This document shows positions 1 through 64,000 of a DNA stretch of 64,000 bases, in pieces. The notes under the pieces were generated by a model. It did no database searches and was not told the DNA's origin. It worked only from the letters and a program-made list of their open reading frames with translations. The DNA lies in assembly GCF_000172555.1 (NCBI RefSeq), contig NZ_ABOX02000010.1, positions 1 through 64,000 on the forward strand. Direction: 5' to 3'. Position 1 is the first letter of the stretch, and each line of letters starts with the position of its first letter. Source of the DNA: Pedosphaera parvula Ellin514 (GTDB taxonomy: Bacteria; Verrucomicrobiota; Verrucomicrobiia; Limisphaerales; Pedosphaeraceae). Position numbers and translations under genes: made by a program.

Positions 1-90
1 AGCGCGACTTGCACAGATGCATTCGGAAGGCGGATGAAGGCCCAGGGAATTACGATTGTCAAATTTCCTACTTTGAAAGGAAATGTTGGA

Positions 91-155
91 AGGTATCGGA
101 AGGTATCGGAAGGTATCGGAAGGTATCGGAAGGTATCGGAAGGTATCGGAAGGTA
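91..155. repeat. Tandem array of a 10-bp unit (AGGTATCGGA)
   Basis: Six identical head-to-tail copies of AGGTATCGGA run from 91 to 150, followed by a partial unit and preceded by a half unit. The period is close to one helical turn. Two copies of the same unit appear in reverse orientation at 19282-19301. There are no spacers, so it is not a CRISPR array. Confidence 0.95.
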
Positions 156-191
156 AAAACATTCCATTTTGAATGAAAGATGAAAATGGGT

Positions 192-231
192 GTTAACGGC
201 AGCTCACAGCAGTTATCGGCTGTCAGGTTCT
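192..231. repeat. Degenerate 10-bp repeats (GTTAACGGCA type)
   Basis: Successive 10-mers read GTTAACGGCA, GCTCACAGCA, GTTATCGGCT and a decayed GTCAGGTTCT. The same degenerate unit forms a four-copy array in reverse orientation at 19103-19142. In both places it sits near AGGTATCGGA units. Confidence 0.7.
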
Positions 232-431
232 TTCCAAGTTAATTAAAGTAAAGAGACTTGCCACAAGGAGTAGTAAGAGTATAGTATGCACTACGAGAGG
301 ACGGGCAATCGTCAGTGAGTTCGGTCCGGTTAAAACTTTGGTAAACAACCGGCTCGTGGTTTTTTGTGTCGGGAATTGTGAACTTGACGTCCTTTGAAAC
401 GGAAATTACTCTGAACAGAACGGTAAAGTTT

Positions 432-487
432 GCTGGTTAGACCAGCGCGCCAAAGTCGGAAGAATCAAATCTGCCGACTTTTTTATT
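432..487 (+). terminator. Tandem hairpins with T-tract before nusA (terminator or attenuator)
   Basis: A GCTGGT/ACCAGC stem with a 3-nt loop (432-446) is followed by AAGTCGG (453-459) pairing with CCGACTT (474-480) and then a run of T. This is the shape of an intrinsic terminator, placed about 30 bases before the nusA start. It could end an upstream transcript or attenuate the nusA operon. The sequence alone does not decide between these. Confidence 0.55.
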
Positions 488-515
488 CCCCGCAAGGGGT
501 GCCGGGCAAGATCTT

Positions 516-1793
516 ATGAATGCAGATTTTTTAACAGTATTGGAATTCTGGGAACGGGAAAAGGGCATAAGCCGTCAGGTGCTCATTTCTGCCGTGGAGG
601 AATCCCTGTTGTCTGCTGCCAAGAAGGCGGTCGGGCCGGCCCGTGAGTTGCGCTGCATCATTGACCCGAAGTCGGGTGATATCAAGGCTTTTGCGAAGTT
701 GATTGTTTCGGAGAAAGTGGTTTCGAAGCATGATCATATCTCCCTGCCGGATGCGAAGAAAATAAAGCCGGACGCGCAATTGGGCGAGGAAGTGGAAGTG
801 GAAGTGACGCCAGCCGGGTTCGGACGTATTGCCTCACAATATGCGAAGCAGTCGTTGATGCAACACATTCGCCGTGCGGAGAAGCAATTGATTTTTACGG
901 AGTTCAAGGATCGTGTTGGTGATATCATCAGCGGCGTCGTGCGCCGGTTTGATCGATCGGATGTCAGTGTGGATTTAGGCAAGTATGAAGCTTTGCTCCC
1001 CAACCGGGAGCGTGTACCAACTGAGGAATATCAGATTGGCGAACGGATTCGTTGTTACGTCAAGGCCGTGGAAAATGGTCCGCATGGACCTGAGATCATC
1101 CTGTCCCGTGCTGATCCGCGGTTTGTGATCAAGTTGTTCCAGTTGGAAGTTTCGGAAATCAATGATGGCACGATCGAGATCAAGGGCATTGCCCGTGAAC
1201 CTGGTTTCCGCACGAAGCTGGCGGTTTATACGCGTGACGAAAAAGTTGATCCCGTGGGTGCATGCGTTGGATTGCGTGGTCAACGGGTGAAGAACATTGT
1301 TCGCGAATTGAACAATGAGAAGGTGGATATCATTCGTTGGGAGCCTAATATCAAGGGCTTCCTAACAAATGCCTTGGCTCCGGCGCAGTTGAAGACTTTT
1401 GAAGTCGATGAAGCCAACAAGCGGGTGAAGATCGTGGTGGGCGAGGACCAGCTTTCGCTGGCGATCGGCAAGCGCGGTCAGAATGCGCGGTTATCATCGA
1501 AGCTGACCGGTTGGCAGGTGGACATTGAGCCCGAAGTAGTGCACCGGATGGGATTTGAAGAGAAGGTCGCGGAGGCGGTGAAGACTTTGGCAGCGATTCC
1601 TGGGATTACACAGGAGCAGGCTGACACTCTGGTTCATCAAGGTTTGACGCGATTGGAAGATTTGTTGCAGGCGGATATTAGTGATCTGTCTGGAATACCG
1701 CAAATTGGCGACCAGGCGGCCGCCATTTTGGAAGCTGCAAAGGCAGAAGCCGCGCGGCACAGATTAAAATTGGGTGAAGACTCAGCAGGTTAA
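516..1793 (+). CDS. nusA: Transcription termination/antitermination factor NusA
   Basis: NusA binds RNA polymerase and nascent RNA and modulates pausing, termination and antitermination in the cytoplasm. The 425-residue product has the family order: N-terminal polymerase-binding domain (about 1-125), S1 domain (about 130-195, around GDIISGVVRRFDRSDVSVDL), two KH domains (about 225-345, with GLRGQRVKNIVREL and AIGKRGQNARL), and a C-terminal helix-hairpin-helix segment (about 355-415, PGITQEQADTLV). The start at 516 fits the family N-terminus. It is the first gene of a nusA-infB-rbfA cluster. Hairpins just upstream suggest control by attenuation, which is inferred. Usual upstream partner rimP is not seen. 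Confidence 0.97.
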   Translation: MNADFLTVLEFWEREKGISRQVLISAVEESLLSAAKKAVGPARELRCIIDPKSGDIKAFAKLIVSEKVVSKHDHISLPDAKKIKPDAQLGEEVEVEVTPAGFGRIASQYAKQSLMQHIRRAEKQLIFTEFKDRVGDIISGVVRRFDRSDVSVDLGKYEALLPNRERVPTEEYQIGERIRCYVKAVENGPHGPEIILSRADPRFVIKLFQLEVSEINDGTIEIKGIAREPGFRTKLAVYTRDEKVDPVGACVGLRGQRVKNIVRELNNEKVDIIRWEPNIKGFLTNALAPAQLKTFEVDEANKRVKIVVGEDQLSLAIGKRGQNARLSSKLTGWQVDIEPEVVHRMGFEEKVAEAVKTLAAIPGITQEQADTLVHQGLTRLEDLLQADISDLSGIPQIGDQAAAILEAAKAEAARHRLKLGEDSAG

Positions 1794-1889
1794 TCACCAT
1801 GGCTGGCACCAAAAATGGTCTTATGTTAAGCTACTAGCGTATGAATGCTTTGTGGCAATACCGGCCAGAAGTTAGAGATAAAATAAATT

Positions 1890-4550
1890 ATGCCCGTTCG
1901 TATTTACGACATTTCAAAGAAGCTCGGCTTGGAGAACAAGGAAGTTCTAGCCAAGGCACGAGAGTTGGGCATTACTGCCGCCAAGGTCCCTTCCAGTTCG
2001 CTTGATAAGATCACCGCTGAATATCTTGAACAAGAGCTATCGGGTGGAAAACCCGTAGCGACAGCAGCCCCTCCAGCGCCACCCGCTGAACCCGAAAAGA
2101 TTTTGATCGTCACGGCACCGCCAGCTCCAGCCCCTGTCATTGAGCCTGCTCCTTTGGTTGAGGCCAAGGTGCCTGCACCGGCGGCTCCAGTGCACGAACA
2201 AGAAGTCAAAGCACCGATTGTGTCCCCTGCCCCAATTGTAGAGGAAGCTCCAGTGGAAGTGAAAGCCCCTGAGCCCGTAAAAGAAGCTCCGCAGGTTATC
2301 GTGGCCGAAGTGAAGCCGGCGCCTGTCGTCGAAGAGACTCCGAAAGTTGAAGCAGCGCCAGTGGCTCCTGCTCCCAAGCCTGAAGTCCCCGTTGCTCCTG
2401 CAACACCCATTGCGGCCACACCTCCGCCACCGCCTGCCCCTCCAGCGCGTCCTGCGGGACCTCAGGTAGGTGATAAGGTCGGCTTTATCCAGCTGCCTTC
2501 GAAACCAGCTCCCAGGACCGCCGAGAAGGTCGGCTCAGCAAAGCTGCCACCCAGCCGTCCTGGCCAGCAGCCAGGCGGAAATCGTCCAGATTTTTCCCGT
2601 GGTGGCAACCGGCCTGACAATCGAAATGCACGGCCTGGTTTCGGTGCTCCTCATGGAGGACGCCCACAAGCGCCTGGAGGCAGGCCTGGTTTCGGTAACC
2701 GCAATGAACCGGCGAAACCTGCCGCTCCAAGCGGGCCCAGATTCGTAACGCCGGACAATGCTCAGGTCATTTCGGTAAAACCACCGATCGTGGTGCGTGA
2801 GTTGGCGGAACAGCTTAAATTAAAGCCGTTCAAGTTGATTGCCGACCTGATGGAATTGGGCGTTTTTGCGAACGTTAATCAAGCGATTGATGAATCTGTC
2901 GCCCAGAGAATTTGTGCCAAGTACGGTTATCGTTTTGAAGTTGAAAAACGCGAACGTGGCAGCGGCATTATTCATGCCCCGATAAAGAAAATCGAAGTCG
3001 ACATCGAGGACAAGCCGGAGCAGTTGAAGCCGCGCGCTCCAGTTGTAACGATCATGGGTCACGTGGACCATGGCAAGACTACTTTGCTGGACGTGATTCG
3101 AAAGTCTGACGTTGTGGCGGGTGAGGCTGGTGGCATAACGCAGCACATTGGTGCTTATACAATTTCATTCCCACACCCTGAGCGGAAGAACGAACTGCAA
3201 CAGATCACCTTCCTGGACACTCCGGGTCACGCCGCGTTCAGCGCGATGCGGGCACGCGGTGCAAATGTGACTGACATTGTGGTGTTGGTCGTGGCTGCCA
3301 ATGATGGCGTAATGCCGCAGACACTGGAAGCCTTGAGTCATGCTCAAGCAGCCAAAGCGGAAATCATGGTGGCGGTGAACAAGGTTGATCATCCTAATGC
3401 GAATCCAATGAGGGTTCGCCAGCAATTGCAGGAAAAAGGCCTGGTATGTGAAGAATGGGGTGGCAAGACCCTGTTCGTGGATGTTTCCGCCATCACCAAG
3501 CAGGGCGTGGACAAGTTGTTGGAAGCCATTTTGCTCCAGGCTGAAATCATGGAGCTTAAGGCGAATCCAGATCGTCGCGCCAAAGGCAACGTTATTGAAT
3601 CCGGTTTGGAACCTGGCGGTCCCACGGCAACTGTGTTGGTACGTAAAGGCACATTGCACTTGGGAGATGTGGTTATTTGCGGTCCCTTCTATGGCAAGGT
3701 TCGCGCTCTAATTAATGAGGAAAATAAACGTCTCAAGGAGGCAGGTCCTTCTGTAGCTGTCAAGTTGCTCGGTTTAAATGGCGTTCCTGAAGCTGGACTG
3801 GAATTTACCGTTGAGGAGAACGAGAAGGAAGCTCGTGATATTGCTGAAAAGCGCACGATGGAAGCCAGAGCCATGGGGCAGGAAGCACGCGCCAAGGTCA
3901 CCTTGGAAAATCTTTTCGCCACCATGTCTTCAACCAGTGCGAAGGTGTTGAAGCTCGTGGTCAAGGCTGACACTCAAGGCTCGGTTGAAGCCATCGTCGA
4001 AGCATTAAAGAAAATTGAATCTGATAAAGTCAGCCTCGAAGTCATTCATAGCGCGGTTGGCACGATTACCGAATCGGATGTCGCTCTGGCCTCAGCTTCA
4101 AACGCTGTAATTCTCGGTTTCCATACCCGTATTGATAATGGTGTATCCGATGAGGCGAAACGCGAAGGCGTTCAGATCAAGCTTTACGCGATCATCTACG
4201 AACTTATCGATCAGGTGAAGGAATCCATGGCCGGTCTGTTGGATCCTCTTTACAAGGATGTTGTCGTTGGAACGGCTGAAGTGCGGAAAATCTTCGAACT
4301 TTCCAAAGGAATTCCGGTTGCTGGCTGCATGATCACCAACGGACGCATTGTTCGTGGGAAAGTGCGCGTGATGCGCCGCAAGGGATTAATCTTCGAAGGC
4401 GTTACCCAATCGTTGCGCCGGTTCCAGGACGAAGTGAATGAAGTGCGCGCCGGCATGGAATGCGGCATTCGACTCGATGGTTTCGGGGACTTTCAAATCG
4501 GTGATACGATTGAGTGTTACACGGTCGAGAAGACCACTCAGAAACTCTAA
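1890..4550 (+). CDS. infB: Translation initiation factor IF-2
   Basis: IF-2 is the GTPase that delivers initiator tRNA to the 30S subunit and promotes subunit joining. The 886-residue protein starts with an IF2_N helix domain (about 1-50). A long Pro/Ala/Val/Glu-rich linker follows (about 55-290) with a Gly/Arg/Asn-rich patch, then a second IF2_N-like region (about 300-355). The G domain has GHVDHGKT at residues 390-397, DTPGH and NKVD. The C-terminal beta-barrels and fMet-tRNA-binding part complete it. The low-complexity linker differs in length between species and explains several spurious overlapping reading frames. It is 96 bases downstream of nusA and is followed closely by rbfA. Confidence 0.98.
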
Positions 4551-4570
4551 TTTTTTTCAGGAGTTTTCTT

Positions 4571-4948
4571 ATGCCTTCGCTCAGACTTCAACGGGTGCGC
4601 GAGCTATTAAAGCGGGAAATCGGCGAAGTGATTCGCCGGGAGATTCCCGTGGGTGAGAGTGGCTTGATCACGGTAAATGAGGTGGGAGTAAGCAGCGATC
4701 TGCATTCCGCCACTGTGTTTATCGGCATTCTCGGCACTGATCAGCAGAAGAAAAAAGGGTTCGCGCAGCTCAACCATCATCGTAAACGCATTCAGGGCCT
4801 GGTAGGCCAGGCTGTCATTTTGAAGTATACTCCCACACTCCGATTCGTACTCGATGAATCAATTGCTGAAGGGAACAAAGTGCTTCAAATCATTGACGAA
4901 CTGGAAAAATCCGGCCCTAATAATGAAACAACGCCCGAAAATCATTGA
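4571..4948 (+). CDS. rbfA: 30S ribosome-binding factor RbfA
   Basis: RbfA is a small KH-fold protein needed for late 30S subunit maturation and 16S rRNA 5'-end processing. The start at 4571 gives 125 residues, the usual family length, and is preceded by AGGAG at a normal distance. A start further upstream at 4514 would overlap infB and add an unrelated leader. The N-terminus (RLQRVRELLKREIGEVI) and the central TVFIGILG strand are typical. It lies 20 bases after infB, and the next gene starts inside its last codons, which suggests translational coupling. Confidence 0.93.
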   Translation: MPSLRLQRVRELLKREIGEVIRREIPVGESGLITVNEVGVSSDLHSATVFIGILGTDQQKKKGFAQLNHHRKRIQGLVGQAVILKYTPTLRFVLDESIAEGNKVLQIIDELEKSGPNNETTPENH

Positions 4949-5909
4949 TCGCATCCTGGAAGGGATTCGCGAAAGTCGTACCTTTTGTGTTGTCGGTCAC
5001 ATTCGTCCGGATGGTGATTGCATTGGTTCTCAACTCGGCCTCACGCTTGCCCTCTTAAACGAGGGCAAAAAAGTTTGGTGTTGGAATGAGGACATCGTTC
5101 CTGCCAAGCTTGCCTTCCTGGATCCTGAAAAGATTGTTCAGCGTCCCCGACCCGGCATGGAGTTTGATTGCGTCATCGCCACGGACGCCGCCAGTTTTGA
5201 ACGGCTTGGCAAAGTGGGCGACTGTATTGGCAAACGCAAACTTTTCATTAATATTGATCATCACCAGAGCAATACCCGCTATGCGGATATCAACTGGATT
5301 TCCGCCAGGGAACCTTCGAGTGGCGAGATCATTTTCAAGCTCCTCAAGTCAGCCAACTGGCCGATCACTCCGCAAATAGCTGATTGTTTATTTACGGCGG
5401 TGTCCACGGATACTGGTTCGTTCCAATACCCCAGCACTTTGCCAAGCACCTACAACGTCGCCGGGGAGCTGGTTAAACGTGGAGCCAACCTGGCCAAGAT
5501 TTGCGATGAGGTTTATCAATCATATCCTCTTTCGCGTGTTCGCCTGTTGAAGCATTTGTATAATAAGTTTCGACTGACGGATGACGACCAGATTGCCTAT
5601 TTCTGGTTGAGGAAAGCCGACTTCACCCGCACAGGAGCAGACACCAGCGATTCAGAGGGATTGATCGATCACATTCGTGATATTGAACCCGTCCAGGTTG
5701 CATGCCTGTTCGAAGAGCTTGAGCCGGAGCTTACCAGGATCAGCCTTCGATCCAAAAACGTCAAAGTAAACGTGAACGAAATTGCGGCGATCTTTGGCGG
5801 AGGTGGACACAAAGCCGCAGCCGGGGCTCGCATTCCAGGTTCTCCTCTATCTGTGCAACGGCGGGTTATTTCGGCGGTGAAGAGGGCGCTCAACGCAGCA
5901 CAGAGCTGA
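4923..5909 (+). CDS. DHH/DHHA1 phosphoesterase (NrnA-like oligoribonuclease/pAp phosphatase)
   Basis: This family degrades short oligoribonucleotides and dephosphorylates 3'-phosphoadenosine 5'-phosphate using Mn-type metal sites. The DHH motifs are visible: GHIRPDGDCIGS near residue 20, TDAAS, and IDHHQSN. The C-terminal DHHA1 domain carries FGGGGHKAAAGARI. I chose the start at 4923 (328 aa) because homologues begin just before the first strand. The frame stays open to 4854, which would add 23 residues inside rbfA. The gene overlaps rbfA by 26 bases. A position between rbfA and truB is common for nrnA-type genes. Exact substrate preference cannot be read from sequence. Confidence 0.88.
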   Translation: MKQRPKIIDRILEGIRESRTFCVVGHIRPDGDCIGSQLGLTLALLNEGKKVWCWNEDIVPAKLAFLDPEKIVQRPRPGMEFDCVIATDAASFERLGKVGDCIGKRKLFINIDHHQSNTRYADINWISAREPSSGEIIFKLLKSANWPITPQIADCLFTAVSTDTGSFQYPSTLPSTYNVAGELVKRGANLAKICDEVYQSYPLSRVRLLKHLYNKFRLTDDDQIAYFWLRKADFTRTGADTSDSEGLIDHIRDIEPVQVACLFEELEPELTRISLRSKNVKVNVNEIAAIFGGGGHKAAAGARIPGSPLSVQRRVISAVKRALNAAQS

Positions 5910-5929
5910 CTTCTGTATCCCCTACCAAG

Positions 5930-6319
5930 ATGGCAACGCTTGCTCTACTGGTGTTACGCACGGCAACGATGGAAGCAACGCTTACGTTTTATAAGGCGTT
6001 GGGACTTCACTTTACTGAAGAGAAGCACGGAACAGGTCCGTTACACTATTCATCAGTTGTCGGCGATTTGGTTTTCGAAATTTATCCAGGAGAGCCAGGC
6101 TCAGCACCCGAAAGGAAAACAGGTGGCGCTACAATGCTGGGGTTCACCGTGGATCAACTGGATGCAACTCTTGCGTTGCTCAATGCAATTAAACCAGATT
6201 CGCAATTAGTTCCGAAAGAATCACCTTGGGGAAGGCGTGCCGTGGCTGTTGATCCCGACGGCCGTGCAGTCGAGATAACGGAGCGATCCGTCAAAGGCTC
6301 CTCAACCGGAGATAAATAG
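5930..6319 (+). CDS. VOC (glyoxalase/bleomycin resistance) superfamily protein
   Basis: The 129-residue protein has the fold signature of one VOC module pair: TLALLVLRTATMEATLTFYKA at the start, GDLVFEIYPG in the middle, and a WGRRAVAVDPDGRAVEIT terminus. VOC proteins use a metal in a paired beta-alpha-beta-beta-beta cavity for varied reactions, so no substrate is assigned. It sits 20 bases after the DHH gene and 44 bases before truB, in the same direction. It therefore looks like an insertion into the otherwise standard nusA-ribF cluster. Confidence 0.8.
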   Translation: MATLALLVLRTATMEATLTFYKALGLHFTEEKHGTGPLHYSSVVGDLVFEIYPGEPGSAPERKTGGATMLGFTVDQLDATLALLNAIKPDSQLVPKESPWGRRAVAVDPDGRAVEITERSVKGSSTGDK

Positions 6320-6363
6320 TCATTTTAGCCAGGTAAATGAAGCAGTAATAAGAAACTTGTTGT

Positions 6364-7074
6364 ATGCACGAATTTGATGTTTTCGACGGAGCACTTTTAA
6401 TCGACAAACCGGTTGGTTACACCTCCCATGATGTTGTTGATGCCATACGGCGTCGATTCCAAATCAAAAAGGTTGGCCACTGTGGAACACTTGATCCCAA
6501 CGCAACCGGCCTATTGATCATCGTGCTTGGCAGGGGAACGAAATTGTCAGAAAGACTGATGTCTTCAGACAAGGTGTACGAAGGGACAATAAAATTTGGC
6601 GAAACCACGGATAGCTATGATGCGGATGGAGAACTAGTCACTTCCCTGCCCGTTCCTCCCATGACTTTGGGCGAGCTGAATGAGACGGCGGCAGCCTTCG
6701 TGGGTGATCAGATGCAGGTCCCGCCAATGGTTTCGGCGATCAAAAAAGGCGGCGTTCCACTTTATAAACTTGCGCGAAAGGGTGTGGAGGTCGAACGCGA
6801 ACCTCGCTTTATCCACATATATAATTTCCGTTTCGCCGAGTACAATGAACCCATTGGTCGCTTCCGGGTCGCTGCCACCAAAGGCACTTACGTCCGAAGT
6901 CTGGCGCATGATTTGGGTCAAAAGCTTGGCTGCGGAGGGCACCTGGCCACGTTACGAAGAACCGTTTCTGGAAAATTTGATGTCGCGAATGCCATTCGGC
7001 TCGACCAGGCCTTGGAACTTTCTGCCGCCGAACTGGAGAAGCGGGTTATTCCATTTCTGAAGCTCGCAGCCTAG
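6364..7074 (+). CDS. truB: tRNA pseudouridine-55 synthase TruB
   Basis: TruB converts uridine 55 in the T-loop of tRNA to pseudouridine. The 236-residue protein has the family entry LLIDKPVGYTSHDVVDAIRR, and the catalytic aspartate is D44 in GHCGTLDPNATG. Further family blocks are QVPPMVSAIKKGG and KGTYVRSLAHDLG. It is shorter than the roughly 300-residue enterobacterial enzyme and lacks most of the C-terminal PUA-like extension, as in many small bacterial TruB proteins. ribF follows after 13 bases, a widely conserved pair. Confidence 0.96.
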   Translation: MHEFDVFDGALLIDKPVGYTSHDVVDAIRRRFQIKKVGHCGTLDPNATGLLIIVLGRGTKLSERLMSSDKVYEGTIKFGETTDSYDADGELVTSLPVPPMTLGELNETAAAFVGDQMQVPPMVSAIKKGGVPLYKLARKGVEVEREPRFIHIYNFRFAEYNEPIGRFRVAATKGTYVRSLAHDLGQKLGCGGHLATLRRTVSGKFDVANAIRLDQALELSAAELEKRVIPFLKLAA

Positions 7075-7087
7075 TTTACCCACCAAA

Positions 7088-8011
7088 ATGAAGATCATCC
7101 GAAGCGCCAGCGAACTGAAGGCGAATGGCCGGAAGGTTTGTCTGGCAATCGGATTCTTCGACGGCGTACATCTTGGACATCAGCAAATCATCCGTCAGAC
7201 CATCGCGGATTCGATAAAGCACGAGGCGGTGTCATTGGTGGTGACCTTCGATCAACACCCCAGCACCGTCGTGGCGCCGGATCGGATTCCTCCGCTGATC
7301 TATCCGCTCCCCCACAAACTCAAAACCATTGGGTCCCTGGGTAGTGAAGCACTTTTCCTGATTCATTTCGATAAAGCCTTCAGCGAACTGAGCGGTGAGG
7401 CCTTCATACGCAATTTGGCTAACGATTTGGGCCATATCGAGAGCTTGTGTGTGGGCAGCAACTTCACGTTTGGATATAAACGGAGCGGAAATGTCGCGCT
7501 GCTTAAAACTCTCGGTGAAGAGTTGAAATTTACGGTTCACGGCATGGCAGCCGTCTCTCTGGATGGAAAAACTGTAAGCAGCACACGCATTCGGGAAGCC
7601 ATCAGAACCGGTGAACTGGACGCCGCCAGCCAAATGCTCGGGCGGACCTACTCTTTGTGCGGGCCGGTGATCAAGGGTGATCAACTTGGTCATAAGCTTG
7701 GATTTCCCACCGCCAATCTCAAGTTGGACGGTCTGGTACTCCCTCCAACCGGTGTTTACGCGGTGCATGCTTTTGTCGAAGGTGAATCTTATCGTGCGGT
7801 GGTGAATATAGGATTGCGTCCCACTTTAAGGAATCCAGCACCGGAAAGGCGCATCGAAGTTCATATCCTCAATTTCACTGGTGATCTTTATGGCAAAGCA
7901 ATGGAAATTGCGTTTGTCGAGAAGTTGCGAGACGAACAGAAGTTTCCTTCTCTTGACGCGCTCAAGCTCCAAATTGCGAAGGATATTGAAGATGCCGCGA
8001 AATGTTTTTGA
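7088..8011 (+). CDS. ribF: Bifunctional riboflavin kinase/FAD synthetase
   Basis: RibF phosphorylates riboflavin to FMN and adenylates FMN to FAD. The 307-residue protein has an N-terminal nucleotidyltransferase domain (GFFDGVHLGHQQII near residue 22, and VSSTRIREAI) and a C-terminal flavokinase domain beginning about residue 185 with the GFPTAN motif. It closes the nusA-truB-ribF cluster. The rpsO gene that often follows ribF is absent. Instead a 190-base gap precedes moxR, with only a weak hairpin (ACTCC/GGAGT, 8031-8044) as a possible terminator. Confidence 0.96.
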   Translation: MKIIRSASELKANGRKVCLAIGFFDGVHLGHQQIIRQTIADSIKHEAVSLVVTFDQHPSTVVAPDRIPPLIYPLPHKLKTIGSLGSEALFLIHFDKAFSELSGEAFIRNLANDLGHIESLCVGSNFTFGYKRSGNVALLKTLGEELKFTVHGMAAVSLDGKTVSSTRIREAIRTGELDAASQMLGRTYSLCGPVIKGDQLGHKLGFPTANLKLDGLVLPPTGVYAVHAFVEGESYRAVVNIGLRPTLRNPAPERRIEVHILNFTGDLYGKAMEIAFVEKLRDEQKFPSLDALKLQIAKDIEDAAKCF

Positions 8012-8202
8012 ACCAGTTCAATTGGTTTAGACTCCAAAGGGAGTCCTATGTCCTTAAAGGCTTGTCCCATTGAGTAAGACATCACTTTAATGGACCTGAA
8101 GAGCAATTCATATGCAGGTCCTGGCAAAATTCGATAAGATTTATCTGAACAGATTTCCTCGTTTTTTTGTCCATGGGACAGTAGAATTCGAATCAAATTA
8201 CG

Positions 8203-9192
8203 ATGAACACAGGAATTAGCGCTATTAACGCAGCCGTTCAAGAAACCAGTGCCTTTGTCAGGCCATTGTTTAGCGAATTGGGAAAAGTAATCATCGGCCA
8301 AAGCTATTTGGTGGAAAGGCTGACCATTGGATTGCTCGCCAATGGCCATGTTCTGCTGGAAGGCGTGCCCGGGTTGGCGAAGACCTTATCTGTTAAATCC
8401 CTTTCCTCCTGCCTGAGCGTCCGATTTTCACGATTGCAATTCACGCCGGACATGCTCCCTGCGGACGTAATTGGCACTCAGATTTATAACCCGCAATCAG
8501 GTGGTTTCACCACCCGCCGCGGGCCTATTTTCGCCAATTTGGTTCTGGCCGACGAGATTAATCGTGCTCCCGCTAAAGTTCAGAGCGCACTGTTGGAGGC
8601 GATGCAGGAAAAGCAGGTCACCATTGGAGACCAGACCTTTAAACTCGAAGAGCCTTTTCTTGTTCTGGCCACCCAAAACCCGATCGAGCAGGAAGGAACC
8701 TACCCGCTTCCTGAGGCTCAGGTGGATCGTTTCATGCTGAAACTGAAGATTGGCTATCCTTCACGAGCGGAAGAAAGATCGATTCTGGACCTGATGGCGC
8801 ACACATCCAACCTCCCTAAAGCAAATGCAGTGGTAACTTCGGACCAGATTTTAAAGGCACGTCAGGTTATCAATGACATCTATATTGATGACAAGGTAAA
8901 GGATTATATTGTCGATATCGTTTGTGCCACACGTGACCCGGAAGCTTACAAGATACAGGCCAAGGATTTCATCCAGTTGGGGGCCTCACCGCGCGCAACA
9001 ATTTCGCTGACCCTGGCGGCCAAGGCCTACGCCTTTTTGAAAGGGCGGGGTTATGTTACGCCACAGGATGTAAAGAGCATTGGGATGGATGTCTTGCGTC
9101 ACCGCGTCACAATCACGTACGAAGCCGAGGCCGAGAACAAGACCAGTGAAACGATCATTCAAAAGATTTTTGATGAGCTGCCAGTGCCCTAA
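8203..9192 (+). CDS. MoxR-family AAA+ ATPase
   Basis: MoxR ATPases act as chaperone-like partners of von Willebrand factor A (VWA) proteins encoded beside them. The 329-residue product shows Walker A in EGVPGLAKT (about residue 51), Walker B in LVLADEINRAPAK, the sensor block ATQNPIEQEGTYPLPEAQ, and the C-terminal lid with LGASPRATISL. It is the first gene of a five-gene run with DUF58, DUF4381 and two VWA proteins. That arrangement matches the Bacteroides aerotolerance (Bat) operons, so a role in envelope or oxidative stress tolerance is inferred from context. Confidence 0.93.
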   Translation: MNTGISAINAAVQETSAFVRPLFSELGKVIIGQSYLVERLTIGLLANGHVLLEGVPGLAKTLSVKSLSSCLSVRFSRLQFTPDMLPADVIGTQIYNPQSGGFTTRRGPIFANLVLADEINRAPAKVQSALLEAMQEKQVTIGDQTFKLEEPFLVLATQNPIEQEGTYPLPEAQVDRFMLKLKIGYPSRAEERSILDLMAHTSNLPKANAVVTSDQILKARQVINDIYIDDKVKDYIVDIVCATRDPEAYKIQAKDFIQLGASPRATISLTLAAKAYAFLKGRGYVTPQDVKSIGMDVLRHRVTITYEAEAENKTSETIIQKIFDELPVP

Positions 9193-9249
9193 CCCGCCCA
9201 TTGATACCCAACAGAGTTCAAGCCGAAGGAAACTGAGCGTGACATTCCC

Positions 9250-10206
9250 ATGATTCCTCGCGAGATCCTTAAAAAAATTCGTCAAATCGAGTTGCGCACG
9301 AATCGACTTGTGAGCGAATCGCTCGCGGGCCAATACCATAGCGTGTTTAAAGGCCAGGGAATGAATTTCGAGGAAGTGCGCGAATATCAACCTGGAGATG
9401 AGGTTCGCGCCATCGACTGGAACGTCACTGCGCGGATGAACCATCCGTTCATCAAAAAGTTTGTTGAGGAACGAGAACTCACGCTCATGCTGCTGGTGGA
9501 CGTGAGCGGTTCGGGATTATTCGGCTCAGGCGATCAGTCGAAACGGGAACTGGCTGCTGAAATTGCTTCGGTCATGGCATTCTCAGCCATTCGAAACAAT
9601 GATAAGGTTGGGCTGATTCTGTTCACCGAAGAAGTGGAAAAGTTCATACCGCCACGCAAGGGCAGGCGGCACGTTCTGCGGGTCATTAGAGAGATTCTTT
9701 TCTATGAACCGAAAAAGCGCGGCACGAACTTAAACCTCGCACTCGAGTTTCTCACGCGTGTAACTCCACACAAGGCGATTGCGGTGGTGGTTTCAGACTT
9801 TTTGGGCCAGAATATCACCGCCAATCTTCAAGCTAATCCCCGGCGTCAAGCAGGGCTGATGCTCCCTCAATCACTGGCTCAAGCCTCCTTTACTGCTCTT
9901 CGTCAGGCGAACCGGCGTCATGATGTAGTGGCGATCCAGATTACCGATCGTTACGAAGTCGAACTGCCGCCCTTGGGCCGTTTGGTACTTAAGGATGCTG
10001 AGACAGGCGAGGTAGTTGAAGTCAATACGGGTGACCCAAGGAAAAGAGAAGCGTTTGCGCAAAGACAAGCGCGAGCACAGGCGGAGCTGCTGCGCGTGTT
10101 CCGGGCTGCGAAAATTGACTCCATACAGTTGCGGACGGACGTGCCTTATGGTGTCGCTTTGGGGCGCTTCTTTGAAACTCGCGAAAGGCGTCGATTGCAC
10201 GGATGA
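9250..10206 (+). CDS. DUF58 domain protein (VWA-like, MoxR operon)
   Basis: The 318-residue protein has the DUF58 signature GDEVRAIDWNVTARMNHP (about residues 50-67) followed by a VWA-like fold: LLVDVSGSG is a MIDAS-like loop, VGLILFTEEV and VVVSDFLGQ are later strands. No signal peptide or membrane segment is evident, so it is probably cytoplasmic. DUF58 proteins regularly accompany MoxR ATPases and are thought to work with them, but no reaction is established. Its stop codon overlaps the next start as ATGA, which implies coupled translation. Confidence 0.92.
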   Translation: MIPREILKKIRQIELRTNRLVSESLAGQYHSVFKGQGMNFEEVREYQPGDEVRAIDWNVTARMNHPFIKKFVEERELTLMLLVDVSGSGLFGSGDQSKRELAAEIASVMAFSAIRNNDKVGLILFTEEVEKFIPPRKGRRHVLRVIREILFYEPKKRGTNLNLALEFLTRVTPHKAIAVVVSDFLGQNITANLQANPRRQAGLMLPQSLAQASFTALRQANRRHDVVAIQITDRYEVELPPLGRLVLKDAETGEVVEVNTGDPRKREAFAQRQARAQAELLRVFRAAKIDSIQLRTDVPYGVALGRFFETRERRRLHG

Positions 10207-10778
10207 AGACTAATTCGCTTTTGCTCACCAACTCGCCTGCCCTGCCCTCCACGAACGACATTCGCGGCATCAGGCCACCGGTCCTTATCCCCGATGTGTT
10301 GCTATGGGTTTTCATTGGACTGGGGATACTTGCCGCATTCGCCATCATTATTTTTGCGGTCATTTATTTCCTGAGGAAATCGGCAGAGCCGGCAGCAATT
10401 CGCATCATACCTCCCCACGAACGGGCTCGACAAAAGCTGCAGGATGCCTTGGCGTTGATTAATGAACCAAGGCCTTTCTGCACCTTGGTTTCAGATACGG
10501 TCCGCGTTTACCTCGAAGAACGGTTTAATTTTCATGCACCAGAACGCACTACCGAGGAATTCTTGCACGAACTGCAATCAACGCAACTCCTTCTCCCCGA
10601 TCAAAAGCAAAGCTTGGGCGACTTCCTATCATTGTGCGACATGGTCAAATTCGCACGTTACGAACCAGGCCCGACTGAGTTGGAGGCGTTGCATAATTCA
10701 GCGCTCCGGCTGATTGATGAAACTGAGCCAGAGCCAGCCAATCCGCAGGACCCAATTCCATCTGCAGCCCAGGCATGA
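10203..10778 (+). CDS. DUF4381-like membrane protein of the Bat operon
   Basis: The 191-residue protein has one strong membrane segment near residues 33-57 (LLWVFIGLGILAAFAIIIF). A cytoplasmic region with the DUF4381 pattern follows: PHERARQKLQDALALI, VRVYLEERFNFHAPERTTEEF and a late MVKFARYEPGP. It lies between the DUF58 and batA genes and overlaps both by four bases (ATGA). A membrane adaptor role in the MoxR/VWA complex is inferred from the conserved neighbourhood. Confidence 0.82.
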   Translation: MKTNSLLLTNSPALPSTNDIRGIRPPVLIPDVLLWVFIGLGILAAFAIIIFAVIYFLRKSAEPAAIRIIPPHERARQKLQDALALINEPRPFCTLVSDTVRVYLEERFNFHAPERTTEEFLHELQSTQLLLPDQKQSLGDFLSLCDMVKFARYEPGPTELEALHNSALRLIDETEPEPANPQDPIPSAAQA

Positions 10779-11791
10779 ACTTCACCTTTGCTCATCCATG
10801 GTTGTTGCTGCTGCTGCTGGTAATACCGGTTCTCGCATGGTTTAGAGGCAAGCGCGGGCGTCAACCAGCGTTTCTCTATTCCTCCGTGCAACTGGTGAAA
10901 GGCATCATTGGCATCACCAAATCAAGTGCGGGCAGCATTCTCCCCAAAATGCGCTGGTTCGTCCTCGCTCTCTTTATATTTGCCCTTGCCCAACCGCGCT
11001 TCGTTCAGAGCGAAACCAAGGTGAGCGCCAGCGGTGTGGATATTGTGGTTGCCTTGGATATGTCCGGCAGCATGTTGGCAGAGGATGAAGGCTTTGTTCT
11101 CAACGGCCAGCAGGCAACCCGATTCATTATCGCCCGGGATGTGTTGAAGAAATTTGTAGACAAGCGTCAAAGTGATCGCATCGGTTTGGTGGTATTCGGA
11201 ACCCAGGCGTACGTTGCTGTCCCTCCGACTTTGGACCATGAGTTCCTGCTGAAAAATCTGGAACGACTTGGAATCGGATCCATCAATGGAAATCAGACCG
11301 CAATTGGCTCGGCTCTCAGCACTTCCATGAACCGGCTCCGTGAATTGAAATCAAAGAGCAAGATTATCATTCTGATGACCGACGGGCAAAACAACGCCGG
11401 CAAAGTTCCTCCGCTCACCGCCGCAGAAGCAGCTCGAGCATTGGGAATCAAGATCTATACAATTGGCGTGGGCACCAAAGGCGTTGCACGCATGGCGGTC
11501 GGGACAGATCCGTTCTCGGGACAAAAAATCTACCAGCAGGTGCCGGTCGACATTGACGAAGGTACTTTGACCTCCATTTCTAAAATGACAAACGCGAAGT
11601 ATTATCGCGCAGACAGCACTGCCACTTTGGAGAAAATTTATGCTGACATCGATCGGCTGGAAAAAACCGAAGCCGAGGTAAAGAAGTACACACAATTTCA
11701 GGAACTATTCGCCTGGTTCGTGATCCCGGGCATGTTTTTGTTGCTGTTGGAAGTGATTCTTAGTCACACGATCTGGAGGAAACTGCCATGA
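10775..11791 (+). CDS. BatA-like VWA domain membrane protein
   Basis: This 338-residue protein begins with a hydrophobic hairpin (HPWLLLLLLVIPVLAWF) and a second membrane segment near residues 55-70. The VWA domain has a complete MIDAS motif, DMSGS in VVALDMSGSMLAE, and MTDGQNNAG later. A last membrane helix (WFVIPGMFLLLLEVIL) follows near the C-terminus. This topology is that of BatA: a metal-dependent adhesion domain held in the inner membrane. It is co-translated with its neighbours through ATGA junctions on both sides. Confidence 0.9.
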   Translation: MNFTFAHPWLLLLLLVIPVLAWFRGKRGRQPAFLYSSVQLVKGIIGITKSSAGSILPKMRWFVLALFIFALAQPRFVQSETKVSASGVDIVVALDMSGSMLAEDEGFVLNGQQATRFIIARDVLKKFVDKRQSDRIGLVVFGTQAYVAVPPTLDHEFLLKNLERLGIGSINGNQTAIGSALSTSMNRLRELKSKSKIIILMTDGQNNAGKVPPLTAAEAARALGIKIYTIGVGTKGVARMAVGTDPFSGQKIYQQVPVDIDEGTLTSISKMTNAKYYRADSTATLEKIYADIDRLEKTEAEVKKYTQFQELFAWFVIPGMFLLLLEVILSHTIWRKLP

Positions 11792-13761
11792 CATTTGCAG
11801 CGAAACCCATGCTTTGGCTGTTGCTGGTTTTAATCCTGCCATTGATCGCATTTTTCTGGTGGGCATGGCGCAAGCGCCAGCAACTCATGACACAGTTCAC
11901 GTCCGCACGTTTGCTCGGGCACTTAAAAGTCGGCGTCTCCCCTTCCCGTCAGAAATTCCGAATGGCCCTCGTAGTGGCCGCAGTTGTGTTTTTGATTCTG
12001 ACGTTGGCTCGACCACAATGGGGCTTCACGTTGGAAGAAGCCAGACAGCGAGGACTCGATATCCTCGTCGCCATTGACACTTCGAACAGTATGCTGGCTG
12101 AGGATATTCAACCGAACCGTTTAGCTCGTGCCAGGCTGGCTGCCTTGGATCTAATGCATCGTGCGCGAACTGATCGGATGGGTTTGGTGGCCTTCGCCGG
12201 GACAGCATTCTTGCAGTGTCCTTTGACCTTGGACGATGCGGCTTTCAGCCAAAGCATCGATTCACTGGATACCAGAACGATTTCTGAGGGAGGAACCGCT
12301 CTGGCTGAGGCGATCAATACTGCTCGTGAAACGTTTAAGAACGAAAAGGATAACCATAAAGTTCTGGTCCTATTTACGGACGGCGAAGATCAGGATATGG
12401 GCGCTGTTTCTGCGGCTGAAAAAGCTGCTGCAGAGGGCATGTTGATCTTTACCATCGGCATAGGCACGCCTGACGGTGAACTCCTGCGAATCAAGGACGA
12501 ACGAGGCCGGGTCGATTATATACGGGATGAACAAGGCCAGCCTGTGAAGTCCAGGCTCAATGAGAAATTGCTGCAAGAGATTGCCGAAGCGACAAAAGGC
12601 TTTTACCTGCCACTGCGAGGAACCAAAACCATGGATATGCTTTATGAGCAAGGTATCGCTCCTTTGCCAAAGTCCGACAAGGCCTCCACTTTACTTAAGC
12701 GCTTCCATGAACGCTACCACTGGCCATTGTCGATCGCGATAATCCTCCTGATTGCGGAAACTTTTCTACCAGACCGAAAGCGAACTCGTCCGGAGGAATC
12801 CAGAATGAGATCACAAACTTCCTCCGCTATGCCAACGAGCACCGTGGCCATTTTGCTTTTGCTGGCCCTGCCCTTGAGCACGTTTGCGAGTCCTTCCCAA
12901 GCGTTCCGTGAATACCAGGCAGGTAAATACCAGGATGCTCTGAAAGACTATGAAAACTCTTTGCAGAGAAAAAGCAATGATCCGCGATTGCATTTCAATG
13001 CCGGCACCGCTGCCTACCAAACCCAACAGTATGATGAAGCTACCAAACAATTTAACGATACCCTGAACTCTCAAGACATACAGCTGCAGCAACAAGCATA
13101 TTACAATCTAGGCAATACGTATTTTCGCTTGGGACAAAGTGATAAGGATGAGAAGAAAAAGCAGGAGGCCTGGGAGAATGCCCTCAAGCACTACGAAAGT
13201 GCTTTGAAGCTTAACCAGCAAGATCAGGATGCACAGTTTAACCACCAGTTTGTCCAGACCCAGTTGGAAGAACTCAAGAAAAAGCAGCAACAGCAACAGC
13301 AGAATCAATCAAAAGACCAGTCGAAGCAAAATTCCAAGGATCAGAATCAGAAGAATCAGGAATCCCAGGACAAGCAAGATCAACAGAATCAGGAAAAGGA
13401 TTCTCAGTCCAAGTCCGATCAACAAACGCAGAACAAATCTCAACAAGGCAAAAACGGTCAGGAAAAGAAGGATCAGGGGCAGGAGTCCAATAAGCAAGAT
13501 CAGGAGAAATCACAGTCGCAGGCGAAGAATCAAAAAGAGCAATCCGAGAAAAAGGATCAGGCGGCTCAAAATCAGGCTGCACAGTCCAAGGAGAAATCAG
13601 AAGAGGAGCAGCGCGAAGCAGCAATGATGGCTGCGGGACAAATGACTCCCCAGCAGGCGAAGCAATTACTCGACTCACAAAAAGGCGAAGAAGAAGTGCT
13701 CAGATTAGGCCCTTCCTCTGAAAAACAGCTGGGGCGCAACCGCTCACTAAAGAACTGGTGA
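11788..13761 (+). CDS. BatB-like VWA protein fused to a BatC-like TPR protein
   Basis: Residues 1-340 form a BatB-like unit: two N-terminal membrane segments, a VWA domain with MIDAS motif DTSNS in AIDTSNSMLAED, FTDGEDQ, and a membrane helix IAIILLIAETFLPD. A second hydrophobic segment of signal-peptide type starts at about residue 348. TPR repeats follow (about 370-490: AFREYQAGKYQDALKDYE and later units), then a Gln/Lys/Asn/Ser-rich low-complexity tail (about 495-615) and a short conserved end. BatB and BatC are usually separate genes. A good Shine-Dalgarno before an in-frame ATG at 12805 suggests both a fused and a free product. It starts with GGAGGA spaced 7 bases from its ATG. Confidence 0.9.
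   Translation: MTFAAKPMLWLLLVLILPLIAFFWWAWRKRQQLMTQFTSARLLGHLKVGVSPSRQKFRMALVVAAVVFLILTLARPQWGFTLEEARQRGLDILVAIDTSNSMLAEDIQPNRLARARLAALDLMHRARTDRMGLVAFAGTAFLQCPLTLDDAAFSQSIDSLDTRTISEGGTALAEAINTARETFKNEKDNHKVLVLFTDGEDQDMGAVSAAEKAAAEGMLIFTIGIGTPDGELLRIKDERGRVDYIRDEQGQPVKSRLNEKLLQEIAEATKGFYLPLRGTKTMDMLYEQGIAPLPKSDKASTLLKRFHERYHWPLSIAIILLIAETFLPDRKRTRPEESRMRSQTSSAMPTSTVAILLLLALPLSTFASPSQAFREYQAGKYQDALKDYENSLQRKSNDPRLHFNAGTAAYQTQQYDEATKQFNDTLNSQDIQLQQQAYYNLGNTYFRLGQSDKDEKKKQEAWENALKHYESALKLNQQDQDAQFNHQFVQTQLEELKKKQQQQQQNQSKDQSKQNSKDQNQKNQESQDKQDQQNQEKDSQSKSDQQTQNKSQQGKNGQEKKDQGQESNKQDQEKSQSQAKNQKEQSEKKDQAAQNQAAQSKEKSEEEQREAAMMAAGQMTPQQAKQLLDSQKGEEEVLRLGPSSEKQLGRNRSLKNW
12805..13761 (+). CDS. Nested in-frame BatC-like TPR protein (internal start)
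   Basis: Inside the batB/batC frame an ATG at 12805 is preceded by GGAGGA (12792-12797) with a 7-base spacer, the same signal as at the batB start. The 318-residue product would begin MRSQTSSAMPTSTVAILLLL, a plausible signal peptide with a cleavage region near STFASPSQ, followed by TPR units and the charged Gln-rich tail. That is the organisation of a stand-alone BatC. Whether the ribosome makes the fusion, the free protein or both is not determined here. Confidence 0.5.
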   Translation: MRSQTSSAMPTSTVAILLLLALPLSTFASPSQAFREYQAGKYQDALKDYENSLQRKSNDPRLHFNAGTAAYQTQQYDEATKQFNDTLNSQDIQLQQQAYYNLGNTYFRLGQSDKDEKKKQEAWENALKHYESALKLNQQDQDAQFNHQFVQTQLEELKKKQQQQQQNQSKDQSKQNSKDQNQKNQESQDKQDQQNQEKDSQSKSDQQTQNKSQQGKNGQEKKDQGQESNKQDQEKSQSQAKNQKEQSEKKDQAAQNQAAQSKEKSEEEQREAAMMAAGQMTPQQAKQLLDSQKGEEEVLRLGPSSEKQLGRNRSLKNW

Positions 13762-13803
13762 CCAACACTATTGCGACAGGTTGCCTCGTGAAACTAAATA
13801 AAA

Positions 13804-13828
13804 AAGGCAGGCCGTAATGGCCTGCCTT
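13804..13828 (-). terminator. Intrinsic terminator between convergent batBC and rplI
   Basis: AAGGCAGGCC (13804-13813) pairs perfectly with GGCCTGCCTT (13819-13828) around a 5-base loop. On the minus strand the stem is followed by a T-tract ending TTTTTTATTTAG, so it terminates the rplI operon. It may also serve the convergent batB/batC gene on the plus strand. Confidence 0.85.
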
Positions 13829-13849
13829 GATTAAACCGTAAAACTCTGA

Positions 13850-14446
13850 TTAAGCCTTGTCACTCTTCGCAGCGCGAGACTTCTTAGGCGCTGATTCAGC
13901 GGCGGGAGCTTCAGAACGCTTTCCACGCTTCTCAGTCCTATCGTCCTTCCTTGCGTCGGCAACCGGAGCCTCAACCGCCGTTGGCAAAGGGTTGCTGCTT
14001 TCAACTCGCACCTTAAGCGTAGTTGTAACGCCATGATGCAAGCGCAATTCGACACCGTGTTCGCCGAGGGAACGAATCGGCTGTTCGAGATGAATTTTCT
14101 TCTTGTCGAGGGCTACGTCGAATTGGGTCTTAAGTTGATCAGCAATCGTGCCTGCGGTGACAGCACCGAACATCTTGCCATCTTCGCCAGTCTTGACGCT
14201 GACGACGGCAATTAACTTGGCCAAGCTGCGGGAAAGCTCGGTCATGTGGTTGAGCTCTTCGGCTTCGCGTTCAGCACGCCGTTGCTTCAAAGATTCCAGA
14301 CGGCGCTTATTTGCACCGGTCATGGGGATGGCTAGACCTTGGGGGATCAAATAATTGCGAGCATAGCCCGCTGCGACCTTAACCTGATCGGACTCGGCGC
14401 CCAAGCCGACGATATTGTGGGTGAGAATGACTTCAGTTTTTGGCAT
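13850..14446 (-). CDS. rplI: 50S ribosomal protein L9
   Basis: L9 binds 23S rRNA at the base of the L1 stalk and helps maintain reading frame. Residues 1-150 match the whole family: EVILTHNIVGLGAESDQVKV and AAGYARNYLIPQGLA at the N-domain, a long connecting helix, and the C-domain around IRSLGEHGVELRLH. A further 45 residues rich in Lys, Arg, Ala and Pro extend beyond the usual end. It closes the prs-rplY-pth-rpsF-ssb-rplI run. The rpsR gene (S18), normally between ssb and rplI, is missing, since only 53 bases separate them. Confidence 0.97.
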   Translation of the reverse strand: MPKTEVILTHNIVGLGAESDQVKVAAGYARNYLIPQGLAIPMTGANKRRLESLKQRRAEREAEELNHMTELSRSLAKLIAVVSVKTGEDGKMFGAVTAGTIADQLKTQFDVALDKKKIHLEQPIRSLGEHGVELRLHHGVTTTLKVRVESSNPLPTAVEAPVADARKDDRTEKRGKRSEAPAAESAPKKSRAAKSDKA

Positions 14447-14499
14447 ACGAAAATTGGAGTTAAAGTTAAATAAAGGTAAAGTGAATAAGCCGCTGCAAG

Positions 14500-14961
14500 T
14501 TAGAATGGAACGTCGTCGTCTTCAGGAGGTGGCACATCAGCGTCGGCACTTTCAGCTTTGGGGGCGGGTGCCGGACGGCTGCGGGGAGCAGGAGCATCAG
14601 GGACGCCGCCTTCGCCACGACCACCGCCAGCGCTACCCAGAAATTGAAAACCTTCGAGCGTGACTCCCAAGCGACTCCGTTTCTGTCCCGTTTGCTTGTC
14701 GTCCCACTGATCCAGCTTAAGGCGACCTTCCACCATGAAAGGACTGCCCTTCTTTAAGTACTGGCCTATGGTTTCTGCTTGGCGACCAAATGCATCTACA
14801 TCAACAAAAGTAACCTCTTCCTTGCTCTCACCAGCCTCGTTTCGCCAGGTACGGTTGATCGCCAATGTAATTTTGGCGATGGCTACACCTTTGGGTGTAT
14901 AACGTAACTCTGGGTCCCGCGTAAGGTTTCCAGCAAGTATGACTTTGTTGAAATTGGCCAT
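14500..14961 (-). CDS. ssb: Single-stranded DNA-binding protein
   Basis: SSB coats single-stranded DNA during replication, repair and recombination. The 153-residue protein has the OB-fold entry NKVILAGNLTRDPELRYTP, a central TFVDVDAFGRQAETI strand pair, a Gly/Pro-rich linker (about 112-140), and the acidic tip DDDVPF that recruits partner proteins. It lies eight bases after rpsF. The rpsF-ssb pair is conserved across bacteria. Confidence 0.97.
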   Translation of the reverse strand: MANFNKVILAGNLTRDPELRYTPKGVAIAKITLAINRTWRNEAGESKEEVTFVDVDAFGRQAETIGQYLKKGSPFMVEGRLKLDQWDDKQTGQKRSRLGVTLEGFQFLGSAGGGRGEGGVPDAPAPRSRPAPAPKAESADADVPPPEDDDVPF

Positions 14962-14969
14962 GAATCGAA

Positions 14970-15281
14970 TTACTTGGCTTCCACAACTTTCGGTGTCGGC
15001 GCACTGCTAAACATGACGCGGTACACGTCAGCATTCAAGGCAAAGCGAGTTTGCAGTTGGGTAATCGCTGAAGGTTTGCACTCGAAAATGACATTCACGT
15101 AAAAGCCGGAACTGTTGCGCTTATCCGCGACACGCGCAAAATTGCGCTTATCCATCTTCTGCACGGTTTCCACCCTGCCGCCAGCAGCATTGATCTCATC
15201 CGAGAGCTGGTCGATGGTTTCTTTCAGACTCTCTTCTTTGCCCGCTGTGTTCAATATGAACAGACCTTCGTATCTTTTCAC
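14970..15281 (-). CDS. rpsF: 30S ribosomal protein S6
   Basis: S6 is a platform protein of the 30S subunit, which normally binds as a dimer with S18. The 103-residue protein begins MKRYEGLFILNTAG, and carries KMDKRNFARVADKRNSSGFYV, both typical S6 strands. It is 14 bases downstream of pth and directly upstream of ssb. Its usual partner gene rpsR is not in the operon, so S18 must be encoded elsewhere in the genome. Confidence 0.93.
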   Translation of the reverse strand: MKRYEGLFILNTAGKEESLKETIDQLSDEINAAGGRVETVQKMDKRNFARVADKRNSSGFYVNVIFECKPSAITQLQTRFALNADVYRVMFSSAPTPKVVEAK

Positions 15282-15295
15282 TCAGTTTTCCTTTG

Positions 15296-15889
15296 TTACT
15301 CGGAACCTCTTATGGCTCCGTTAAATTGACTCATTGCCTTTTGTATTCCGCCATCCAACCAGCACTCAATCTGGTCTGATGCAGTGTTTAATACTTTATC
15401 AACCGTTTTTGCTTCGGCTCCGCTAAACGGTGCCAAAACATAATCCGTAATCTCTCTTCTATCATCTGCCGCCCGCCCGATGCCAAGTCTCAAGCGGGCA
15501 AATTCACGAGTTCCCAAATGCTTCTCAATGGACTCCAGTCCATGATGGCCACCACTACTGCCGTTGGCTCGCATTCGAATCTGCCCAAACGGCAAATCAG
15601 CATCATCCACCGCAACCACCAGCTGTGGCAAGGGCAATCGATAAAAGGATGCCATCGCACCGACAGTTTCGCCACTGGCATTCATGAAAGTTTGCGGCTT
15701 GCACAACAGTATCCGCTCACCATTCCGTTCCGTCCTGGCCAGCATTGCGTCAAACTTTTTCTCAGCGACCCAGGATGCCTTCCAGCGCTCGGCCAGGCAT
15801 TCCACCAGCCGGAAGCCCACATTATGGCGCGTCAGGGCATACTTGGAACCCGGATTTCCCAAACCGACGATGAGACGCAAATTCTCCAT
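15296..15889 (-). CDS. pth: Peptidyl-tRNA hydrolase
   Basis: Pth cleaves peptidyl-tRNA released during aborted translation. The 197-residue protein has LIVGLGNPGSKYALTRHNVG at the N-terminus, with catalytic His20 in RHNVGF, KPQTFMNASGE, a DDADLPFGQIRMR block and GHHGLESI, all family motifs. It lies between rplY and rpsF on the minus strand, a context shared by many bacteria (prs-rplY-pth). Confidence 0.97.
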   Translation of the reverse strand: MENLRLIVGLGNPGSKYALTRHNVGFRLVECLAERWKASWVAEKKFDAMLARTERNGERILLCKPQTFMNASGETVGAMASFYRLPLPQLVVAVDDADLPFGQIRMRANGSSGGHHGLESIEKHLGTREFARLRLGIGRAADDRREITDYVLAPFSGAEAKTVDKVLNTASDQIECWLDGGIQKAMSQFNGAIRGSE

Positions 15890-15937
15890 TCCGGGAATGG
15901 GAAAGGCAGCCGGACAACGTCCGACTGCCTGTCAAAA

Positions 15938-16675
15938 TTACTTCTTCTTCTCAGGAGCCTTCTTCTCAGCAGCAGGAGCTTTCTCCCCGGCTTTCGCAGC
16001 AGGAGCAGCCTTACCAGCCTCAGCACCCTCTTCTTTCTTCTCTTTGATCATCTCAACTTCAGCCGTGCCAGCGCCAGCTTCAGCAGCAGCGGCAGCTTCC
16101 TGGGCTTCAGTCAGAGGCGCAGCGACGGCGATCACAGAAATGTGCTTATCACCCAGCACTTCAACGCCTTCAGGAGCCTTAATGTCACCGATGTGAATCG
16201 CCTGACCAATCTCAAGATTGCTCACATCCACGGCAATGACTTCCGGAAGATCCTTCGGCAACGCGCGCACCTTGATCTTAAACAAGACGTGTTCGAGAAC
16301 GCCACCGCCGGTTTTAACACCTACAGCTTCGCCAGTTGCTTCGACAGGCACCATAATGGTTACCCGCTCATTTTCTGCAACTTCATGAAAATCAACGTGC
16401 AACATCTTGCCGTTGAGAGGATGATGTTGAACCTCCTGCACGAGAGCCAGGCGCTTCGGACGGGAATCGTCCTTCACGGCGAGATCCACCAACAAATTCT
16501 CAGAAACAGAATGGTGAATCAGGTTCTCGATGTCTTTGGAGTTGACCTCGAGATTCTGAGCTTGCTGTTGCCGTCCATAAATGACAGCAGGAATACGCCC
16601 GGAATCACGCAGTTTTTTTGCGCCACCGCGACGGGCCATCACGCGGGGAAATGCATTCAATGCTACAGATTTCAT
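15938..16675 (-). CDS. rplY: 50S ribosomal protein L25 (general stress protein Ctc form)
   Basis: L25 binds 5S rRNA. This is the long Ctc form of 245 residues: an N-terminal L25 domain (about 1-95, with LRDSGRIPAVIYGR near residue 20), and a TL5-type beta domain (about 100-190). The C-terminal tail is rich in Ala, Glu and Lys (about 205-245). I place the start at 16675, giving MKSVALNAF. The frame is open 36 bases further upstream, but those residues do not resemble the family. It is 39 bases downstream of prs. Confidence 0.93.
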   Translation of the reverse strand: MKSVALNAFPRVMARRGGAKKLRDSGRIPAVIYGRQQQAQNLEVNSKDIENLIHHSVSENLLVDLAVKDDSRPKRLALVQEVQHHPLNGKMLHVDFHEVAENERVTIMVPVEATGEAVGVKTGGGVLEHVLFKIKVRALPKDLPEVIAVDVSNLEIGQAIHIGDIKAPEGVEVLGDKHISVIAVAAPLTEAQEAAAAAEAGAGTAEVEMIKEKKEEGAEAGKAAPAAKAGEKAPAAEKKAPEKKK

Positions 16676-16714
16676 TTTTAAATTATGTCTTTTAAAGCAC
16701 TTAGGACGCACCGG

Positions 16715-17659
16715 TCAACTGGTGCGCCCGCCTTTAAATTCAAATAGTGAAGTTACCGACGAATTACTATGAATCCGTTTTATGGCTTCACCCAACAGCC
16801 CCGCCACCGAAATGGTGCTAACATTAATCCCTTCTATAGCGGGGCGAAGGACAGTATCAGTTGTAATCAGTTCGTCAATATTAGATTTTCGTAATCTTTC
16901 GATCCCGATCTCGTTCAATATAGCATGGGAAACGCACGCTATTATTTTCTTGGCGCCTTCCTTTTTCAAAAGCGCCGCCGCTGTGGTCAGGGTTCCGGCC
17001 GTCTCAGTCAAGTCATCGACCATCAGCACATTTTGCCCTTTAATTTCACCTATTACCGTCATGGATTCAATTTCCAAGGCATTTTTTCGCCGTTTGGCAA
17101 CGATCGCCAATCCGGATCCCAACACTTGGGAATACGCATGCGCCATCTTTAATCCCCCAACATCCGGGCTGACGACCACCAGATCTTCTATCTGCTTTTT
17201 CTTGAGATAATCGTACATAACCGGCGCGGCATAAAGATGATCCACCGGAATGTCGAAAAAGCCCTGAATCTGCTGCGCATGCAAATCCATGGTTAACACG
17301 CGACTTGCACCAGCCGCCACCAAAAGATTGGCAACCAGTTTCGCCGTGATCGGAACTCGGGGCTGGTCTTTGCGGTCCTGTCGCGCATACCCATAGAAAG
17401 GCAATACCGCGGTAATGCGCGATGCACTGGCACGACGCAACGCATCCATCATGATGAACATTTCCATCAAATGATGGTTTGTCGGCGGCGAAGTGGATTG
17501 CACGAGGAAAACATCCTCGCCGCGAACATTTTCTTCAATTTTGACAAACGTCTCACCATCAGGAAACGCACTGACGATACACTTGCCAAGCTCGATGCCA
17601 ACGTTCGCGCAAATGGCGCGTGCCAAAGGCTGATTTGAAGTGCCGCTGAAAATTTTCAC
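16715..17659 (-). CDS. prs: Ribose-phosphate pyrophosphokinase
   Basis: Prs makes PRPP from ribose 5-phosphate and ATP for nucleotide, His and Trp synthesis. The 314-residue protein begins with KIFSGTSNQPLARAI and shows the family blocks FLVQSTSPPTNHHLMEM, PFYGYARQDRKDQPRVPITA and the PRPP-binding loop VDDLTETAGT. Length is normal. It leads the prs-rplY-pth-rpsF-ssb-rplI group on the minus strand and is separated from mnmA by a terminator-like hairpin. Confidence 0.97.
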   Translation of the reverse strand: MKIFSGTSNQPLARAICANVGIELGKCIVSAFPDGETFVKIEENVRGEDVFLVQSTSPPTNHHLMEMFIMMDALRRASASRITAVLPFYGYARQDRKDQPRVPITAKLVANLLVAAGASRVLTMDLHAQQIQGFFDIPVDHLYAAPVMYDYLKKKQIEDLVVVSPDVGGLKMAHAYSQVLGSGLAIVAKRRKNALEIESMTVIGEIKGQNVLMVDDLTETAGTLTTAAALLKKEGAKKIIACVSHAILNEIGIERLRKSNIDELITTDTVLRPAIEGINVSTISVAGLLGEAIKRIHSNSSVTSLFEFKGGRTS

Positions 17660-17696
17660 AGGCTGCTTATTTTTACCAATTGCTATAAACTAAAAA

Positions 17697-17717
17697 GCCA
17701 CCGACCAGCCGGTGGAC
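17697..17717 (-). terminator. Terminator after mnmA
   Basis: CCACCG (17698-17703) pairs with CGGTGG (17710-17715). On the minus strand the stem is followed by CTTTTTAG. It lies about 155 bases past the mnmA stop and ahead of prs, so it would separate mnmA from the prs operon. Confidence 0.6.
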
Positions 17718-17869
17718 TTTCCAAAAGGTTTGAGGACTTTAACAATCGATTTCATAGGCGCAAGCGCAATCGTGCCGCAACCGCAGATGCATATTCTCTT
17801 ATCTGACAAATGAACCAGTCTTACACACTGAAACAGGAGTGGAATCATTAAGCCTCCTCATCCCCCAAC

Positions 17870-18958
17870 CTATCTTCCGATCCATCCCCCGCCAACAACC
17901 AGATCATCCTGATAAAAAACGCAGGCCTGACCGGGGGTGATTGCCCGTTGCGGAACGTGCAACTTTACCTTGGCAGTCCCATTCGGTTGCGGAGTAATTG
18001 TCGCCCCTGTCCCAGGATGGTTATACCGAATTTTCGCGCTCACTTCGAAAGTCTCAGGCGGCGACGCAAATGGAATCCAGTTACAGCGCTCCACCGTAAA
18101 CTCATCCCGGTCCAACGCTGATTCATCCCCCACCATCACCCGGTTATTGATGGCATCCAGTTCGACCACGTAAAGCGGTTTGGCTGAAGAAATTCCCAAT
18201 CCACGACGCTGGCCAATCGTATAAAACTCGATCCCATCATGTTGGCCGAGCACATGCCCGTGGACGTTGACAATCTCCCCTTTATGCTTTTTGACCAGAT
18301 TCGCCTGCTGCAAAAACTTGCCGTAATCGTTGTCTGGCACGAAGCAAATCTCCATGCTTTCCTCCTTATCAGCAGTTTTCAACTCACACTGCCGCGCGAC
18401 CGTTCGAGTATCTGTTTTCGTCAGTTGTCCCAATGGGAAGATGGTTCGGGCGAGTTGATCCTGTCGGAGCGAGAACAAAAAATAGCTTTGATCCTTGCGC
18501 GGATCACGCCCCCGCTTCAGCAACATCCGGCTCCCATCAGCGCTTTTCTCGGTCCGCGCAAAGTGACCCGTCGCAATATACTCGGCACCCAACTGCTGCG
18601 CCCGACTGATCAGCGTCCCAAACTTCAGCTTCTCATTGCACATCACGCATGGATTGGGCGTCCGACCAGCCTTGTATTCCTCCGCAAAATAGCCGATGAC
18701 CTGCTTCTGAAAATCCGCCGATTCATCCACCAAATAATAGGGAATCCCCAACTTGTTAGAAACACTTCGAGCATCCATCACTGCCTGAGGACCGCAACAC
18801 TTGTCTTCCGCCCGATTAACGCAATCCTGGGGCCACAACTTCAACGTGATGCCGATGACATCATACCCCTGCTCCAGCAAAAGCGCCGCCGCCGCGGAAG
18901 AATCAACTCCTCCGCTCATGCCAACCACCACACGTGTTTTCGTTTTTACTTCAGACAC
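17870..18958 (-). CDS. mnmA: tRNA-specific 2-thiouridylase MnmA
   Basis: MnmA activates the wobble uridine of Lys, Glu and Gln tRNAs with ATP and inserts sulfur from a persulfide relay. The 362-residue protein has the PP-loop VVVGMSGGVDSSAAAALL near residue 10, the catalytic cysteine region NPCVMCNEKLKFG near residue 100, the ATP-binding KDQSYFLF block and the second catalytic cysteine in GQACVFY close to the C-terminus. All are intact. Its promoter should lie in the long repeat-bearing gap upstream (18959-19799). Confidence 0.97.
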   Translation of the reverse strand: MSEVKTKTRVVVGMSGGVDSSAAAALLLEQGYDVIGITLKLWPQDCVNRAEDKCCGPQAVMDARSVSNKLGIPYYLVDESADFQKQVIGYFAEEYKAGRTPNPCVMCNEKLKFGTLISRAQQLGAEYIATGHFARTEKSADGSRMLLKRGRDPRKDQSYFLFSLRQDQLARTIFPLGQLTKTDTRTVARQCELKTADKEESMEICFVPDNDYGKFLQQANLVKKHKGEIVNVHGHVLGQHDGIEFYTIGQRRGLGISSAKPLYVVELDAINNRVMVGDESALDRDEFTVERCNWIPFASPPETFEVSAKIRYNHPGTGATITPQPNGTAKVKLHVPQRAITPGQACVFYQDDLVVGGGWIGR

Positions 18959-19102
18959 AAGATTAACAAAATAGAGCCCGAATGCAGGTATGTAAAGCGA
19001 TACAAAAAGGGCGCGATGCGATTTAATCTGCCGGCCCGAAACCTTTCAGTCTCACCCAAAAAGAGTCTTCATTCTTCATCTCCATTCATAAAATAAAAGA
19101 TG

Positions 19103-19142
19103 TGCCGTTAACTGCCGGTAACTCGTGTTAGCTCGTGTTAAC
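19103..19142. repeat. Four tandem 10-bp units (TGCCGTTAAC/TCGTGTTAAC)
   Basis: The units TGCCGTTAAC, TGCCGGTAAC, TCGTGTTAGC and TCGTGTTAAC run head to tail. Reversed, the consensus is GTTAACGGCA or GTTAACACGA, which is the unit found upstream of nusA at 192-231. Confidence 0.75.
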
Positions 19143-19240
19143 TCACAGTCCAACTGCCATATCATATGTGGCAGACAACCTGTCCAAACCGACCACGCAA
19201 AACTCAACAATTGCCATTCATATAACCTGTAACCTTGGAT

Positions 19241-19301
19241 TCCATTCGACATTCGAAATTCGGCATTCGCAATTTCCTTGGCCTTCCGATACCTTCCGAA
19301 A
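19241..19301. repeat. Dispersed ATTCG-type repeat followed by two CCTTCCGATA units
   Basis: From 19241 to 19276 the word CATTCG or ATTCG recurs every 7-9 bases. Directly after it, CCTTCCGATA and CCTTCCGAAA (19282-19301) are reverse copies of the unit that forms the array at 91-155. Confidence 0.6.
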
Positions 19302-19530
19302 ATCCACATTCAGTCCTTTCTCCAAAGCCGCCCATACTGGCAATCGTGCCACCACACCGAAAGGACAAGGCCCGCAGGACGTCGCCCACTCCTTGGGAGA
19401 GGAAAGAGGCGGGGGACCAGCCCGTAAACCAAGCTCGACATAACCAACCCTATCAGTTCCCATATAAGCTTCCTTTCTACCTAGACTAGACACACTTATT
19501 ACGCATTAATATATTTCTTTTAAAGGAATA

Positions 19531-19559
19531 TTAACTCAATGTCAACACTTTTTTATAAT
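19531..19559 (+). promoter_or_regulatory. Candidate sigma-70 promoter
   Basis: TTAACT (19531-19536) and TATAAT (19554-19559) are separated by 17 bases in an AT-rich stretch, pointing at the relic and the transglutaminase gene. The -35 box is imperfect, and transcription is not demonstrated. Confidence 0.4.
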
Positions 19560-19581
19560 ACTATTGACTTTTTAAATCTAA

Positions 19582-19755
19582 TCCGTCCCATCCATCCTCC
19601 AACTCTCCGGCGAAGTCGGCCAGTCATACCTAATCCAGCACTCCACCGATATCTCCCTCTGGGCCACCCTCGTCGCCTCCAACCCACCCGCAACTTTCAT
19701 CGACCTCACCGCCTCCAATTTCCCCGCAACCTTCTACCGCGCCCGGCAGCAGTAG
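19582..19755 (+). pseudogene. 3' remnant of a secreted-protein gene (C-terminal FYR-type domain only)
   Basis: An open stretch of 57 codons without a start reads LSGEVGQSYLIQHSTDISLW, then ATLVASNPPATFIDLTASN, and ends FPATFYRARQQ before a stop. The GQSYLIQ-ST-x-LW ... F-x-D ... FYRA layout is the C-terminal domain common on large secreted Verrucomicrobiota proteins. Recognisable but more diverged versions end the 566-aa and 1269-aa proteins in this window. The rest of the gene is gone, and a stop at 19579 precedes it. Confidence 0.6.
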
Positions 19756-19799
19756 AATTTTAGTTTGCCATTCAGAACATCTCTCAGTAATCAATCCCG

Positions 19800-22148
19800 A
19801 TGCCCGTTGACTCATCCGTCCCTCAGGGTTCCAATACTCTGAAAGATGCCAGGGAACGCCTACAGATTGGCCCTGTTTCTTCCTGGGTAATTCCATTACC
19901 AACTCCGACCGATTTCAAAGCAAAAAAGACCGCCCCAACGACCTATCTCCTTATCGACCGCCAGACCCAGGCCGAGCATCGCCGGACTTACTATCACTAC
20001 GCCATGCGCCTGGAAACCATGCAGGCCGTCCAGCACGCATCTCAATGGCGACTCGAGTTTGAGCCAGCAACGCAATTCGTTACCATTCATTCGATAAAAA
20101 TCCGCCGGGAAAACGTGGAAGTCGAACACGCAGGCCTCGACAAAATCCGCATTTTACAGCGCGAGTCAGGCTTGGAAGGCTTTATCATCGATGGCGCGGT
20201 CACCCTTTTGCTGGTCTTGGAAGATGTCCGTCCCGGCGACATCCTGGAATGGAGCTATACCATTGAAAATCAACCACGGCTGCTCCCGGAACATTGCACG
20301 GCCTTTTTCACTCTGCCCATCGGATCACCCGTCGGAAAATTCCACTTTTCTCTGCAATTCCATGAGTCCCGTCAAATGAAGTGGAAATCTGCCTCTCCAG
20401 ACCGGAAGCCTGCCGAAAACACTGAAAACCAGTCGACCACCTGGGTTTGGCAGGGAGAAAACCTGGAAACTCCGGAACCAGAAGATAACACCCCCGAATG
20501 GCACCTGCCGAATTTCTGGATACAAATTTCAAATTGCCCGGATTGGTCGACGATTGCCACCGCATTCTGCAACGCTTGGAAAGAGGAACCCGAGAATCCC
20601 AGGCTCAGCGAAATCATTCAGCAAATCAAACAGGAGGAAACGGACCTCTTACGCCAAATCGAAAAAGCAATCCGACTGGTTCAGGACGAACACCGGTATC
20701 TAAGCGTTAATCTCGAACTCGGCGGCCAGGTCCCGACTGCACCAGAAACCGTGCTTCGACGTCGATACGGCGATTGCAAGGATCTTTCCTTCCTTTTGAC
20801 TCACCTGCTGAAACGCCTGGGAATTCCTGCCCGCCCAATCCTTGTGAACACCAGGCTTCGCAAGTCCATTGCCAGCCTTTTGCCAATGGTCCTATTCGAT
20901 CACGCAGTAGTGGAATATCAGGTCCAGGGCGAAACCCGCTGGGTGGATGCAACCTTGAAAAAGCAAGGAGGCGGCCCCTTGAACAGGATCATCTTCGATT
21001 TCGCTCTCGGCCTCCCCGTCGATACCGCAGCCTCTGGCCTGATTGCTCCCCCGCCCGCTTCCGTTCAGGCCAGTCTGTATGAAGTAAAGGAAACCATCTT
21101 GGTGGATACCACCGGGAAGGATTCCCTGCTCTCCGTCGTGACCATTGCACACGGCCGGCACGCGGATCTCCTCCGTCACGATTTCGAAACCCAGGACATC
21201 AAGGTGCTTGAGGAAAAAAGACTTCAGGCATGCGCTAATAGATTCTTTCGTGCCGGTCGAATTGGTTCTCTCAAATACCGCGATGACCGTGATGCCGGCG
21301 AATTTGTGGTGGCTGAGGTTTTTGCCATTAACGGTTTTCTGACCGAAGGTCCGCGCCCCGAAACTTGTATCTTTCATTTACGACCGAGTTACGCGGCAGA
21401 CTTTCTCGGCAGACCTGAAATCAAACCCGGCACCAAGCGGCAAACACCGTTTGCTCTTCCTCATCCATATAAAATTGTCCACACCCTCGAAGTCCAATCC
21501 CCTGGCTTGCATCCGGAAATTTTGCCGGCCCACCGCGTTCAAAGCCGCTTTGTCTACTTCTCCCGGGCACACAAAGGCTTGGGAACTTATTGTCTGCTCA
21601 CATTCTCCTTCAACACCCTCGTCGATTCGGTTCCGGCAGATCAAGTAGCTGATTATCGAAAAACTGTTGAAGAAATCTGGGCAGTATCCTCCGGACGCAT
21701 CCACCTCATGATTGGATATGCCCATCCTAAGAAGCGACGCGATTTTGGCGAACTGCCCTTGCCCTCACGCAAACCCGCCACCAGGACAGGCTCAACTCAG
21801 GTCCCGTCGGCGAAACAGCCCGTCGCCACCACAGCATCAAAAGAAGTCACCGCCACCCCAACCTCCTCACCACTCGCGATGGCTCTGGTTTCTAAAGCTG
21901 AGTCAATTTCGAAGCCTGTGGAAATAATCTCAAAAACTGAAATTCCAAAAACCGACCAACCTTCTTCCCCAAAGGAATCCTCCTCTCGCATAACAAACGC
22001 CCAGCCGCTTCTATCCCCGGAAGAACACCGTTCTCAACGCAAAAGAAAACAGAAGAAACGCAGCCTCCTCTGGCCAATCATTATCGGTGTCATAACTATT
22101 TCCCTCATCATTGTTTTCATTTTCGCTCTCCGCCGCCCCCCACAGTAG
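19800..22148 (+). CDS. DUF3857/transglutaminase-like protein with C-terminal membrane anchor
   Basis: The 782-residue protein has a DUF3857-like beta domain (about 55-235) and a transglutaminase-like core (about 245-390). The core's Cys-His-Asp triad is C326 in RRYGDCKDLS, H368 in LFDHAVVEYQV and D383 in WVDAT. A third beta-rich region follows (about 400-640). A Pro/Ser/Thr/Lys-rich linker (about 645-745) leads to a basic patch and a final helix, LLWPIIIGVITISLIIVFIF. There is no N-terminal signal peptide, so it looks tail-anchored, with the enzyme domain probably in the cytoplasm. Related proteins may act as proteases or cross-linking enzymes, and the substrate is unknown. Confidence 0.8.
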   Translation: MPVDSSVPQGSNTLKDARERLQIGPVSSWVIPLPTPTDFKAKKTAPTTYLLIDRQTQAEHRRTYYHYAMRLETMQAVQHASQWRLEFEPATQFVTIHSIKIRRENVEVEHAGLDKIRILQRESGLEGFIIDGAVTLLLVLEDVRPGDILEWSYTIENQPRLLPEHCTAFFTLPIGSPVGKFHFSLQFHESRQMKWKSASPDRKPAENTENQSTTWVWQGENLETPEPEDNTPEWHLPNFWIQISNCPDWSTIATAFCNAWKEEPENPRLSEIIQQIKQEETDLLRQIEKAIRLVQDEHRYLSVNLELGGQVPTAPETVLRRRYGDCKDLSFLLTHLLKRLGIPARPILVNTRLRKSIASLLPMVLFDHAVVEYQVQGETRWVDATLKKQGGGPLNRIIFDFALGLPVDTAASGLIAPPPASVQASLYEVKETILVDTTGKDSLLSVVTIAHGRHADLLRHDFETQDIKVLEEKRLQACANRFFRAGRIGSLKYRDDRDAGEFVVAEVFAINGFLTEGPRPETCIFHLRPSYAADFLGRPEIKPGTKRQTPFALPHPYKIVHTLEVQSPGLHPEILPAHRVQSRFVYFSRAHKGLGTYCLLTFSFNTLVDSVPADQVADYRKTVEEIWAVSSGRIHLMIGYAHPKKRRDFGELPLPSRKPATRTGSTQVPSAKQPVATTASKEVTATPTSSPLAMALVSKAESISKPVEIISKTEIPKTDQPSSPKESSSRITNAQPLLSPEEHRSQRKRKQKKRSLLWPIIIGVITISLIIVFIFALRRPPQ

Positions 22149-22438
22149 CACGCCGACCCGCAGGTCATAGCTCTACGACCCAATCCCACCGCTCTGGGCA
22201 TACAAGCCATAAAACATTCAGGCAACTATTAAGCATTTGGATGTTTTCGGATAACTTTATGAGTGTAAAAGAGAGAAAAGCGGAACCGCCCGTTGACGCA
22301 TCGCATCGAATTCATTCCCCTTTGCCAGCTCACACATCCACGCTCGTTCAACTCCATCACTCTTCTCATGCGCTTTTCAGGAAGTGGATCCACTACATTG
22401 TAGAGCTTTCATAAATGCGCAGTTTAACCACTTGTAAG

Positions 22439-22810
22439 TTATTGCCTTTCGCTTTGATCTTCCCGGACGCTTCGGATTCTGAACAATTTTGCCCCCATAG
22501 CATCTGCCAAAGCCTGGCATTTGTTGGCTACGCTTGGGTCACCGCTCGTCATTATGGAAATTCCATCAAAAAACTCGCTGCAGACGGCAAAGGTTGCTTC
22601 AGGATCAAGTTTGAAAAAGAAACCCTCGTCGGAGGGAATACTCACGAAAGAACCATCCCTACGGCGATAAAGTTGATTTTCCTTAAACTTTTTACCCCAA
22701 TCCAAATCAGTATCCCGCTTCACGGCAGCTTTAATTTCTGAAATTTTCAAAATCCTGTCAGGCTGATCAGTTTGCTTTTCAGGAACGCACTTAATTAAAT
22801 AGAAAGCCAT
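22439..22810 (-). CDS. Hypothetical protein (123 aa)
   Basis: I do not recognise a family. The product is soluble and mixed alpha/beta in character, with FYLIKCVPEKQT at the start, a DGSFVSIPSDEGFFFKLDP strand-rich middle, and ANKCQALADAMGAKLFRI near the end. It has no signal peptide or membrane segment. It lies next to a RAYT-type repeat copy (22881-22956), within a small accessory island with the 100-residue gene at 23038. Coding is supported by the balanced composition and by the absence of a competing frame. Confidence 0.55.
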   Translation of the reverse strand: MAFYLIKCVPEKQTDQPDRILKISEIKAAVKRDTDLDWGKKFKENQLYRRRDGSFVSIPSDEGFFFKLDPEATFAVCSEFFDGISIMTSGDPSVANKCQALADAMGAKLFRIRSVREDQSERQ

Positions 22811-22880
22811 GATATTTTATTGACGTTTTTTAGTTCCCTGTTGAGCGACATGCCCCATGGTCATTCCATCATATTCTAAA

Positions 22881-22956
22881 GGGGCCAAACCAAAGTAATG
22901 ACACTTATTTTCGGTCATTTGGTTTTCTTTGGGCCCAGTAAAGGCAGTTGCTGATG
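22881..22956. repeat. Repeat copy A: RAYT 3' end plus hairpin
   Basis: This 76-bp segment is almost identical to 23349-23421 (copy B), in the same orientation. It encodes, on the minus strand, the last residues of a transposase (ISNCLYWAQRKPNDRK, 22905-22955), followed by non-coding sequence. It also contains nested inverted repeats: CCAAAG pairs with CTTTGG, and ATGAC with GTCAT. This hairpin layout resembles REP elements next to RAYT genes. Confidence 0.7.
22905..22955 (-). pseudogene. RAYT-like transposase remnant (last 16 codons)
   Basis: On the minus strand the frame reads ISNCLYWAQRKPNDRK and stops. This matches the C-terminal end of REP-associated tyrosine transposases as I know them, and aligns with the longer remnant at 23373-23495. 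An in-frame stop lies just upstream, so only the tail survives. Confidence 0.5.
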
Positions 22957-23037
22957 AATTAAAGATTACCTCCTGAAGAAAAATTCAAGAACATCGCAGC
23001 ATAATAAGCAATCCAACTTTCCCATAGGCGTAGTTGC

Positions 23038-23340
23038 TTAAATATGTGGATTTCGGTTACCTGTCCAATCCGTAATCGTGCTCTTCAGTTTGTCGAGGCA
23101 ATCTATAGGCGTACTACATTTGGGGCATTTCAAAGGTAGCGGCCGATGAAATTCAGTCCAGCATTCTGAACACCAGTTGGGATCGGAGAGCACAATTTCA
23201 TCCTCTGCAACATGTTCAGGAGGGATTCCACCTTTATTATTAAAAGCCGAACCGTCGTCATTCTTACTCCAACGGTCCTCTTGACAGCGTCGCCAAAACT
23301 CGACTCTGGTCGGCACCGCGCTGTATGGTAATATCTTCAT
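23038..23340 (-). CDS. Hypothetical zinc-ribbon-like protein (100 aa)
   Basis: The product has a probable metal-binding ribbon near residues 57-73: CSECWTEFHRPLPLKCPKC, two CxxC knuckles 12 residues apart. The rest (KILPYSAVPTRVEFWRRCQE at the start, DCLDKLKSTITDW near the end) matches no family I recognise. The gene begins eight bases past the edge of repeat copy B and is bracketed by copies A and B, so it may have been moved or duplicated with them. Confidence 0.6.
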   Translation of the reverse strand: MKILPYSAVPTRVEFWRRCQEDRWSKNDDGSAFNNKGGIPPEHVAEDEIVLSDPNWCSECWTEFHRPLPLKCPKCSTPIDCLDKLKSTITDWTGNRNPHI

Positions 23341-23348
23341 TTTTTAAG

Positions 23349-23421
23349 GGGGTCAAACCAAAGTAATGACACTTATTTTCGGTCATTTTGGTTTTCTTTG
23401 GGCCCAGGGCAGTTGCTGATG
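23349..23421. repeat. Repeat copy B: RAYT 3' end plus hairpin
   Basis: Same sequence as 22881-22956 apart from two short indels and one substitution. The hairpin arms ACCAAA/TTTGGT and ATGAC/GTCAT are kept. The conserved segment extends into the coding end of the transposase remnant at 23373. Confidence 0.7.
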
Positions 23422-23495
23422 TGGGTCCAGGTGCCCATGCGCAGGCGTTGGACGATCCACTTCAAGGTGACGGTGGTTTCCACCTCCGACTGGTC
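23373..23495 (-). pseudogene. RAYT-like (Y1) transposase C-terminal remnant
   Basis: The last 40 codons of an open stretch on the minus strand encode SEVETTVTLKWIVQRLRMGT and WTHISNC, a pattern typical of the C-terminal helices of REP-associated tyrosine transposases (TLKWIAQRL-x-MG-T). The HUH catalytic part is absent. Upstream codons (23496-23654) do not resemble the family and run through a terminator hairpin. The junction after ISNC differs from copy A by compensating indels. Confidence 0.6.
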
Positions 23496-23646
23496 AGCAA
23501 TGATTGGTTCTGTATTTGATAACTCCATAATCCATCCAGCCCCGGCTGCTACGCGGCAGAATGGAACTGGTTTGCGGGGAAGTAAAGTGGAAATGGGATT
23601 TAAGGGCGTTTTTATAGCGCACTTCAAAATGAACGAAACAAAAAGA

Positions 23647-23666
23647 GCATCCACATTTGTGGATGC
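23647..23666 (-). terminator. Terminator hairpin after the 566-aa secreted protein
   Basis: GCATCCAC (23647-23654) pairs with GTGGATGC (23659-23666) around ATTT, about 47 bases past the stop at 23713. On the minus strand it is followed by TCTTTTTGT. Hairpins with the same GGCATCC stem follow two other minus-strand genes nearby. Confidence 0.65.
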
Positions 23667-23712
23667 CCATTGGAGGAATTCTTGTTCGTCGGCAAAAATT
23701 ACCGAGCCCCGA

Positions 23713-25413
23713 TTATCTTTTGATGCGGTAAAACTTTATCGCTCCACTGGCAGCAGTGCTGACGCGGAAGACTCCAGGACTCAGTGGTATTGGAGTTACT
23801 GCCACATCAGTGAAAGTTCCGTTCACAGTCGCAGCACTTTGAAGAACATAAGCGGATGCGTCATCGCTGGCCGAGCCGGTGAAGTCGATCGTAACCGTTC
23901 CACCGCTGCTCTTAATGCTGGTAATATGTGGCAGGACCGGGGCATTCACCACCACTTTCTCGATGGCTACGGTTGTAGCCTGATTTGCTCCCGGAGGCGA
24001 AAAAGCGCGCCAGTTACCCTCACTTCCCGCAAGACCATCAAAGGCATTATAAAGATTACCCGCATTATCCCATGCAACAGCCATCTGGGCATGTCCATCC
24101 GCACTGAGACTGACCACATTCGTCCCGGTGTTTCCATCCAGCACTTGGACCTGTTGATCTGTGCCAAGTGAAACCGCTACGAGCGTCCCTGCCGGGTTAA
24201 CCGCGATGGAGGTAACATCATTGGCATCGTTCGTCAAAGTATCGCCTGCCTTCCAAATCGCATTGGTCAGCGAAACTCCTGTATAAGGCGAAAACTTAAA
24301 GATTTTGAACTGATCATTATTCCACGGCTGTTGTGCCACATAAATATTTCCGGCATTGTCCAGAGCCACATCAAAGGCGGAGTCATCCAGATCAGAGTTG
24401 GTGATCGCAAAATGAGCCGCAGTGGCGCGCACGGCAATGTCAGGCGAAAGCCCCACGGCTAACGTTCCATCGGCTTGCGCATTCCAATGCATAATCCCCC
24501 ACCCGCCCGTATTATTATCAGACATCCACACCTGATTATTCGTCCCGCTACCAGTGACAAAGAATCCACCCAGGTTACCCTGTGGAGTGCTTGGCCGAAT
24601 CAGGCCTTGATAGTTTACCGGTCCTACCGGCGGCGCTGGTTCAGGGGTGGGATTGTTATCGTCCCGCATGATGTTCTGCATCGAACCTGCGCTCAGTTGC
24701 TGATCCCACGCAAAAATGTTTCCATTTCCCGACCAGTGTTCGACGTAGACCTTGTCGTCCGCCCCTATCTTGATCCGCCATGGACTATACCCGTCGCCGA
24801 CCCAGGCATAACCCCCATCCGCAAACCCACCTTCATCCGCCGGACTGCTATCAGCATTCAGCTTTTGAATCCCCGGCGTATCGGCGACAACTGAGGGATA
24901 TCCTGGTCCTACACCCGCATTTCCCACGAAGACCCGCCCATAATAAGGGCTGTTCGTATTCTTGTTAACATCGAGACCTCGACAGCTGAAAACTGCGTTT
25001 CCGATATTGGTATCATCAGTAATCTGTGTCCAGTTGGTATAACCGGTGGACGCTGCAGTAATACTCACAGTATAAGTGCCACCCGGAACATTGGCACCCA
25101 CACCATCCTTTCCATCCCAAACCATATTATTTGCACCACGCAATGTTCCCGCACTTCCGGCAGCAACATTTATAACTCGAACCGTGGTGTTGCCGGACAG
25201 GATTCTGACCGCAACCCCGCCGGAAGCAGGTTCATTCAAAATGTAGCTGATCGAGACATTGCCCCCTGCACCAGTCGTGACATCGTTTGTAGCGCCATTC
25301 AATTTTATATTGGTCGCATAAACATTCGCCCGCGCGGAATGAACTGTAGCCGCGGTTATTACGAGCGCCAACGCCATTCCTCCAACGGTCTGATTTTTTA
25401 GTCTATATTTCAT
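23713..25413 (-). CDS. Secreted FlgD-Ig/beta-propeller protein with C-terminal FYR-type domain
   Basis: The 566-residue product begins with a signal peptide (about 1-29, GGMALALVITAATVHSARA). An FlgD-like Ig domain follows (about 45-125, DGKDGVGANVPGGTYTVSI), then a long NHL/beta-propeller region (about 140-485). Blades repeat NPAG, DNAG and NIYVAQQPWN-type turns. A short C-terminal domain (about 500-566, VTIDFTGSASDD ... IKFYRIKR) resembles the tail of other secreted proteins of this phylum. It is probably extracellular or surface-associated. The N-terminal half is related in layout to the 1269-residue protein at 28773. Partners and ligand are unknown. Confidence 0.8.
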   Translation of the reverse strand: MKYRLKNQTVGGMALALVITAATVHSARANVYATNIKLNGATNDVTTGAGGNVSISYILNEPASGGVAVRILSGNTTVRVINVAAGSAGTLRGANNMVWDGKDGVGANVPGGTYTVSITAASTGYTNWTQITDDTNIGNAVFSCRGLDVNKNTNSPYYGRVFVGNAGVGPGYPSVVADTPGIQKLNADSSPADEGGFADGGYAWVGDGYSPWRIKIGADDKVYVEHWSGNGNIFAWDQQLSAGSMQNIMRDDNNPTPEPAPPVGPVNYQGLIRPSTPQGNLGGFFVTGSGTNNQVWMSDNNTGGWGIMHWNAQADGTLAVGLSPDIAVRATAAHFAITNSDLDDSAFDVALDNAGNIYVAQQPWNNDQFKIFKFSPYTGVSLTNAIWKAGDTLTNDANDVTSIAVNPAGTLVAVSLGTDQQVQVLDGNTGTNVVSLSADGHAQMAVAWDNAGNLYNAFDGLAGSEGNWRAFSPPGANQATTVAIEKVVVNAPVLPHITSIKSSGGTVTIDFTGSASDDASAYVLQSAATVNGTFTDVAVTPIPLSPGVFRVSTAASGAIKFYRIKR

Positions 25414-25649
25414 GCAGTTTTCGTGGTTTTTTTATGCGCAGTTTGGTTTACTTTTCGTCACCCTGTTGGACGAAATTCCATGGACAGCACGGAAGTCACA
25501 GAAGCACTGGCAAATGGCGCAACAACACCACGCTTTCGTTCAGCAGTTTCCCGTGTCAATCAGCGCAGGTCTCCAGACAACTCCCACTCTTTGGATACCC
25601 ATCGCCAATTGAAACCTTCCAAGCTTTACTTCCGCTCTGAATGAATAAA

Positions 25650-26081
25650 TTATTTTCCAGCAACATCCGCCTTCGGCTTTTGAACCGCTCCCCAGGCTTG
25701 AAGTTCACCTTCTGTCGGATCGCGAAATGAGGTCGTCTGAGCTTTGCATTGTTCGCAGGGGATCAACCGGCTTCTGCGCACATCAATCGTCGTGTGACCA
25801 TCAGTCGCGCACACGAAGGCGAGCACGGGTTGAACTTCAGTTCTTTTACACTGCGGACAGGATTCCCCAGACACTGGACCGGACACGTAGAATTTTGCCC
25901 CGCACGCCGCGCAAACGAAGCCGCTATAAGCCGAGGTGACTCCTGGAGTTGCTTCGTGCTTTCCACAACCACTGGTCATCCCAAGTATTAAACTAAGGAT
26001 CAAACAGCCCGTACTCATTACAGCTCTGCGGCTGCATGGCTTGCCACGCCTCCACAATGTTAATAAAATTTGCAGCAGCAT
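25650..26081 (-). CDS. Putative lipoprotein with two zinc-ribbon modules
   Basis: The product has a hydrophobic segment and lipobox-like cysteine (LILSLILGMTSGC). Two metal-binding pairs follow: CAACGAKFYVSGP ... CPQCK and CATDGHT ... CEQCK. The annotated start is the ATG at 26081. A GTG at 26084 is also possible, and the internal ATG at 26018 would place the lipobox closer to the N-terminus and looks better for a lipoprotein. The 5' end overlaps the stop of the prepilin-like gene, so the two are probably co-translated. Function is unknown. Rubredoxin-like ribbons on an envelope protein suggest metal or redox binding. Confidence 0.65.
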   Translation of the reverse strand: MLLQILLTLWRRGKPCSRRAVMSTGCLILSLILGMTSGCGKHEATPGVTSAYSGFVCAACGAKFYVSGPVSGESCPQCKRTEVQPVLAFVCATDGHTTIDVRRSRLIPCEQCKAQTTSFRDPTEGELQAWGAVQKPKADVAGK

Positions 26082-26860
26082 CACTCCGTCGCTCTCCAGG
26101 TATCACACGACATCTCGCGCGTCACAAACCATGCTTTATGCTGGATAAATGTGACATGCCCGTCGCAAAAAACCGCCGGAAACCCATCAGCGCCATGCCC
26201 GTCTTTTGGATCCGGTTTATCGTAATTCGCAGGATCAGCAAAATAATTATCTGCATGGATGATCAGATAGGTTCCGCTCGGCCCGGGAACCTCACCATGT
26301 CCAAACAATACAGCCGCGTGCTTTCTCGTTTGCACCAGGTTCTCTGTTTTTCGGGTAGCCACATCAGTTGCACCACCGGCCATTGGCGAATCACTGTGAC
26401 CTGCCCACCACCCAAAATTCTCGTATGTATAACCGTTGGTTGAATCTTTACTGATGGCAAAGGTCTGAAGATCCACCAGATCGATGCGCCCTGTGGCTGT
26501 ATTCAACACGGAATTAGTCCGAATCGCATTCCTGGTGTTGGGACAAATGAACGACCCAGTGTTTTTGACGTAATCCCCATACAACCAGTTATCATTGTCG
26601 TCGTAGTAAGTCAGATTACCAGTCAGATTACCCGCATAATCATTCCCATACATGAGGCTTCCCAAGCCCATTTGCTTCAGATTGTTGAGACAAACCGTCC
26701 TCCTCCCCTTCTCTTTTGCTCTTGCCAATGCAGGCAATAACAACCCTGCCAATATCGCAATAATCGCGATCACCACCAGAAGCTCAATCAAAGTAAAACC
26801 ATTTGTTCGCTTATTTTTGAAAGGCACCCTTTGGGGAACGTATATTTTGGACCCGACCAT
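26081..26860 (-). CDS. Prepilin-like protein with H-x9-DG C-terminal motif
   Basis: The 259-residue protein has a type IV prepilin leader, [17 protein letters not shown], cleaved after Gly and methylated on Phe in the family, preceded by a 20-residue basic stretch. After the helix it carries [20 protein letters not shown] and a C-terminal block [18 protein letters not shown], the H-x9-DG signature of a family greatly expanded in Planctomycetes and Verrucomicrobia. It is likely a minor pseudopilin at the envelope. The downstream lipoprotein gene overlaps it. A palindrome lies about 65 bases upstream (26924-26945). Confidence 0.85.
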
Positions 26861-27369
26861 ATTAATTTGTTGAATAACAGCTAGGACCTAGGACTCTTAT
26901 TGTGCTCAGCTCCTTCCATTTTGTAATTACACATTCATGTAATTAAAAATGCAACACCAATGTCTCGAGTGGAACAGAATGAGCATTCTAAACCAGTTAC
27001 AAAGCCTGAAATTCCTGGTTCTTATTTATGGATTGTTACCACCAGGCAAACGAGCCAGTTACTATAACCAGCCTTTCGCTTGCTCAGTCTGTTATCCCGC
27101 AATCAATTCCTAAACCTCGTTTGCTCCTGACTTTGAATATAGCACAATTTCTCCTCAATGAGCTCACGTTTAACTGGTGCCATTGCTCGCTAATGTCTTT
27201 CCGGACACTCCCACCCCGCCGTCAGCCAGATCCGACCGCCAGTCCGGAATCATTCTGCACTGATAGGATCCTGATCCGCTTCTTAAGTAAGATATCAAAA
27301 TTAAAAATTAAATCGTGCGTATCTTATCCGCTCGTACGTCTGTAACTCCCGGCATTTTGAAGAGTAAGA
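26861..27369. other. Intergenic region upstream of the prepilin-like gene
   Basis: About 500 bases with no supported gene. It presumably holds the promoter of the prepilin-like gene on the minus strand. The only clear structure I see is the 8-bp inverted repeat at 26924-26945. Its far edge borders the IS630 remnant. Confidence 0.6.
26924..26945. promoter_or_regulatory. Inverted repeat TAATTACA-N6-TGTAATTA (possible operator)
   Basis: A perfect 8-bp inverted repeat with a 6-base centre lies 64 bases upstream of the prepilin-like start. Its spacing and symmetry are those of a dimeric repressor site. No regulator is assigned. Confidence 0.35.
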
Positions 27370-27681
27370 TCACTTCCAGTTCGTAATTGCACTATTCTCC
27401 ATTACGACAGCGTTTACTTGTTCAAGCAGCCAGCCATGTGAAACCAGGCTCCGCACCCGTTCGGCGGTTTCATAGATGGGCCACAGTTCCTCAGCAATCG
27501 CTTCCTCCAGGGCGTCCAATGTTTCCCACAGGGTGTTGCCGATCCGGTCCTTGATCACATCGCCGATGGCTTCCACTGGGTTTAATTCCGGACTGTATGG
27601 CGGCAGCGGCACCAGATGTATGCGGTCGGGCACTTCGTGAAGTTTAAGGTCTTTAAGTTCCCGGAACAGATAAAGGGCATC
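27370..27681 (-). pseudogene. IS630-family transposase remnant (C-terminal DDE end)
   Basis: The stretch encodes VPLPPYSPELNPVEAIGDVI followed by KDRIGNTLWETLDALEEAIA, the classic C-terminal DDE_3 block of IS630/Tc1-like transposases, including the catalytic Glu in NPVE. The N-terminal helix-turn-helix and the first two Asp residues are missing. The apparent start codon lies within a terminator hairpin (27672-27701), so the 5' end is artificial. Trp, normal after NPVEAI, is replaced by Gly. This is a decayed element. Confidence 0.75.
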
Positions 27682-27701
27682 CACATTCGTGGATGCCCTT
27701 T
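27672..27701 (-). terminator. Terminator hairpin after the second prepilin-like gene
   Basis: AAAGGGCATCCAC (27672-27684) pairs perfectly with GTGGATGCCCTTT (27689-27701) around ATTC. It lies 100 bases past the stop at 27801. On the minus strand the stem ends in TTT followed by A, so the T-tract is short. The core matches the hairpins at 23647 and 28725. Confidence 0.55.
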
Positions 27702-27800
27702 ACAGGATCGTCACTTGGCTTTTGTAAGTTATTTCTAATCCTCTAAATTCAACGTGATAAAATCCTGTCCTTCGGTATTACGGATGCTATCTGGACATTC

Positions 27801-28649
27801 TTACGACGATGGACAGGCTGCATGTTGTGTTAACCATCTCCAATCAGGATTAGTGGGGCCAGTTCCTATGCTGCTCTGACGAAACGGCTTTCTGACAGGT
27901 ATTTTAATGACGGGGGTTACCCATTTATGAATTTGAGCATGGCCATCTGCAAAATTCACACCACATGAAGTAAGGTCATGATAGGAGCCTGGCACATCAG
28001 GAAAGCCTGAATTGCCGGGGTCACACCTGATCTGCAAATAACCATCCTGCATACTGCACATATTCTCCTCCAGAAAAACGAGCGTCTCTGTGGGGCCGGG
28101 ACATGAAAGAATTTCGCTTATCTTGGAATAAGCCCCATAGCCGGCATTATAGCCTTTGGTCTCCGTAGCCGTGTAAAGATTTCCCACCTGACTGCTCATT
28201 GAGTAAGAACGAATGCGGTCTCCATTATCTGAAGGAACGGTATCTCCAGGGCACTTGTATACGCCAAGCTGCTTCCCCATGTAGGGAGCCACTATTGAAG
28301 TCTGATAAGGAATGGGATTCGTATTCGCGTCATATGTACTATCCCAACCCTCTTGCTGCTTACCGCACCAGGTATTTTCACTGTTAGCAGCATCTAGGGG
28401 TGCGTTCGGCACCATGACATCGTTAAAGTCGGTCGCATACATTTGCCAACCAAGAGCCAGCTGTTTCATATTGCTGACACATTTTGTCGCAGCGGCTTTG
28501 GATTTGGCTTTTGCCAGAGCGGGTAACAACAACCCTGCCAGGATGGCAATAATGGCAATAACAACCAGCAATTCTATTAAGGTAAATCCTCGTCGAAGAA
28601 TCACTTTAGTACTTCTTTTAGGTGAAACCGGAAAATGTTGGGGATTCAT
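27801..28649 (-). CDS. Prepilin-like protein (type II secretion pseudopilin family)
   Basis: The 282-residue protein has a 20-residue basic leader and the prepilin helix [17 protein letters not shown]. The [20 protein letters not shown] and [12 protein letters not shown] blocks follow, which are typical of the DUF1559-like/pseudopilin group in this phylum. The C-terminal half has a cysteine-containing globular domain and an [11 protein letters not shown] end. It is 42% longer after the helix than a usual major pilin, so it is more likely a pseudopilin or a cargo protein. It lies between the 1269-residue secreted protein and the IS630 relic, all on the minus strand. Confidence 0.85.
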
Positions 28650-28724
28650 AATGCTAATCGTGTGATACTAAACATCAGTACTATACCACGTTTTAATGAG
28701 AGTCAATTTTTTCTGTTATTGAAG

Positions 28725-28756
28725 AAAGGCATCCGCCCCCTTGGGCGGATGCCTTT
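28725..28756 (-). terminator. Strong hairpin terminator after the 1269-aa secreted protein
   Basis: AAAGGCATCCGCCC (28725-28738) pairs with GGGCGGATGCCTTT (28743-28756), a perfect 14-bp stem with a 4-base loop, 17 bases past the stop at 28773. T-runs flank both sides, so it could work in either direction. Confidence 0.8.
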
Positions 28757-28772
28757 TTAAACTTCGCTATGC

Positions 28773-31700
28773 TTATTGCAACCGCATGCGATAAAACCGC
28801 GTCGGAGCTGCCGACAGGCTGTCAGTAACAGTCACAGGACTGGCTGTTCCGGAGTTGGTACTGATCGGTGTCCAGCTTACGTCCGTTAGATTAGTCTTAT
28901 ATTCAACAATATAGTTCGGGCCGAATTCGGTTCCAAACTGGAGACTAAACGTTGAACCACTCACTGAGTTGGTGATCGTTTGAGCAACGGCAACAGTCAG
29001 GAATGCCGGTGGTGCACTGGTGATCGACGTAGTACCGTCGCCAACGCTCACTGTATAAGGACCGCCAAAACTAATCGGCTGTACTCCGGGCAATGAGAGT
29101 GTGGCAGTCGTTTTACCGGACAGGTTCGTTCCGTAATATCTCCATTGGTAATTGGTTATACCAGAGAATGTTTGAGCAACCACGGAGAAGGAAGGCGAGC
29201 TGCCCACCACGGCAGCACGGCTTGTGGGATTGGTGATGATGATCGGAGTTGGCGGAGCAACCGTAACACTCGAGCTGGTTGTCGAGTAAGCTCCATCATT
29301 CACAATCACCGCATAAGTCGCAAAGTTGGTGGATACCAATGGCGCGAAATTCAGGGTTGAACTTGTTGCCCCGACTATGCTCGCCCCATTGAGTGTCCAT
29401 TGATAATTGATCGTACCAGTAACAGTCGAAGCCACAACGGATAAGTTCGTGGTCGTGCCAGCCGAAGCCACAATGCTGGACGGTTGAGTGATGATCGTGG
29501 GGGGCGTAATCGCGACAACCCTGACGTTGTCATAGATCACGCCAGCCTCACCAGAGCTTGCCGAACCATTTCCCAGGTCGTCCCATGGATCATTGTAACC
29601 GAGCATCACCGTTCCATTCGTGAAGGTTGAAGGAACGCCGTTGGTATTGTAGTAACTTAGAAGCACCGTATTGTTGGCTTTGAACGTGATGAGATTGCCA
29701 ATCTGGCTGACTTCCACTTCCACCCAGGTAGGCGTGCCACTCAGCACTGTATTTGCCATGCTTCCTCCCAGGGAAGTACCGGCAGTGAATGGGGGCTTCT
29801 TGAAAACCTGCCGCGTGGTACTGGCGAGGCGGTTAATCATGTTGGTAGGCCCAATAACATTGACGCCGTTCGTCCATGTCGGTCCGCTCCAGGCACCGTA
29901 ATCAGTGTTTGCACCGCCACCTCCGTTGCCATCGGCACCAACATCGAACCACAATCCATCACTCTGCCAGATTGAACCAGGAATGCTCCTGTCACTGACA
30001 GGGACGGCAACGTTGCGGAACCAGTTTGTCATGTTGCTGGAATGATCGATACCGAAGATGGCATTCTCAACCTTTGACTGCGCCGAACCAACGCTGTTTT
30101 GAACCAGGAACATGTCGAACCGCAGGGCATAATTGCTCCCAAAGGTGTGGTTCTGAAGGTACAGGTTCAGTCCCGCCGAGATGCCGGCATTCTTATTCAC
30201 CGTCATGTAGACACCCTTTGTGTCGCCATTAGTTGAATGCGGTGCAGGGGGGATGGGTGCCAGATTTCCAACTGATCCACTGGTGTAGTCGTAGCCGAAT
30301 ATCAGGTTGTAATCCGTGGAGCCGTTGGTGTAGGAAGCGAACGCTACTTTCCAGTTGCTTCCGCTCGGATCGTTCTCAAAATTGTCCGAAAAGAGAATGT
30401 TCTCGGGTGGAACAGCCTTCAGTGTCAATGTCGTGGTGGCAGTATTGTTAGTCACGGTGTAACCGGCTCCTGCAACAAGACTCAGATTGATGCTGCGGCT
30501 GCCCACGGCTGTTGTGCCATTCGGTCCAGGAGCAATGATTTGTACAGTCAGGTCAACCACACCAGCCGGAATCGTGACGGGCACGTTGGTAAGGTAATAA
30601 TCAACGTTGGATACTCCCGTGCCAGTGAAGGCAAAACTACTTGCATTCAAATTTACGTCAATATTGGTATTACCAAGGCGGCGAATAGCCAGGGCTGCGT
30701 AATCGTTAAGATTCCCTTGGTAAAGGTTGGTAGAGAGCGAGAGAACCTGGAGTTGTGGCATTTCATTATCCACGATGGCCACCTGGGCGAAACTGGGGAA
30801 GCCAAGCGAGTAACCTCCGCTGCCCTTGATGGTTAAAAGAACAGTTTCAGTCAACTCAGGAATCGAATCATCCACTGGAGTAATGGTTATGTTCGTGCTC
30901 GTCTGACCCGCCGCGATAACGCAGTTTGTCGTGGTAATCAACGATCCACCACCGACTGTATAATCGTTGGTAAGCGTGGCAGTACCCGTGATGGTGTAAA
31001 ACACAGTCAGCGGATTGCCAATGTCATCGGGCGTACGGGTGATGGTAAACATTCCCGGAACCGATCCTTGCTCATAAGCCAAAGGTGTTGTGGCAACTAC
31101 AGACGTTTGCGTTGGTGGTGTGGCAACGCTAAAGGTGCCATCCGAGCCGGTCGTTGCATCGGTGGTTTCACCAATGTCCAAAGACTGAATATACCCAAGG
31201 CCGCTGCTCGCACAGATCAGATTGTCGGCGGCGTCAAAGGCAATATCACGACCACTGCCAGCTCCACCAAAGTTGAATATCTGCCGTGCAGGAATGTTGG
31301 GAATGCCGTTTGTAAGTGGAATCAGAATAATTTCATTGGCCACAGTCGTTGCGGAACTACCATCTAGAGCAGTAATCGGGTTACTGCCGCCAGCAATAAT
31401 TCCCGCCAGGTACCGCCCATCCTTGCTCACGGAAAACCTCATCATATCCCGCAACACGTCATCACTATACCCTTCGGCGAGACTTTCGGTTTGGGAATCC
31501 CAGAAGAAACCTCCAATACCGGGGTAGGAATTAGGATCGACGGGGTGTGCAGGATCAACAATGAATAAATCATACTGACCGGCATTAGACCGGCGCTGGT
31601 TGACATAGACATACCCGTTTGGCCCGACTTCAACTTTCATATTCTGACCGGAAAAATTATTAATGTAAGGGGTCATTAATTTGGCATCAGGAGCGCTGGA

Positions 31701-32582
31701 CCACTCCGGCGAGCCAACACCGGCGTAACTGGCGCCAATGTTATACTGCCAAAGACTGTTCCACTCCGTGGCTGCCCCCGTAGCAGGGTCTCTTTGATAA
31801 TCTTCATCCAGCGTATACAGCTTGGTGTTAGCACCCGTGCCAACCATGAAGGCACTGACAACGCTGCCGTGATTATTATTGCTACCCACTGGCGCTGCTG
31901 CAACACCAGTAAGCTGCTTGAGCGTGTAACTGAAAGAACTAAGCAGCGGCGGCATCGTAATTAAATTTCCCGATGCATCCGTCCAGTCGCAGACCAGAAC
32001 CGAGTCATCAGGAGCGATCGAGAGAGTGAAAGGAGAGGACCCGGCGTTTGCTGGTGTAAAGTTTGGATAACCACCAGTTTTTGGAACGTTCCCCTGCCCG
32101 GTTATATCGGCAAGTTCTGAAGAAAGTGCAAAGATACCCTGCCCGTGTGCTGCGTTTGTCCCTGAGTTTGAAACATACACCCAACCGAAATAAGGACTGG
32201 CCGGATTTCGATTTGCGGCCACGCCGCGCGGAGCGCCAAACGGCACCGTCGGGCTGTTCGGCGAGATCACACCACTACCGAGGTGCTTGATTCGAACCTT
32301 AAAAGTACCCGGGGCAATCGCCAGGTTGGTTACCACCAAGCCACGAGTGATGATGTTATTTCCGGGCGCTTGCAAAATGTTAGTGACCGACCCACCGCTG
32401 GAAATGACCATCACTGTATCGTTGGTCGTTGTAGTCTGGTTAAGCCGGAAGGAAACAGTACCAGCATTATTGGTCAAACTTGTCGCATACGGCGTGGCCT
32501 CGACCATCGTCGTAAATGACATGATTGCCGCACCCACAGCAACGCCGCGGGCAAGTAATCCGTCTAATTTGAGTTTTTTCAT
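28773..32582 (-). CDS. Large secreted protein: beta-propeller, Calx-beta, LamG-like, Ig-like and FYR-type domains
   Basis: The 1269-residue protein starts with a signal peptide (about 1-29, AVGAAIMSFTTMVEA). A propeller-like region follows (about 100-475: NPASPYFGWVYVSNSG, ISKD/SVSKDGRYLAG, DAADNLICASS). Next are Calx-beta repeats (about 505-715, with VAIVDNE and TITPVDDSIPELTETV) and a jelly-roll or LamG-like segment (about 725-960, FSDNFENDPSGSNW). Ig-like repeats (about 970-1180) begin PPTIITQPSSIVASAGTT. The C-terminal domain ends TRFYRMRLQ. It is extracellular, possibly an adhesin or polymer-binding protein. The N-terminal arrangement parallels the 566-residue protein. A 6-bp hairpin (32597-32613) lies just upstream of the start. 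Confidence 0.82.
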   Translation of the reverse strand: MKKLKLDGLLARGVAVGAAIMSFTTMVEATPYATSLTNNAGTVSFRLNQTTTTNDTVMVISSGGSVTNILQAPGNNIITRGLVVTNLAIAPGTFKVRIKHLGSGVISPNSPTVPFGAPRGVAANRNPASPYFGWVYVSNSGTNAAHGQGIFALSSELADITGQGNVPKTGGYPNFTPANAGSSPFTLSIAPDDSVLVCDWTDASGNLITMPPLLSSFSYTLKQLTGVAAAPVGSNNNHGSVVSAFMVGTGANTKLYTLDEDYQRDPATGAATEWNSLWQYNIGASYAGVGSPEWSSAPDAKLMTPYINNFSGQNMKVEVGPNGYVYVNQRRSNAGQYDLFIVDPAHPVDPNSYPGIGGFFWDSQTESLAEGYSDDVLRDMMRFSVSKDGRYLAGIIAGGSNPITALDGSSATTVANEIILIPLTNGIPNIPARQIFNFGGAGSGRDIAFDAADNLICASSGLGYIQSLDIGETTDATTGSDGTFSVATPPTQTSVVATTPLAYEQGSVPGMFTITRTPDDIGNPLTVFYTITGTATLTNDYTVGGGSLITTTNCVIAAGQTSTNITITPVDDSIPELTETVLLTIKGSGGYSLGFPSFAQVAIVDNEMPQLQVLSLSTNLYQGNLNDYAALAIRRLGNTNIDVNLNASSFAFTGTGVSNVDYYLTNVPVTIPAGVVDLTVQIIAPGPNGTTAVGSRSINLSLVAGAGYTVTNNTATTTLTLKAVPPENILFSDNFENDPSGSNWKVAFASYTNGSTDYNLIFGYDYTSGSVGNLAPIPPAPHSTNGDTKGVYMTVNKNAGISAGLNLYLQNHTFGSNYALRFDMFLVQNSVGSAQSKVENAIFGIDHSSNMTNWFRNVAVPVSDRSIPGSIWQSDGLWFDVGADGNGGGGANTDYGAWSGPTWTNGVNVIGPTNMINRLASTTRQVFKKPPFTAGTSLGGSMANTVLSGTPTWVEVEVSQIGNLITFKANNTVLLSYYNTNGVPSTFTNGTVMLGYNDPWDDLGNGSASSGEAGVIYDNVRVVAITPPTIITQPSSIVASAGTTTNLSVVASTVTGTINYQWTLNGASIVGATSSTLNFAPLVSTNFATYAVIVNDGAYSTTSSSVTVAPPTPIIITNPTSRAAVVGSSPSFSVVAQTFSGITNYQWRYYGTNLSGKTTATLSLPGVQPISFGGPYTVSVGDGTTSITSAPPAFLTVAVAQTITNSVSGSTFSLQFGTEFGPNYIVEYKTNLTDVSWTPISTNSGTASPVTVTDSLSAAPTRFYRMRLQ

Positions 32583-32966
32583 AGGTATTTTTAGCAGGTC
32601 CAGTCATTGGACCAATTGCAGCTGCACAGAACAAAGGCCCAATTCTTAAAACATAAGGCATGTGAAATGGAACTTTTTAGGTATAACAATGATTAGGAAT
32701 TATCGTTAAAAACGCAATCAAAAAAATGGCTGATTTTATGAATTTTGCTGTGGCATTTTGGATTTTAAGAATCGATGACAAGAATTCGCCAACAGCCATG
32801 AAAACCATAAAAAAAAGCCCGTAAAAACAATGTTTTTACGAGCTGCAAAATATCGCTCAGGCAAGCCAAAATACGACAGCTTTTTAGCCTGCCTTCGAAT
32901 CCTATAAGCCCTGCTAATGCTAGTGACTGACAAATGAAGACATGCTAACTCTGAACGGGCAAAAAT
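32583..32966. other. Intergenic region between gltD and the 1269-aa gene
   Basis: No gene is supported. It contains the leader of the 1269-residue gene, with GGTCCA (32597-32602) facing TGGACC (32608-32613) about 15 bases from the ATG, and the gltBD terminator at 32820-32840. Confidence 0.6.
32820..32840 (-). terminator. Terminator of the gltBD operon
   Basis: CGTAAAAAC (32820-32828) pairs with GTTTTTACG (32832-32840), loop AAT. On the minus strand it is followed by GGGC and a run of eight T. It lies about 126 bases past the gltD stop. Confidence 0.75.
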
Positions 32967-34448
32967 CTACGGTAGATTGGTCCGCCCCATGAGAAAACGA
33001 TCGCATTCGCGCGCCGCGCCCCTGCCCTCGTTGAAGGCCCAAACCACCAAGCTTTGACCACGACGGGCATCTCCAGCGGCAAAGACGCCTTTAACATTGG
33101 TCGAGTACCTGCCGTAATCGGCCTTGGCATTGCTGCGACCATCGCGCTCGACACCAAGTTGCTCCAGCAATGGCTGTTCTGGCCCAAGGAAACCCATGGC
33201 TAGAAGAACCACCTGCGCCGGGCGAACTTTTTCCGTGCCGGCTACCGGCTGAGGCACAAACTGCCCCTTCTCGTTCTTATCCCACCGGATCTCGATGGTA
33301 TGCACTTCCTTCACGTGCCCCTGCTCGTCTCCCACAAATTTAGTCGAAGTGGTCAGATACGTGCGTGGATCTGCACCAAACTTCGCAGCCGCTTCCTCTT
33401 GCCCGTAGTCCAGACGATATACCTTCGGCCATTCCGGCCAGGGATTATCCTTCGCCCGCTCCACAGGCGGTTGAGGAAGAATTTCCAACTGCACCAAACT
33501 CTTGCAGCCATGACGCAAGGAAGTTCCCACACAATCAGTGCCGGTGTCCCCGCCACCAATCACCACCACATCCTTGCCTTCTGCCGAAATGAAGCTGCCA
33601 TTGCGATGCTTATCCAGCAGACTTTTGGTGTTGTTGTGCAGGAATTCCATGGCAAAATGAATCCCCTTTAACTGCCGGCCTTCGATTGGTAAATCACGCG
33701 GCTTGGTCGCTCCAGTGCAAATCACGACCGCATCAAATTCCTGCATCAACTTCTCTGTCGGGTAATTTTTCCCCACTTCTGTGCCGGTCGTAAATGTGAT
33801 CCCTTCCTTGGCCATCAAATCGACCCGGCGCTGCACCACGTCCTTGTCGAGCTTCATGTTGGGAATGCCATACATCAGCAAGCCACCTACGCGATCAGCA
33901 CGTTCGAAAACCGTTACCCAATGCCCCGCCCTGTTGAGCTGCGCCGCCGCGCAAAGTCCGGCTGGACCTGAACCGATAACTGCAACCTTTTTGCCAGTTC
34001 GCATCGCCGGCGGCTCGGCCGTGACCCAGCCTTCTTCCCAACCTTTGTCGATGATCGAACACTCAATATTCTTGATCGTCACAGGTGGGGAATGAATTCC
34101 CAGCACGCAGGAACCTTCACACGGCGCGGGACAAACACGCCCCGTAAACTCAGGGAAATTATTGGTCTTGTGCAACCGGTCCAAAGCTTCCTTCCACAAG
34201 CCGCGATAAACCAAATCGTTCCATTCCGGAATCAGATTGTTAATCGGACAACCGGATGCCATGCCGCTGATCAAGGTGCCAGTATGGCAGAAAGGTATGC
34301 CACAATCCATGCAACGAGCGCCCTGATCCTGGAGTTTTTTGCCATCCATGTGCAGGTGGAACTCGTTCCAATCGCGAATACGTTCCAACGCCGGACGATC
34401 CAGCGGTATCTCGCGCAAATATTCAATGAAGCCTGTCGGTTTTCCCAT
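32967..34448 (-). CDS. gltD: Glutamate synthase small (beta) subunit
   Basis: GltD supplies electrons from NADPH to the large subunit for reductive transfer of the glutamine amide to 2-oxoglutarate. The 493-residue protein has the N-terminal iron-sulfur cysteines ([28 protein letters not shown] and [12 protein letters not shown]). The FAD motif is [17 protein letters not shown] near residue 157, and the NADPH motif [11 protein letters not shown] near residue 297. The C-terminal [13 protein letters not shown] motif is also present. It lies 57 bases after the first gltB on the minus strand, the standard gltBD operon. Confidence 0.96.
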
Positions 34449-34505
34449 GTCTCAATTCAGTAAAGTTTCAGTAGGTTCGTTGGTGCTGATCAATCACACA
34501 TTGCC

Positions 34506-37500
34506 TTAGCCGCCCCCGACGCGTGAAGCGTCCTTGGCATTGTCATTAAAGGCCGCCATCAATGCCTCCTCACCGCTCAGACCGGCTTCGGTCACACGCT
34601 TGATGGATTGCAACATACGTTTGTAATCCTTGGGCATCACTTTGACGAACTTCGGCACCGTTTCATCCCAGAGCGCCAGTATTTTGAAGGCATGCTGGCT
34701 GCGGGTGTAATCAGCATGACGCTTGATCATTTGCTGCAGTTCTTCGATCTCTGTCGCATCTTCCAGCTTTTCCAAGCCAACCATCTGCTGGTTGCAGCGA
34801 CTCTTGAAATCACCTGTTTCATCCAGCACGTAGGCAACACCACCAGACATGCCAGCAGCAAAGTTACGGCCTGTGGGTCCGAGCACCACGACCCGGCCAC
34901 CAGTCATGTATTCACAACCATGGTCGCCCACAGCCTCAACGACTGCGTTGACACCGCTGTTACGAACACAAAAACGCTCGCCAGCCATACCGCCGATGTA
35001 AACCTCACCGCTGGTCGCTCCGTAGAGCGCCACGTTACCGATGATAATATTCTCCGCCGGGTTGAACGTGGAACCCTTTGGCGGATAAACGATGATCTTG
35101 CCGCCGGACAAACCTTTTCCGACGTAATCATTGGCATCGCCTTCCAACCTCAAGGTGACTCCCTTGGGCACGAAAGCTCCCAGGCTCTGACCAGCCGAAC
35201 CTTTGAAATTCAACTGAATCGTATCTTCCGGCAACGCTTCAACACCGTAGCGACGAGTCACTTCGCTGCCGAGAATCGTTCCCACCACCCGGTTTACGTT
35301 GCGTATCGGCAAGTCAGCGACGACTTTTTCCTTCCGCTCCAGAGCGGGTGCGCAAAGTTTGAGCAAAGTGGTATTGTCGAGTGCCTTGTCCAAGCCATGG
35401 TCCTGCACCATTTGCGCATAACGCCCCACATCACTTCCCACCTTGGGCTGGTAAAGCATGTTGGACAAATCCAGTCCCTTGGCCTTCCAATGCTCGATCG
35501 CCTTCTTCGGCTCGAGCAAGTCAGTGCGCCCCACCATTTCATTTACAGTGCGGAATCCAAGTTGTGCCATCAACTCGCGCACTTCCTGGGCAATGAACCG
35601 CATGAAATTCACCGCATGAGCCGGATCGCCGGTAAAGTTTTTTCGCAACTCAGGGTCCTGTGTCGCCACCCCAACCGGACAGGTGTTCAGATGGCACACG
35701 CGCATCATGATACAACCCAACGCCACGAGCGGAGCGGTGGCAAAGCCGAACTCTTCAGCTCCCAACAAAGCAGCCACAATAACATCGCGGCCAGTCTTTA
35801 ACTGACCATCCGTTTCCACCACGATTCGGCTGCGCAAATTATTCAACAATAGTGTCTGATGAGTTTCAGCCAGGCCGAGTTCCCATGGGATACCCGCATG
35901 TTTGATGCTGGTCTGTGGCGAGGCGCCTGTGCCTCCATCAAAACCACTGATCAACACCACATCGGCATGAGCCTTGGCCACGCCGGCAGCAACCGTGCCC
36001 ACACCCACCTCAGAAACCAGTTTCACACTGACTCGTGCGCGTGTGTTGGAATTCTTCAGGTCGTGAATCAATTCCGCCAAATCTTCGATGGAATAAATAT
36101 CATGATGTGGCGGCGGCGAAATGAGTCCCACACCCGGCGTGGCATGGCGCACCTTGGCAACCCACGGATAAACCTTCCCACCCGGCAACTGACCGCCCTC
36201 GCCAGGCTTTGCTCCCTGCGCCATCTTGATCTGAATTTCCTTGGCATTGACGAGATACAAACTCGTGACGCCAAATCGTCCGGAAGCCACCTGCTTGATG
36301 GCGCTATTACGCGAGTCGCCATTCGCATCGGGAATATACCGGGCAGAATCTTCCCCGCCTTCACCGGTGTTGCTCTTGCCACCAATGCGGTTCATCGCAA
36401 TTGCCAGACTCTCATGCGCTTCCTTGCTGATGGAACCGTACGACATCGCACCCGTTTTGAAACGCTTCAAAATGGATTCCACCGATTCCACTTCTTCAAT
36501 GGAAATCGGATTGGCCGCCAGCTTTAAATCGAGCAATCCACGCAGAGTGCAATGTTTGCGCGTCTGGTCATTGACCAAAGCCGAGTATTCCTTAAAGGCA
36601 TTATAACTATTCGCCCGAACCGCCTGCTGCAGCTTGTGCACGGTCTGCGGACTGAACAAATGCACTTCCCCTTCCGCGCGCCATTGGTAATTACCTCCCA
36701 CTTCGAGTGTGTGGCCGTTCGTCTGACGCTCAGGGAACGCATGCTGATGGCGCATCTGCACTTCCGTGGCAATGACGTCCATACCCACACCTTCGATACG
36801 TGTCGGTGTCCAGGTGAAATATTTATCAACGACCGACTTCTTGAGACCAACCGCTTCGAATATTTGTGCACCACGGTAGCTCTGAATCGTGGAGATACCC
36901 ATCTTGGAGATGACCTTCACCACACCCTTCACCGCCGCTTTCGCAAAATTCTTGCATGCATCCTTGTGCGTGATGTTCTTAAGCAACCCTTGCCGGATCA
37001 TGTCATCCAAGGTCTCAAACGCCAGATAAGGATTGATGGCTCCCGCGCCATAACCAATCAGGAGCGAGAAATGATGCACTTCACGAGGCTCGCCGCTTTC
37101 CAATACCAGCCCGACACGGGTGCGTGTCCCTTGGCGAATCAAGTGATGATGTAAACCGGAAACGGCCAGTAAAGCAGGAACTGCGGCGTTCTCACGATCA
37201 ATTCCGCGATCGGAAAGAATCAGAATGTTGACACCGTCATTAATGGCACGATCCGCCTTGGCGTATAAATCACCCATGGCTCGTTCCAAACCTTTTTCAC
37301 CTTCATTTATCCTGTAGAGGATTGGTATGGTAACCGACTTGAAGCCTTCATGATCGACGTGCTTCAACTTGGCAAATTCTTCATTCGTCAAAATAGGCGA
37401 TTTCAGCTCAATCAGATGGCAACTCTCCGGAATGGGCTTGAGTAAATTGCGCTCGGAACCAATGGTCGTTTCCGCGGAGGTAACAATTTCTTCGCGAATG

Positions 37501-39134
37501 CAATCAATGGGAGGATTGGTAACCTGCGCAAAGAGTTGCTTAAAGTAATTGTAAAGCGGCTGTGGCTTATCCGAGAGCACGGCTAGGGGCGTATCAGTTC
37601 CCATGGAACCAACAGCTTCAACACCATCACGTGCCATCGGAACCATCAGGATGCGCAAGTCTTCAAAGGTATAACCAAATGCCTGTTGACGGCGGAGCAC
37701 GGTTTCATGGCTCGGCTCCGGCAGATGCGTCACCCCGGGCAGGTTTGCCATCTCAACCATGTACTTATTGAGCCATTGACGATAAGGATGCTGTTTGGCG
37801 ACCTTGTCCTTGATCTCTTCATCCGCCACAATGCGTCCCTGCTCCATGTCGATGAGGAACATGCGTCCTGGTTGCAGACGGCCTTTTTGCAAAATCCGTT
37901 CCGGCGCAATATCCAATACACCCACTTCAGAAGCCATGACCACCAAATCATCCTTGGTGACGTAATAGCGCGACGGACGCAGACCGTTGCGATCCAGGAT
38001 GGCTCCAATCATCTTGCCATCAGTGAAGGCAATTGAAGCCGGACCATCCCATGGTTCCATGAGACAGCTATGATACTCGTAGAACGCCTTGCGCTCGTCG
38101 CTCATGGTTTCATGGTTTGCCCATGGCTCCGGAATCATCATCATGATGGCATGGGGCAATGAACGCCCAGCCATTACGAGTAACTCGAGACAGTTATCAA
38201 ACATGGCGGAGTCACTGCCATCGGTATTGATAATGGGAAGAATCTTCTTCAGGTCCTGGCCAAAAAGTTCTGACTCAAACATCGACTGCCGGGCATGCAT
38301 CCAATTGATGTTGCCACGCAGTGTGTTGATTTCGCCATTGTGCGCCACGTAGCGATAAGGATGCCCGCGTTCCCAACTCGGGAAGGTGTTGGTGCTGAAA
38401 CGGGAATGTACCAGCGCCAGAGCTGAATCCATCGCCGGATCACGCAAGTCCAGGAAATACTTGTCCACCTGCTCGGTGTTCAACATTCCTTTGTAAACCA
38501 AGGTTTTGTACGAAAGACTCGCCGTATACCAATAATTGCTGCCCGGAAACCCGGCACGACGAATTTCATTCGTGGCACGCTTGCGGATGACGTACAGCTT
38601 GCGCTCAAACGCCATGTCATCCTTGATTTTAGGATCGCGCTTGATGAAAACATGCCGCATAAGCGGCTCGGAAGATTTCGCGGTATTGCCCAATGAAGAG
38701 TTGTCCACCGGCACATCGCGCCAGCCAATGATTCGTTGACCTTCTTCAGCTACAATTTTCCCAAAAATCTGTTCGCATTCTTTGCGTTCGCCATCAATGG
38801 GAGGCAGATAGAGCAAACCAACGCCATATTGGCCAGGTTCAGGAAGGTCTATGCCTTCCTTGGCACATACCGCTTTCAAAAAACCATGGGGTGTCTGGAT
38901 AAGAATTCCAGCTCCGTCCCCGGTGTTGGCTTCGCAACCACAAGCGCCACGATGGTCCAAATTCAAGAGCACCTGAATTGCCTGGCGGATAATCTCGTGG
39001 GACTTTTTGCCTTTTATATTGACGACGAATCCGACGCCACAGGCATCGTGTTCAAACTGTGGGTCGTAAAGGCCCTGCTTTTGCGGCAGGCCAATAGTAG
39101 TAATATGGCTGTCTATATGGTTCTGATTGTCCAT
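34506..39134 (-). CDS. gltB: Glutamate synthase large (alpha) subunit, copy paired with gltD
   Basis: The 1542-residue protein has a class II glutaminase domain whose nucleophile is the Cys in HDACGVGFV (residue 32), implying removal of a 31-residue propeptide. A central domain and the FMN-binding synthase barrel follow, with [10 protein letters not shown] and [12 protein letters not shown]. The 3Fe-4S cysteines are in [15 protein letters not shown]. The C-terminal GXGXG beta-helix contains [11 protein letters not shown]. The order and length are complete. It is followed by gltD. A candidate sigma-54 promoter lies about 90 bases upstream. Many opposite-strand open frames across it are shadows. 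Confidence 0.97.
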
Positions 39135-39224
39135 CTTCTAATTCATCGTTAATACCAAAAAAATGTAATTCTCTAAGTTTTTACCGAAATGCTTGCGGTG
39201 TGCAATAGTTTGTTCAAACTTTTT

Positions 39225-39240
39225 TGCTACTATTTTGCCA
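39225..39240 (-). promoter_or_regulatory. Candidate sigma-54 promoter of gltBD
   Basis: On the minus strand the sequence TGGCAAAATAGTAGCA has GG and GC dinucleotides separated by exactly 10 bases. It matches the sigma-54 pattern TGGCAC-N5-TTGCA at eight of the ten defined positions, differing at one base in each box. It is 91 bases upstream of the gltB ATG. Nitrogen-assimilation genes are common sigma-54 targets. No enhancer-binding site was identified. Confidence 0.4.
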
Positions 39241-39570
39241 GTGTGGTTAATCTAGTCCTCCTGCTTGCCTGCAAACTACAATTGTGAGAGCCGAATTTGC
39301 ACGATTTTCGAGAAAGAAAACAAATCAAAGTGCTACATGACTTGACCATTCAGAGAACCTTACCGGACTCCGGCGCTTGGCCTGATTATCGGATTCACCG
39401 TCCTATCGCAATTCCAGTGGAGTCGTTTGGGCAAAATATTAAGTCGTGATGGCCGCAAACGCCCCCTGAGCTTGTGTAGAGTTATTTAGTCCAATAAGTG
39501 CTGCCCGGCGAAGGAACGAACAAGCTGAGCGCCAGCTTGCTATACCGAATGTCAAAAGAAATTTCCGAAT

Positions 39571-39670
39571 GGCAGGAGGGATTTTGATTTGAGGCAAGGC
39601 GGAGGCCGCAGGCGCTATCAGTAGATAGCGACCAGGCCGACAACGCCGCCTCAAATCAAAAGCACCCTGC
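39571..39670. repeat. Structured hairpin element, short form (GGCAAGGCG/CAACGCCGCC core)
   Basis: TTTTGATTTGAGGC (39582-39595) pairs perfectly with GCCTCAAATCAAAA (39648-39661). Inside, GGC-AA-GGCG faces CGCC-GCC. The tip is CGCTATC (39613-39619) with GATAGCG (39624-39630). Outer flanks GCAGG and CCCTGC extend the pairing. The core motif GGCAAGGCG...CAACGCCGCC is shared with the 280-bp elements at 51789 and 53387, although the outer and apical sequences differ. It lies 3' of the GH13 gene. Confidence 0.7.
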
Positions 39671-39808
39671 TCACAATGACTAATGAATTTCCCCGTCCCC
39701 AAGCCCATGACTCATCAGTCTCCACTTTCTGCAGACTTATTTTCTGCCTTCCTTCCGGTTCTTTTCCCCATTTCGGAAATTAATATTGGCATTGGGTATA
39801 TACAAAGC

Positions 39809-41290
39809 TCAGGCTTTTACGGTAAACCTGAACACTTGGGCGCCGTATTCCGGCAAATCGAGATACAAACCTTGGCTCACCATTTCTGCTCCACTGCGCA
39901 TATGACATTCATTGCCAAGTAAATCGCGCATCTCCCAATCGTGCCTTTTCAAATCGGGCTCCTCGAGCCAGATACGACACTGGCCGCGATGTGACGCCAG
40001 ATTCACCACCACCACATCAATTTTCCAGTCCACCTTTTTCCACTGCACAACGACGAAGTTTTGCATCGTTGGATTCCCATCCCAGGCGGCTTGTGGTTGC
40101 AGCACTTTGCCTTCTCCCTTTCCCACGGCGGATTTCCTTAAGCTGGTGAGGAGGTTGAAGTACATCTCTTCAATTTGCGGAACCGCTTTCTCTCGTGGCC
40201 AACGCCCAAGTTGCACGGGCGTTTGTATTTTTACCCCTTGCATCTGCCCCTCGTACAATAACCGCATCCCCGGCAACCCTATCATCACCAGTGCCGCTGC
40301 ACGTTCTTCTTCCAAAGACAAAATCGATGAGATCCTCTTCTCATCATGGTTTTCCAGAAAATGCACACTTCTGGCCAGATACTCAGGCGGGTTGTCCAAC
40401 AAATGCCTCTGAAACTCACTGTATCTCCGTTCCACGAGCAGATCATAGCTGTCCTTATCGTAGGTATAATCGAAGCCAAGCGATTGCAGCTTTCCTTCCA
40501 ATCCCCAGTACGCCTCCGCAATAAACAGAAACTCGGAATTGTCTGCCTTTACAGCTGAAATCGCCTCTGACCAAAACTCTCCTTCCGCGCTTGCATGATT
40601 GGCGGGAAAGTGAGTCCACGTTTTCTGGAACACCCCGTTGAGCAACAGCATCGCCATGTCGCATCGGACTCCATCGCATCGACGGGCAATTGATCTCAGT
40701 ACTTGAATCATTGCTGTTCGGGTCGCGGGATTCCGATAATCCAACTGCACCGTGTCTGTCCAGGGCCCAAAATATGGGTCCTTCCCATGTGCAATCCAAA
40801 GCGTTCCGCGTAAGGTCCGTTCCTGAAAGGTTCCATCCCTCCTGGCGCTGCTGTGAACGAGTAACTCCGGCCACGACTCGACCCACGGATGATCCAGGCC
40901 CACGTGATTCGGCACAAAATCCAAAACCAGCTTGAGCCCATGTCCATTCAGTCTCAGGCGAAATTTCTTCAGTCCTGCTTCGCCGCCCAAATCTGCAGGC
41001 ACCTCATAATCAGCTATGGCATAAGGTGAACCCGGCACATCCTCTTCCTGCCATCCAGGCAAAAGCTCCGTGTATCGCTGGCGCAAACTCGGGTTATGCA
41101 AAGCATGCGATCTGCTCTTCGGCCCCGTGGTCCATATGCCCATCAACCAAATATGGGTAAACCCAAGCTGCTTCCACCGATCAAACTCGGAATCAGGAAC
41201 TGATTCGAGTGTAACTGGCCTGCCCTGCTCTTCTGCTAATGAGCGCAACCAGCAGCGCGTATTAATTTCATGGAGAAGAGGATGGCCCAT
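39809..41290 (-). CDS. GH13 alpha-amylase family glycosidase or transglycosidase
   Basis: The protein is a TIM-barrel enzyme of family GH13 acting on alpha-glucans. Catalytic residues are visible: the nucleophile Asp in RRCDGVRCDMAM, the acid/base Glu in FIAEAYWG and the third Asp in FLENHDEKR. DFVPNHVG is conserved region I. The start at 41290 (493 residues) gives MGHPLLHEINTRCW. The frame is open 15 bases further. No signal peptide is seen, so it is likely cytoplasmic, perhaps in glycogen or maltodextrin turnover. The specific activity is not predictable. It sits between the gltBD operon and the ACT-domain gene, all on the minus strand. Confidence 0.88.
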   Translation of the reverse strand: MGHPLLHEINTRCWLRSLAEEQGRPVTLESVPDSEFDRWKQLGFTHIWLMGIWTTGPKSRSHALHNPSLRQRYTELLPGWQEEDVPGSPYAIADYEVPADLGGEAGLKKFRLRLNGHGLKLVLDFVPNHVGLDHPWVESWPELLVHSSARRDGTFQERTLRGTLWIAHGKDPYFGPWTDTVQLDYRNPATRTAMIQVLRSIARRCDGVRCDMAMLLLNGVFQKTWTHFPANHASAEGEFWSEAISAVKADNSEFLFIAEAYWGLEGKLQSLGFDYTYDKDSYDLLVERRYSEFQRHLLDNPPEYLARSVHFLENHDEKRISSILSLEEERAAALVMIGLPGMRLLYEGQMQGVKIQTPVQLGRWPREKAVPQIEEMYFNLLTSLRKSAVGKGEGKVLQPQAAWDGNPTMQNFVVVQWKKVDWKIDVVVVNLASHRGQCRIWLEEPDLKRHDWEMRDLLGNECHMRSGAEMVSQGLYLDLPEYGAQVFRFTVKA

Positions 41291-41348
41291 ACATGAGAGC
41301 AACATCTTAAACAGGCACTACTCACCCTCTGCAACGCGAGGCGTGAAA

Positions 41349-41741
41349 TTATGTGTTCAGAACTTTGAGAGCTTTCTGCGCATTGGATGTACGCAGGATC
41401 ATCAACCCTTTTTTCGCATTCGGACTGGTCGCGCTGTAGCAGTACTCGATGTTCACGCCAGCTCCCGCCAGTTTGTTCGCGATATTTGCCAGCGACCCGG
41501 ACTTATTGTCGCCCTCCAACATGATGACATCGTCCTCAACCACCAATGTTCCATGTTCCTCGAAGACATCGATCGCCTTCCGCGAATCACTCACCACCAT
41601 GCGTATAACGGTATGGTCCACAGTATCACTGGTGGTGATGGCGTAAATATTGACCTTCACCTTGCTTAATGCTTCACAGACACGCGCCAGCGTGCCCGGG
41701 CGATTATCAAGGAAAATAGCGAGTTGTTTGGTGATTTCCAT
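41349..41741 (-). CDS. Double ACT-domain protein
   Basis: The 130-residue protein consists of two ACT domains (about 1-65 and 70-130). The first has QLAIFLDNRPGTLARVCEAL, the second GSLANIANKLAGAGVNIEYC. ACT domains bind amino acids and regulate metabolic enzymes, and stand-alone two-domain forms of this type are common. It lies 97 bases downstream of the second gltB in the same direction, so a sensor role in amino-acid metabolism is a reasonable inference. No enzymatic domain is present. Confidence 0.85.
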   Translation of the reverse strand: MEITKQLAIFLDNRPGTLARVCEALSKVKVNIYAITTSDTVDHTVIRMVVSDSRKAIDVFEEHGTLVVEDDVIMLEGDNKSGSLANIANKLAGAGVNIEYCYSATSPNAKKGLMILRTSNAQKALKVLNT

Positions 41742-41838
41742 AATTAGTTGCGAATCCCGAATTTAACTGCGAACGATAAGGAAACAGTGCTCCGCTTCTC
41801 CCATCTTCGCAATCCGAAACTGAATGTTCGTTTACCTG

Positions 41839-44800
41839 TCAGAAGCCGCCCTTTGGCGCCGGCTCGGTCTTTTCCTCCGCGGGTTCATGCACCGGCCGCC
41901 CGGAAGGCTTCGCTTCGGATGGATGTGGCACTACCCGCCAGAAACGGGTCACGGTTCCCTTCCAGTTCTTCAAAATTTCGTTTGCGCGCGGTGACTCGGT
42001 ATTCTCCAAATGAGCATAAATCAACGACTGCACCCGCTTGATTTCCTCCACATCGCTCAACCGTTCAATACCAATCATCGCATCATTATAACGATTTGGA
42101 AAAATATTTTCCGGATCATAAACATACGCCCTTCCCCCGCTCATTCCGGCGCCGAAGTTACGTCCGGTCGTTCCCAAAACAATCACCAGGCCGCCGGTCA
42201 TATATTCACAACCATGATCACCCACGCCCTCCACGACTGCCACGCCTCCGGAATTGCGCACACAGAAACGCTCACCGGCTCGCCCCGCCGCAAACAACCG
42301 GCCGCCGGTCGCACCATACATTATGGTGTTGCCCAGGATCGTGTTATCCGACCACACAAACTTGCACTTGTCTGATGGCCGCACGATGATCTCGCCGCCG
42401 TTCATGCCTTTGCCAACATAATCGTTGGCTTCGCCCACCAATCGCAGCCGGATACCCTTGGCCAGGAACGCGCCGAAACTCTGTCCCGCGCTGCCCTTGA
42501 ACGTAATATCAATCGCTCCTTCTTCGAGCCCTTTGTCCCCCACCGTAAAACCAATGTGACCGGAAATCCGCGTGCCGATGTTCCGATGAACGTTGGTCAC
42601 TTCATACGACAGCTTTACTTTGCCATTGCCATTCAATGCATCCTTGGCGGCATGCATGATCTTGTCATCGAGTGAGCTGTCACCAAATCGCTCGTTCCGC
42701 TCGCGTGTATGGATGCGCGTCGCCGTCCCGCTCGGATCTACCTGGTAAAGCAGTTTGCTCAGATCCAAACTAGCCACTTTCGCCCGTATCTCTTCAGGAA
42801 AATCCTCCACTGGCCTGCGCTCCAGCAAATCTGTTCGTCCCACGATTTCGTTCAAGGAACGAAATCCCAAATTGGCCAAAATCTCTCTTACTTCCTGCGC
42901 CACGCCATTGAAAAACGCAACCACGTTTTCCGGCTTGCCTCGAAACTTCAGCCGTAATTCCTCTTTCTGCGTCGCCACTCCTACGGGACAGGTGTTGAGG
43001 TGACACACACGGAACATCGCGCAACCGGCTGCAATCAATGCCGCCGTGCCGAAATTAAATTCCTCCGCGCCCAAAATCGCCGCCATCACAATGTCTCGGC
43101 CGGTCTTCATGCCGCCATCGGTGCGCAACACGATTCGCGATCGCAAATCATTCAACATCAAAGTCTGGTGCGCTTCGGCAACACCAAATTCAAACGGCCC
43201 ACCCGCATGTTTGATGGAACTCAACGGTGACGCACCTGTCCCACCATCATGTCCGCTGATCAACACCACGTCCGCATACGCCTTCGCCACACCTGCCGCG
43301 ATCGTTCCCACACCCGATTCCGAAACCAGCTTCACGCAAACCTTCGCGCGAGGGTTCACCTGTTTTAGGTCGTAAATCAACTGCGCCAGATCCTCAATGC
43401 TGTAAATATCATGATGCGGCGGCGGGGAAATGAGCGGCACTCCCGGCACGCTGTGACGCAACCGCGCGATCAACGGCGATACCTTGTGCCCCGGCAACTG
43501 ACCTCCTTCACCGGGCTTCGATCCCTGCGCCATCTTGATTTCCAACTCCGTTGCGCTCGCCAGATATTCCGGGGTCACCCCGAAACGTCCTGACGCCACC
43601 TGCTTGATCGCCGAATTCGGATTATCCCCATTGGGACGAACCGAGTAACGGACCGAATCCTCGCCGCCTTCACCCGAGTTCGATTTGCCACCGATGCTGT
43701 TCATCGCGATTGCCAGTGCTTCATGCGCCTCTGGCGACAACGCACCCAAACTCATTCCGGCAGTCGTAAAACGGCTGCGAATATTGTCGACCGGCTCCAC
43801 CTCTTCGAGCGGCACCGGCATCCCCGGTTTGAAGCGCAGCAGGTCACGAGGAGCCACTGGCTCACGCTTCTGCACTGTCTCCATGAACTTCAAAAACTCC
43901 TCGCGCTTGCCACTCTTGATGAAACGATGCAGCGTCAGCACGACCTGCGGATTGTAAGCATGAAATTCTCCGCGACCGCCCTTGGCCACCCGGTAATTCC
44001 CGCCATCATCCAGGAACGCAGACTCAGGAGTTCCATATGCCTGCTGATGACGGCGTAACGCATCCTCCGCAATCTGCGCCAGTGAAATCCCGCCAATCTG
44101 CGAAGTCGTCCCAAAGAAGCATCGGTCTACCACTTCGTCGGACAATCCAATCGCCTCGAAAATCTGCGCACCGCGATAACTCGCAATAGTTGAAATTCCC
44201 ATCTTCGACATGATCTTTAGCATCCCGCTTTCTATCGCCGTGCGGAAATTCGCAATCGCCTTCTCTAGGGAAATATCTCCGTATTCACCACTCTCCACCG
44301 ATTGCCGGATCGTATCGATCGCAATATATGGATTCACCGCCGATGCCCCGTATCCCATGAGACACGCAAAATGATGCACATCACGCGCCGCGCCTGATTC
44401 CACCACGATGGAAATCCGCATGCGCTTTCCTTCGCGAATCAAATGATGATGCACCGCTCCCACTGCCAGCAACAAGGGAATCGGCACCTTGGCCGCATCG
44501 GTAAAACGGTCACTCAACACCAGAATCGCCTTGCCATTCTCCACTGCCAGCGATGCCTTCTCACAAATGGATTGCAACGCTGCTTCAAAATCAGAGGCAC
44601 CTTGCTCCGCGCTGAAATGACAAAACACCGTCTCACTTTTGAACGCCGGATCAGGAATGTTCTCCAACGCCTTCAGCTCGTAATCAAGCAGGAATGGACT
44701 ATCCACGCGCAATACCTTCGCATGCTCTGGACTCTCCTCCAGCCACGACTTCCGCGGTCCGATGTAAGTGGACAACGACATCACGATCTTCTCGCGAATG

Positions 44801-46398
44801 CTGTCGATCGGCGGATTCGTCACCTGCGCAAAAAGCTGTTTGAAATAATCGTAAAGCAAACGCGGCTTCTTCGAGAGCACCGCCAGCGGCGTGTCATCAC
44901 CCATCGAACCAACCGGCTCATTCGCCGTCGTCGCCATTGGCTTCAAAACCTCGCGCAACTCTTCCTGGTCCCAACCGAAAACAATCTGCTGCAACGTCAA
45001 GTCCAGGATGTTTACCGGATTATGATTCACCTCGAAAGGTTTTGCATGCTCCGTCAACAGCAACATGTTCTTCTTGCACCAATCTGCATACGGCTTCAGC
45101 CCCGCCACGTATGCCTTCACCTCATCGTTGTCGAGCAGCTTGCCTTCTTTGGTGTCGATGGCGATGATCTTGCCCGGCCCGAGTCGCCCTTTCTGAACGA
45201 CATCCTTTTCATTCAGATGCACCACGCCCGCCTCGCTGCCCATCACCATCAAACCATCCTCATAAATCTTGTAACGCGCCGGCCGCAGTCCATTGCGATC
45301 CAAGGTTGCGCCAATGAAACGTCCATCACTAAACACCACCGCCGCCGGTCCATCCCAAGGTTCATTCAAGCAGGAATGAAACCGATAAAAGCCCTTTAAA
45401 TCCGGCTTCATGTCAGTCATCTTCTCCCAGGCTTCCGGTGCCAGCATCATCACGCTGTGCAATACATCCCGCCCGCTCAACTCCAGAACTTCCAGCGCAT
45501 TGTCCAGCGCCGCCGAATCGGAACCGCCGGGCTGAATGATTGGCTTGAGCAAATCCACCTGCTCCTTCCAAACTTTCGATGTCAGTTCCTTCTCCCGCGC
45601 CCGAGTCCAATTCTTGTTGCCCAGCAATGTATTGATCTCACCATTATGCGCCAACATGCGGAATGGGTGCGCCAATTGCCAGTTTGGAAACGTGTTTGTT
45701 GAGTATCGTTGATGAAAAATCGCCAGTGCCGTCGTGAACAACGGGTCCTTCAAATCGGGATAAAATTTCTGCAACTGCGGCGCATTAAACAATCCCTTAT
45801 AGACAATCGTCCGGCTCGAAAATGATGGAATGTAAAATCCTTCGATCTTCTCCTCATTGGCGCGTTTCTCCGCCACTTTCCGGGCCAGGAACAAGCGGCG
45901 TTCATATTCCGCATCGCTCCAACCCTGTGTGCGTCCCAGCAAAACCTGCTGAACTTCCGGCATCGTATCCTTCGCCTTGTCGCCCAGGCACCGCGCATTC
46001 GTCGGCACCAAGCGCCAGCCGAAACTATGAATCCCAAACTGCGCCACCGCTTCATCCACGATCCGCTGGCTGTTGCTGATCGCATACTTGTTCCCGCGTG
46101 GCATGAAAATAAATCCCACCGCCAGGTCCGCATCATTCATCAACTTGCCACCCAGCTTTTCCACCTCACGACGGAAAAACTCGCGCGGCAACTGCGTCAA
46201 CACGCCCGCCCCGTCACCCGTCTTCGCATCGGCGTCGAGCGCGCCGCGATGCGCCAGGTTGCACAACGCCTGAATCGCATATTCCAAAATACGATGCTCC
46301 CGCTTGCCATGGATGTTGGCGACAAAACCAACGCCGCAGGCATCATGTTCGAACTTCGGATTATACAGTGAATTGGGCAGGTTCGGATACATATTCAA
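41839..46398 (-). CDS. gltB: Second glutamate synthase large subunit (no adjacent gltD)
   Basis: The 1519-residue protein is a full-length paralogue of the gltB at 34506. It has the glutaminase Cys in HDACGVGFV (residue 21), the intact FMN region ([22 protein letters not shown]), the 3Fe-4S cysteines in [15 protein letters not shown] and the C-terminal beta-helix. Its N-terminal propeptide is shorter and the C-terminus ends in a Pro/Glu/Lys-rich tail. No gltD follows; the next gene is the ACT protein. It may use the other GltD or ferredoxin. The insertion sequence starts 67 bases upstream of its ATG. Confidence 0.95.
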   Translation of the reverse strand: MNMYPNLPNSLYNPKFEHDACGVGFVANIHGKREHRILEYAIQALCNLAHRGALDADAKTGDGAGVLTQLPREFFRREVEKLGGKLMNDADLAVGFIFMPRGNKYAISNSQRIVDEAVAQFGIHSFGWRLVPTNARCLGDKAKDTMPEVQQVLLGRTQGWSDAEYERRLFLARKVAEKRANEEKIEGFYIPSFSSRTIVYKGLFNAPQLQKFYPDLKDPLFTTALAIFHQRYSTNTFPNWQLAHPFRMLAHNGEINTLLGNKNWTRAREKELTSKVWKEQVDLLKPIIQPGGSDSAALDNALEVLELSGRDVLHSVMMLAPEAWEKMTDMKPDLKGFYRFHSCLNEPWDGPAAVVFSDGRFIGATLDRNGLRPARYKIYEDGLMVMGSEAGVVHLNEKDVVQKGRLGPGKIIAIDTKEGKLLDNDEVKAYVAGLKPYADWCKKNMLLLTEHAKPFEVNHNPVNILDLTLQQIVFGWDQEELREVLKPMATTANEPVGSMGDDTPLAVLSKKPRLLYDYFKQLFAQVTNPPIDSIREKIVMSLSTYIGPRKSWLEESPEHAKVLRVDSPFLLDYELKALENIPDPAFKSETVFCHFSAEQGASDFEAALQSICEKASLAVENGKAILVLSDRFTDAAKVPIPLLLAVGAVHHHLIREGKRMRISIVVESGAARDVHHFACLMGYGASAVNPYIAIDTIRQSVESGEYGDISLEKAIANFRTAIESGMLKIMSKMGISTIASYRGAQIFEAIGLSDEVVDRCFFGTTSQIGGISLAQIAEDALRRHQQAYGTPESAFLDDGGNYRVAKGGRGEFHAYNPQVVLTLHRFIKSGKREEFLKFMETVQKREPVAPRDLLRFKPGMPVPLEEVEPVDNIRSRFTTAGMSLGALSPEAHEALAIAMNSIGGKSNSGEGGEDSVRYSVRPNGDNPNSAIKQVASGRFGVTPEYLASATELEIKMAQGSKPGEGGQLPGHKVSPLIARLRHSVPGVPLISPPPHHDIYSIEDLAQLIYDLKQVNPRAKVCVKLVSESGVGTIAAGVAKAYADVVLISGHDGGTGASPLSSIKHAGGPFEFGVAEAHQTLMLNDLRSRIVLRTDGGMKTGRDIVMAAILGAEEFNFGTAALIAAGCAMFRVCHLNTCPVGVATQKEELRLKFRGKPENVVAFFNGVAQEVREILANLGFRSLNEIVGRTDLLERRPVEDFPEEIRAKVASLDLSKLLYQVDPSGTATRIHTRERNERFGDSSLDDKIMHAAKDALNGNGKVKLSYEVTNVHRNIGTRISGHIGFTVGDKGLEEGAIDITFKGSAGQSFGAFLAKGIRLRLVGEANDYVGKGMNGGEIIVRPSDKCKFVWSDNTILGNTIMYGATGGRLFAAGRAGERFCVRNSGGVAVVEGVGDHGCEYMTGGLVIVLGTTGRNFGAGMSGGRAYVYDPENIFPNRYNDAMIGIERLSDVEEIKRVQSLIYAHLENTESPRANEILKNWKGTVTRFWRVVPHPSEAKPSGRPVHEPAEEKTEPAPKGGF

Positions 46399-46560
46399 AT
46401 CGTCTCCAAACTAACAGATTTTACTATTACTGCAATGATTTCGAAATACCTTCGGAAGTGTCCGAGTTGACTCATAATTAATGACACCGGAGAGAGGTTG
46501 GGAAGCCGGACTGAAGGAATACGTTGCCTCACGGGAAAATGACACCGACAAACTTGGAGA

Positions 46561-47700
46561 ATGAAGATGCCAAAGAGCAGTTGTCGGACGGAAGAGTTGG
46601 AACGTTTGCGGAGGCGGTATGCCGGTCGAGGGCGGGAAGGAAAAACGCGGATGCTCGATGAGTTTTGTGAACATCATGGCTATGATCGCAAGCATGCGAT
46701 CAAGTTGTTGGGGGATCAATTGCCCAAGCCCAAGGGCGGAGTGCGCCCCGGGGCCGAACCGGTCTATGAGCCGGTGCGTGAGGTGGTCGAGCGGATCTGG
46801 AAAGCCAGTGAACAGCTTTGTGGCAAGCGGCTGGAACCGGCGCTGGCCCTGTGGTTGCCGCATTATGGCAAGCACTACGGCAGTCTTTTGCCAGCACAGA
46901 AGAAGCTCTTGGGAAAGGTCAGTGCCGCGACCCTGGACCGGCTGCTGGCGCCGCTCAAAGCGGAAGTCCCTCGCCGGTTATGTGGCACCCGGCCCGGCAC
47001 GCTGTTGCGGACCCAGATTCCCATTCAGGGGGAAGTGTGGGATGAGCAACGTCCGGGATTTTTGGAGGCGGACAGCGTGGCGCATTGCGGTTCCAGCCTG
47101 GCGGGTGATTTCATTTGGAGCCTGACCTACACGTGTTTGGGGAGTGGGTGGACGGAAGGTCGGGCCGTGTGGAACAAGGGTGCCCAAGGGGTGTTGGAGC
47201 AAACCCGGGACGTGGAAAAAAACCTGCCATTTCCTTTGCTGGGGATGGATTTTGACAATGGGAGCGAATGGCTGAACTGGCATCTGGTGCGTTACCTGCA
47301 GGAGCGCGTGGTGCCCGTAAAACTCACCCGCTCACGCCCTTATCATAAAGATGACAATGCGCATGTGGAGCAGAAGAACTGGATGTGGCCGCGGCAGGTT
47401 CTGGGCTATGCCCGGTTGGAATCTCCGGCAGCGGTGCCCTTGATCAACCAGCTTTACAAGGAAACCTGGGGGCCATTGCAGAACTTTTTTCTGCCCTCAG
47501 CCAAGCTGGTGGCCAAGCATCGGGAAGGCAGCCGCTGGGTTCGCCGTCACGACCGTCCGCAGACGGCCTACCAGCGGCTGGTGAGCAGCGGACAACTGGG
47601 TAGGAAACAGGCGCAACGGTTGCGCGACTGGTATTACGCCGTCGATCCCTTTGAACTGGCCAGGCAAACGGATAAACAACTCAGACCGATCTTAAAATGA
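46561..47700 (+). CDS. DDE integrase-type transposase of the insertion sequence
   Basis: The 379-residue protein has an N-terminal helix-turn-helix region (about 10-55, RMLDEFCEHHGYDRKHAIKL) and an RNase H-like integrase core. Probable catalytic residues are D171 in FLEADSVAH, D232 in GMDFDNGSEW and E270 in DDNAHVEQKN. The last spacing of 37 residues fits a DDE triad. I believe it belongs to the ISNCY or IS481-like integrases, but cannot settle the family. The ATG at 46567 has a better-spaced GGAGA than the one at 46561. The frame is intact. Confidence 0.85.
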   Translation: MKMPKSSCRTEELERLRRRYAGRGREGKTRMLDEFCEHHGYDRKHAIKLLGDQLPKPKGGVRPGAEPVYEPVREVVERIWKASEQLCGKRLEPALALWLPHYGKHYGSLLPAQKKLLGKVSAATLDRLLAPLKAEVPRRLCGTRPGTLLRTQIPIQGEVWDEQRPGFLEADSVAHCGSSLAGDFIWSLTYTCLGSGWTEGRAVWNKGAQGVLEQTRDVEKNLPFPLLGMDFDNGSEWLNWHLVRYLQERVVPVKLTRSRPYHKDDNAHVEQKNWMWPRQVLGYARLESPAAVPLINQLYKETWGPLQNFFLPSAKLVAKHREGSRWVRRHDRPQTAYQRLVSSGQLGRKQAQRLRDWYYAVDPFELARQTDKQLRPILK

Positions 47701-47726
47701 GGACGGGATGGAAGAATGAGAAATTT

Positions 47727-47779
47727 TTTTGCCCCTGCTGCTGCAGCAGCAGGGGCAAAAGGACCCTCCTGACGGAGGG
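47727..47779 (+). terminator. Perfect 34-bp palindrome and second hairpin after the transposase
   Basis: Positions 47727-47760 form a perfect palindrome (TTTTGCCCCTGCTGC and its complement), 26 bases after the transposase stop. A second stem follows: CCCTCC (47764-47769) with GGAGGG (47774-47779). Together they probably terminate the transposase transcript and may shield the element from read-through. Confidence 0.6.
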
Positions 47780-47870
47780 AAAAACAATAAACACGTCGGT
47801 GTCATTTAATGTGAGGCAACGAATACCCAAATCCGGTCCAATCCCCGGTGTCATTTATCCTTGAGGCAAC

Positions 47871-48250
47871 AGGTGTCTTCTTGATTGAGGTTTGATCCTG
47901 CTTTCAGGCTCTGAACGGAGGGTATTTAGTTGTCACCTATTCTTACCCTCCTTCGTCGTCACGGAACCCGGGTTTGTAAATTCCATTCTGCCACTCACTC
48001 CACAGTCGATCCGCCAGAAGTTTTACTTAACTTACTCGGAGTCAAAGAAGCATGTTCAGATCATCTTAAGAAGAAAGCCCCGCTCCTCCTTGGAATAGCG
48101 GGGCTGATTCATGTTACGTATTACACCCATTGCTCGCTTTCCCCTATTCCGATATGGGGAAAAACCCGAAGTCTTCGCCCGAGCCTGCCAATCAGCTAAC
48201 TCGCAACCCATCACCGCACCTCGGACAATCAAGGCCAGGGTGCCGCTTCA
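47871..48250. other. Intergenic region between the insertion sequence and the HEAT gene
   Basis: No gene is supported. The one clear structure is AGCCCCGCT (48076-48084) paired with AGCGGGGCT (48097-48105). It is followed on the minus strand by TTTCTTCTT, as a terminator without an obvious gene would be. Before the IS landed this may have been gltB upstream sequence. Confidence 0.5.
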
Positions 48251-49360
48251 TTGACGTTCTTGGACTGCGTTTTTCTTTCCTCCTTTTTTCTCGCCTGTCA
48301 CCGGCCTGCGTTCTATACCTTGCCGGTGAGGAAGAAACCGGGAATCATCATCGTCGCTCTGGTCACCCTGCTTGTTGCCGGGCTATTGTGGCCAGTGCTG
48401 CATCCACGTGAACCTATGTTTCACGGCAAGCCGGAAAGTTTTTGGCTATATGGCCTGACCAACACCTTTAATCCCGCACTGGTGTCCGCCTGGAGTGCCC
48501 ACCAGCGAACTTGGAATGAGTTTGGTCCCGAAGCCGTTCCACTGCTGGTCAAAGCCATGCAATTACAGGAGAGCCCGGCGCAAAAAGCCTATTCCAAATA
48601 CTGGAACAAGCTGCCGGCACGAGCGCAGAACCTACTCCCCGCTCCAGTGAACTACTCGCAGATTCGCATAGGTGCCTTGATTATGTTGAACTCCGTTGGG
48701 CGGCGTCACCGGGTTCCCCTGCCACCTTTGGTTCAAGCACTCGAAGACAGCCATTGGGAGATGCGAATGAATGCCCTCAGTTGTTTAGGCAATAACGTCC
48801 TGCCAACGCTGGGACCCGAAAAGGAAAAGCTTCTCCCCGCCTTGATTCGCGCCATGAACGATTCGCATACAGAGGTAAGGATGAACGCAGCCGCAACACT
48901 GCAATACTTTCCCAGCAACGCCCAAACAGTGGTTCCTGTCCTTACCAAAGCCTTGAACGAGAGGGATGCCGACATCCGCATTCGCGCTGCCGTTTCCCTG
49001 AATAAAATCGATCCGCAACTGGCCGCCAAAGCCGGCGTTGTTGCGGTTGCCGCCGATGCTTTGAAATCAAACGGTCCATTCCGCTCCGCCCATTTGGCGG
49101 CCAAATTCCTGAAGGAGTTAAGCAAGGACTCCAGTTCAGCCATCCCAGCTCTGATGGGAGGCCTCGAAAATGGGAAGGATCCGACGGTCCGACAGCTGTC
49201 AGCGGCTACTCTTGGTGAAATTGGACACCCCGCTCACGAAGCAGTTCCAGCACTGCTAAGAGCCGTGCGCGAAGACCCGTCCATCGGCGTTCGCGCTGCA
49301 TCCTCCAATGCCCTGCTCACTATTGACTTTGAAGTTCCGCAAAAAGCAGATCCAAATTGA
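48251..49360 (+). CDS. Membrane-anchored HEAT-repeat protein
   Basis: After a hydrophobic N-terminal segment (IIIVALVTLLVAGLLWPVL) the 369-residue product contains HEAT-type alpha-solenoid repeats (about 145-355), for example PLPPLVQALEDSHWEMRMNA and LLPALIRAMNDSHTEVRMNA. Such repeats are protein-binding scaffolds and have no enzymatic role of their own. A start at GTG 48326 would put the hydrophobic segment right at the N-terminus (VRKKPGIIIVAL) and is equally likely. Upstream residues with two Cys look untypical. Partner unknown. Confidence 0.75.
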   Translation: MTFLDCVFLSSFFLACHRPAFYTLPVRKKPGIIIVALVTLLVAGLLWPVLHPREPMFHGKPESFWLYGLTNTFNPALVSAWSAHQRTWNEFGPEAVPLLVKAMQLQESPAQKAYSKYWNKLPARAQNLLPAPVNYSQIRIGALIMLNSVGRRHRVPLPPLVQALEDSHWEMRMNALSCLGNNVLPTLGPEKEKLLPALIRAMNDSHTEVRMNAAATLQYFPSNAQTVVPVLTKALNERDADIRIRAAVSLNKIDPQLAAKAGVVAVAADALKSNGPFRSAHLAAKFLKELSKDSSSAIPALMGGLENGKDPTVRQLSAATLGEIGHPAHEAVPALLRAVREDPSIGVRAASSNALLTIDFEVPQKADPN

Positions 49361-49590
49361 CCCAGCCCAAACTCAGAAGACAACTGCAAGGTGTGGCTCC
49401 GGAACATGATTCAGGAACGCCACTTGGGAATCACTTGCAACCTCATCAAACCGGACACGCACAACCCTCGGCTTAAGCGATCTCATTGTGACGAATGGGC
49501 TCTCCGGTTTTAGAATTCCAGAGCTGGACAACCCACCGGCGCAATTCAGCTGGCCCGGAATCTCCCGCCTGACCTTTCGACCGGAAAATT

Positions 49591-49827
49591 TCAATGCCGC
49601 AAGTATCCGGAATGAACCGCCAATTGCTTTGGGAATGGCACCGTCTCCACATGTCCGCTGGCGCGGAATATCATCACAATCTGAACGTCGGGAATATGAT
49701 GTTCCACGGCAAACGAAATCGCCTTCTCTGAAAATTTGAAGTCGTATGCATCCGCCATGCTGTTCGTCCACGCATCCAGACTCCTGAAGTAGAGTCCCGT
49801 CCTGGTATCTTGAAGAAGAATTTTCAT
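49591..49827 (-). CDS. Small hypothetical protein (78 aa)
   Basis: The start at 49827 gives MKILLQDTRTGLYFRSLDAW, followed by TNSMADAYDFKFSEKAISFA and DVQIVMIF. I recognise this as the style of a small conserved protein seen repeatedly in Verrucomicrobiota. It looks like a single-domain alpha/beta fold with no signal or cysteines. No function is known to me. An alternative frame across it (49373-49987) has a poor composition. Confidence 0.65.
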   Translation of the reverse strand: MKILLQDTRTGLYFRSLDAWTNSMADAYDFKFSEKAISFAVEHHIPDVQIVMIFRASGHVETVPFPKQLAVHSGYLRH

Positions 49828-50020
49828 TGGTTGGGTGCGCTCTCTGCTTGAATGTACTCTGAGCCGAATTCTCCTCAATGGGTTGTTCGCCCCAATTCAC
49901 TGATTCCCTCCCTCGCCAATCAAAACTCCCATTTGCTCCATCCGCGATCAGTTCACCACATCCCGAAGTTCGCCAATCGCAATTCAAAAATCAAAAGTCG
50001 CAAATCCTCAATCCTCCGCC

Positions 50021-51136
50021 CTACTCCCCCTTCTGCAATTGATCCACCTGCCATTTAACCATGTTCCGAACCATCTGTATTTCAGTTTCAGAAAGCTTCG
50101 CCTTCTTGGTATCAACCGCGAACGCAGTGTACCAAATCTCCTCCGCCGGTTTATACTTCATTGTCTGCGTAATGCGTCGTTCCATGTCCTGCATGTGACC
50201 GGTCCCGTAAAAAACCGCGAGCGATCCGGAGTTCTTCACCTTCCTGGCCTCCGCCTGCAAATCCTCCACCACGACCTTGTTGCGTGACTCGATCAGCACC
50301 TTCACCAGTTGCTTCATATCCTCCGGCAACCCCTTGACGTCGGTGAGTTCTCCTTTTAAACCCCCCAGTGTTTCAATCAAGGTCAGTTTGGCAATCGCCT
50401 GTAATTTCGGACTCGACCCCATGAATTGCATGCCCATCTTCATCACCGTTCCCAGGAAGGAACTCCCATCCATGACTTGCATCAGGTAACCAAATGAGGA
50501 ATTCCCCCGCCCTCCGCCTTCGACTGAAGTTGTTGCGTTGGTACCCTGGGCCACCATCAGTTTTTGTATCTCTTGGATCGACAAGTCACTATTGAAAAAA
50601 TTGGACCGATCATAATCGATGGCATCCAGTTGAAAAACCAATCCCAGAGAGTGCGCCAGTGTCTGTTGAATCGATTCCTCTTCCGGTTTGCCAGACCCGG
50701 CTTCCTTATCCTTCAGCGGATTGGTTAATGCGAGTTCATTGTTGCCTCCCCGCACACGTCGCTTATGGACATCGGCATTCACACCTTCATAAAGCACCAC
50801 CGTGCTCCCATTCAGTAGTGTTTGCAAATCCGCATAATAATTCGTCTCTCCAACATGCGAGGTCCCCACCAACCAGACCGCGGGACCCTTGCCTCTCATC
50901 GGCACAAGTTTTCTGACTGCAATCTGCAATGCCACGGTGTTTGTATCGGGGTGCCCAATCCGCGTATACGGTTGCGGTGGCGCAATGGGACTGTCGCTCG
51001 CTTTGTTTGTGCTGCAACCTCCGCAACAAAAAACGGCGCAGGAAAGGAAGAGACACAGAACCGCCTTACCGACAACAGGACGAGTTCGTGAATATTTTCG
51101 AAACAGTCGTACGAGAGACAGTTGCATTGGCACCAA
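50021..51136 (-). CDS. TraB/GumN-family lipoprotein
   Basis: The 371-residue product has a signal peptide with a lipobox-type cysteine cluster (LCLFLSCAVFCCGGC). A TraB/GumN-like domain follows: VWLVGTSHVGETNYYADLQT, VVLYEGV, a central helical part and AVFYGTGHMQDMERRI. The GTSHxG and GTGHMxGM-type blocks are the family's conserved elements and include proposed metal-binding His and Glu residues. The family is related to Tiki-type proteases, so peptidase activity is possible but unproven. It is anchored outside the cytoplasmic membrane. The gene stands alone. Confidence 0.8.
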   Translation of the reverse strand: MVPMQLSLVRLFRKYSRTRPVVGKAVLCLFLSCAVFCCGGCSTNKASDSPIAPPQPYTRIGHPDTNTVALQIAVRKLVPMRGKGPAVWLVGTSHVGETNYYADLQTLLNGSTVVLYEGVNADVHKRRVRGGNNELALTNPLKDKEAGSGKPEEESIQQTLAHSLGLVFQLDAIDYDRSNFFNSDLSIQEIQKLMVAQGTNATTSVEGGGRGNSSFGYLMQVMDGSSFLGTVMKMGMQFMGSSPKLQAIAKLTLIETLGGLKGELTDVKGLPEDMKQLVKVLIESRNKVVVEDLQAEARKVKNSGSLAVFYGTGHMQDMERRITQTMKYKPAEEIWYTAFAVDTKKAKLSETEIQMVRNMVKWQVDQLQKGE

Positions 51137-51410
51137 ACTACGTCAGCCGGTCTGCCCTGTCACCCGTAAACCAACCTATTAAACTCCTTGTCTCGTTGCC
51201 ATGCGCACTTCTGAATCACACTTTGCGCGGAGGGCTTTCCAGCTTTCCGCGCTTTTTCGTACTTTAGAAATAATTGAGGTAAACACCCTATTCCAGAATC
51301 GACGGTAACAATGGTATAAAACATGGCCAATATGGACCCGGCTATCCAAGTACCTCAAGCGAACATCCCACTTTCTTCCAATCGCCTCGAAAGGGCAGAA
51401 GGGCTTCGTT

Positions 51411-51788
51411 GTGGTCGAAGAGTTTTACGCTTGCCAGCTGAGTGCAGTTTGCCTCTGCGGCAATCCCAAGCCATTAGGCAATTACGTCTGCGCCATCTGC
51501 TGGCGACAGGTTCCCGAAGAGCTAAAGAAGGAGCTCACCTGGCATGGCTTCAAAGATAAAACTGTACTGGTGAAACGCATCGAAGCCATCGCCTCCTGTC
51601 GCAACTCGGATTACATCGAAGGAATGAGATTGACCAGGCATGGATTTCCTCTCCTGCGCACCTCCGAACCCATGGAGTTTATGCGCATGTTTGAGCCTCA
51701 AACCGAAATCGTGCAAACGGAAATTAACAACCCGCAAGAGCCCGCAACCTTGAGTCGACTACCCACCGATTGGGAGGAATGGCTTTAG
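51411..51788 (+). CDS. Hypothetical protein with putative zinc ribbon (125 aa)
   Basis: Residues 8-30 have cysteines in CLCGNPKPLGNYVCAICW, two pairs of a possible zinc knuckle, then an amphipathic helical part. The start is a GTG with AGAAGGG about 8 bases upstream; no ATG exists in this frame. Its function is unknown. The stop codon is at 51786-51788, and the structured 280-bp element begins on the next base. Confidence 0.55.
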   Translation: MVEEFYACQLSAVCLCGNPKPLGNYVCAICWRQVPEELKKELTWHGFKDKTVLVKRIEAIASCRNSDYIEGMRLTRHGFPLLRTSEPMEFMRMFEPQTEIVQTEINNPQEPATLSRLPTDWEEWL

Positions 51789-52062
51789 GAGCCTGTTTTA
51801 AAATTATGGAGGGTGCTGTTTTCGCGCCAAAGGCCGGATGGCAAGGCGCGACGAAGGAGAATATCCCTGGTGGATCTTCGACTGAGGAGCAACGCCGCCA
51901 GGCGGCCTTTGGCGCGAAAACCCTCCGGGCGGCAGTGCTTTTGGCCGCAGCCTGCGTTGGCTCGGCCCTCACAGCCCGCTTGGGGGGATGCTCCGGCCTC
52001 GCCGCCTTGGCCGCGGCCAAAATCCCCAACCGCAGCACCCTCCATAATTTTAAAGCAGGCTC
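51789..52062. repeat. 280-bp structured element, copy 1
   Basis: Outer ends 51789-51818 and 52033-52062 pair over 30 positions with a single G-T wobble. Arm 1: 51819-51835 pairs perfectly with 51904-51920. Arm 2: TTTTGGCCGC (51939-51948) pairs with GCGGCCAAAA (52013-52022). Inside arm 1, GGCAAGGCG faces CAACGCCGCC. It is 85-90% identical to copy 2 at 53387. Short open frames occur in both strands but track the palindromes. It starts immediately after the stop codon of the 125-aa gene. The role is unknown: terminator, processed RNA or MITE-like element. Confidence 0.85.
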
Positions 52063-52131
52063 TAAGCTCTTTTCCCCAAACTTTTGAAAATGGCCGTGGA
52101 AAAATTCAGACCTGCCTGCTAATCTGGAGGC

Positions 52132-52434
52132 ATGGGATTGTCTGCCATGAACTTAAGCCGGCGCTTGAGTCTAATTTTTCTCGGTATTACGGCCACCATG
52201 CTCATTGCTGGTCAAACCGTCCTTAAATCGCATCTGCAACAGCAGGCATTCATTTATTATTGGTTGATTTGCTTCACTTTCACCGCCCTCACTTTCATTG
52301 CCGCCCTGATCGACTTGCGTTCTGTCCGCCGCCGCTCACGGGAAGAACAAAAGGACCTGCTTCGCAAGGCTTTGCTGGACTTGGATAAAACCAATCGGGA
52401 CGGCCATAAGGATCGGCCGGATCAGTTCGAATAG
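52132..52434 (+). CDS. Small two-helix membrane protein (100 aa)
   Basis: The product has two membrane segments (LIFLGITATMLIAGQTVL and FIYYWLICFTFTALTFIAAL) followed by a basic, charged C-terminal tail (RSVRRRSREEQKDLLRKALL). GGAGG precedes the first ATG closely, and a second in-frame ATG at 52147 would remove five residues. I do not recognise a family. It sits between structured element copy 1 and the SirB1-like gene, all on the plus strand. Confidence 0.65.
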   Translation: MGLSAMNLSRRLSLIFLGITATMLIAGQTVLKSHLQQQAFIYYWLICFTFTALTFIAALIDLRSVRRRSREEQKDLLRKALLDLDKTNRDGHKDRPDQFE

Positions 52435-52507
52435 GCTGTTCATTTAAAGCGTTGATTCTGATTGTATTTCGTAAAATTCTGAAGCATCCTTTTGCAGTTG
52501 GCAGCAT

Positions 52508-53380
52508 ATGAATTCTTCCACCGCCGCCCAAACACCTGAGATGCCCTCGGAAAGCCAGAAAGCAGCCCTAATCACCCTCCTGTCAGATGAGGATCCCGGA
52601 GTGTACCAAACGATTCGCGATAAAATTCTATCCTTCGGCCACGAATCCCTCTTCTGGTTGCGTCCCCATACTTTGAGCAGCAACCCCGCGTTGCGCCGCC
52701 GTGTTCAGGAGATTGTTCAACATTTCGCTCGTAAAGAGGCCGATAATCGTTTTCTCGCTTTCTGCCTGACGGAGGGAGAAGATTTAAACTTGGAACAAGG
52801 CGCCTGGCTCCTGACTCAGACTCAATTTCCTGATACGAACCTCGAGGCTTATCAGGCACTGCTTGACAGCTATGCCGGTGAACTTCGCGAACGCATTGAT
52901 CCACGCGGTGAGGCGGAACATATCATCGGTAATTTTAACGACTACCTGTTCGGTGTCCTTGGCTTTACTGGAAACGAACAGAACTACTACGAACCCGAAA
53001 ATAACTACTTAAACCGGGTCATGGATCGTCGGACTGGCAATCCCATAAATCTTTGTCTGGTTTATCTGCTGCTCGCGAAACGTCTTCGCCTCCCCATTGT
53101 AGGCATCGGGCTGCCTGGTCATTTTATCTGCCGTTTCCAGTCCTCATCCGAGGAATATTACATCGACGTCTTTAATAAAGGGAAATTGTGGACCAAGGCC
53201 AACTGCATCCAGTACCTCCTCTACGGAAACTATCCGGTCTCCGATGAACACCTTGCCCCGGTCACTTCTCGTCGGATGTTAATACGCATGTGCGGAAACC
53301 TTCACCAGATTTATCACAATCTGGACCGGCACGATGAAACCACCCGTCTTCAAAGGTATCTCATCGCTCTCGCAAAATAG
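52508..53380 (+). CDS. SirB1-like transglutaminase-related protein
   Basis: The 290-residue protein matches the SirB1_N/transglutaminase-like group. After a helical N-terminal part (about 1-120), it has NFNDYLFGVLGF, the NYLNRVMDRRTGNPINLCLV block with the conserved Cys region, GIGLPGHFICRF and EYYIDVFNKGKLW. Family members with this layout are thought to be catalytically reduced transglutaminase folds of unknown role. The stop at 53378 is six bases before structured element copy 2. Confidence 0.8.
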   Translation: MNSSTAAQTPEMPSESQKAALITLLSDEDPGVYQTIRDKILSFGHESLFWLRPHTLSSNPALRRRVQEIVQHFARKEADNRFLAFCLTEGEDLNLEQGAWLLTQTQFPDTNLEAYQALLDSYAGELRERIDPRGEAEHIIGNFNDYLFGVLGFTGNEQNYYEPENNYLNRVMDRRTGNPINLCLVYLLLAKRLRLPIVGIGLPGHFICRFQSSSEEYYIDVFNKGKLWTKANCIQYLLYGNYPVSDEHLAPVTSRRMLIRMCGNLHQIYHNLDRHDETTRLQRYLIALAK

Positions 53381-53386
53381 CTTTCA

Positions 53387-53675
53387 GAGCCTGTTTTAAA
53401 ATTCTGGAGGGTGCTGTTTTCGGGCAAAAGGCTGGATGGCAAGGCGCGACGAAGGAGAATATCCCTGGTGGATCTTCGACTGAGGAGCAACGCCGCCAGG
53501 CGGCCTTTTGCGCGAAAACCCTCCGGGCGGCAGTGCTTTTGGCCGCAGCCTGCGTTGGCTCGGCCCTCACAGCCCGCTTGGGGGGATGCTTGGTGCCCGT
53601 GCGGAAGCACCTCGCCGCCTTGGCCGCAGCCAAAATCCCCAGCCGCAGCACCCTCCATAATCTTTAATCAGGCTC
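53387..53675. repeat. 280-bp structured element, copy 2
   Basis: Copy 2 has outer ends 53387-53416 and 53646-53675 (26 of 30 pairing), arm 1 at 53417-53433 with 53502-53518, and arm 2 with a longer tip containing GGTGC...GCACC. In arm 1 the left C and right G at one pair of copy 1 are A and T here, so the pairing is kept. Another change (C to T) remains a wobble, and one change breaks a pair. The element fills the gap between the stop of the SirB1-like gene and the convergent PLD gene, ending on the base before that gene's stop. Confidence 0.85.
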
Positions 53676-54809
53676 TCAACTCGGAATCCACTTGGCCTGC
53701 CATCGCGCGATAATTGGGTCAGCTCTGGCGATGATGAAGTAAGCCCATCTCTGTTTGAAACGTTCCCACCAACTCCTCGATTTCCGCCAGGCTTCCAGCT
53801 CGATTTGCCGGCAGTTTTGAAGATTATTCTCAAACAAACTTCTCGCCTCATCTGCCAGATCATCGTTTTTAAAACGCAGCATGAACTCATAGTTTATATA
53901 TAAGCTGCGCGGGTCCAGATTTGATGACCCAACATAAACCACGTCATCCACCAAAATCATTTTGGCATGCAGGATTTGTGGCTGATATTCGTAAATCTCA
54001 ATTCCCGCCCTCAGCATGCGTCGATACAAACTTTGGCCCGCAAGTTGCGACAACGTTACATCCGATTTTCCGGCCAGGATTAATTGCACTCTTCCACCGC
54101 GTCTCGCAATGCGAAACAAATCCCTGCGAATCTTGCGCGTCGGCACAAAATAGGCGGCAATGATTTGAACGCTCCTCGCGTGCATCAGGTCCGTCCGTAA
54201 CGCCCTCTTAAAAGGACTTCCGCGTCCGGGACCGCTCAGCAATAATTCCCCATCCTGCTTGATGATGTCTTTCTTGGCCGAAGATTTTCGCCACTGAGCA
54301 AACCGTTTGTGCGATGTATAAGCGCGCCCGAACATCTCATCAAATGTGGCTGCCAGATCCGCAGCCAGGGAATTCTCGATTCGCAGTCCCAAATCATACC
54401 ATCCTGTCTTGATACCATCTCCCTCGTATTCCTTCGCAATATTAAACCCTCCCACAAACGCGACCTCTTCATCGCACACGAGCATTTTACGATGGTCGCG
54501 AAATCCAAACCGTTTAAGCCGGTTCGGATTAAACCACCGCGCTTCTCCTCCAGCGGCGATCAGTGGCTGCCAATAATCCGATCGAAGTCGCTGCGACCCC
54601 AGCGAATCCACCATGACTTTTACCTTTATGCCCCGCTGACATGCCTGGATCAAAGCCTGTCGAAACTTTTCGCCCACTGAATCGTCAGAATAAATGTACG
54701 TTTCCAGCCGGATGGACTTTTGGGCCGAATGGATTGCCTCCAACATGGCCGGAAAAACATCATTTCCAGTGCATAACCAGTTGTAACAATTGGAGTTAAG
54801 CAATAGCAT
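53676..54809 (-). CDS. Phospholipase D/cardiolipin synthase-like protein
   Basis: The 377-residue protein has two HKD motifs of the PLD superfamily: HRKMLVCDEEVAFVGG (about residue 122) and HAKMILVDDVVYVGSSNLDP (about residue 296). They form one bilobal active site with a covalent phosphohistidine intermediate. Length and spacing fit ClsA/YwnE-like cardiolipin synthases without the N-terminal membrane helices. It probably acts in phospholipid metabolism at the membrane. It is convergent with the SirB1-like gene, separated by structured element copy 2. Confidence 0.86.
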   Translation of the reverse strand: MLLLNSNCYNWLCTGNDVFPAMLEAIHSAQKSIRLETYIYSDDSVGEKFRQALIQACQRGIKVKVMVDSLGSQRLRSDYWQPLIAAGGEARWFNPNRLKRFGFRDHRKMLVCDEEVAFVGGFNIAKEYEGDGIKTGWYDLGLRIENSLAADLAATFDEMFGRAYTSHKRFAQWRKSSAKKDIIKQDGELLLSGPGRGSPFKRALRTDLMHARSVQIIAAYFVPTRKIRRDLFRIARRGGRVQLILAGKSDVTLSQLAGQSLYRRMLRAGIEIYEYQPQILHAKMILVDDVVYVGSSNLDPRSLYINYEFMLRFKNDDLADEARSLFENNLQNCRQIELEAWRKSRSWWERFKQRWAYFIIARADPIIARWQAKWIPS

Positions 54810-54876
54810 CTTTCAAGAATATTATTCCCAGTCCACTTAGTTTGCAATACGGCCAAACCATCGCGCTAGCGGGCAA

Positions 54877-57150
54877 TTGGCCCTATATTGGACGAAAGTG
54901 CAAAAGAAGCGAAATAGTTTCAAATTTTTCATTGGTTCGTGCATCTATACCTATGTGCGAACATTACTGGCTTTAATAGGGGTGGTTCTACTGGGTGCTT
55001 TCGCGACCAAGGCTCAGGCAGCTCATACTCAGGCCTCCTTGATTTTGTCTGAAAGCACCGCTCGTCCCGGCTCCTCAATCATGGCCGGCATCCACCTGCA
55101 CATGGACCAGGGCTGGCACACTTACTGGCGCAATCCCGGGGATTCCGGCATTCCCACCAAAATCAAGAAATGGGAGTTGCCCGCTGGAGTCACAGTCGGT
55201 GAAATACAATGGCCGGTTCCCGAGAAGATGTTCATTGGGGCGCTTACCGCCCACGTTTATAACGATGATGTCGTCCTGCTCGTTCCTCTCACCATTTCCT
55301 CCGACGTTAAACCCGGCCCCCTAAAACTCGCAGCCGATCTCTCCTGGCTTGAATGCAGTGAAACCTCCTGCGTTCCTGGCAGAAAAACAGTGGAAGCCTC
55401 TCTAAATATCAGCGGCGAGTCCGCCCCTTCTCCCGAAGCCACATTGATTGAAACTTTCAAGAAGCGACTCCCGCAATCTAAACCCGACCTTGCTGCCAGC
55501 GCTTCGTGGGAAGCCAATGTCACCACCAATACCCGTCCAATCGTGTTCGAATGGGCTTCCAACAATGGTTTCGCCAATCCAGATTTCTTTCCTTTCGACA
55601 ACACCAAATACGAGTTCCTCACGAATGCACACATCCTGCCACTAGCAGCGGGCAAACTAAGGGTTCAGAAGATTCTTAAAAAGACAGCAGGCGATTGGCC
55701 TGCAAAACTTTCAGGTTTATTGGTGGAACAGACCGGCGAAGCGCCTATCGCCTACGAAGCCGATTTGGCCATCACGAGTTCTTCCAACCCTCAAATTGCC
55801 CCTACTCCACCGCCGACAACTACCTCTGGAACTCGTAATTCCGACAATGCTGATGCGCTCGCCGCTCCCGGAACTCAATCCATGCCGATGAAGCTATTCT
55901 ACGCGTTTCTTGGAGGAATGATTCTCAACATCATGCCCTGTGTGCTCCCAGTGATTGCCCTGAAAATTTTGGGCTTCGTGAGTCAGGCTCACGACCATCC
56001 CCGTGAGGTCCGAAAGCTGGGCTTGGTCTATGCCGCCGGTGTTCTGACTTCGTTTCTAGTCCTTGCTGGTTTGATCATTGGCGTAAAGCTGGCCGGCCAT
56101 CGGGCGGGTTGGGGCATGCAATTCAGCAACCCGCAATTCATCGTCATAATGACCATCCTGGTTACTTTGGTTGCACTAAATTTGTTTGGCTTATTCGAGA
56201 TTACCCCCGGTTCAAAAGTCATGAGTGCTGCGGGAACCCTGGCCGCTCGAGAAGGGACCTCGGGTGCATTCTTTAACGGTATCCTGGCTACGGTCTTAGC
56301 CACTCCCTGCACTGCGCCATTCTTGAGCGTGGCACTCGGTTTCGCCTTGGCACCTCAACAATCCAACTTAATCGTTGTGCTTTTCTTTCTTACGATCGGC
56401 GTGGGACTTGCCTTTCCATATGTCCTCCTCAGCTTCTTCCCACAATGGTTGAAGTTTCTCCCCAAGCCCGGCATCTGGATGGAAAAATTCAAGATTGCCA
56501 TGGGCTTTCCTATGCTCGCCACCGCTTTCTGGCTCTTCAGCCTGACGTTCACACATTATGGAAAGCGCGTCTGGTGGCTCGGCATCTTCCTCGTGCTCGT
56601 CGGAATGGCCGCCTGGATTTACGGTGACTTTATCCAACGAGGCCGCAAACGAAAAGGAATCGCTGCGGCCCTGGCGCTCGCGCTCCTGATCTTCGGTTAT
56701 ACCTTCGTCGTTGAGGGCAAATTGCAATGGCGCTCCCCCATCGTGGAAACCGGCAACACAGCTTCGCTCAAGGAAAGCCCGGATGGAATTGACTGGCAAC
56801 GTTGGAGTTCACAGGCAGTCACCCAGGCACGCGCCGCCGGCCGTCCTGTCATCGTCGATTTCACCGCCGATTGGTGCGCCACCTGTCAGGCAAACAAATC
56901 TGCCAGCATTGATGTTCCCAGCGTTCGCGAAAAGTTGAGGCAGCTCAATGGGCTCGCTTTCGTTGCCGATTATACGAAAACTCCTCCCGAAATCACCGAG
57001 GAATTGAATCGTTATGAACGTAGCGCTGTGCCCTTGGTCCTGGTCTTTTCTGCCAATACCAACCGGCCACCGGAAATCCTTCCTGAAAATCTTTGGGCGC
57101 TGGGCCCCGGCGTCGTGCTCAAGGCTCTGGATAAGGCCGTTCAGAAATAA
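54877..57150 (+). CDS. dsbD: DsbD-type thiol:disulfide interchange protein
   Basis: DsbD carries reducing power across the inner membrane. This protein has a leader with a membrane segment (about 27-47), and an N-terminal alpha domain (about 50-280) with the cysteine pair in ECSETSCVPG. A membrane CcdA-type domain (about 340-600) has Cys in NIMPCVLPV and ATPCTAPF, and a C-terminal thioredoxin domain has ADWCATCQ. The start is uncertain: a TTG at 54877, or GTG at 54898 or 54955, gives 757, 750 or 731 residues. GTG at 54955 puts the signal peptide right at the N-terminus. Confidence 0.88.
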   Translation: MALYWTKVQKKRNSFKFFIGSCIYTYVRTLLALIGVVLLGAFATKAQAAHTQASLILSESTARPGSSIMAGIHLHMDQGWHTYWRNPGDSGIPTKIKKWELPAGVTVGEIQWPVPEKMFIGALTAHVYNDDVVLLVPLTISSDVKPGPLKLAADLSWLECSETSCVPGRKTVEASLNISGESAPSPEATLIETFKKRLPQSKPDLAASASWEANVTTNTRPIVFEWASNNGFANPDFFPFDNTKYEFLTNAHILPLAAGKLRVQKILKKTAGDWPAKLSGLLVEQTGEAPIAYEADLAITSSSNPQIAPTPPPTTTSGTRNSDNADALAAPGTQSMPMKLFYAFLGGMILNIMPCVLPVIALKILGFVSQAHDHPREVRKLGLVYAAGVLTSFLVLAGLIIGVKLAGHRAGWGMQFSNPQFIVIMTILVTLVALNLFGLFEITPGSKVMSAAGTLAAREGTSGAFFNGILATVLATPCTAPFLSVALGFALAPQQSNLIVVLFFLTIGVGLAFPYVLLSFFPQWLKFLPKPGIWMEKFKIAMGFPMLATAFWLFSLTFTHYGKRVWWLGIFLVLVGMAAWIYGDFIQRGRKRKGIAAALALALLIFGYTFVVEGKLQWRSPIVETGNTASLKESPDGIDWQRWSSQAVTQARAAGRPVIVDFTADWCATCQANKSASIDVPSVREKLRQLNGLAFVADYTKTPPEITEELNRYERSAVPLVLVFSANTNRPPEILPENLWALGPGVVLKALDKAVQK

Positions 57151-57182
57151 TTACAGAGTTCCTGCCTGGTAATGCCGTTGCC

Positions 57183-57962
57183 CTATCTGCGGACGAGCTC
57201 AAATTTAAGCGTCACCGGTGAAGCTGCCCGAAGTGCCTCCTGCAATTCGCCTCGACGCGAATAGGTTTGGACAAGTTGCCTCCCTTCACATCTGAGGCTC
57301 ACTGAATCATCTTGGAATGGCCACGGCTCCACTGACACTCTGGTCCCACTTTCATCCTTTGGACAGAGTTTGAGATGGGTGACTCCACCCGCCGTACGCA
57401 CATTCTCGATCACCCGCTCCTCTTGCAATCCCATGCATAAAAGCAAGGACAGCCAATCCCACAACGAAACCAATTCCCGGTTGCGTTGAATCATCCCCTC
57501 TCCGCTCAGTGGTCCATAATAATAATCATTTTCCAGCGAGGTAATTATGGAGGTCTGCAACTGCTCCTGCTCACCTCTGAATTTTTTCTCGAGCGACCTG
57601 TCTTCGTCTACTTGTGAAGGCTGGCTTTCACATAGCCAGGTGAAATGCATCGATACCAAAAGCGCGGCATACCTGTCGTATTTCAATACTTGTTGGATAC
57701 TTTTAGTCCAAATGCCCAGATGCGCCTGTGCCGGCAGTTCCAGAAATGTATGTGGTAATCCAGTTTTGGAGTTGAGTGTCGGTGCCATTTCCCAGTCTAG
57801 AAAACCGACATCATGCAACGCTGCCGCCAGGCTCACCTCCTCATGCGGTTCAAAGCTTCCGAAAGCATTGTTACCCCAGTGCCTCGCCAATTGTCCCGCA
57901 ACCCAGGCATGCGCTGGTTGAGTGATGGCGATAACATCCTCCCCTTCTTTTCGCAGTAGCAT
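57183..57962 (-). CDS. DUF3891 family protein
   Basis: The 259-residue protein has the DUF3891 pattern: ITQPAHAWVAGQLARHWGNN at the start, a central HDVGFLDWE with a metal-binding HD-like pair, VSMHFTWL and a late beta part. The HD-like arrangement hints at a metal-dependent hydrolase, but no activity is established for the family. There is no signal peptide. It is convergent with dsbD and divergent from the sulfatase gene. Confidence 0.78.
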   Translation of the reverse strand: MLLRKEGEDVIAITQPAHAWVAGQLARHWGNNAFGSFEPHEEVSLAAALHDVGFLDWEMAPTLNSKTGLPHTFLELPAQAHLGIWTKSIQQVLKYDRYAALLVSMHFTWLCESQPSQVDEDRSLEKKFRGEQEQLQTSIITSLENDYYYGPLSGEGMIQRNRELVSLWDWLSLLLCMGLQEERVIENVRTAGGVTHLKLCPKDESGTRVSVEPWPFQDDSVSLRCEGRQLVQTYSRRGELQEALRAASPVTLKFELVRR

Positions 57963-58093
57963 ACAAAATCACAATAACACAGGATTACCTCGGTTCCACC
58001 TGGGCTTTACGCTCCACCCGGTGAAGCAGGTAAATGTCCTCACTCCCTCACGCAGTTCTTGATTCCTTAACCCGAATTGACACAATTAAGACT

Positions 58094-59566
58094 ATGACAT
58101 CTTCGGCAAAGCCTTATATTCAGGTAGTTCGTGTCTTCATCTTTTCTCTCGTTGCCCTCCTATTTTGCGTGCAGTCAAATGCTGCGGACAGTGACAAAAA
58201 ATATAACGTCCTGTTTATCGCCATTGATGATCTGAATACCTCCTTGGGTTGCTACGATCATCCGCTCGTTAAATCCCCGAACATTGATCGCCTGGCGCAA
58301 AAAGGCGTCCGCTTCGATCGCGCCTACTGCCAATATCCGCTTTGTAATCCCAGCCGTTCCTCCCTCCTCGGCGGAGTGCGTCCGGACACTTCCAAAATTT
58401 ACGGCAACGGCATGCCCATCCGTAAAGTTTTCCCTGACATCGTCACCTTGCCGCAACTTTTCAAAAATAATGGCTACTATTCCGCACGCGTCGGCAAAAT
58501 TTACCACTACGGCGTTCCCGGCGACATCGGTACGAGTGGGCTTGATGATAAGCCTTCATGGAATGAGTTCGTCAATCCACGCGGCCGCGACAAGGATGAG
58601 GAAGCGGACGTGATTAACTTCACTCCCTTCGTTCACAACCTCGGCGCTTCTCTCGCCTACCTGCAAATCGGCGGCACTGATGAAGAAGAAACCGATGGCA
58701 AAGTTGCCACCGAAACCATCCGCCTCCTGCGCGAGCACAAAGACAAACCGTTCTTTATTGCCGCCGGCTTTTACCGTCCGCACGTCCCCGACATCGCCAC
58801 GAAGAAATATTTCGATCTTTATCCGAAGGAAAAAATCGAGCTGCCAATCGGACCAAAGGAACACTTTAAAGACATTCCTGAAATGGCTCTGACGGTGAAG
58901 CCATTGAATTATGGTCTCACCGATGATCAGCTCCGCTTGTTCAAGCGGGCTTATTTCGCCAGCATCAGCTTCGTTGATGCACAGGTCGGTCGCGTTCTGA
59001 ACGAATTGGAAAATCTGAAGCTGGCAGATAAAACCATCGTTGTCTGCTTCGGCGATCACGGTTGGCTGCTTGGCGAACATGGCCAGTGGCAAAAGCAGAG
59101 TCTCTTCGATGAGTCTGTGCACGTGCCTTTGATGGTCTATCTTCCTGGCGCAAAGGGAAATGGCAAAGTCTCCCCTCGAACCGTCGAACTCCTTGACATT
59201 TATCCCACGCTCGCCGACCTCTGCGGACTCCAACCTCCTTCGAATCTCGAAGGTATCAGCCTCCGTCCGCTACTGAGTGAGCCCGCAGGAACTTGGGATC
59301 ACCCCGCTTATACTCAAGTCCTCCACAAACAAAATATGGGCCGTAGCGTGCGAACTGAACGCTGGCGCTACAATGAATGGAATTATGGCAAAGACGGTGC
59401 CCAGCTTTATGACCACGATAACGACCCACACGAATGGCACAATCTCGCTAATGACCCAAAATACGTGACCGAAAAGGAAAAGCTTCAAAAACTTCTTCAA
59501 GCAAAGTTTCCCGTTCCCAACGATCAGCAACCGGCTAGGAAAGTCTCAGAAGCAAAACAACCGTGA
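58094..59566 (+). CDS. Secreted arylsulfatase-type (iduronate sulfatase-like) enzyme
   Basis: Sulfatases hydrolyse sulfate esters with a formylglycine made from a Cys. The motif is CNPSR at residues 84-88. Metal ligands include the Asp pair in AIDDLNTSLGC, and GDHGWLLGEHGQWQK. The signal peptide lies at residues 1-30. Start 58094 (490 residues) is chosen because the frame's earlier start at 58034 puts 20 unrelated residues ahead of the signal. A maturation enzyme must act on the Cys. Such enzymes process sulfated polysaccharides, and this phylum has many. Confidence 0.88.
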   Translation: MTSSAKPYIQVVRVFIFSLVALLFCVQSNAADSDKKYNVLFIAIDDLNTSLGCYDHPLVKSPNIDRLAQKGVRFDRAYCQYPLCNPSRSSLLGGVRPDTSKIYGNGMPIRKVFPDIVTLPQLFKNNGYYSARVGKIYHYGVPGDIGTSGLDDKPSWNEFVNPRGRDKDEEADVINFTPFVHNLGASLAYLQIGGTDEEETDGKVATETIRLLREHKDKPFFIAAGFYRPHVPDIATKKYFDLYPKEKIELPIGPKEHFKDIPEMALTVKPLNYGLTDDQLRLFKRAYFASISFVDAQVGRVLNELENLKLADKTIVVCFGDHGWLLGEHGQWQKQSLFDESVHVPLMVYLPGAKGNGKVSPRTVELLDIYPTLADLCGLQPPSNLEGISLRPLLSEPAGTWDHPAYTQVLHKQNMGRSVRTERWRYNEWNYGKDGAQLYDHDNDPHEWHNLANDPKYVTEKEKLQKLLQAKFPVPNDQQPARKVSEAKQP

Positions 59567-59575
59567 TATCACGCC

Positions 59576-60961
59576 TCAATCCTTAAAACTAAACTCCTGG
59601 CCAAGCTCTCGCCGGACACCCTCGATTTCATCGACCAACTCCTTGCGCAGCTTCAGTAATCGCTTCGCCGCACCGGGTGCGCGCAACAAGGTAAATGTAT
59701 CCCAAACACCGGCACTCAACTGACGCATCTTCCGATAATAATGATGCGCTATGATCCCGCTGATGGGTAGTGAAGCGGCATACCACAAAGTTGCATGCCA
59801 GCCAAAGAACAGATGGAATACGCTCACACAGATTGCATACCACAAGCCAAAAATCACCAGCCCCGAAAGAATAATCGTCGTTGATATCTGCACCTTATGT
59901 TTGTCGGTGTTCGCAAAACGCCCAACCGCCCAATTCACAACCAGCACAGGAATCAAGCGATGCGCCCAGCCATAAATGGCAACCGGCGTTTCGATGATTG
60001 CCAACAAAGCCCACCAAACGCTCAGCCTTGCCAGGGTTCTCTTGCGCGGCTCTTCCAACCATTGCGCTGAAAGCTGCAATCGCTTGAGTCCCCCTTCGTA
60101 TAGATCCAATTTCTGCGCGAAAGCAGCAGCCTTTTCTGGCGCAGTTTGATAAATGTGTTCGACAGTTCTGGCAACATTCTGGCTGATTCTCAACTCTGCA
60201 GCCCGAGCCGACATCGGTTCAGCCATCACACGATCGGCCACCAGCAAACGTTCCAAATAAAGCCGCTTAACCGCCTCCACGATCCTCGCCTGCTCCAATT
60301 GCGGTATATGTAAAATTAAAGATTGAATGCTTCGCTCGATCTTCTCGTTAAGCGCATGAATACACTCCTTCTTCCGCTCCGGATAACCTTCCAGGAAATC
60401 CGCGGCGCGAATTGCATCTCCAAAATTCACGAGCACATCACTGCGATACTTTTCCTTGGCGGAAAAATTCAATCCAACCGGAACCAACAATAATCCCAAC
60501 TTGCCGCCATGCCGATGCTCCAGTTCCAACGCCATTCGGGCCGCACCGGTCTTTACGGTCTTCAATTGAGGATCATCATGGGTAATTCCTTCTGGAAAAA
60601 TCCCAATGGCTTCGCCTTTCTCCAGGACCCGATAACAAGCCTCAAAGGTATCAGCAACCGACCGCATCGCACGTGGATCATCCTTCACGCGATTGATTGG
60701 AATGACTCCACAGTTCGTAAGCAGCCATTTCAACGGCTTGAATTGAAACAGTTGAACTGTGGCCACGAAGTTGACCTTACGCGGCACCACCGCTCCAACC
60801 ACGAAGGAATCCGTCAACGAATTGGGATGGTTGCAAGCGAGCAAGACCGGCCCCTGCAACGGCACACGCTCACCATGAAATCTTTCAATGCGCCTGAAGT
60901 ACACCTTCAGACCAATCCGGCCTATCCACCGCATCGCGCGATAAAGTCCCGGAACTTTCAT
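59576..60961 (-). CDS. 1-acyl-glycerol-3-phosphate acyltransferase-like protein (PlsC family)
   Basis: The 461-residue protein has a PlsC domain (about 25-215), with LLACNHPNSLTDSFV as block I and IFPEGITHDDP as block III. The acyltransferase motif is the HX5D form, HPNSLTD, rather than HX4D. A long C-terminal part with two or three membrane helices (about 310-420) follows. It probably makes phosphatidic acid or another acylated lipid at the inner membrane. The adjacent downstream-strand neighbour is a glycosyltransferase ending 17 bases before its ATG, so they likely form a two-gene lipid operon. Confidence 0.82.
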   Translation of the reverse strand: MKVPGLYRAMRWIGRIGLKVYFRRIERFHGERVPLQGPVLLACNHPNSLTDSFVVGAVVPRKVNFVATVQLFQFKPLKWLLTNCGVIPINRVKDDPRAMRSVADTFEACYRVLEKGEAIGIFPEGITHDDPQLKTVKTGAARMALELEHRHGGKLGLLLVPVGLNFSAKEKYRSDVLVNFGDAIRAADFLEGYPERKKECIHALNEKIERSIQSLILHIPQLEQARIVEAVKRLYLERLLVADRVMAEPMSARAAELRISQNVARTVEHIYQTAPEKAAAFAQKLDLYEGGLKRLQLSAQWLEEPRKRTLARLSVWWALLAIIETPVAIYGWAHRLIPVLVVNWAVGRFANTDKHKVQISTTIILSGLVIFGLWYAICVSVFHLFFGWHATLWYAASLPISGIIAHHYYRKMRQLSAGVWDTFTLLRAPGAAKRLLKLRKELVDEIEGVRRELGQEFSFKD

Positions 60962-60978
60962 TCAAATGCCAAGCCTGT

Positions 60979-62124
60979 CTAGTCCGCTGAAACTCGCTTG
61001 CCACTCCCTGCTTCCAACCGCTCCAGGGTAACACGGCAAATATCCATCGCTGCGGAAGGCTTTCCCAGCGCCTTCGCGCACTGCGCCATCTCCACCATTT
61101 TCTTCGAGCCCAGCAATTGCCCCATGCGATACGGAAGATCCTCCACTCGATTCACCTTGGCCGCCGCGCCACGCTCAAGCAGGAAGTCGCTATTCGCCGC
61201 CTCCTGGCCCGGAATCGGATTCAAAATAAAAATCGGCTTGCCCATCGCCAATGCCTCGGAAGAAGTAAGCCCCCCGGGCTTCGAGATCACAAGGTCTGAA
61301 ACCGACATCAACTCATGCATGTTGGTGACGAAGCCAAGCACATGCGTCGGATGTTTTCTGTCCTGCACCGCCAGTTCACGACGCAACTCTTCATTCCTTC
61401 CCGCCACGACCAAGGTCTGAAATTGTTGTGGCACTTTATCCAGCTCAGCCAGAATCTCAGCCACCGGCCCCATGCCAAATCCTCCGCCTAATACTAGCAG
61501 AATCGGCAGATCATCCCGCAATCCATAACGCTTTCTGACTTCGGCTCCATTGATCTGGGACGAGAATTTTCCCGCAATCGGTATCCCGGTGACGATCACA
61601 TTTTCTGACACGGCGCCTCTCGCCACTAGTCGCGCCTTGGTCTCCTCAGCCGCTACACAATAAAAGTCAGAGCTTGGCCCCATCCAGAGCGCATGGGCCT
61701 CAAAATCGGTAACGACCGTCGCCACCAAAGGTGGTTTGCCTTCCCACTTCTCCTTCGCCCGCCACATTACTTCGACCGGCAAGTAATGCGTACAGAATAC
61801 AACGTCCGGCTTGAATTTCTTGATATACTTAATGGTTCGCAAGGTGCTCGCAGGAGGAATTGCACGCCGAAACTTCGTGAGGCGACGAACCAGCTTGGGG
61901 TTATCCGTCTTCTTGAAAAGCATCGCCCACAGGTCCGGCGCATGCTCCACCAGTTTCACGTAACCGGCAGAATGAACGGTTTTGTGCAGCGGCGAGAAGA
62001 ATTTTTGCAAGTCCACCTTCTCCACGACATCCTTTGGGCGCATCGCTCGCCAGGCCTCATCCAACGCCGCCGCCGCCTGCAGGTGACCAGCACCCGCCGT
62101 AATCGTTGCAATCAAAACGCGCAT
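60979..62124 (-). CDS. MGDG synthase/UgtP-type glycosyltransferase (diacylglycerol glucosyl- or galactosyltransferase)
   Basis: The start at 62124 gives 381 residues with MRVLIATITAGAGHLQAA at the N-terminus, the MGDG synthase N-domain. The GT-B C-domain contains VLGGGFGMGPV and a donor-binding SVSDLVISKPGGLTSSEALA with the EALAMGKPI loop. It is expected to transfer a sugar from a UDP-sugar to diacylglycerol, giving a membrane glycolipid, though the sugar cannot be told. It is co-directional with the PlsC-type gene 17 bases downstream. Confidence 0.85.
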   Translation of the reverse strand: MRVLIATITAGAGHLQAAAALDEAWRAMRPKDVVEKVDLQKFFSPLHKTVHSAGYVKLVEHAPDLWAMLFKKTDNPKLVRRLTKFRRAIPPASTLRTIKYIKKFKPDVVFCTHYLPVEVMWRAKEKWEGKPPLVATVVTDFEAHALWMGPSSDFYCVAAEETKARLVARGAVSENVIVTGIPIAGKFSSQINGAEVRKRYGLRDDLPILLVLGGGFGMGPVAEILAELDKVPQQFQTLVVAGRNEELRRELAVQDRKHPTHVLGFVTNMHELMSVSDLVISKPGGLTSSEALAMGKPIFILNPIPGQEAANSDFLLERGAAAKVNRVEDLPYRMGQLLGSKKMVEMAQCAKALGKPSAAMDICRVTLERLEAGSGKRVSAD

Positions 62125-62206
62125 AGTTTGGTTCCGAACCCTCCCGCCTGGGAAGTCTCCCCCCAAACTTGCCTGAGCTTCGGCACCGTGAGAAGCTGAA
62201 AAGCGT

Positions 62207-62344
62207 CTATTTCGAAGCCTGCAAGTACGACAGAAGATCGCGCAATTCCTCTTCGCTTAATGCGCCGCCCACGCCCTCCGGCATATCGCCAATCAGAGAA
62301 AAGGTTCGCGATGCAGTTCGTACACGAGTATCCTTATCAAGTTG
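62207..62344 (-). pseudogene. 3' relic of a membrane-bound dehydrogenase/cytochrome-type gene
   Basis: On the minus strand an open stretch of 45 codons reads IGDMPEGVGGALSEEELRDL then LSYLQASK and a stop. MPEG-x-GxxLSEEExRDLLxYL is a C-terminal helix pattern of PVC-type membrane-bound dehydrogenases with c-type cytochrome domains. The CxxCH haem site and everything upstream are gone, and a stop precedes it. Confidence 0.6.
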
Positions 62345-62378
62345 CTAAATCACAACGATCGACTCTCTCTCACTAACG

Positions 62379-62711
62379 ATGAAGGCCGCTTCCAAATTCG
62401 CAATTGTGTTGGTCACAGCACCAAATCTGAATGTCGCCCGGCAATTATCAAAATTAGCCTTGGAAAAGCGCCTGGTGGCCTGCGCCAATCTGATACCAAA
62501 AATTGAGTCGCACTACTGGTGGCAGGGCAGAGTTGAAAAAAGTGCTGAGGTTTTAGTGATTATGAAAAGCACTAAGTCCAAGCTGCCAGCTCTGGAAAAA
62601 CTCATTTTAGCTGAGCACCCGTACGACACGCCCGAATTTCTTGTGCTCCCCGTGAACTTTGGAACGGAACGATACCTGGATTGGATCACCAGGTCGGTCA
62701 CTGCAAAGTAA
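62379..62711 (+). CDS. cutA: Divalent-cation tolerance protein CutA
   Basis: CutA is a trimeric ferredoxin-like protein linked to copper tolerance. The 110-residue product has VTAPNLNVARQLSKLALEKR and LVACANLIPKIESHYWWQG, followed by EVLVIMKST and HPYDTPEFLVLPV, the family hallmark blocks. It has normal length. It precedes the DUF1499 gene by 21 bases. Confidence 0.95.
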   Translation: MKAASKFAIVLVTAPNLNVARQLSKLALEKRLVACANLIPKIESHYWWQGRVEKSAEVLVIMKSTKSKLPALEKLILAEHPYDTPEFLVLPVNFGTERYLDWITRSVTAK

Positions 62712-62732
62712 AGACCAGGATTCGCTACTTCC

Positions 62733-63128
62733 ATGAGCAGTTCATCATCCCAACTTAAGCCTGTAGGTTTGATTGATGGCAAGCTTCGTCCCTGCCCTGA
62801 TTCACCCAACTGCGCCTGCAGTCAAAACGCTGATCAACAACATCTCATCGAACCTTTCCAATTCAACGGTTCCCGTTCAGAGGCTTGGAGCCGGCTCAAA
62901 CAAGCCCTGCTAACCCAAAAACGGGTTACGATTATCACCGATTCCTCAAACTATCTTCACCTTGAATTCCGTAGCGTAATCCTGCGTTTCGTGGATGACG
63001 TCGAATTTTTATTGGCTGAAAATGTCATCCACGTTCGCTCCGCTTCCCGTGTCGGTTACTCGGATCTGGGAGTGAATCGCCGTCGTCTCGAGACCATTCG
63101 CCGTGCTTTTAATCAATTGAATCTCTGA
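62733..63128 (+). CDS. DUF1499 family protein
   Basis: The 131-residue protein shows the DUF1499 start KLRPCPDSPNCACSQ, with a central EAWSRLKQALL, LEFRSVILRFVDDVEFLL and the C-terminal SRVGYSDLGVNRRRLETI. Function of the family is not established. There is no signal peptide here. It lies 21 bases after cutA, in the same direction, and 58 bases before the lactate permease. Confidence 0.85.
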   Translation: MSSSSSQLKPVGLIDGKLRPCPDSPNCACSQNADQQHLIEPFQFNGSRSEAWSRLKQALLTQKRVTIITDSSNYLHLEFRSVILRFVDDVEFLLAENVIHVRSASRVGYSDLGVNRRRLETIRRAFNQLNL

Positions 63129-63186
63129 TTGCATTAGGAGCTTGTGATAAGCAACCCTTTTCCCTTACGTTGCGACACAATCACCG

Positions 63187-64000
63187 ATGACCTGGTCACA
63201 ACAATATGATCCGTTGGGCAATGCTGCCCTTTCCACAATTTTAGCTGCTCTGCCGGTGGCAGCTCTGCTTGGATCCATAGCCCTCTTCAAAATCCGCATT
63301 CATTTTGCCGCCATCGGCGGGTTGCTTGTCGCACTCGCGGTGGCAATCTTGGTGTTTCACATGCCAGTGAAACTTGCAGCCGCAACTACATTTTATGGCG
63401 CAGCCTATGGCTTGTTTCCGATCGGTTGGATTATCTTAAACCTGATTTTTCTCTATCAACTCACGGTTGAGAACGGCTACTTCACCATTCTCCGCAGCAG
63501 CCTGGCAACCCTGGCTCCTGACCCGCGCATCCAGGTAATCCTCATTGCCTTTTGTTTTGGTGCTTTCTTCGAAGGTGCGGCCGGCTTCGGCACTCCGGTC
63601 GCCGTAACCGCCGCCATTCTCATCCAACTCGGATTCAAACCGCTCCAGGCTTCAGGATTGTCACTGATTGCCAACACAGCACCAGTGGCTTTCGGCGCTT
63701 TGGGAACACCGGTCATCGCCCTCAGCAAAGTTACCGGCATCAGCGAGCTTGCGCTCTCCGCAATGATTGGACGGCAGTTGCCCTTCTTTTCCTTGCTCAT
63801 TCCTTTTTGGGTGGTCTGGGCTTTTGCCGGATTCCGCGGCATGATCGCAATCTGGCCGGCAGCTCTGACAGCAGGGCTTGCGTTCGCCATACCTCAATTC
63901 CTCGTTTCGAACTTCCATGGCCCCTGGCTCGTGGACATAATCGCTTCGCTTTGCGCCATGGCCGCGGTTGCCATCCTCTTACGTTTTTGGCAACCAAAGG
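63187..64000 (+). CDS. lctP: L-lactate permease (partial, runs off the window)
   Basis: Starting ATG at 63187, the frame is open to the end of the window (271 codons so far). It begins MTWSQQYDPLGNAALSTILA and has many membrane helices, including ALAVAILVFHMPVKLAAATT and GAFFEGAAGFGTPVAVTAAI, which is the LctP family's most conserved block. The family imports L-lactate, D-lactate or glycolate with protons. The complete protein is normally about 550 residues, so about half is visible. Confidence 0.92.
   Translation, partial: MTWSQQYDPLGNAALSTILAALPVAALLGSIALFKIRIHFAAIGGLLVALAVAILVFHMPVKLAAATTFYGAAYGLFPIGWIILNLIFLYQLTVENGYFTILRSSLATLAPDPRIQVILIAFCFGAFFEGAAGFGTPVAVTAAILIQLGFKPLQASGLSLIANTAPVAFGALGTPVIALSKVTGISELALSAMIGRQLPFFSLLIPFWVVWAFAGFRGMIAIWPAALTAGLAFAIPQFLVSNFHGPWLVDIIASLCAMAAVAILLRFWQPK

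Follow-up and report, generated by a model that had tools for sequence, protein, structure and literature searches.

We analysed a 64,000-nucleotide stretch of the Pedosphaera parvula Ellin514 genome (contig NZ_ABOX02000010.1, positions 1 to 64,000), hereafter the window, in which two repeats lie beside the 3' ends of genes (Table 1). Their description in an earlier sequence-only reading, as near-identical structured repeats with complementary ends and two internal arms, is confirmed: the copies share a 215-nt block at 96% identity and a 73-nt block at 90%, the two ends of copy 1 pair at 97% over 30 nt and those of copy 2 at 85% over 34 nt, inner arms are present in both, and for copy 1 with short flanks the predicted folding energy is -176.5 kcal/mol, which 200 shuffles place at a z of -11.0. 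Copy 1 starts at the base right after the TAG stop codon at 51786-51788, as had been stated. Copy 2, said to fill the whole gap between two stops, nearly does so: it abuts the stop of a minus-strand ORF at 53676-53678, while 6 nt are left between it and the left-hand stop at 53378-53380. The longest ORF overlapping copy 1, among those of at least 80 aa, encodes 137 aa and extends out of the element, which carries no transposase gene. For the remark that no transposase lies nearby, a search of the P. parvula genome with the Pfam profile PF01609 gave no match on the window's contig. A small hairpin (AACCC, a few nucleotides, GGG) lies between the arms at 51919-51929 and was seen by eye in several genomes (loci L086, L087 and L106).

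Table 1. Repeat elements, flanks and hairpin modules in the window (R2, search model for the hairpin module)
Feature	Position	Strand	Remarks
Element copy 1	51789..52062	+	MITE-like, 274 bp
Copy 1 left 3-bp flank TAG	51786..51788	.	Stop codon of upstream ORF 51411-51788
Copy 1 right 3-bp flank TAA	52063..52065	.	Imperfect match to left flank
Copy 1 left terminal inverted repeat	51789..51818	+	Self-complementarity of ends
Copy 1 right terminal inverted repeat	52033..52062	-	Self-complementarity of ends
Copy 1 arm 1, conserved tandem-GA hairpin module	51835..51903	GA strand +	R2 73.2 bits, in training set
Copy 1 arm 2, divergent module	51946..52016	GA strand -	R2 50.2 bits, in training set
Element copy 2	53387..53675	+	289 bp
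Copy 2 left target duplication TCA	53384..53386	.	
Copy 2 right target duplication TCA	53676..53678	.	Stop codon (TGA on -) of ORF 53676-54809
Copy 2 arm 1 module	53433..53501	+	R2 72.0 bits
Copy 2 arm 2 module	53545..53629	-	R2 16.5 bits, E 0.005; 15 nt longer than in copy 1
Copy of a different repeat family	39540..39800	+	At least 40 long genome matches; ends TATACCGAATGCC, limits approximate
Divergent module inside the 39540-39800 repeat	39588..39654	+	29.2 bits, E 1e-6, outside R2 training set

The identity of these repeats as mobile elements with a target duplication was absent from the sequence-only reading. The P. parvula genome (7.41 Mb in 102 contigs) holds the element at 13 places and in both orientations; 11 of these copies are full-length (270-290 bp), one is shortened to 208 bp by an internal deletion, and one is truncated. 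The 3-bp TNA flanks are identical in 8 of the 12 two-ended copies (for example TAA/TAA, TTA/TTA and TCA/TCA) and unequal at copies L001, L003, L005 and L007. Copies L003 and L006 are nested inside another repeat family, the one represented in the window at 39540-39800, and when 20 of the at least 40 long matches of this host repeat were compared, all 18 other copies proved uninterrupted at that site, with a single TGA. The junction of copy L006 reads TAA, element, TAA and then GGCAAGG; at copy L003, some neighbouring bases were lost at the nesting site. Because the repeats are present in copies with matching TNA flanks and have an empty target site, we are confident that they are MITEs (non-autonomous transposons) inserted with a 3-bp TNA duplication.

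Selection on structure had been proposed from a single pair in arm 1, where the two window copies differ by a C-G to A-T double change. The comparison of these two bears the change out, but the case is weak over 12 copies from the same genome: two have C-G at this pair (columns 41/124), five have A-T, and in the other five the pair is broken (A-G in 4, C-T in 1). Double changes occur in 2 of the 93 pairs of the consensus fold of this 12-row alignment, its covariation term of +1.54 is slightly unfavourable, and uncompensated changes are present in the arms; from the two figures, own-genome copies alone are therefore no proof of structural selection. The proposal stands through the covariation of the arm module across phyla, and not through the pair on which it was based.

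This module is a hairpin of about 60 nt that is held in the arms and is marked by tandem G-A/G-A steps. In the predicted fold, an outer stem is followed by an AA bulge, a GGC/GCC helix, a 3-nt AAC bulge and GC/GC, and inside these lie the tandem G-A/G-A steps, 1 and 2 Watson-Crick pairs apart, and then a variable hairpin. Arm 2, taken on the minus strand, aligns to arm 1. A hand-chosen alignment of 11 modules, from which the covariance model R1 was built, is 94.9% paired, with a covariation of 0.409 as against 0.130 in shuffles and at most 0.057 when slid. A larger set, aligned with MAFFT, comprised 43 modules, namely 40 of the 79 pattern modules at below 85% identity and three from the P. parvula genome and genome G006. 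Here 88.0% of cells are paired, double-change cells number 183 compared with 63.1 in shuffles, and covariation is 0.524, whereas shuffles give 0.164 and slides of 1-3 columns no more than 0.106. Pairs that show any double change number 13, which is not above shuffles, 352 of 500 of which reach 13, so the signal resides in the number of double-change cells. An alignment of 124 rows fitted to R1 gave a similar covariation result; it contains 142 G-T versus 38 A-C cells, or 72 versus 38 when one wobble pair (70 G-T) is left out, and this excess of G-T over A-C therefore identifies one strand as the folded strand. Each of the six G-A step positions keeps G-A in between 89 and 101 of the 115 distinct rows, a conservation that is partly built in because several of these letters are fixed by the search pattern and belonged to the training data of R1; the pattern left the first 5' GA and its 3' G partner free. 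Since the cross-phylum covariation exceeds both shuffles and slides, we conclude that the module is very probably under selection as a folded single strand.

The module is not confined to the element of the window, and occurs in three repeat families of the P. parvula genome. Bases 54-119 of the element match a shorter element with different ends, found in this genome and in genome G007; this second family is about 160 bp long, carries a single module at its centre between ends like AGGCCTCGTAC-GAAATAA, and is present at C6:46756, C32:74377 and C97:4379 in P. parvula and in more than 20 copies in G007. A third family, outside the R2 training set, was matched at all 5 loci searched (E between 2e-5 and 9e-5). 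A further weak module match (R2, E 0.0016) lies just outside one P. parvula copy, at 1381-1449 of locus L010. A genome of the same genus, G001, carries a related element with diverged ends; at its locus L032 the arm 1 core is inverted relative to the window element and both modules lie on one strand.

Beyond the genus, the spread of the module is wide but patchy. With strict filters, which make the figures a lower bound, R1 matched 18 of 387 genomes of the phylum, P. parvula itself included, in 14 of 198 genera; under strict filters too, 3 of 289 genomes of Alphaproteobacteria matched, one of them being the centre of the search. Where flanks were readable among 30 R1 loci, the matches sit in palindromic elements with various ends. 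The exact degenerate pattern was found in at least 115 stretches under about ten phylum labels in a species-level genome collection, often several per genome and with many MAGs among the sources. By record title, the matches listed include 57 stretches from Acidobacteriota, 27 from Verrucomicrobiota, 9 Myxococcota-like, 7 from Alphaproteobacteria, 2 from Gammaproteobacteria, 3 from other proteobacteria, 2 from Bacillus, and one each from Omnitrophota, Euphemobacter, Elusimicrobia, Gemmatimonadetes, Bacteroidota (Lewinella), Aminicenantes, Nitrospinota and the PVC group. Contigs labelled Bacillus sp. 2B10 (loci L212 and L225) bear a Sphingomonas-like element at 67-68% GC, and probably come from a mislabelled or contaminated assembly. 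Per-genome copy numbers by the search model R2 run from 1 to at least 150 (the scoring cap) in the 24 genomes behind the chosen loci. BLAST with the whole element, by contrast, found no more than partial matches, and these in 3 of the 7 other genomes of the family to which P. parvula belongs. The degenerate pattern had no match in viral contigs, and neither the whole element nor a Sphingomonas element matched plasmids or phages. In the same plasmid and phage search, another copy gave one 26-bp end match, which led only to an interrupted element, and a short consensus gave 5 partial matches, at chance level.

Elsewhere, as in the window, the module is mostly enclosed by complementary ends. Among the 64 loci with enough flank (of 81 pattern hits from the first 80 loci), a flank complementarity score above 24 was reached by 59, as compared with 3 of 64 mispaired controls. 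Of the 64 elements, 20 have YTAR at each end, compared with 3 that have it at interior control positions; YTNAR (10 at the boundary, 5 interior) and TNA (21 and 27) are not clearly raised. The element ends in these genomes are script-assigned and may in some cases correspond to inner stems. The 64 elements do not represent as many families: lenient single linkage of the ends at 81 places (from 94 module places with flanks) yields 18 sequence groups, of which the largest, with 44, is probably over-merged. In 17 genomes we found elements with two modules, which are convergent in 16, on the same strand in one (G001, locus L032) and divergent in none; this count rests on sets of 97 and 62 chosen loci and omits two neighbours outside the element, the host-repeat module in L006 and the weak match in L010. 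Start-to-start spacing is mostly 105-114 bp, and 126-127 bp in the P. parvula copies with longer tips. Some second modules are weak (L183, E 0.19-0.47; L127, E 0.32 with R1; L097, E 0.3).

IS5 groups of insertion sequences use a TNA or YTAR target, the former of which we observed in P. parvula and the latter at both ends of some elements elsewhere. Judging from this target site and the form of the ends, the elements are most likely mobilised in trans by an IS5-type DDE transposase. Pattern searches allowing 1-2 mismatches in draft assemblies yielded no autonomous element sharing these ends in P. parvula or genome G396, and none for the second family in G007 or P. parvula; partners may be lost. 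The resemblance of ends that we did find spans two Sphingomonas genomes: an IS (DUF4096, DDE_Tnp_1) with ends GGGTCAGGACYCAT and, in another Sphingomonas, a module MITE with ends GGGTCTGAACTCA have similar ends and flanks. Since no partner was found and the resemblance is one of ends across two genomes, IS5-type mobilisation is put forward as an inference. A recurring end like the element's own, GAGCCTGTGTGAAAA, was also noted at C22:35231 in P. parvula, next to a transposase fragment (PF01609, 22 bits), and at four other places.

The placement of the window copies had suggested a role at the 3' ends of genes, which analysis of gene context did not support. Among 71 classified pattern loci, 28 lie between convergent genes, 5 between divergent genes and 38 between tandem genes, compared with 39, 42 and 119 in the background (convergent versus divergent, p 3e-4); gene calls were simple longest ORFs, 14 loci that were far or at an edge were dropped, and short-flank or duplicate loci were skipped. 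Between tandem genes, the module strand is the same as that of the genes in 21 cases and opposite in 17 (p 0.63). A stop codon is touched by 6 of the 13 P. parvula copies, a number that a preference for TNA would in itself increase, since 38 of the window's 551 TNA sites outside coding sequence are stop codons. A TNA stop codon forms the flank at L004, L007 and L009 (3 of 13, p 0.056), or at 4 of 13 when L001, with TAG, is added (p 0.010), and at L011 and L012 the stop was created by the insertion itself (TTA plus the element's G). A gene-3'-end function as the main reading was rejected, given the absence of module strand bias and the slight excess of stop codons over the TNA expectation. Gene-end placement fits insertion-site availability better than a gene-end role, and agrees with insertion at TNA sites, stop codons included, together with avoidance of divergent promoter regions. 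A replication-strand role was also rejected, GC skew being positive at 52 and negative at 59 of 112 loci, and positive at 13 of the 37 that are strongly skewed. Promoter and terminator scans of the sequence revealed nothing convincing. No Rfam 15 family matched the window at its gathering threshold, and 13 loci of several phyla gave one match, lying elsewhere in L086 and not on the element; this Acido-Lenti-1 RNA (L086, 2550-2595), just over threshold and about 0.9 kb from the module without overlap, was set aside. Eight weak Rfam matches fall on the element, six of them to microRNA models.

These data bear on whether the hairpin acts for the host as RNA, that is, as a structured RNA at gene 3' ends or an sRNA (a terminator, an mRNA stabiliser or a protein-binding RNA), which we judge unlikely. 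The covariation, with its excess of G-T over A-C, and the enrichment between convergent genes (28:5 against 39:42) speak for such an RNA, and a transcript of a two-module element from either side would carry one hairpin in the GA form; sRNAs are also described from some published MITEs in the part of PMC5896051 consulted. Against it stand the even 21:17 strand distribution beside tandem genes, the opposite strands of the two modules in 16 of the 17 genomes whose elements hold a pair, the lack of any Rfam family at threshold on the element, and the patchy presence (18 of 387 and 3 of 289 genomes under strict filters). We favour a function for the element over one for host genes because there is no strand bias, paired modules lie on opposite strands and the spread is patchy.

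A different account would do without selection: the repeats would be plain MITEs whose covariation arose by template switching, which corrects quasi-palindromes as they are replicated. Long near-palindromes readily undergo this correction, and both the uncompensated arm changes among P. parvula copies and the inverted arm 1 core at L032 are compatible with it. The process would, however, erase G-A mismatches, yet these are kept in most of the 115 rows, even at the first 5' GA that the pattern leaves free, and it would predict no excess of G-T over A-C; the retained G-A steps thus argue against simple palindrome correction, an account that we regard as improbable. Repeats of the REP/REPIN type, moved by a RAYT transposase, are likewise palindromic, intergenic and sometimes in inverted pairs. 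REPs are not known to have long terminal repeats or a target duplication, both of which are present here, and we give this assignment hardly any credence.

We suggest that the repeats belong to a superfamily of MITEs extending across phyla, whose members would differ in their terminal repeats and have in common one or two core hairpins of about 60 nt. Taken as a whole, this reading of TNA-inserted MITEs from a superfamily with a shared structured core seems to us likely. The core would serve the element itself as a folded single strand. Its acting form would probably be hairpin DNA exposed in replication or transposition and less probably RNA, a choice in favour of DNA on which our confidence is evenly divided. 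A shared hairpin in such distantly related bacteria suggests an old common part. More tentatively, and with somewhat less than even confidence, we propose that the G-A hairpin is the ancient functional core of a superfamily of some ten phyla, passed between elements with different ends and needed, as single-stranded DNA or RNA in its folded form, for transposition or persistence.

MITEs are usually viewed as passive remnants known by their ends; an interior that is conserved and covaries across elements whose ends differ would imply that it has a function. In the literature searched, mostly non-subscription journals, we found no description of a core common to MITEs with different ends, and among the matches listed for module sequence strings there was no paper on such repeats; one of these strings presumably also occurs in 16S rRNA. 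The module elements are like bacterial MITEs of the IS5 type in being short, non-coding, intergenic and multicopy, with terminal inverted repeats and a TNA/YTAR target. In the sections consulted of a review (PMC10969869), MITEs are decayed IS derivatives, those of type II sharing only their ends with an IS, whereas here the interior is common and the ends differ. The Chunjie MITE of Geobacter (178-235 bp), named in the same review, is alike in being multicopy and intergenic, as far as its description goes. QMITE2 of Coxiella burnetii is described, in the part of PMC5896051 consulted, as an element of about 190 bp that overlaps gene ends by a short distance and has a strong hairpin and 7-9 bp direct repeats, with relatives in some alphaproteobacteria that keep a conserved stem and vary at the tip; the consulted sections of the review place it mostly in 3' untranslated regions (PMC10969869). 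Compared by these partial descriptions, QMITE2 resembles the window element in its strong hairpin and gene-end overlaps and differs in having 7-9 bp direct repeats in place of TNA. On the same descriptive basis, its relatives may be related to the module elements. Among animals, CORE-SINE superfamilies, which are eukaryotic retroposons, unite otherwise unrelated mobile elements through a conserved central domain, and it is in this shared core, as an analogy that claims no relation of sequence or mechanism, that the bacterial elements described here resemble them.
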